From positions 1-20,970 of the IMG/VR virus record IMGVR_UViG_3300042462_000181: a DNA stretch of 20,970 nt. One strand, given 5' to 3'. The notes below the pieces were generated by a model that searched no databases, was not told the origin of the DNA, and saw nothing but the letters and a program-made list of their open reading frames with translations. The stretch is from a virus. Numbering within the stretch: position 1 is the stretch's first letter; each line of letters begins with the position of its first letter. Shown here one piece after another: positions 1 through 20,970 of the stretch. A program made the translations under genes and the position numbers.

Positions 1-1824
1 AATGATCCAATATCTGTAGGTATATCAATACATGAAATAGTTAATTATTTTGGTGGAGATACTGCAGTATTTTTCGGTTCTCAAAATAATTTAAAGTTTT
101 ATATAGCGGGAGATGGAAATAAAGATAATTGTTTTGTGGGTAAAATTTATTCAGTTGGTATATCTACAGAGTATAACCTAAGTGTTATTAATAGTCATTT
201 TGATTCCCAGGGTTTTGTAAATATTTCAGATGCAGCGGATTTAATAGAACACACTGCAAGTTATACTTTGTTGCCATCAATAGCATATAATACATTTTTC
301 TTAGACATAGGCATTTCTGGTTATTGGCAAGACTATATTCCTTTAAGTTACTTTGCAAAATATGTAGATAATAGCATTGGAGAAAGATATTATGGCTTAG
401 ACTTTTTACAATTTAATATAGATTATCCAGCCCCATCTACAAGCACAACAACCGAAATAATTATTGATCCTTATCCACAAGATCCAGAAGAAAATACGCA
501 TGAATGGGATTATGAAGATTTAGACGTTGAATTTGATCATCCTATACAAAGACAATACGCTCAGTTAGGAAATTATTTATTTACTGGCTGGGAAAATTAT
601 GAAGATGCTTCGCAAAAATCAATTAAAACTAATCAGTTAGATACTTCAGGTGCAAGTGTAAAATCATATATTAGCCTTCAATATATTCAAGATGGCGCTA
701 ACAGAAATATGCAATCTTATTCAAATATTGAATTAGTAAATCAAAGCAGAATTATAGATTTTTCTGAAATAAGTGGATGGAGTACAAAATTATTTGAGGT
801 TGTTGATAATACATTAATATATCCTCCAACAAATGTTGATTTTAATAATTTAGCAGTAGTCACACATCTTGATTTTAACGTTCGTGGAGTTTTGACAAAG
901 CCTATAGCAATTAAAAAATTAGAATATGCTTCTCAAACTTTTGACTCTACTACTTTTAATAAAATAGGAACAAGATTTGGGCTAAACCTATATCCATATA
1001 AAAAATCAGGAATTTATTATGATTATAAAACTAAAAATCCATTTAGTATTTATAAAGAAAGCACTCCATATTTATATAATACAAAAACAAGCGGAATTGA
1101 AATAAGAGGCGAGGTAGATCCATATATTAGTCGAGGTATAGGAATTCCAATTAATGAAAACTCTGTTGGAAATTATAGAGTTAGCGCAATGCAATTTTGG
1201 ATGAGGTATGATTTTGACAGATTTACTTATAATCCAATACAGGTTTTAGAAATAGAGCATAAACAAGATATAATAAAATTTTTTGCAGTAGCAAATAGTG
1301 AGATTGGAAACCGAGCAAGAATATTTGCAGTAAATCAGTCTACTGGGCAAGAAGTTAATGGAATATCATTTTATTTAAATGGTAATTTAGTAAGAGAGCC
1401 AGTAATAGCAGTAAAAGAATGGTCCTCAATTGGAGTGTCTTTTGCTAATAGTTTAAACTTTGACAATTATTTAGGAGCAATAAATTTAAATGGGCCAATG
1501 GCTTATAATAATATTACTCAGTATCAGGCTACATCTTTACAGCAGATACAAAGTAAAACATATAGGCCATGGCTAAGAGTTAAAAATGATGGCATTTCTG
1601 ATATTTTATGGACCTACTGGAATACTAATTTTATTTGGGATGGAGTCTTAGTTCTTGCCTCTAAAGATTTATATGCTGTAAATCCAGGAACAGTATACAA
1701 AACATATATAGGAACCAATAAGATTGTTATAGACAGTTCTGGCATAGATCTTGGTTTTTCATCAGATCGGGTTCGTATATTTTCAGAAGTTTTGTGGCAA
1801 TCATCAGTAGATAAAGCAGTATAA
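1..1824 (+). CDS. Minor tail / tail fibre protein with LamG-like domains (5' partial)
   Basis: The frame is open from base 1 to the stop at 1822-1824, so the window holds the last 607 residues of a longer protein. The GTG at 136 is internal, because upstream codons continue the same fold. I see two beta-rich regions that look like concanavalin A/LamG jelly rolls. The first is at the window edge (pattern FFGSQNNLKFYIAGDG, then GKIYSVGIST). The second spans about residues 390-500 (SAMQFWMRYDF, later GISFYLNGNLVREP and WSSIGVSFANS). A Thr/Pro/acidic linker lies near residues 144-182. The C-terminal block (YRPWLRV, VLVLASKDLY, YIGTNKI) resembles the ends of actinophage minor tail proteins as I remember them. 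LamG folds in phage tails usually bind host surface sugars, so a receptor-binding role is likely but inferred. Its position upstream of the portal gene is unusual. Confidence 0.72.
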   Translation, partial: NDPISVGISIHEIVNYFGGDTAVFFGSQNNLKFYIAGDGNKDNCFVGKIYSVGISTEYNLSVINSHFDSQGFVNISDAADLIEHTASYTLLPSIAYNTFFLDIGISGYWQDYIPLSYFAKYVDNSIGERYYGLDFLQFNIDYPAPSTSTTTEIIIDPYPQDPEENTHEWDYEDLDVEFDHPIQRQYAQLGNYLFTGWENYEDASQKSIKTNQLDTSGASVKSYISLQYIQDGANRNMQSYSNIELVNQSRIIDFSEISGWSTKLFEVVDNTLIYPPTNVDFNNLAVVTHLDFNVRGVLTKPIAIKKLEYASQTFDSTTFNKIGTRFGLNLYPYKKSGIYYDYKTKNPFSIYKESTPYLYNTKTSGIEIRGEVDPYISRGIGIPINENSVGNYRVSAMQFWMRYDFDRFTYNPIQVLEIEHKQDIIKFFAVANSEIGNRARIFAVNQSTGQEVNGISFYLNGNLVREPVIAVKEWSSIGVSFANSLNFDNYLGAINLNGPMAYNNITQYQATSLQQIQSKTYRPWLRVKNDGISDILWTYWNTNFIWDGVLVLASKDLYAVNPGTVYKTYIGTNKIVIDSSGIDLGFSSDRVRIFSEVLWQSSVDKAV

Positions 1825-1835
1825 TATGATATACT
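1820..1835 (+). promoter_or_regulatory. Candidate near-leaderless promoter before the small pre-portal gene
   Basis: A perfect TATAAT (1820-1825) overlaps the stop of the upstream tail gene. A second -10-like TATACT follows at 1830-1835, preceded by TGA in the extended -10 position. The first would start transcription near 1832, about five bases before the ATG at 1837. The second would start near 1842, next to the in-frame ATG at 1843. There is no Shine-Dalgarno sequence and no -35 at normal spacing. The promoter before the protease gene has the same TATAATAT...ATACT composite. In AT-rich DNA such boxes arise by chance; position and the shared composite are the support. Confidence 0.5.
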
Positions 1836-1836
1836 G

Positions 1837-2247
1837 ATGGTTATGAAGAACCCAAAAAACAAAAAAAATGGTAAAAGTTTGCCACGAATGAAGGGGCAAG
1901 TTGGAGAATCTAAGATCCAAGTAATTGAAAAAAATTATAATTGGGGTCTTTATGTATATAAAAAGGCAAATGGAAAGTGGTTTACAGACGGGGCTGGCTC
2001 TGTATTAAATATTCCTGCTATGAAAGGAGATATTTCTAGGATATCAGAACTTAAACAAGCAGCAGTGTACTACGGAGATCCAGGGGATGGGCAATGTATT
2101 TTTGTTCCAGGTCTTACAAGAATTTCAGAAGAAGAATACTCTGAACAAAAAGATAGAATGATACAAGGTTTGATACCAAGCATGAATGATCTTGGTGCAG
2201 TTCATGCAGCACAACAAACTGTTAAGAAATGGGGAAGTGAAGAATAA
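1837..2247 (+). CDS. Small protein of unknown function upstream of portal
   Basis: This 136-residue protein is not recognised. Its first 25 residues are Lys-rich and probably disordered. The middle is a compact mixed segment with NYNWGLYVYKKANGKWF and a Gly/Asp stretch (YYGDPGDGQCIFVPGL). The C-terminal third is helical and acidic (residues about 95-136). No signal peptide or membrane segment is visible. The start may be ATG 1837 or the in-frame ATG 1843; neither has a Shine-Dalgarno sequence, while a -10 box lies only 11 bases upstream of 1837, so the mRNA may be nearly leaderless. Its stop overlaps the portal start by one base (TAATG), so the two are probably translationally coupled. That link suggests a role in head or packaging-vertex assembly, but this is inference from position only. 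Confidence 0.7.
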   Translation: MVMKNPKNKKNGKSLPRMKGQVGESKIQVIEKNYNWGLYVYKKANGKWFTDGAGSVLNIPAMKGDISRISELKQAAVYYGDPGDGQCIFVPGLTRISEEEYSEQKDRMIQGLIPSMNDLGAVHAAQQTVKKWGSEE

Positions 2248-3836
2248 TGAGTGAAGAAAGAGAATATTTTCTAGGGGCAAGAATTGATGAGCCAGCAGAT
2301 AGTTTTGATGAATTTAAAAACAGCGATCCCTTTAATAAAAACTGGTCAGAATTAAAATCTTTAAATGGTCTTGATAATAATTTTAGACGCAGAACAAATA
2401 GACTTGTAAAGGCAGAGCCATCTACTGGATATCTAGATAGTGCATTAGTACAATCTTCTGGAATAGACGGGGCTAAATCAAAAGAAATAAATCCAGGTAC
2501 TGTTTATCATAATGGATATGGAATGTTTGATGTAATTACTCCGCCATGGAATGTATATCAATTAGCAAATTTCTATGATACTTCTTTTGCTAATCATGCT
2601 GCAATTGATGCAAAAGTAGAAAATATTGTTGGCTTAGGCTATAAGTTTGAAATCTCTCCAAGAACAATGTTAAAATTAGAATCTTCTTCAGATGCAGATG
2701 CAGTGGGTCGTGCTCGTAATAGAATAGAAAGAGCAAAAATTGAATTAACCGATTGGTTAGAAGGTTTAAACAATGAAGATAGTTTTACAACTACAATGGA
2801 AAAAATAGTTACTGATGTTCAGGCAATTGGTAATGGATATATGGAGGTTGGCAGAACTGTTAAAGGAGAAATAGGATATATTGGACACATTCCAGCAACC
2901 ACAATGCGTGTTCGTAGACTTCGTGATGGATTTGTTCAAATTATTGGACATAAAGTAGTTTATTTTAGAAATTTTGGAGCAAAAAATCCTAATCCAATTA
3001 CTTCAGATCCAAGACCGAATGAAATTATTCATTTTAAACAATACTCTCCACTAAATACATTTTATGGAGTACCAGACATTATGTCTGCAATTACATCTTT
3101 ACAGGGCGACCAATTAGCATCACAATATAATATTGATTATTTCTCTAATAAGGCTGTGCCAAGATATGTTGTAACCTTAAAGGGCGCCAGATTATCGGCA
3201 GATGCAGAAGATAAAATGTTTAGATTTTTACAGACAGGCCTTAAGGGGCAGTCACATAGAACTCTATACATCCCGCTTCCTGGAGATAATGATGGCAATA
3301 AAGTTGAGTTTAAGATGGAGCCAATTGAAAATGGTATACAGGATGGATCATTTAAAGAGTATCGCAAACAAAATAGAGATGATATTTTAATTGCACACCA
3401 AGTTCCTTTATCCAAACTTGGTGGTGGAGATTCTTCTGCAATTGCTGCTGCCTTGGCTCAAGATAGAACGTTTAAAGAGCAGGTTGCTAGACCAGCACAA
3501 AAACAACTAGAAAAACAAATTAATAAAATTGTTCGTGAGCAAACAGATATTCTAGAACTTAAGTTTAATGAATTAACGCTTACAGATGAAATTGCTCAGT
3601 CTCAAATATTAGAAAGATATGTAAAGACTCAGGTAATGTTGCCAAATGAAGCCCGTCAAATCTTAGGCTTACCTCAAAGAGATGGTGGTGATGATCCACT
3701 ACAGATGAAGCCTCAAGACATTGCCAATGAGACAGCAAATAGGCAAAGGGATTCTGAAAGACTAAATAATCAATCTGATGGCACTGCTACGATATCTGGA
3801 CGAAATCCAAAAGGTTCAGGTAGATCATCTCAATAA
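2247..3836 (+). CDS. Phage portal protein (PBSX/SPP1-like family)
   Basis: The portal forms the dodecameric ring at the unique capsid vertex through which DNA is packaged and ejected. At 529 residues it has a normal length for PBSX-type portals. Recognisable blocks in order are an N-terminal arm, the entry block near residues 98-135 (PPWNVYQLANFYDTSFANH, then NIVGLGYKFE), the wing/stem region with IHFKQYSPLNTFYGVPD, and the conserved block near residues 369-395 (KEYRKQNRDDILIAHQVP followed by LSKLGGG). The C-terminal 60 residues are polar, Gln/Asn-rich and probably disordered. The start overlaps the preceding stop by one base, implying coupling. The protease/scaffold and capsid genes follow directly, the standard head-gene order. 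No terminase gene is seen upstream in this window, although it usually precedes the portal. Confidence 0.9.
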   Translation: MSEEREYFLGARIDEPADSFDEFKNSDPFNKNWSELKSLNGLDNNFRRRTNRLVKAEPSTGYLDSALVQSSGIDGAKSKEINPGTVYHNGYGMFDVITPPWNVYQLANFYDTSFANHAAIDAKVENIVGLGYKFEISPRTMLKLESSSDADAVGRARNRIERAKIELTDWLEGLNNEDSFTTTMEKIVTDVQAIGNGYMEVGRTVKGEIGYIGHIPATTMRVRRLRDGFVQIIGHKVVYFRNFGAKNPNPITSDPRPNEIIHFKQYSPLNTFYGVPDIMSAITSLQGDQLASQYNIDYFSNKAVPRYVVTLKGARLSADAEDKMFRFLQTGLKGQSHRTLYIPLPGDNDGNKVEFKMEPIENGIQDGSFKEYRKQNRDDILIAHQVPLSKLGGGDSSAIAAALAQDRTFKEQVARPAQKQLEKQINKIVREQTDILELKFNELTLTDEIAQSQILERYVKTQVMLPNEARQILGLPQRDGGDDPLQMKPQDIANETANRQRDSERLNNQSDGTATISGRNPKGSGRSSQ

Positions 3837-3860
3837 ATGAGATATCATAAAAAAAGCCTC

Positions 3861-3873
3861 TATAATATATACT
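3861..3873 (+). promoter_or_regulatory. Candidate near-leaderless promoter for protease-scaffold-capsid unit
   Basis: The 40-base gap after the portal gene contains TATAAT (3861-3866) with TATACT overlapping downstream (3868-3873), the same composite seen at 1820-1835. Transcription from TATAAT would begin near 3873, four bases before the ATG at 3877. The bases before the ATG (ACTAGT) contain no Shine-Dalgarno, so translation should be leaderless or nearly so. No -35 box is visible. With the terminator at 6344-6381, this would define a unit of protease, scaffold and capsid. Confidence 0.55.
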
Positions 3874-3876
3874 AGT

Positions 3877-5181
3877 ATGACTATATCTAAAGCCCATTGG
3901 AATACAGAGGGCGAAAATATTCGCCTTTCAATGCCTTTTAGCAAGGTAGATAAAGAGAGACGTACAGTCTCAGGATTTGCCACACTCGACAATGTTGATA
4001 AACAAAATGATATAGTAACAACAGATGCTAGTTTGAAAGCATTTAAAAAGTTCCGTGGCAATATTAGAGAAATGCATCAACCATCTGCTGTTGGCAAAAT
4101 GGTTTCATTTAAAGAAGATAAATATTATGATGATGATTCAGAAAAAATGTATAGCGGTGTTGTTGTTTCTGCTTATATTTCCAAAGGTGCACAAGATGCA
4201 TGGGAAAAGGTTTTAGACGGTACATATACTGGTTTTTCAATTGGCGGAAGAATGAATAAGTGGGACGATGCTTATGATGAAAAAATGGATAAGCAAATTA
4301 GAATTATTAAAGATTATGATTTGGTAGAACTTTCATTGGTAGACAGTCCAGCAAATCAATTTGCAAATATTATTTCTGTAGAAAAAGTAGACGGTGTAGA
4401 TATTGTTAAAGGTGCAGACACTGTAATTGAAAATGTTTTTTGGGATAAAGATTCTGGAATTGTAATGGTTTCTGAGAATGAATCAGAAGTTAGTCCAACC
4501 ACAGGTAGCGTAATGCAAAATATAGGTTTCGTTGAAAAAACAGACAACGAAAAAACAACAATGATAAAGTTCTTAGTAGATAGTGCTAAAGGCATTAAAA
4601 CTTCTAAGATTAACAAGGAGGCAAGTCCTATGGCAAAAACAACAAAAGTAGAAGTTGAAAAAACTGATGCAGTAGTTGAAAATGTTGAGGTCGCTCCACA
4701 GGCAGATGCCGTAGTTGAAACAACTGAAGTTGCTAAGGCAGAAGAGGCCCCAGCAGTTGAAGAAGTTGTAAAGGCTGAAGAAGCCACAACTCCTGAAGTT
4801 GCTAAGGCTGAAGAAGCACCAGCAGCAGCAGAAGTTGTTGAAACAACTGCAGAAGTATCTAAAACTGATGATGTAGTTGCAGAGTCAATTACAGAAATTA
4901 AAAATACTCTTACATCAGCCTTTAGCGATCTAGTAGCAACTGTTAAGTCTCTACAAGAGCAAGTTGCAACAGTAAGCAAGTCCCTTGATTCTGTAAAATC
5001 AGAAGTACAGAGTGCAAAGGACGAATTTAATGAGTTTGGTAAGCGTGTAGATGCTGTAGAGGCAGATACTGCTTTCCGAAAGTCTGGAGATCTCGGAGAG
5101 ATTATTCAGGAAGAGCCAGCGATGGTTCAAAAATCCTTATGGGGCGGACGTTTCCTCAAAACAGCCGATCTATTTAGATAG
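3877..5181 (+). CDS. Prohead protease (XkdF/S78-like) fused in frame to a scaffold
   Basis: Residues 1 to about 180 form a prohead serine protease that cleaves scaffold and capsid arms during head maturation. Signature blocks are VSGFATLDNVDKQNDIV (residues 31-47), the probable catalytic His67 in REMHQP, the probable nucleophile Ser121 in GFSIGG, and VELSLVDSPAN (residues 150-160). Residues about 250-434 are different. There is an Ala/Glu/Val/Pro-rich tract with a 23-residue near-repeat (EVAKAEEAP at 284 and 307), then a likely coiled coil (about 340-400), and a short C-terminal tail ending KTADLFR. This second half looks like a capsid scaffold. It can also start independently at 4630 (see separate entry). 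The capsid gene follows after 23 bases. The scaffold assignment rests on composition and position, not on a recognised family. Confidence 0.85.
   Translation: MTISKAHWNTEGENIRLSMPFSKVDKERRTVSGFATLDNVDKQNDIVTTDASLKAFKKFRGNIREMHQPSAVGKMVSFKEDKYYDDDSEKMYSGVVVSAYISKGAQDAWEKVLDGTYTGFSIGGRMNKWDDAYDEKMDKQIRIIKDYDLVELSLVDSPANQFANIISVEKVDGVDIVKGADTVIENVFWDKDSGIVMVSENESEVSPTTGSVMQNIGFVEKTDNEKTTMIKFLVDSAKGIKTSKINKEASPMAKTTKVEVEKTDAVVENVEVAPQADAVVETTEVAKAEEAPAVEEVVKAEEATTPEVAKAEEAPAAAEVVETTAEVSKTDDVVAESITEIKNTLTSAFSDLVATVKSLQEQVATVSKSLDSVKSEVQSAKDEFNEFGKRVDAVEADTAFRKSGDLGEIIQEEPAMVQKSLWGGRFLKTADLFR
4615..4621 (+). promoter_or_regulatory. Internal Shine-Dalgarno for nested scaffold
   Basis: AAGGAGG lies inside the protease reading frame, eight bases before an in-frame ATG at 4630. 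It is as strong as the site of the capsid gene and far stronger than anything before the full-length start at 3877. It falls exactly where the protease-like sequence gives way to the scaffold-like Ala/Glu tract, which argues against chance. Confidence 0.65.
4630..5181 (+). CDS. Nested in-frame scaffold protein (internal start within protease gene)
   Basis: Starting at ATG 4630 (codon 252 of the protease gene) gives a 183-residue protein beginning MAKTTKVEVEK. It contains only the acidic repeat tract, the coiled-coil candidate (SITEIKNTL to about VDAVEADTAF) and the C-terminal tail. An AAGGAGG site precedes it at good spacing. This is the arrangement of phage lambda C and Nu3, where the scaffold is made in excess from an internal start in the protease gene. 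Scaffold proteins guide coat subunits into a prohead of fixed size and are then degraded by the protease. The capsid protein here has no obvious N-terminal delta domain, so a separate scaffold is expected. Independent expression is inferred from the sequence. Confidence 0.65.
   Translation: MAKTTKVEVEKTDAVVENVEVAPQADAVVETTEVAKAEEAPAVEEVVKAEEATTPEVAKAEEAPAAAEVVETTAEVSKTDDVVAESITEIKNTLTSAFSDLVATVKSLQEQVATVSKSLDSVKSEVQSAKDEFNEFGKRVDAVEADTAFRKSGDLGEIIQEEPAMVQKSLWGGRFLKTADLFR
4726..4863 (+). repeat. Tandem 69-base imperfect repeat in scaffold tract
   Basis: Two adjacent copies of a 23-codon unit begin at 4726 and 4795. Both start with GAAGTTGCTAAGGC and encode EVAKAEEAPA followed by an EVV-containing segment. 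The nucleotide match is strong for the first 30 bases and fades afterwards. Such tracts expand and contract by slippage and probably form a flexible linker before the coiled coil. Confidence 0.7.
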
Positions 5182-5191
5182 AAAATCACTT

Positions 5192-5200
5192 AGGAGGTGA
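5192..5200 (+). promoter_or_regulatory. Near-perfect Shine-Dalgarno of major capsid gene
   Basis: AGGAGGTGA is complementary to the usual bacterial 16S rRNA 3' end over nine bases, with four bases before ATG 5205. It is one of the strongest ribosome binding sites in the window, as expected for the most abundant head protein. Confidence 0.8.
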
Positions 5201-5204
5201 CAAT

Positions 5205-6323
5205 ATGTCGGAAGAGATTAAGAAAAATCAACCAGGTTCTGTAGGTTCCGCTGACGGTTTATACCAAGGTCAGGGAGGCTTCGCATCTGGTGGAGTTGGT
5301 GGTGTAAGTAACCCAGGTGCAGATACACTTGGAAACATCCCAACAGCAAACTTTGGTGTTACAACTGGTCCTAATGCCGTAAATCCTTCGGGTGATGCTG
5401 CAAGTGGAATTTTACGTCCTGAGCAGGCACGTCGTTTCATTGATTACGTATGGGATGCTACCGTTCTTGCACAAGACGGACGTCGTGTAACAATGAGAGC
5501 AAACACCATGGAACTTGAAAAAGTTAACGTTGGTGAGCGTGTAATCCGTGCTGCTGCACAGGCAGATGGTTCATACACAAACACTGGTGCTACATTCAGC
5601 AAAGTAGAACTTACAACCAAGAAGATTCGTCTAGACTGGGAAGTAACTGCTGAAGCACTTGAAGACAATGTCGAGGGGGCTGCACTAGAAGATCACCTAG
5701 TTCGTTTGATGACAAATGCATTTGCAAATGACATCGAAGATCTAGCAATCAATGGTGATGGCACTACCTCTCCATTCCTTTCAATTATGGATGGTTTCGT
5801 AAAGAAAGCAACTGAAGGCGATGCACACGAAGCAGCAGTAACTGTTGCAGATAATGCATGGGCTCCAGAAGTTATGCAGGAAATCATTCTTGCAATGCCA
5901 CGTAAGTATCGTGCCCTAAAGAACAATCTAAAGTTCTATGCAGGTACAGATGCTTTTGCTGGTATCGTAAAGAACAACGGTACTCTTGCTGATGCAGTTG
6001 CTGAAGCGTTTGCTGGTCGTATGCCAGGAAGCACTCAAAGCAATCGTCAGAACTACCTTGATGGACAAGGTCAGACATTCGGTGGAGCACGTACAACTCG
6101 TGTTCTAGGTATCGATGTACAAGAAGTTCCTTACTACCCAGAAGGTTATGTCGATTTGACATTCCCTGCTAACCGTGTGTGGGGCTTCCAACGAGATATT
6201 ATCGTTAACCGTGCATACCAACCAAAGAAAGATACAATTGAATACACAGTATTCGTTCGCTTTGGTATCCAATGGGAAGAAGAAGACGCAATTGCGTATG
6301 CAGACGCTGCATCAGATTCATAA
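5205..6323 (+). CDS. Major capsid protein (HK97 fold)
   Basis: This 372-residue protein builds the icosahedral shell. Residues 1-65 are Gly/Ser/Asn-rich and probably a flexible N-arm. The HK97-type core follows: an entry helix near ILRPEQARRFIDYVWDA, an E-loop-like beta hairpin around residues 95-145 (MELEKVNVGERVIRAAAQ, then KVELTTKKIRLDWEVT), the spine-helix region EDHLVRLMTNAFANDIED followed by AINGDGTTSP, and a C-terminal P-domain-like block (VLGIDVQEVPYYPEGY, WGFQRDIIVNRAYQPKKD). Order after the protease/scaffold supports the call. Arg is almost always CGT and C-ending Asn, Asp and Ile codons are common, unlike the AGA- and ATT-rich neighbours, which suggests selection for high expression. 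A hairpin terminator follows directly. Confidence 0.92.
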   Translation: MSEEIKKNQPGSVGSADGLYQGQGGFASGGVGGVSNPGADTLGNIPTANFGVTTGPNAVNPSGDAASGILRPEQARRFIDYVWDATVLAQDGRRVTMRANTMELEKVNVGERVIRAAAQADGSYTNTGATFSKVELTTKKIRLDWEVTAEALEDNVEGAALEDHLVRLMTNAFANDIEDLAINGDGTTSPFLSIMDGFVKKATEGDAHEAAVTVADNAWAPEVMQEIILAMPRKYRALKNNLKFYAGTDAFAGIVKNNGTLADAVAEAFAGRMPGSTQSNRQNYLDGQGQTFGGARTTRVLGIDVQEVPYYPEGYVDLTFPANRVWGFQRDIIVNRAYQPKKDTIEYTVFVRFGIQWEEEDAIAYADAASDS

Positions 6324-6343
6324 TCTGACTTAGCGTATTCCTT

Positions 6344-6381
6344 TTAAGGGGAGTGGGGATTTGTTTCTCTACTCCCCTTAA
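6344..6381 (+). terminator. Hairpin terminator after capsid gene
   Basis: TTAAGGGGAGT (6344-6354) pairs perfectly with ACTCCCCTTAA (6371-6381). The stem extends inward by five more pairs, including G-T wobbles, leaving a loop of about six bases. There is no good T-tract after it, so it may act as a hairpin-only terminator or as a 3' stabiliser. The next promoter begins seven bases downstream. Confidence 0.75.
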
Positions 6382-6387
6382 GTAATC

Positions 6388-6411
6388 TGTTATAATTAGT
6401 TAGTTAGGAGG
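6388..6411 (+). promoter_or_regulatory. Extended -10 promoter plus Shine-Dalgarno for neck operon
   Basis: TGTTATAAT (6388-6396) is a perfect extended -10 element. AGGAGG (6406-6411) precedes ATG 6416 by four bases. No -35 box is seen, which extended -10 promoters often lack. Placement right after the capsid terminator suggests transcription is restarted here for genes 6416-9519. Confidence 0.65.
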
Positions 6412-6415
6412 AAAG

Positions 6416-6871
6416 ATGTCTGATTATAAAGAAAATATTGAAGAAATTCAAGTAGAAGAATTAATTGAGGCCCCAGTTGCTGAAGAAACAAAAACGCAAG
6501 AAGTGGCTTCTGAATTTGGAATTGAGTCATCTATTTCTGAAGTAGAAGAAACAAAAGATGATGAAATAATTAGTTCTCCAGAAAAAGAATTTTCTGTTCC
6601 AGCAGTTCCTGCAATGAATGTAGGACAGAGTGGAGCGATTTCATCTGGGGGAGCAAATAAAAAAGATAAGCCAAGTAAAAATAGTTCCGCAAAGGCAGAT
6701 GACACAGTTGCTGTTCATAGTACAAAAAATTTACATGCATCTGGATTAAAGTCAATTTATAAAGGATTTAATATTTTGTCAACAGCCCATGCAGATAAAT
6801 GGCTTGCAAAAAGACCTAATGAGATTCGACTGGCTACACCAGAGGAAGTCGCTAAGGCTTTTGGCAAATAA
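6416..6871 (+). CDS. Small acidic protein between capsid and adaptor genes, unknown role
   Basis: This 151-residue protein has two parts. Residues 1 to about 65 are very acidic (Glu-rich) and probably disordered. A Gly/Ser/Lys linker covers about 66-95. The C-terminal 55 residues form a compact basic domain (VAVHSTKNLHASGLKSIYKG, then NILSTAHADKWLAKRP and LATPEEVAKAFGK). This C-terminal pattern, ending in a Thr-Pro-Glu-Glu-Val-Ala motif, recalls small proteins encoded just after the capsid gene in many actinophages; their function is not known to me. It could be a capsid accessory or neck protein. It opens the transcription unit after the capsid terminator and has a strong ribosome binding site. 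The next gene starts nine bases downstream. Confidence 0.75.
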   Translation: MSDYKENIEEIQVEELIEAPVAEETKTQEVASEFGIESSISEVEETKDDEIISSPEKEFSVPAVPAMNVGQSGAISSGGANKKDKPSKNSSAKADDTVAVHSTKNLHASGLKSIYKGFNILSTAHADKWLAKRPNEIRLATPEEVAKAFGK

Positions 6872-6880
6872 GGGGTAATT

Positions 6881-7798
6881 GTGATAGTTTTAAGAGTTCC
6901 ACCGTATCCAATTCAAATTACATACGATGTGCCAAACGCATCTACTGAATATCATTTAGAAATACAAGATATGGTGGACCTTTCTACTACTACTTTAGAT
7001 GTAACATCAGATTCAAATAAAAAAGTTATTTTATCTTTAACAGGAGATTATGTTAAATATGATAACTCATATTTAATAAATATATATACAGATGATGACG
7101 GAGATCTTGGTAATATTGTAGTTACTGATAGTCTAGATATTACAAGACCATATGTAAATCCATCAACCTATTCAGATATTGCTTCAGAGCAAGCAGAATA
7201 TCAATATAATGAAAGAATTGCAAGAACTTTAATTGATGCTATAACAGATGGATTTTATAACAAAAAAGTAATATATGAGCGCACAGGTTTAGGTGGAGAC
7301 TTTATGCCATTAATTCCTAGAGCAAATCAAATTTTAAAAGTTTATGAAAATAATGTGCTTGTATATGATATTGACGATCTAGAAAATTCAACTCAATTAT
7401 TTGAAATAACAAAAGATGGAACTGCAATTATTTATCAGTATACAGATGAGATTAATAGATCAGAAGGCGCTCCATTAATATTTCCATCTTCAAATGGCGA
7501 TATAGTAGATTATGGATTCTGGACAACAGATACGTTTCCAAATGGATATGACTATACATTTATTTTAGAAGCAGGGTATCCAGTAGTTCCACTAGACATT
7601 CAGGATGCAACAAGAATGTTAATAGATGATATTAAGTGTGGAAAATTAGATTATTATAAGAGATATGTAGGTCAATATAATACCGACCAGTTTAGAATAC
7701 AATATGATAAAAAGGTTTTTGATGGAACTGGTAATTTAATAGTAGATAAGATTCTGGAGAAATATCAAGAACCGATGTTTAATGCTGGAGTCCTCTAA
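6881..7798 (+). CDS. Head-tail adaptor (connector) protein with extra N-terminal beta domain
   Basis: The start is a GTG preceded by AAGGGGT; no better ATG is available. Residues 1-95 look like a separate Ig-like beta domain (PPYPIQITYDVPNAS, YLINIYTDDDGD). Residues 96-305 look like an adaptor. A helical segment (EYQYNERIARTLIDAITDGF) comes first, a beta region with LKVYENNVLVYD follows, and the end is helical (YPVVPLDIQDATRMLIDDIK, KKVFDGTGN, VDKILEKYQEP). The VPxDIxxA pattern is common in HK97 gp6/SPP1 gp15-type connector subunits, which sit under the portal ring. Position two genes after the capsid agrees. The N-terminal domain is not usual for such adaptors and may be exposed on the neck. 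The stop overlaps the next start (TAATG). Confidence 0.65.
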   Translation: MIVLRVPPYPIQITYDVPNASTEYHLEIQDMVDLSTTTLDVTSDSNKKVILSLTGDYVKYDNSYLINIYTDDDGDLGNIVVTDSLDITRPYVNPSTYSDIASEQAEYQYNERIARTLIDAITDGFYNKKVIYERTGLGGDFMPLIPRANQILKVYENNVLVYDIDDLENSTQLFEITKDGTAIIYQYTDEINRSEGAPLIFPSSNGDIVDYGFWTTDTFPNGYDYTFILEAGYPVVPLDIQDATRMLIDDIKCGKLDYYKRYVGQYNTDQFRIQYDKKVFDGTGNLIVDKILEKYQEPMFNAGVL

Positions 7799-8250
7799 TG
7801 GCTTCATGTTGCAACTCTACAGACTTTATGTATCCAATGTGTGCAGATGTTTACTATGCAATTATTAGTCAAGATCAATATGGCAAAATAAAAAAACAAT
7901 GGTTTTTTGATAGAACGATTGCTTGCAACGCTGCTCCTGCTGGCGGTGCTGGAACAGAAGAAATTGATCCTAAAGTATTTTTACAATATGAGAATAAATT
8001 AATTGCAAGAACTAAAGAAGATTTAAGAATTTCTAGCAGAGAAGAACAATATGCAGCAACTAACATTTTAATAACAAATATTAGAGATGGAAATCAAAAT
8101 CTAATATATAAAGAAACTGCTGGTACTAGAAAAGGAAAAGGAACTATTTATGAAGTTGCTACCTTTCAACCATTTTCTGGGCCATTTGGAAATGTAGAAT
8201 CTTTTAAGGCTTTATGGAGAAGAACTGAAAATCAATCAGTTGGTGATTAA
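7798..8250 (+). CDS. Putative head-tail stopper / head closure protein
   Basis: This 150-residue protein begins with a Cys-rich N-terminus (MASCCNS, then MYPMCADVYY). It then shows alternating beta strands (QWFFDRTIACNAAP, NILITNIRD, GTIYEVATFQPFSGPFGN), compatible with the small beta-barrel of head-closure proteins. Family membership is not certain from sequence alone; the call rests mainly on its position between the adaptor and the tail-completion gene. The four Cys residues at positions 4, 5, 15 and 43 are notable and might bind metal or form contacts. The start overlaps the upstream stop and the stop overlaps the downstream start, both as TAATG, so three neck proteins are probably translated in a coupled way. 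Confidence 0.55.
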   Translation: MASCCNSTDFMYPMCADVYYAIISQDQYGKIKKQWFFDRTIACNAAPAGGAGTEEIDPKVFLQYENKLIARTKEDLRISSREEQYAATNILITNIRDGNQNLIYKETAGTRKGKGTIYEVATFQPFSGPFGNVESFKALWRRTENQSVGD

Positions 8251-8930
8251 TGATTGCTGTAAATATTAACACAACTTCAATGCAGAGAAAGTTAAATAAT
8301 CTTGTAGAGTACTCTCTTGGATTCTTAGAGGGTGTTGAAAGTGGTAAAAAAATATTTTTTGATCAATTAGGCAAAGGCGTAATAGAAGCATTAGGCCAAT
8401 ACATAGATGTTATGGCAAGAGCAGACGAAAAAGCCTTACACCATGTATATGAATGGTCTCAAGTTGGCCAAAGAAGTGGAAGATTATTTAATTTTACAAC
8501 TACTGTAACAGGTGCTGGTATTGCTCTTAATGCAACATTTAGTCAATCAAAAACTGTTAAAGATGGATCAAACACTCCATTTTACAATAAGGCTAAAATT
8601 ATGGAAAGTGGAACTGCAGTAACTATAAAGCCAAGAGGAAATAATCCACTTGTTTTTGAATCTAATGGCGAAACTATTTTTACTAAACGTCCTATATTAA
8701 ATCAATTTCCAGGAGGACAAGAAGTTACTGGATCATTTGAAAGAGTGTTTGATACTTTTATGAGATATTATTTTACTCAATCATTTTTAAGAGCAAGCGG
8801 ACTGTCTGACTATTTAGAAACTCCAACTATATTTAAAAGAAATCTTGCTGCTGGAATTAGAGGCGGTAAAGGAGTAGGAAGAGCAACTGGTATGAAATGG
8901 ATCATTAATGCAAAGGTTAGTGTAGAATAG
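8250..8930 (+). CDS. Putative neck / tail-completion protein (HK97 gp10-like)
   Basis: The protein has 226 residues. The N-terminal half is helical (QRKLNNLVEYSLGFLEGVES, FFDQLGKGVIEALGQYIDVM). A middle beta region follows (RLFNFTTTVTGAGIALNATF), then AVTIKPRGNNPLVF and a Gly/Arg-rich C-terminal part. Helix-then-beta with a basic tail is typical of HK97 gp10-type proteins, which join the finished tail to the head. I see no catalytic motif. Gene order (adaptor, stopper, completion, terminator, tube) gives most of the support. Arg is mainly AGA, unlike the capsid gene. Translation is probably coupled to the upstream gene through a TAATG overlap. Confidence 0.55.
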   Translation: MIAVNINTTSMQRKLNNLVEYSLGFLEGVESGKKIFFDQLGKGVIEALGQYIDVMARADEKALHHVYEWSQVGQRSGRLFNFTTTVTGAGIALNATFSQSKTVKDGSNTPFYNKAKIMESGTAVTIKPRGNNPLVFESNGETIFTKRPILNQFPGGQEVTGSFERVFDTFMRYYFTQSFLRASGLSDYLETPTIFKRNLAAGIRGGKGVGRATGMKWIINAKVSVE

Positions 8931-8934
8931 TACT

Positions 8935-9519
8935 ATGGCTAGCATACAAGAATTAGGGTTTCCAGCAAAGTGGTTATTAAGATATATTAATGCTGAATTA
9001 GCAAAATATGATGAAATGGGAATGATAGATTCAGATAATTTTATGGCAATGTTTCCAACAAATTCGCCAACTAGTACGGAAGAACTTTATAATAATTTAA
9101 TACAAAATTTTAATGCGGGAGAGCCATTAATGATTATGTGGGATCGTCTTATGAGGTTTAGACCAAGTCCTTTATATGTTCATAAAAGAGAACAATTATT
9201 GCTTTTTTTACATACCTCAGATCATGATAAATTAATGGCTGCTAATATAATTATTTCACAAGCATTAGACAGAGAAGATGTTTCTGCACAAGAAGTTAAC
9301 AAATGGATGGCTGATAATAAAACAACCTTAGAGCCAGTACTTGGAGAATTAAATATATTCTTTAGAAATATAAAGGTTTACCAGGCTGATGAGACTAGGG
9401 ATGTAGTTGAACTAGCCAGTGCCAGAACTCTATTTGTCAATAAAATAATAGTCGAATATGACTATCACGTATACAAGCATGACCCAGAAGATGAAGGTTT
9501 GACGCCAGTTTATTCATAA
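8935..9519 (+). CDS. Putative tail terminator protein
   Basis: This 194-residue protein lies four bases after the preceding stop and directly before the tail tube gene, the usual place of the tail terminator (lambda gpU type), a hexamer that caps the tube. It is helix-rich in the first half (WLLRYINAELAKYDEMGMI), with a central beta stretch (LMIMWDRLMRFRPSPLYVHK, LLLFLHTSDHD) and a C-terminal beta segment (VNKIIVEYDYHVY). No Shine-Dalgarno is visible before ATG 8935, so it may depend on ribosomes finishing the upstream gene. I do not recognise a specific family; the function is inferred from synteny. Confidence 0.5.
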   Translation: MASIQELGFPAKWLLRYINAELAKYDEMGMIDSDNFMAMFPTNSPTSTEELYNNLIQNFNAGEPLMIMWDRLMRFRPSPLYVHKREQLLLFLHTSDHDKLMAANIIISQALDREDVSAQEVNKWMADNKTTLEPVLGELNIFFRNIKVYQADETRDVVELASARTLFVNKIIVEYDYHVYKHDPEDEGLTPVYS

Positions 9520-9525
9520 AAAGGC

Positions 9526-9580
9526 TGTATACTTACTTTGAGGAAACAAAGACCCATCTATTAACCAAAAAAAGAGGTGA
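9526..9580 (+). promoter_or_regulatory. Leader of tail tube gene: possible -10 and strong Shine-Dalgarno
   Basis: The 66-base gap before the tail tube gene holds TGTATACT (9526-9533), a reasonable -10 hexamer with a TG adjacent instead of one base away. A small CTTTG/CAAAG hairpin (9536-9551) follows, then GAGGTGA (9574-9580) five bases before ATG 9586. The promoter call is weak; the ribosome binding site is clear. Confidence 0.4.
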
Positions 9581-9585
9581 AGTAA

Positions 9586-10239
9586 ATGGCATATACTAGA
9601 GGTTCATCTAGCGAAATTATCGTTGGTGCTGCTGCGTTATTCACAGCAGATTCAACTCTTGACGCAAACACAGTTCCTGCTTTTGTATCAGACGAGTCTT
9701 ATAAAGAAACACTTTCTAATTCTCTAAATACAGAAGTTAGCGCTGCTGGCGTTGAGAATGTTGGATACACCAGTAACGGTATTGAAATCACTTTCCAACC
9801 TGATTTCGGTGAAGTGCAGGTAGACCAGATTCTTGACGTTGCTAAACTTTACAAGCAAGGAATGCAAGTAACTCTTGCTACTTCGTTTGCAGAGGCAACC
9901 CTAGAGAATTTGCTATTCGCAATCGCAGGAAACAGTGATGACCTATCAGGAAGCAAAGGAACATCTTCAGGACGTATACTAGATCTTAAGTCTGGTGACA
10001 TCGGAGAATGTCCAGTAGAACGTGCTCTGATTGCTGTTGGTCCAGGAACTGGTGATTGTGTTGACTCATCATCTGTTGAACGTGTATACATTGCATACCG
10101 TGCACTTTCTATTGAAAATGTAACAGTATCAGCAAAGCGTGATACCGCAACAATGTTTGACGTCACATTCCGTCTTCTACCAGAAGACGCATCAGGATCA
10201 TACGGAAAAATCGTTGACCGTACAATCCAAGAATCATAA
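9586..10239 (+). CDS. Major tail tube protein
   Basis: At 217 residues it has the usual length for siphovirus tail tube proteins, which stack as hexameric rings. Family-like features are an N-terminal GSSSEIIVGAAALF strand, the block EITFQPDFGEVQVDQIL with a following helix-strand (KLYKQGMQVTLATSFAEATL, then ENLLFAIAGNSDD), and a late beta stretch (VSAKRDTATMFDVTFRLLPE). Its codon use matches the capsid gene (CGT for Arg, many C-ending codons) and differs from both flanks, as expected for the second most abundant virion protein. No sheath gene lies nearby, so the tail is non-contractile. A rho-independent terminator starts 18 bases after the stop. Confidence 0.82.
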   Translation: MAYTRGSSSEIIVGAAALFTADSTLDANTVPAFVSDESYKETLSNSLNTEVSAAGVENVGYTSNGIEITFQPDFGEVQVDQILDVAKLYKQGMQVTLATSFAEATLENLLFAIAGNSDDLSGSKGTSSGRILDLKSGDIGECPVERALIAVGPGTGDCVDSSSVERVYIAYRALSIENVTVSAKRDTATMFDVTFRLLPEDASGSYGKIVDRTIQES

Positions 10240-10257
10240 AAACTTAATATAGATCAG

Positions 10258-10289
10258 AAAGGACTCACTAGAAATGGTGGGTCCTTTTT
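10258..10289 (+). terminator. Rho-independent terminator after tail tube gene
   Basis: AAAGGAC (10258-10264) pairs with GTCCTTT (10281-10287). Five further pairs lie inside (two T-G wobbles), with a six-base loop and a CTTTTT tract at the 3' side. This is a textbook intrinsic terminator. It shows that the in-frame ATG at 10274, inside the hairpin, is not the start of the next gene. Confidence 0.88.
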
Positions 10290-10297
10290 GGTACAAT
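10289..10297 (+). promoter_or_regulatory. Extended -10 promoter giving a leaderless chaperone mRNA
   Basis: TGGTACAAT is an extended -10 element (TGn plus TACAAT) whose first base is the last T of the terminator tract. Six bases separate it from ATG 10304, so the expected transcription start is the A of the ATG. No Shine-Dalgarno is present. The terminator and promoter therefore share bases and cannot be separated. Confidence 0.62.
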
Positions 10298-10303
10298 AGA
10301 GTG

Positions 10304-11005
10304 ATGGCAAATGCAATTTATGAAATAAAAAATATTACTACATTAGATGGTATTGAGATAGAAATATCTTCATTAAAAATAAAATATTTAAGACAATGTA
10401 TGTCTGCTTTTGAAGCAATAAAAACATCTACTAGTGATTTTCAATCAATAGATATTTTAGTTGAATGTGCAAGAATATCTTTAAAACAATTTTATCCTTC
10501 ATTATCTTTAAGCAAAGAACTAGTTGAAGAAAATTTTGATTTGCCAACTATATATGAAATTTTAAGAGTAGGTGCGGGTATTGATGTTAATGCAAAATCT
10601 GAAACTGCAGTCAAAGATCAAGCCCTTGAAAGTGGAACAACCTGGAAAGACTTAGATTTGGTCAAACTAGAGTCTGAAGCATTTTTGTTAGGTATTTGGA
10701 AAGATTATAATGAATTAGAAGAGTCAATATCTATGCCAGAATTATCTGCTATTTTAGTTTCTAAAAGAGAAAGCGACTATGAAGAGAAGAAATTCTTGGC
10801 TGCAATTCAAGGAGTGGATTTAGATAAGGCTAATAATAAGCAAGAGGATGATCCATGGACCAAATTAAAAAATAGAGTATTTAATCAAGGAAGAAAAGAT
10901 AATGATATTTTAACCTTTAAAGGAGATAAGGCAAGACGTGCAGGGTTTGGTATTGGCATGGGTTTAGACTACGAAGATTTGACAAAAAATAACACCTCAG
11001 CGTGA
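10304..11005 (+). CDS. Long tail-assembly chaperone (gpGT-like)
   Basis: The start is set at ATG 10304, not 10274, because 10274 lies inside the terminator and 10304 sits seven bases after a -10 box. The 233-residue product has two domains. Residues 1 to about 97 match the neighbouring 110-residue protein (shared SIDIL.EC and DLPT.Y.I blocks) at roughly 40% identity by eye. The C-terminal half is unique, with SISMPELSAILVSKRE followed by KKFLAAIQGVDLDK, a pattern I associate with the T extension of tail chaperones. In lambda the long form GT bridges the tape measure and tube subunits and is made by a rare frameshift from G. Here it is a separate complete gene. The position just before the tape measure supports the role. 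Confidence 0.75.
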   Translation: MANAIYEIKNITTLDGIEIEISSLKIKYLRQCMSAFEAIKTSTSDFQSIDILVECARISLKQFYPSLSLSKELVEENFDLPTIYEILRVGAGIDVNAKSETAVKDQALESGTTWKDLDLVKLESEAFLLGIWKDYNELEESISMPELSAILVSKRESDYEEKKFLAAIQGVDLDKANNKQEDDPWTKLKNRVFNQGRKDNDILTFKGDKARRAGFGIGMGLDYEDLTKNNTSA

Positions 11006-11011
11006 TATAAT
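11003..11011 (+). promoter_or_regulatory. Extended -10 promoter for the short chaperone and tape measure
   Basis: TGATATAAT is an extended -10 element whose TGA is also the stop codon of the long chaperone gene. A TTGACA lies upstream at 10979-10984, but with a 21-base spacer it is too far for a standard -35. AAAGGAG (11026-11032) is the ribosome binding site, four bases before ATG 11037. Confidence 0.6.
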
Positions 11012-11036
11012 AATATAACCTATCTAAAGGAGTAAT

Positions 11037-11369
11037 ATGTCGACAGATAAAAATGTAGGTACTGAAGTAACATTGATGGATGGCACTAAAATTAATGTGC
11101 GTCCATTAAAAGTTTCACTTCTTAGACCTTTCATGAAACAATTTGAAAGTGTCGCTAACGTAGCAGACGATAATGAAAAATCAATTGATATTCTTATTGA
11201 ATGTGTCAAGATTGCTATGCAACAGTACAATCCTGAGTTAGCAAAAAGTCCAGAAAATCTAGAAGAGATTCTGGACCTTCCAACGGTATATAAGATTGTC
11301 GAGGGTGCATCTGGTATTAAGTTAACAGCAGCATCAGAATTGATGAATTCCGTTATTGCAAATAATTAA
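11037..11369 (+). CDS. Short tail-assembly chaperone (gpG-like paralogue)
   Basis: The protein has 110 residues. It aligns along most of its length with the N-terminal half of the protein encoded directly upstream: LMDGTKINVRPLK against TLDGIEIEISSLK, KSIDILIECVKIA against QSIDILVECARIS, and ILDLPTVYKIVEGASGI against NFDLPTIYEILRVGAGI. It stops where the upstream protein enters its unique C-terminal domain, so it corresponds to lambda gpG, the abundant short form that coats the tape measure. It has its own promoter and Shine-Dalgarno, whereas the long form has none, consistent with the excess of short form needed. No shared frame or slippery site links it to its neighbours. Confidence 0.75.
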   Translation: MSTDKNVGTEVTLMDGTKINVRPLKVSLLRPFMKQFESVANVADDNEKSIDILIECVKIAMQQYNPELAKSPENLEEILDLPTVYKIVEGASGIKLTAASELMNSVIANN

Positions 11370-11379
11370 ATAAAAAGCG

Positions 11380-11445
11380 GGGGTGCTGTAGATGGCTGAT
11401 GTCAATGCTAATATTAGTGTTAATATTGACACCTCTACAGCCCTC
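11380..11445 (+). promoter_or_regulatory. Hairpin covering the tape-measure ribosome binding site and start
   Basis: GCTGTAGA (11385-11392) pairs with TCTACAGC (11434-11441). Past a bulged T, GGGG (11380-11383) can pair with CCTC (11442-11445). An inner GTCAAT/ATTGAC pair (11401-11406 with 11425-11430) stacks inside. The outer stem includes the G-rich site before the gene and the A of ATG 11392. Folding would reduce initiation unless a ribosome opens it. The effect is inferred. Confidence 0.5.
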
Positions 11446-14400
11446 GCTGAATTAAAGTCATTACAAAGACAATTAGCATTATTTCATTCTTCAGTTGCTA
11501 AAAGTAGTGCTGCTGCTAGTTTAGCGCAGGGACAACTACAAAGAGAACTACTTAATACAGTCAATGCCACTGGCAAATTTGCTGCCACGATGGTTAACAT
11601 TAGAACCAGTACAGAATCATTTACTCATGCGCTTGAAACTAATAAACTTGGAATGCGTGAGTATTTTAGATATGCTGGTGGTGCAACAAGAACATTTGGA
11701 AAATTATTTAAATCAGAATTTGACACAATTGGAAAAGTTTCTGAAGAACGTGTCAAGAAAATGCAAACCCAATACATTAAAATGGGTCGTGATGCAAATG
11801 GTGTTGTTAAAGCAATGGCAATCAAGCCACTTGTTTTGGACATGTCTGATTATGGAACTCAAACACAATTAGCAGCACAAAGACAGGCATTGTTTAATCA
11901 GTTAGTTAGACAAGGATCTACAAATCTATTAAACTTTGGTAAGAATACACAGTGGGCTGGCCGTCAGTTAATGGTTGGTTTTACTATTCCGTTAATGGCA
12001 GTTGCTACACAATCTGCAAGAACATTTATGGAAATGGAAGCAGCAGCACTTAAATTTAGAAAAGTATATGGAGATTTATTTACACCACAAGCAGAAACAC
12101 AACAAGCATTAGCCAATATTAGAGAACTTGGTGCACAATTTACACAGTATGGAATAGCCGTATCAGATACAGTTGCATTGGCTGCAGAGGCAGCAGCAGC
12201 AGGTTTTCAGGGGGTTGATTTACAGCGTCAAACAACTGAAGCAACACGTTTATCAGTATTAGGACAGATTGAATCTCAGCAAGCACTTGAAACAACTATT
12301 TCATTGCAAAATGCATTTAGAATGTCTTCTGAAGATTTAGCAAGTTCTATTGATTTTTTAAACGCAGTTGAAAACCAAACTGTTACCTCTCTTGATGACA
12401 TCACAACCGCAATACCTAAAGTTGCTCCAGTTATTCAGCAATTGGGTGGAGATGTAAAAGACTTAGCATTTTTATTAACAGCAATGAAAGAAGGTGGAGT
12501 AAACGCATCAGAAGGTGCAAATGCACTTAAATCTGGTTTAGCAGCATTAATTAATCCAACGTCAAGAGCAAGCGACATGCTTGCAGGCATGGGCATCAAT
12601 ATTACTAAGATTATAGAATCTAATCAAGGTAACTTACGTGCCACAGTAGTTGAATTTGCACAAGCATTAGATAGGCTTGATCCATTAACTAGAGCAAGAG
12701 CAATTGAACAATTATTCGGTAAGTTCCAGTTTGCACGTCTATCTACATTATTTGATAATGTTATTAGACAAGGAAATCAAGCATCAAGAGTTTTAGACTT
12801 GGCTGGTTCTTCTGTAGAAGATCTTGCTGCTTTATCTGCACAAGAATTAGGAATGACTGCAGATTCAGCAATGAATAAGTTTAGAAAAAGCGTAGAAGAT
12901 CTTAAACTTGCATTGCAGCCAGTAGGAGAAGTATTCTTACAGGTAGTGACTCCAATTATTGAATTTTTTGGAAATATACTAGAAAAATTTTCTGGACTAT
13001 CAGATAGAGCAAAAAGATTTATCACATTAATGGTTGTTGGTATTGGTGGGCTTGGTCCAGTTTTATTAATGACTTTTGGTTTATTGGCAAACGGATTAGC
13101 CAATATCATTAAATTATTTTTAAACCTAAGGAATGGTTACTTAAGATTATCTGGACAATCTCAAATACTTGGAGAACAAACTAATTATTTAACTGCTGAA
13201 CAATTAGAGGCTGCCACTGTCGCAGCATCTTTAAATCAAAGTCATTCAAACTTAACACAAACATTTACTCTTGAAGCAAGTGCAGTTAATGCTTTACGTA
13301 ATGCATATCTTGATGCTAATTTAGCAGCAAAAGAATTTGCAACAAGAAATCCTGGAATGATGTTGCCAAAACGGGCAAAAGGTTATGCGTCTGGTATTGT
13401 TTCTGTTCCTGGTCCAAAGGGTGCTGGAGACGTTGTTCCAGCAATGCTTTCTCCAGGTGAAGCCGTTATTCCAGCAGATATGGCAAAGAAGTATGCACCA
13501 TTAATTCAGGGAATGGTTGCTAATAATATTCCTGGATTTGTTGATGGATTATTTCCAACATATACAAATGCAGTGACATTATTACAATCTGCTACAAACC
13601 AAGCATTAAAAGGTAGAACTGGAGTTAGTTCTGAATCTCTTGCAGCAGAATTTAGTAAAGGTGGGGCAGGTATTCAAGCACCAATAGTTAGAGCAGTAGC
13701 ACAGGCTATGGGCGCCACTAATGTTAAGCAAGTTGTTAAATTAATTGAGTCAGAGCCAGGATTAAAACAATTTGGAAATTCTATTTCACAAGGCGTGGCA
13801 TTAGAACTTAGTAAATTAGGAAAACAAAATATTACTGATCCTAAACTTACAAAAATATATCAACAAGTAGCAAGACAACAAGCACAAAATTTTGGACAAC
13901 TTTATACTCAAGCAACAGAGCAATTTTTAACAGAAATTACAACATTTGAAGATACAACTAGAACTAGAATTAATAAAGAAGGACGGATACGTTCAATTGG
14001 CCGTGCAGGAATTTTTACTGGAAAGCGTTCTTATAGAAGTATGGGTTATGGCTCAGTAGCAGGAGCATTAGGTTTGTCAAGTACTAGGGGATTGGTTAAA
14101 GCACACGTAGCAGATCGAACAATGATGAGTTTGCAAGCATTAGAAACACAGGGACAACTTACTCCAGCAGCAAGACAAGCAATTATTAGACAAACACAAG
14201 GAACTACAGAATTAGTTGCACAAACAGCACAAACACAATCTCCATCTAGAATAACAAGAAAAATTGGTCAGGATATTTCTAGTGGATTGGCTTTAGGAAT
14301 GAAAGATGGGCAAACTAAAGTTAATCAAGAGGCCAAACAGTTAGGAAGACTTGCAACAGATTCAAGAAATATGCTGTATGGCGGTAAAACTGGAACAATA

Positions 14401-17184
14401 GATCCAATAGAAAAATCTATACGTAGACAAAAAGAAAAAACTATGGGGGATATTGTTAGAGAAAGAGTAATAAATAAAAATCTTCTTAATGATCAAATAC
14501 AGCAAGAAAAACAAGCAAGGCTTGCTACTATGAGAATGGCTAAGTTTAATACTGCATTAATGTCTGGTATGTTTGCGTTAACATCACTTGGTGGGGTTGC
14601 ATCAATGGCTGGTGGCAATATTGGTAGACTGGGTGAAATTATGTTCCAAATAAGTGGACCATTATTTGCATTATCTTCATTATTACAAGTATTTACTGGA
14701 ACTCAAATGTTGAAATTATTAAAAGAATTTCCTTTAAGATTTGGTGCAGCAGCAATAGCAATTGGTGGTTTAATAGCAGCGATTAAAATTATTAATTCTA
14801 GAAGAGAAAAAGAAAGACTTGCAATAGAAGGTTTAGCAGATGCTGCTACATTGACTACAGAAAAAGTAAAAACTCTTGGGGATTATTTTAATATAACCCC
14901 AAATAAACTTCCATCTGAAATGGCTGGAATTAGTGCATTTACAACACCAATTAATGAAAGAACTAGGATAGAAGGATTAAAAACAAACGAGGGATTTCAA
15001 AAACAATTTGCTCCAAATATTAAAAATTTAAGAAGTGCAACCGACGAACAGGCTAGATTAATTTTAGAATCTATGGCCATAGTATTGCGAGGACAAGGAT
15101 TTGCAAAAGATCAAGTTAATATTATTTTAAAGGCTATTGCTGAAGAGGCTGGAAAGAGTACAGTTAAGTTAGACTTTAAAAAATTAGATATTTCTACTCA
15201 AGATGGTCAACAACAGATTGTTACAACTGCTAATGAAATTGTAGATAATTTTAATAAAGCCTTTGCTGCTGGAATACAGAAAAAATTTGCAAGAAGTCTG
15301 TCATCTCAAAAAGTCATTTCTTGGATTGAATTAACTAAAGAACAAAAGCAACAAATAAAAACTGCTGGAAAAGAATTAGGCAATATTTTATCTGGATTGG
15401 CAGGTCAATTTAAATTAGGAATTATTAATGCAAGTACATATAATGAAATGACAAAATCTCTTTTATCTACAATTTCAGATACTGAGCAAGGATTTTTATT
15501 ATTAAGATCAACATTATCATCAATAAATCCTGAATTTGCAAAAGCAACTGCACAGGTTAAAGATTTTAAGAGTCAGGCATTGTTGCTTAGATCGGCAATT
15601 TTTGGTTTACAGGTTGCTCCTGAAATATTAAGCGATTTAATTAATGGTGATGTTATTCAGCAAGGCAGGGCTCGTTATCAACTTGAGCAATTAGCAACCG
15701 CTGCTGAAAAGGCTCAACAAGTTATAAATGATAAAACTGGCAATACTGGCGGAACAGGGAAAGGCCTTTTAGATATATTAAAAGAAAGAATTTTAGCCAC
15801 ACAAGAACAAACAAAAGCATTCATTGCTATGCGTAAGGCTGGTATTGATGCAGTAACGGCTCAAGAATTGGCTGCTGATCCAGAATTAAGAACTAAATTA
15901 ATAGCAGCAGCAAAAGCAGGTAAAAAGGCTTGGATGGATGCCACAGCAGCAATTAAATCTTATGCAGCAGAACAGAAAAAATTAAACCAAATGTTGGTTG
16001 CTGGACAAGATCAAGGAGATTATGAAAAATCTCGTTTAGAGATGGCTCAAAAATATATTGATTTACAAGAACATATTATTGATATGCAGAATCAGCCACA
16101 ATTACAAAAATATGATGCAGAAATTACTTCAATTAACAATCAATTAGATGATATAAAAATTAAAGAAGATCAAATTAATGAAAATTATAATAAACAAACT
16201 AATGCTCTTAATAAAATAAAAAACATTAATGAAAATATTAATAATTTACAAAAACAAAGATTATCAATTGCTGATGCCTTAACAAGAGGAGACATTTCTG
16301 CAGCAGCACAAGCAATTCAGGATGCTAGGGCACAGCAATCATCTATGTCAATGGAAGTATCACAACAAGCATTAGAATTAGGTAGAGATAATGCAATCGC
16401 AGCACTTGGCAAAAAAGAATTGGAAACACAGTTAACGTTATTACAAAAACAAAAGAAAGCATTAGAAGATAATATTCAATTAGAAAAAGACAGAATTAAG
16501 TATCTTGGCATGACTAAAAATCAAATTGATAATGCGGTTAAAGCCCTTGATCTTGCTAAAAGTGCAGAAATTGATATTAATGATCCTAATTTCTTAAATA
16601 ATATATTAATAGGCGCAAAAGGTGATGCTGGTGCATTAGAAGAGGCTCTTAAAAAAGTGGCACAACAAGCAAAAGAAGCATTTACATTGTTGACTTTATT
16701 AAGATCTAAGCAAATTGAGCAGCCAACTTATACTGGATCTGGAGCAGGATATTATATTGGTGGAGGCATGGGTGGTTACGATGCTGCTGGTAGATATGTA
16801 GGAACTCCATTTGGTCAAGCAATGTATGGTGGATTTATTAAGAGAATGGCTCCAGGTGGAATTGTTAATGGTACTGGAATGACAGATAAGGTTCCTACTT
16901 TATTAACACCAGGCGAATTTGTGATTAATAAAAATGCTGCACAAAGGTTTGCACCATTATTAAATCAAATCAATGAATCAAAATATCCAGATAGTTTATC
17001 TTTTGGCGGTACGCCAGTAGTTACTGCAGCAACAAACACTTCTGTAAATAATTCTAACACAGTGTATAATTATAGTTTGAGTGTTACCGCTAATACCGAT
17101 GGAGCAAGTCCAGATGATATTGCAAGAACGGTTATCTCTCATATTAGAAATTTGGATGCTCAAAGATTAAGGAGTAATAGATAA
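11392..17184 (+). CDS. Tape measure protein (TP901-type core)
   Basis: This 1930-residue protein sets tail length and is likely to help DNA enter the cell. Residues about 188-540 form the TP901-type core (WAGRQLMVGFTIPLMAVATQ, AAEAAAAGFQGVDLQRQTTE, LLTAMKEGGVNASEGANALK). Hydrophobic segments lie near 543-577 and 1054-1135 and may insert into the host membrane. The motif GAGDVVPAMLSPGEAVIP occurs at residues 677-694, and its relative TDKVPTLLTPGEFVINK at 1831-1847. A long Gln/Asn/Lys-rich coiled coil spans about 1544-1730. At about 1.5 angstroms per residue, the usual scaling, the tail would be near 290 nm. The gene follows both chaperones, the normal order, and its stop overlaps the next start (TAATG). 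No lysozyme or peptidase motif was recognised. Confidence 0.92.
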   Translation: MADVNANISVNIDTSTALAELKSLQRQLALFHSSVAKSSAAASLAQGQLQRELLNTVNATGKFAATMVNIRTSTESFTHALETNKLGMREYFRYAGGATRTFGKLFKSEFDTIGKVSEERVKKMQTQYIKMGRDANGVVKAMAIKPLVLDMSDYGTQTQLAAQRQALFNQLVRQGSTNLLNFGKNTQWAGRQLMVGFTIPLMAVATQSARTFMEMEAAALKFRKVYGDLFTPQAETQQALANIRELGAQFTQYGIAVSDTVALAAEAAAAGFQGVDLQRQTTEATRLSVLGQIESQQALETTISLQNAFRMSSEDLASSIDFLNAVENQTVTSLDDITTAIPKVAPVIQQLGGDVKDLAFLLTAMKEGGVNASEGANALKSGLAALINPTSRASDMLAGMGINITKIIESNQGNLRATVVEFAQALDRLDPLTRARAIEQLFGKFQFARLSTLFDNVIRQGNQASRVLDLAGSSVEDLAALSAQELGMTADSAMNKFRKSVEDLKLALQPVGEVFLQVVTPIIEFFGNILEKFSGLSDRAKRFITLMVVGIGGLGPVLLMTFGLLANGLANIIKLFLNLRNGYLRLSGQSQILGEQTNYLTAEQLEAATVAASLNQSHSNLTQTFTLEASAVNALRNAYLDANLAAKEFATRNPGMMLPKRAKGYASGIVSVPGPKGAGDVVPAMLSPGEAVIPADMAKKYAPLIQGMVANNIPGFVDGLFPTYTNAVTLLQSATNQALKGRTGVSSESLAAEFSKGGAGIQAPIVRAVAQAMGATNVKQVVKLIESEPGLKQFGNSISQGVALELSKLGKQNITDPKLTKIYQQVARQQAQNFGQLYTQATEQFLTEITTFEDTTRTRINKEGRIRSIGRAGIFTGKRSYRSMGYGSVAGALGLSSTRGLVKAHVADRTMMSLQALETQGQLTPAARQAIIRQTQGTTELVAQTAQTQSPSRITRKIGQDISSGLALGMKDGQTKVNQEAKQLGRLATDSRNMLYGGKTGTIDPIEKSIRRQKEKTMGDIVRERVINKNLLNDQIQQEKQARLATMRMAKFNTALMSGMFALTSLGGVASMAGGNIGRLGEIMFQISGPLFALSSLLQVFTGTQMLKLLKEFPLRFGAAAIAIGGLIAAIKIINSRREKERLAIEGLADAATLTTEKVKTLGDYFNITPNKLPSEMAGISAFTTPINERTRIEGLKTNEGFQKQFAPNIKNLRSATDEQARLILESMAIVLRGQGFAKDQVNIILKAIAEEAGKSTVKLDFKKLDISTQDGQQQIVTTANEIVDNFNKAFAAGIQKKFARSLSSQKVISWIELTKEQKQQIKTAGKELGNILSGLAGQFKLGIINASTYNEMTKSLLSTISDTEQGFLLLRSTLSSINPEFAKATAQVKDFKSQALLLRSAIFGLQVAPEILSDLINGDVIQQGRARYQLEQLATAAEKAQQVINDKTGNTGGTGKGLLDILKERILATQEQTKAFIAMRKAGIDAVTAQELAADPELRTKLIAAAKAGKKAWMDATAAIKSYAAEQKKLNQMLVAGQDQGDYEKSRLEMAQKYIDLQEHIIDMQNQPQLQKYDAEITSINNQLDDIKIKEDQINENYNKQTNALNKIKNINENINNLQKQRLSIADALTRGDISAAAQAIQDARAQQSSMSMEVSQQALELGRDNAIAALGKKELETQLTLLQKQKKALEDNIQLEKDRIKYLGMTKNQIDNAVKALDLAKSAEIDINDPNFLNNILIGAKGDAGALEEALKKVAQQAKEAFTLLTLLRSKQIEQPTYTGSGAGYYIGGGMGGYDAAGRYVGTPFGQAMYGGFIKRMAPGGIVNGTGMTDKVPTLLTPGEFVINKNAAQRFAPLLNQINESKYPDSLSFGGTPVVTAATNTSVNNSNTVYNYSLSVTANTDGASPDDIARTVISHIRNLDAQRLRSNR

Positions 17185-17825
17185 TGGTTGACCAACAATA
17201 TTTTGCTGGAAGAAAAAGATATGCAAGGCCACAGGCCATGCTATGGTCAAATAATCTTGGAACTTTAGTTAATGAATCTTATATTCCAGATGGTTATGAA
17301 ATTGGTGGAGAATATCCAGTAGGCACAGATTCTTCTTTAATAGATCAGTTTTTAGTACTTTCTGATCATAATAGAAGTGAGTTGCAATTTTCTTCAGAAA
17401 GAATTGAATCAAGACGCAGGATGATCAATGGATCAATGAGATCATATCATATTGCAGACAAACTTTCTTTATCAACATCTTGGAGCATGTTACCTTCTAG
17501 ATCATATAAACAAAATCCAAATTTTGATGATACATTTGGTATTTCTGAAGATTATTGGCGAACACAAGATGAATATACTGTCGATGGTGGTGCTGGTGGA
17601 GTAGATATATTAGATTGGTATGAAAATCATAAAGGACCATTTTGGGTATTTTTATCTTATGATAAATATACTGTTTATGGAAGAGAAGAACAAGACTATC
17701 AAAAACTAGGACAATATACACAAGTAATAAAAATGTATTTTAAAGATTTTAGTTATAATATAGTCAAGCGTGGTCAAAATAATTTTGATTTGTGGAATAT
17801 AAATCTTACATTAGAAGAGGCATAA
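17184..17825 (+). CDS. Putative distal tail protein (Dit/gpM-like)
   Basis: This 213-residue protein lies directly after the tape measure, where the distal tail protein is normally found; that protein joins the tube to the tip complex. Supporting features are a beta strand pattern with RRRMINGSMRSYHIADKLSL followed by STSWSMLPS, a long loop with a GGAGG stretch, then WYENHKGPFWVFLSYDKY and a final beta hairpin (VIKMYFKDFSYNIVKRG, DLWNINLTLEEA). The ING-x-x-R and GPFWVF pattern fits tail proteins with a tube-like fold. Both ends use one-base TAATG overlaps with neighbours. The exact family is not certain. Confidence 0.6.
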   Translation: MVDQQYFAGRKRYARPQAMLWSNNLGTLVNESYIPDGYEIGGEYPVGTDSSLIDQFLVLSDHNRSELQFSSERIESRRRMINGSMRSYHIADKLSLSTSWSMLPSRSYKQNPNFDDTFGISEDYWRTQDEYTVDGGAGGVDILDWYENHKGPFWVFLSYDKYTVYGREEQDYQKLGQYTQVIKMYFKDFSYNIVKRGQNNFDLWNINLTLEEA

Positions 17826-20800
17826 TGTTTTCTAATATTGATTTAATTGAACACTTAAAGTCATCTGATTCAATATCATTAAATTCTGTTGTAATTTCAG
17901 AATGGAATTTAAATATACCTGGCAATATTAAAAAAATTGGTAACTACAGATATCGTCAAACAGAAAGTAATAGTATTTATAATACATTACCAAATACTTA
18001 TGATCCGTCAGATTTAGGAGACTATTATACTGATGCAACAATTTCTTATGCTATTTCTCCAACCCAGGTAGATAACAATAATAATTTACAAAATTTTTAT
18101 TCAGAACAACAAAAAATGTCAACATTGTTTTCTTTGGAGTCTTGTACTTATCCGTTTAGACCTAGATCTGGAATAAATAAAACAATGTATTTTCCAGTAA
18201 AAAGATCAAATATTTCTTCAAATTTTTCTGGAGTATATCTTCCAAACAATACACAATTTGGAAATTATCAACCAAGATATTACATGGCATCAAGAGATGA
18301 TCAATTTAAATATTGGACTTCATATAGAAAAGAAGATAATGTTGAAAGGGGTATTGCTAACAAAATATTAAATAATAGATACATTATTGATGACGCATGT
18401 CCTTTTATTGTATATACAAAAGAAATACCAACAAATAGAATTGTTATTAAAATGCAAACCAATGTAGGATATGTTGATTCTGGTTCGTATCAAACTACAG
18501 GATCATCTTTTACCGATCCATTTTATGGATATCAAAATCAAACAACACCTAGTAGATTTAAGATACAAATATTAAAAGATGATAGTTGGGTAGATATTTT
18601 CAGAGTTAATGAAAATGATACCAGAAATGACGGATCTCCAATAATTAATGCAGACGGATATTTAGAAATATTTTATTATGATAATCAATGGTTTGTTGGT
18701 TCATCAACAGTAGATTATGATACGCCTTTTGTTACAGATCTTACTGATCCTATCACAGAGATAGATAGCAATACTGGGGTAGAATATTATAAAGAATTTC
18801 AATATATTAAAGGAATAAGAATGGTTGTTGAGTCAATGAATAAGTTTGACTCTACCTTTGATTTAATAGAAATTTCTCCTAGATTAACCGCTGATATTTC
18901 TAATAAAGTATTAAATTTTAAAATTAATAAAATGTTATCAGATATGAATAGTGGGGCATTGCCAGTAGGACAGTTGCTAGCCTCAACTGGTGAAATAGAA
19001 ATTTTTGATGAAGATTTTTCTTTTAATGAAAATAACTCTAACAGTATAATTTATGATTATTTAAATAAAAATATTAAAGTTACATTTTATGAAAATATTT
19101 TTGACAGCAACTCTATTGATTATTTTATTCCTATAAAAACATTATATGCGGATGGATTTCCACAATCAAACACTAACGATGCAACAATTAAATTAACACT
19201 AAGAGATTTCTATTTTTATTTTGAATCACAAAAAGCACCAGAAATATTATTAACCGATGTTTCTTTAAGTGTTGCAATATCTATGCTATTAGATTCAATT
19301 GGTTTTACAAACTATTCATTTAAAAGATTATCAAATCAAGTAGATCCAATTATTCCATATTTCTTTATTTCTCCTGGACAAAATATTGCTGAAGTTTTAA
19401 ATCAATTAGCAATATCAACACAGTCTGCAATGTTTTTTGATGAATATAATAATTTTATAGTTATGAGTAAAGAGTATATGATGCCAGATAATAATGAAAG
19501 AGATATTGACTTTACGTTAGTTGGAACAAACACTCAAACTGGTATATTTGTTAATCCAGATGCTGAATCTCCACAAGTAACTAACTATAACAGTGAAAAC
19601 TATTTACCAAATATTATAAATATTGCATCTGAAAACAAAAGAATTTATAATGATGGAAGAATTAATTATACTAATAGATATATTCAAAGACAATATAGTT
19701 CAATAAAACAATCTGCTTTAGTTGATCAAGAAAAAACATGGATATATAAACCAGCACTACTTTGGGAAGTATCTGGAGACAATGCTACAAAAAGTATTAA
19801 TGAGCAGGTAGCAAAACAAGGAAACTTTATTCTAGGAGCAATGCCATTAAATTCTAATCTCACATCAGAATTACCAAAGGTAGTAAACAATGTTTTAATT
19901 AATAATATTATTGATATTGGAGAAAATGTATATTTTTTAACCAGATATAAAGGATACCTGTATTCATCAGGTGAGGTTATTAGATATGACGCTGCTCAAT
20001 TTAATGTAAGTGGTATTGGCAATGTTTGGATTAGCAATAATCAAGAATATCAAGATTATTTTGGAGCATTACCGTTTAATGGAAAAATTTATCCAACTGG
20101 TTTGTTAAGAATATATTCTGTACCATTTTATGAAACTGTAAATAATATATCTAGACTAAAAAATGGTTCAGTAGTAGAACATGGTCGTGGACAATTTGGA
20201 ACACAGGTTACAAACCACCATGCTGGAATATCTGATTATTGGTCAAATAATTCCTATGTTCGTGGTTGTGAAATGAAATCTTCTTTATTATTTAGTACAT
20301 CTCCATCACCTATTTTACCAAATACAGAATTAGGAAATGCAGGTATTAATAATTCTCTTGCACAAAAATCATCAAGAACTGGAATCATTAAAAACTTTTT
20401 AGCAAGTAATTATTTATCAGAAACTGAAATGAATAATTTAAAATCTACTAATACTGGAACAATTCAATCATCTGCATTGGTTATGACTGGGCCAGCATTT
20501 GAAACCACACAATCACCAATAGATTTTATTTCTTATACTTATAAAGAATTGCCAAACACATATAAACATTTTGGCACTAGAATGAGAATAATTGGAAAAG
20601 TTGAAAATAACGAAAATAAATTACAAACACCAATTGGTAGCGCTCCATATTATCAAATTCCAAAATCAGATCCAAGTCAAAATATTAATATTGGTGGAGG
20701 ATCTGGCGGTTTAGCATTAATGTTAAATTCATCTAATAACAATGGATACTATTTTGAAATTGCAGCATTAACCGAAAATAATGTTGAATCTTATATGCCA

Positions 20801-20970
20801 AAAAATAGTGATGGAACAACAAATACTGTAATCTATAATGTTTTGTTTTATAAAATTAAAAAAGAAGTTGGAACTTCTGTAGCAATACCAGAAAGATTGT
20901 GGGGAGGTTTGGCCAGTATATTAGTAGACGATGGACGATTTACTGGACAGTATAGATATGTGGGAGAGCA
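17825..20970 (+). CDS. Large minor tail / hub-like protein (3' partial)
   Basis: The frame is open from ATG 17825 to the window end (1048 codons, no stop), so the gene is cut by the window. The start overlaps the preceding stop. The N-terminal third is beta-rich, with ACPFIVYTKEIPTNRIVIKM, typical of actinophage minor tail proteins. Residues about 474-553 (LTDVSLSVAISMLLDSIGF, ISPGQNIAEVLNQLAISTQ, then MFFDEYNNFIVMSKE) resemble the hub/tail-endopeptidase-like domain found after the distal tail gene. From about residue 912 the chain looks LamG-like (GTRMRIIGKVEN, GGLALMLNSSNNNGYYFEIA, WGGLASILVDDGRF). This suggests a tip protein combining hub structure with a sugar-binding module. Codon use is strongly A/T-ending. 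The hub assignment is inferred. Confidence 0.7.
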   Translation, partial: MFSNIDLIEHLKSSDSISLNSVVISEWNLNIPGNIKKIGNYRYRQTESNSIYNTLPNTYDPSDLGDYYTDATISYAISPTQVDNNNNLQNFYSEQQKMSTLFSLESCTYPFRPRSGINKTMYFPVKRSNISSNFSGVYLPNNTQFGNYQPRYYMASRDDQFKYWTSYRKEDNVERGIANKILNNRYIIDDACPFIVYTKEIPTNRIVIKMQTNVGYVDSGSYQTTGSSFTDPFYGYQNQTTPSRFKIQILKDDSWVDIFRVNENDTRNDGSPIINADGYLEIFYYDNQWFVGSSTVDYDTPFVTDLTDPITEIDSNTGVEYYKEFQYIKGIRMVVESMNKFDSTFDLIEISPRLTADISNKVLNFKINKMLSDMNSGALPVGQLLASTGEIEIFDEDFSFNENNSNSIIYDYLNKNIKVTFYENIFDSNSIDYFIPIKTLYADGFPQSNTNDATIKLTLRDFYFYFESQKAPEILLTDVSLSVAISMLLDSIGFTNYSFKRLSNQVDPIIPYFFISPGQNIAEVLNQLAISTQSAMFFDEYNNFIVMSKEYMMPDNNERDIDFTLVGTNTQTGIFVNPDAESPQVTNYNSENYLPNIINIASENKRIYNDGRINYTNRYIQRQYSSIKQSALVDQEKTWIYKPALLWEVSGDNATKSINEQVAKQGNFILGAMPLNSNLTSELPKVVNNVLINNIIDIGENVYFLTRYKGYLYSSGEVIRYDAAQFNVSGIGNVWISNNQEYQDYFGALPFNGKIYPTGLLRIYSVPFYETVNNISRLKNGSVVEHGRGQFGTQVTNHHAGISDYWSNNSYVRGCEMKSSLLFSTSPSPILPNTELGNAGINNSLAQKSSRTGIIKNFLASNYLSETEMNNLKSTNTGTIQSSALVMTGPAFETTQSPIDFISYTYKELPNTYKHFGTRMRIIGKVENNENKLQTPIGSAPYYQIPKSDPSQNINIGGGSGGLALMLNSSNNNGYYFEIAALTENNVESYMPKNSDGTTNTVIYNVLFYKIKKEVGTSVAIPERLWGGLASILVDDGRFTGQYRYVGE

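Follow-up and report, generated by a model that had tools for sequence, protein, structure and literature searches.

In a large clade of uncultured phages, recovered from metagenomes that are mostly of freshwater origin, the long and short tail assembly chaperones (TACs) are encoded by two adjoining paralogous genes, and our analyses suggest that a gene duplication replaced the −1 frameshifting by which related phages obtain both products from one gene. We put the probability of this explanation as a whole, including the assignment of the locus to tail assembly chaperones and of the phage to the large siphovirus-type phages, at roughly 0.85. At the level of sequence, the homology between the two proteins, the fusion in the long one, the arrangement, its single origin and the conserved regulatory layout are established. 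It is also likely, although we hold this somewhat less firmly, that this widespread environmental clade represents a single-origin natural swap of frameshifting for duplication, in which the paralogues divide the two products between them and the ratio is no longer fixed by the ribosome but by a dedicated promoter for each, that of the long gene being leaderless and mostly imperfect and that of the short gene perfect and led by a Shine–Dalgarno (SD) sequence.

The paired genes and their products

The window, i.e., the whole stretch of DNA analysed, is a 20,970-base virus fragment from IMG/VR with a GC content of 34%. The features of the locus are as follows.

9586–10239, + strand: major tail (tube) protein gene, the upstream neighbour (phrog_2175, E 4e-34; phrog_885, major tail protein; PF25681, sub-threshold)
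10253–10292, + strand: terminator-like hairpin and T tract of the intrinsic type, 3′ of the major tail protein gene (MFE −25.9 kcal/mol for 10240–10300)
10289–10297, + strand: extended −10 element TGGTACAAT for the long gene, whose transcript is predicted to begin with the A of the start codon (+1 at 10304), i.e., to be leaderless
10304–11005, + strand: long tail assembly chaperone, 233 aa, a permanent G-T fusion that matches −1 frameshift GT products end to end
11003–11011, + strand: extended −10 element TGATATAAT, which belongs to the short gene and overlaps the stop codon of the long one
11026–11032, + strand: SD sequence AAAGGAG of the short gene, identified by sequence
11037–11369, + strand: short, G-like tail assembly chaperone, 110 aa, assigned by homology to the long protein and by the N-domain tree
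11392–17184, + strand: tape measure protein gene, the downstream neighbour (phrog_10030, E 8e-96, and PF10145; part searched, 11392–13184)

The pair is flanked by the genes for the major tail protein and the tape measure protein, as is the case for gpG/gpGT-type chaperones, and the homologue of the upstream neighbour in Streptomyces phage Sham is annotated as a major tail protein. An earlier note, made from the letters of the window, had described two complete genes of 233 and 110 residues side by side with the long one first; both open reading frames (ORFs) and their order, with the tape measure gene next, were confirmed. An in-frame ATG at 10274 was rejected as the start of the long gene; it lies inside the terminator hairpin and is unconserved, and the conserved start is at 10304.

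In a BLASTP comparison, 38 of 91 residues were identical between the long and short proteins (42%; 65% similar) with an E value of 5e-24, and the likeness is therefore not due to chance. The alignment of the short protein with the N-terminal half of the long one, put at about 40% by eye in the earlier note, was thus borne out. Both proteins matched phrog_10504, and phrog_10474 was matched only by the C-terminal half of the long protein; in a wider alignment, both families were matched by all 69 long proteins. The N and T halves fall into separate families in known phages, as would be expected if a frameshift splits them. Furthermore, the long protein gave an uninterrupted alignment with the conceptual frameshift products of Streptomyces phages, including the region of the shift site (KLNDP...TWxxLDL against KINxKSEE...TWxxLDL), and this end-to-end alignment identifies it as a permanent G-T fusion. 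The short protein matched the unshifted product and terminates where the unshifted G does. Its tail had a mean score of 5.1 against the G tail (shuffles, −4.6), compared with −3.1 for the linker of the long protein (shuffles, −7.9), suggesting, if modestly, that the tail of the short protein is the closer of the two to that of unshifted G.

The annotated TAC relatives of the pair by sequence were those of Streptomyces and Rhodococcus phages. A Pfam search gave no match for the chaperone proteins of the window, and Phage_TAC_19 matched 2 of 69 short proteins, with unrelated families scoring equally well. The AlphaFold models were of moderate confidence (pLDDT 74.6 for the long protein and 68.6 for the short one). 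In a Foldseek search of the predicted viral proteins in BFVD, the long model matched, among others, a Caudovirales tail assembly chaperone at E 5.8e-4; matches to the GT protein of N15 and to an Enterococcus frameshift chaperone were weaker (E 0.036 for both). The short model showed a weak match to HK97 gp13 (2ob9; TM 0.45/0.46, E 5.2). No tail assembly chaperone was among the PDB fold-search matches of the long model, and nothing significant was obtained for either chaperone in this search or in a profile search against solved structures.

The long form is encoded in a single open frame, unlike the slippery-sequence route that is usual, albeit not universal, for gpG/gpGT-type chaperones. Across 177 long genes, no conserved slippery heptamer was found at the old junction; some heptamer of one kind or another occurred near it in about 20 of them, and a residual slippery site was rejected given that these heptamers were scattered and unconserved. 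The same genes contained 64 in-frame X XXY YYZ heptamers around a conserved KKF motif, approximately 45–50 codons past the conserved W, which are probably a by-product of lysine codons. A frameshift from the short gene into the tape measure gene was likewise rejected, as the two are separated by a gap of 22 nt and a TAG (11389–11391) directly precedes the tape measure ATG. With significant homology between the proteins and no frameshift joining the short gene to the tape measure frame, both objections that the earlier note had raised against itself fell away.

Relatives and origin of the pair

A survey of relatives, as proposed in the earlier note, extended to viral contigs and one phage contig that was apparently misbinned, and recovered the long-then-short pair in 299 of the 380 loci among the matches listed, in which some contigs were counted more than once; the paired loci comprised 177 distinct long-to-short segments. 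A single −1 frameshift gene without a second copy was found in 71 of the 380. Of the remaining loci listed, nine were incomplete at the locus and one (L084) carried the pair with its short gene (3744–4078) interrupted by a one-base frame change, which was seen in a single contig and is possibly a sequencing error. No intermediate arrangement was found among the 380 loci listed, and the short gene was present in every complete paired locus. At all 71 single-gene loci, the T ORF lay in the −1 frame, and the overlap contained a slippery heptamer (CCCAAAC in 49, CCCAAAT in 13, CCCGGAA in 7 and GGGAAAA in 2). When whole contigs were searched, the N domain occurred twice in each of the eight paired contigs covered (70–119 kb) and once in both of the frameshift contigs.

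In a set of 50,697 phage records searched with the two proteins, the matches comprised 127 Streptomyces phage records and five Rhodococcus records, the latter with the long protein only; no cultured member of the paired clade was found in this set. Each of the Streptomyces and Rhodococcus loci examined in detail had one chaperone locus in the corresponding position, its T ORF being in the −1 frame, and joined coding sequences are annotated in Sham, Yaboi and Dorin. In Boydwoodruffvirinae (L075, L224–L226 and L229), the likely shift site is the non-canonical CCCGGAA, and in several records of this group the T ORF is entered as a gene of its own or a hypothetical protein, not as a joined product. 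An uncultured aquatic clade (L303–L316, L322–L327, L369–L379 and others) with −1 frameshifting, mostly at CCCAAAC, was the nearest to the duplicated clade among the loci listed. A scan of bacterial and archaeal genomes gave one match only, a phage contig in a metagenome-assembled genome (MAG).

The host of the phage is probably an actinobacterium. A WhiB gene, a marker of actinophages (PMC10202952, PMC6802176), was found in 9 of 11 records tested, covering both arrangements, and was not found in the 70-kb contig carrying the window's own sequence. A frameshift-type relative in a cyanobacterium-labelled MAG (L302, CAINGU010000031.1) also carries a WhiB gene and is probably a misbinned actinophage contig.

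In a tree of the N domains, the long and short proteins grouped together to the exclusion of every frameshift G protein (100/100); the short proteins formed one clade (100/100), and the long proteins one clade or a grade (61% of bootstraps). A tree of the major tail and tape measure proteins, obtained by a quick search and rooted on two long-branched Rhodococcus frameshift phages, placed the paired phages among the frameshift phages, adjoining the aquatic frameshift clade, and the arrangement changed once on it. The identity between long and short proteins was 41.1% in the same genome and 41.3% between different genomes, compared with 34.5% between long and G proteins and 34.9% between short and G proteins. 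This equality within and between genomes, at a level above the identity to G, points to an old duplication without gene conversion. Together with the nesting of the paired phages, the identities indicate that frameshifting came first and that one duplication took place before the clade diversified. Given that relatives have, at this locus, a single gene with −1 frameshifting, recoding was thus replaced by duplication, once, and the corresponding proposal of the earlier note stood.

Regulatory layout and the ratio of the products

Generic sigma-70 and terminator scans of the window showed no excess over shuffles, and matches to TGNTATAAT in the window alone were not above chance (2 found, 2.8 expected). 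Conservation, scored over 175 distinct loci, was therefore used as the promoter evidence, and it is this conservation, not a match in a single window, that makes the promoter call convincing. The earlier note had pointed to a promoter-like element for each gene; in the window these are TGGTACAAT and TGATATAAT, and an extended −10 element in front of each gene was conserved across the 175 loci. The short gene was preceded by TGNTATAAT without mismatch in 175 of 175 loci, with a predicted leader of about 20 nt (17–31 nt), transcript starts being predictions from the position of the −10 element. The extended −10 element of the long gene, TGNTANNNT, usually had one mismatch and was perfect in 30 of 175 loci, and the predicted leader had a median length of 2 nt (−3 to 9 nt in 172 of 175); the mRNA of the long gene is thus predicted to be leaderless or nearly so. 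The restriction of the SD sequence to the short gene, also noted earlier, held throughout: a match of at least five bases preceded the short gene in 167 of the 175 loci (AAAGGAG at 11026–11032 in the window) and never the long gene, for which the best match was four bases. The hairpin 3′ of the major tail protein gene had a mean z of −6.2 against mononucleotide shuffles in the 175 relatives and was followed by a T tract. The frameshift-type G genes had a perfect TGNTATAAT in 33 of 41 cases, a leader of mostly 16–25 nt and an SD match of at least five bases in 38 of 41. Because they share the layout of the short gene, the short gene keeps the ancestral control region, and the long gene has a new one.

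Comparable elements were observed elsewhere in the window. Behind the major capsid gene lies a strong hairpin (−30.9 kcal/mol for 6324–6400, within 6324–6416 of the window), after which TGTTATAAT (6388–6396) and AGGAGG precede the gene at 6416, a terminator–promoter layout like that of the major tail protein gene. The genes at 1837 and 3877 have no evident SD sequence, and a TATAAT or TATACT lies no more than about 20 bases from their starts; near-leaderless starts may therefore extend beyond the long chaperone.

We propose that −1 frameshifting in a single ancestral gene yielded both G (short) and GT (long) and that this gene was duplicated at the base of the paired clade. One copy would have been fixed in frame as G-T, with loss of the slippery site, and the other cut down to G, retaining the ancestral promoter, leader and SD sequence. 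The long copy is flanked by the terminator of the major tail protein gene on one side and the promoter of the short gene on the other, and its mostly imperfect extended −10 element is predicted to start the mRNA at, or a few bases from, the ATG. In lambda, −1 frameshifting yields gpG and gpGT in a ratio of about 30:1; G attaches to the tape measure protein, and T brings in the tail tube protein (PMC5009743). By analogy, the tape measure protein would be lined by many short copies, and a few long copies would recruit the major tail protein through their T part. An excess of short over long could now arise from a weaker long and a stronger short promoter and also from the short gene lying on both transcripts, and SD-led versus leaderless initiation would perhaps add to it, which is the part of the scheme of which we are least sure. 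The earlier note had attributed the ratio to initiation strength. In mycobacteria, leaderless starts are common and leaderless initiation is reported to be about as robust as leadered initiation (PMC4633059), and leaderless reporters in these bacteria reportedly differ mainly in lower transcript production, not in clearly weaker translation (PMC7148126). Given these reports, and since the promoters here also differ, that attribution is uncertain; transcription is as likely as initiation to set the ratio. In TP901-1, a mutant with only the fused protein forms particles that look normal but are non-infectious (PMC4493119). A fused gene alone should therefore fail, which fits the retained short gene.

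Alternatively, the paralogues might have diverged to different jobs, such as serving different parts of the tape measure protein or the short protein regulating the long one, instead of being equivalents of G and GT. The invariant residues of the short proteins indeed differ from those of the long ones (PLKxSLL versus PLKIKYLR), and the stem branch of the short proteins in the N-domain tree is long (0.89). However, the domain content is exactly that of G and GT, the pair substitutes for the frameshift gene one for one, and the short gene retains the promoter, leader and SD layout of G together with a C-terminal tail that is, modestly, nearer to the unshifted G tail than that of the long protein; we consider such divergence unlikely. 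It is more improbable still that the long gene yields some short-like product through residual frameshifting to an early stop or through proteolysis, the short gene being an accessory booster. The heptamers scattered around the junction, which occur in about 20 of the 177 long genes, could be read in this way, as could those at the KKF motif, but the long genes have no conserved heptamer at the junction, where 71 of 71 frameshift relatives listed keep one, and the short gene is retained in every complete paired locus listed.

The use of metagenome contigs and the break in the short gene of L084 might also raise the suspicion that a frameshift gene was split into two ORFs by sequencing or assembly error. 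The 177 distinct segments, from many metagenomes, have the same structure, the copies are only 41% identical and each has its own conserved promoter. Such an artefact is already refuted, since independent contigs agree. The replacement of frameshifting by duplication is the reading that we favour.

Comparison with known systems

The Stanwilliamsviridae (Streptomyces phages Sham, Yaboi, Coruscant and Karp) and the Trinavirus-type Rhodococcus phages (Trina and Dorin) have homologous N and T domains. Their chaperones also lie between major tail and tape measure genes, these neighbours are homologous, and a terminator-like hairpin and a −10-like element are located upstream, as in the paired clade. 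In contrast, their only chaperone gene undergoes a −1 frameshift at CCCAAAT, CCCGGAA or GGGAAAA, and a second copy is lacking. Frameshifting is a widely conserved feature of tail chaperones, and a clade that has abandoned it makes the need of recoding for the ratio testable. Comparing the clade with its same-locus frameshift relatives could clarify whether recoding is needed or is one way among several to fix the ratio. The clade also provides a clean case of two recoding products split between duplicates and suggests a rule for annotation, namely that a TAC gene without a slippery site may have an adjoining short paralogue.

In terms of arrangement, lambda gpG/gpGT are alike in the C-terminal T domain on the long form and in the site just upstream of the tape measure gene, and an excess of short over long would be shared by analogy; the lambda system differs in that its long form is made via −1 frameshifting (ca. 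30:1; PMC5009743). Microbacterium phages of cluster EA have two separately expressed TAC ORFs “without an evident frameshift” (PMC7302621). They likewise lack evident recoding, whereas a fused long gene and a duplicated short gene are not part of their description (PMC7302621). No earlier description of the paired arrangement in siphovirus-type phages was found in the open literature.

According to the summary in PMC10885494 of the work of Vladimirov, Gautam and Davidson (2022, Virology 566:9–15), T4-like phages have separate short and fused long TAC genes and no frameshifting. Compared by gene arrangement alone, and as far as that summary describes them, these TACs are alike in having a separate short gene and a long gene in which the short one is fused to a downstream part. 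T4-like phages are contractile-tailed, whereas the actinophage clade shows a frameshift ancestor and split promoters. Because split genes have already been reported for T4-like phages, the arrangement in the paired clade is a variant and not a new solution, and it apparently arose independently of the T4-like case. What is new here is the frameshift ancestor at the same locus, the single event on the tree, the 177 distinct members and the conserved promoter split.
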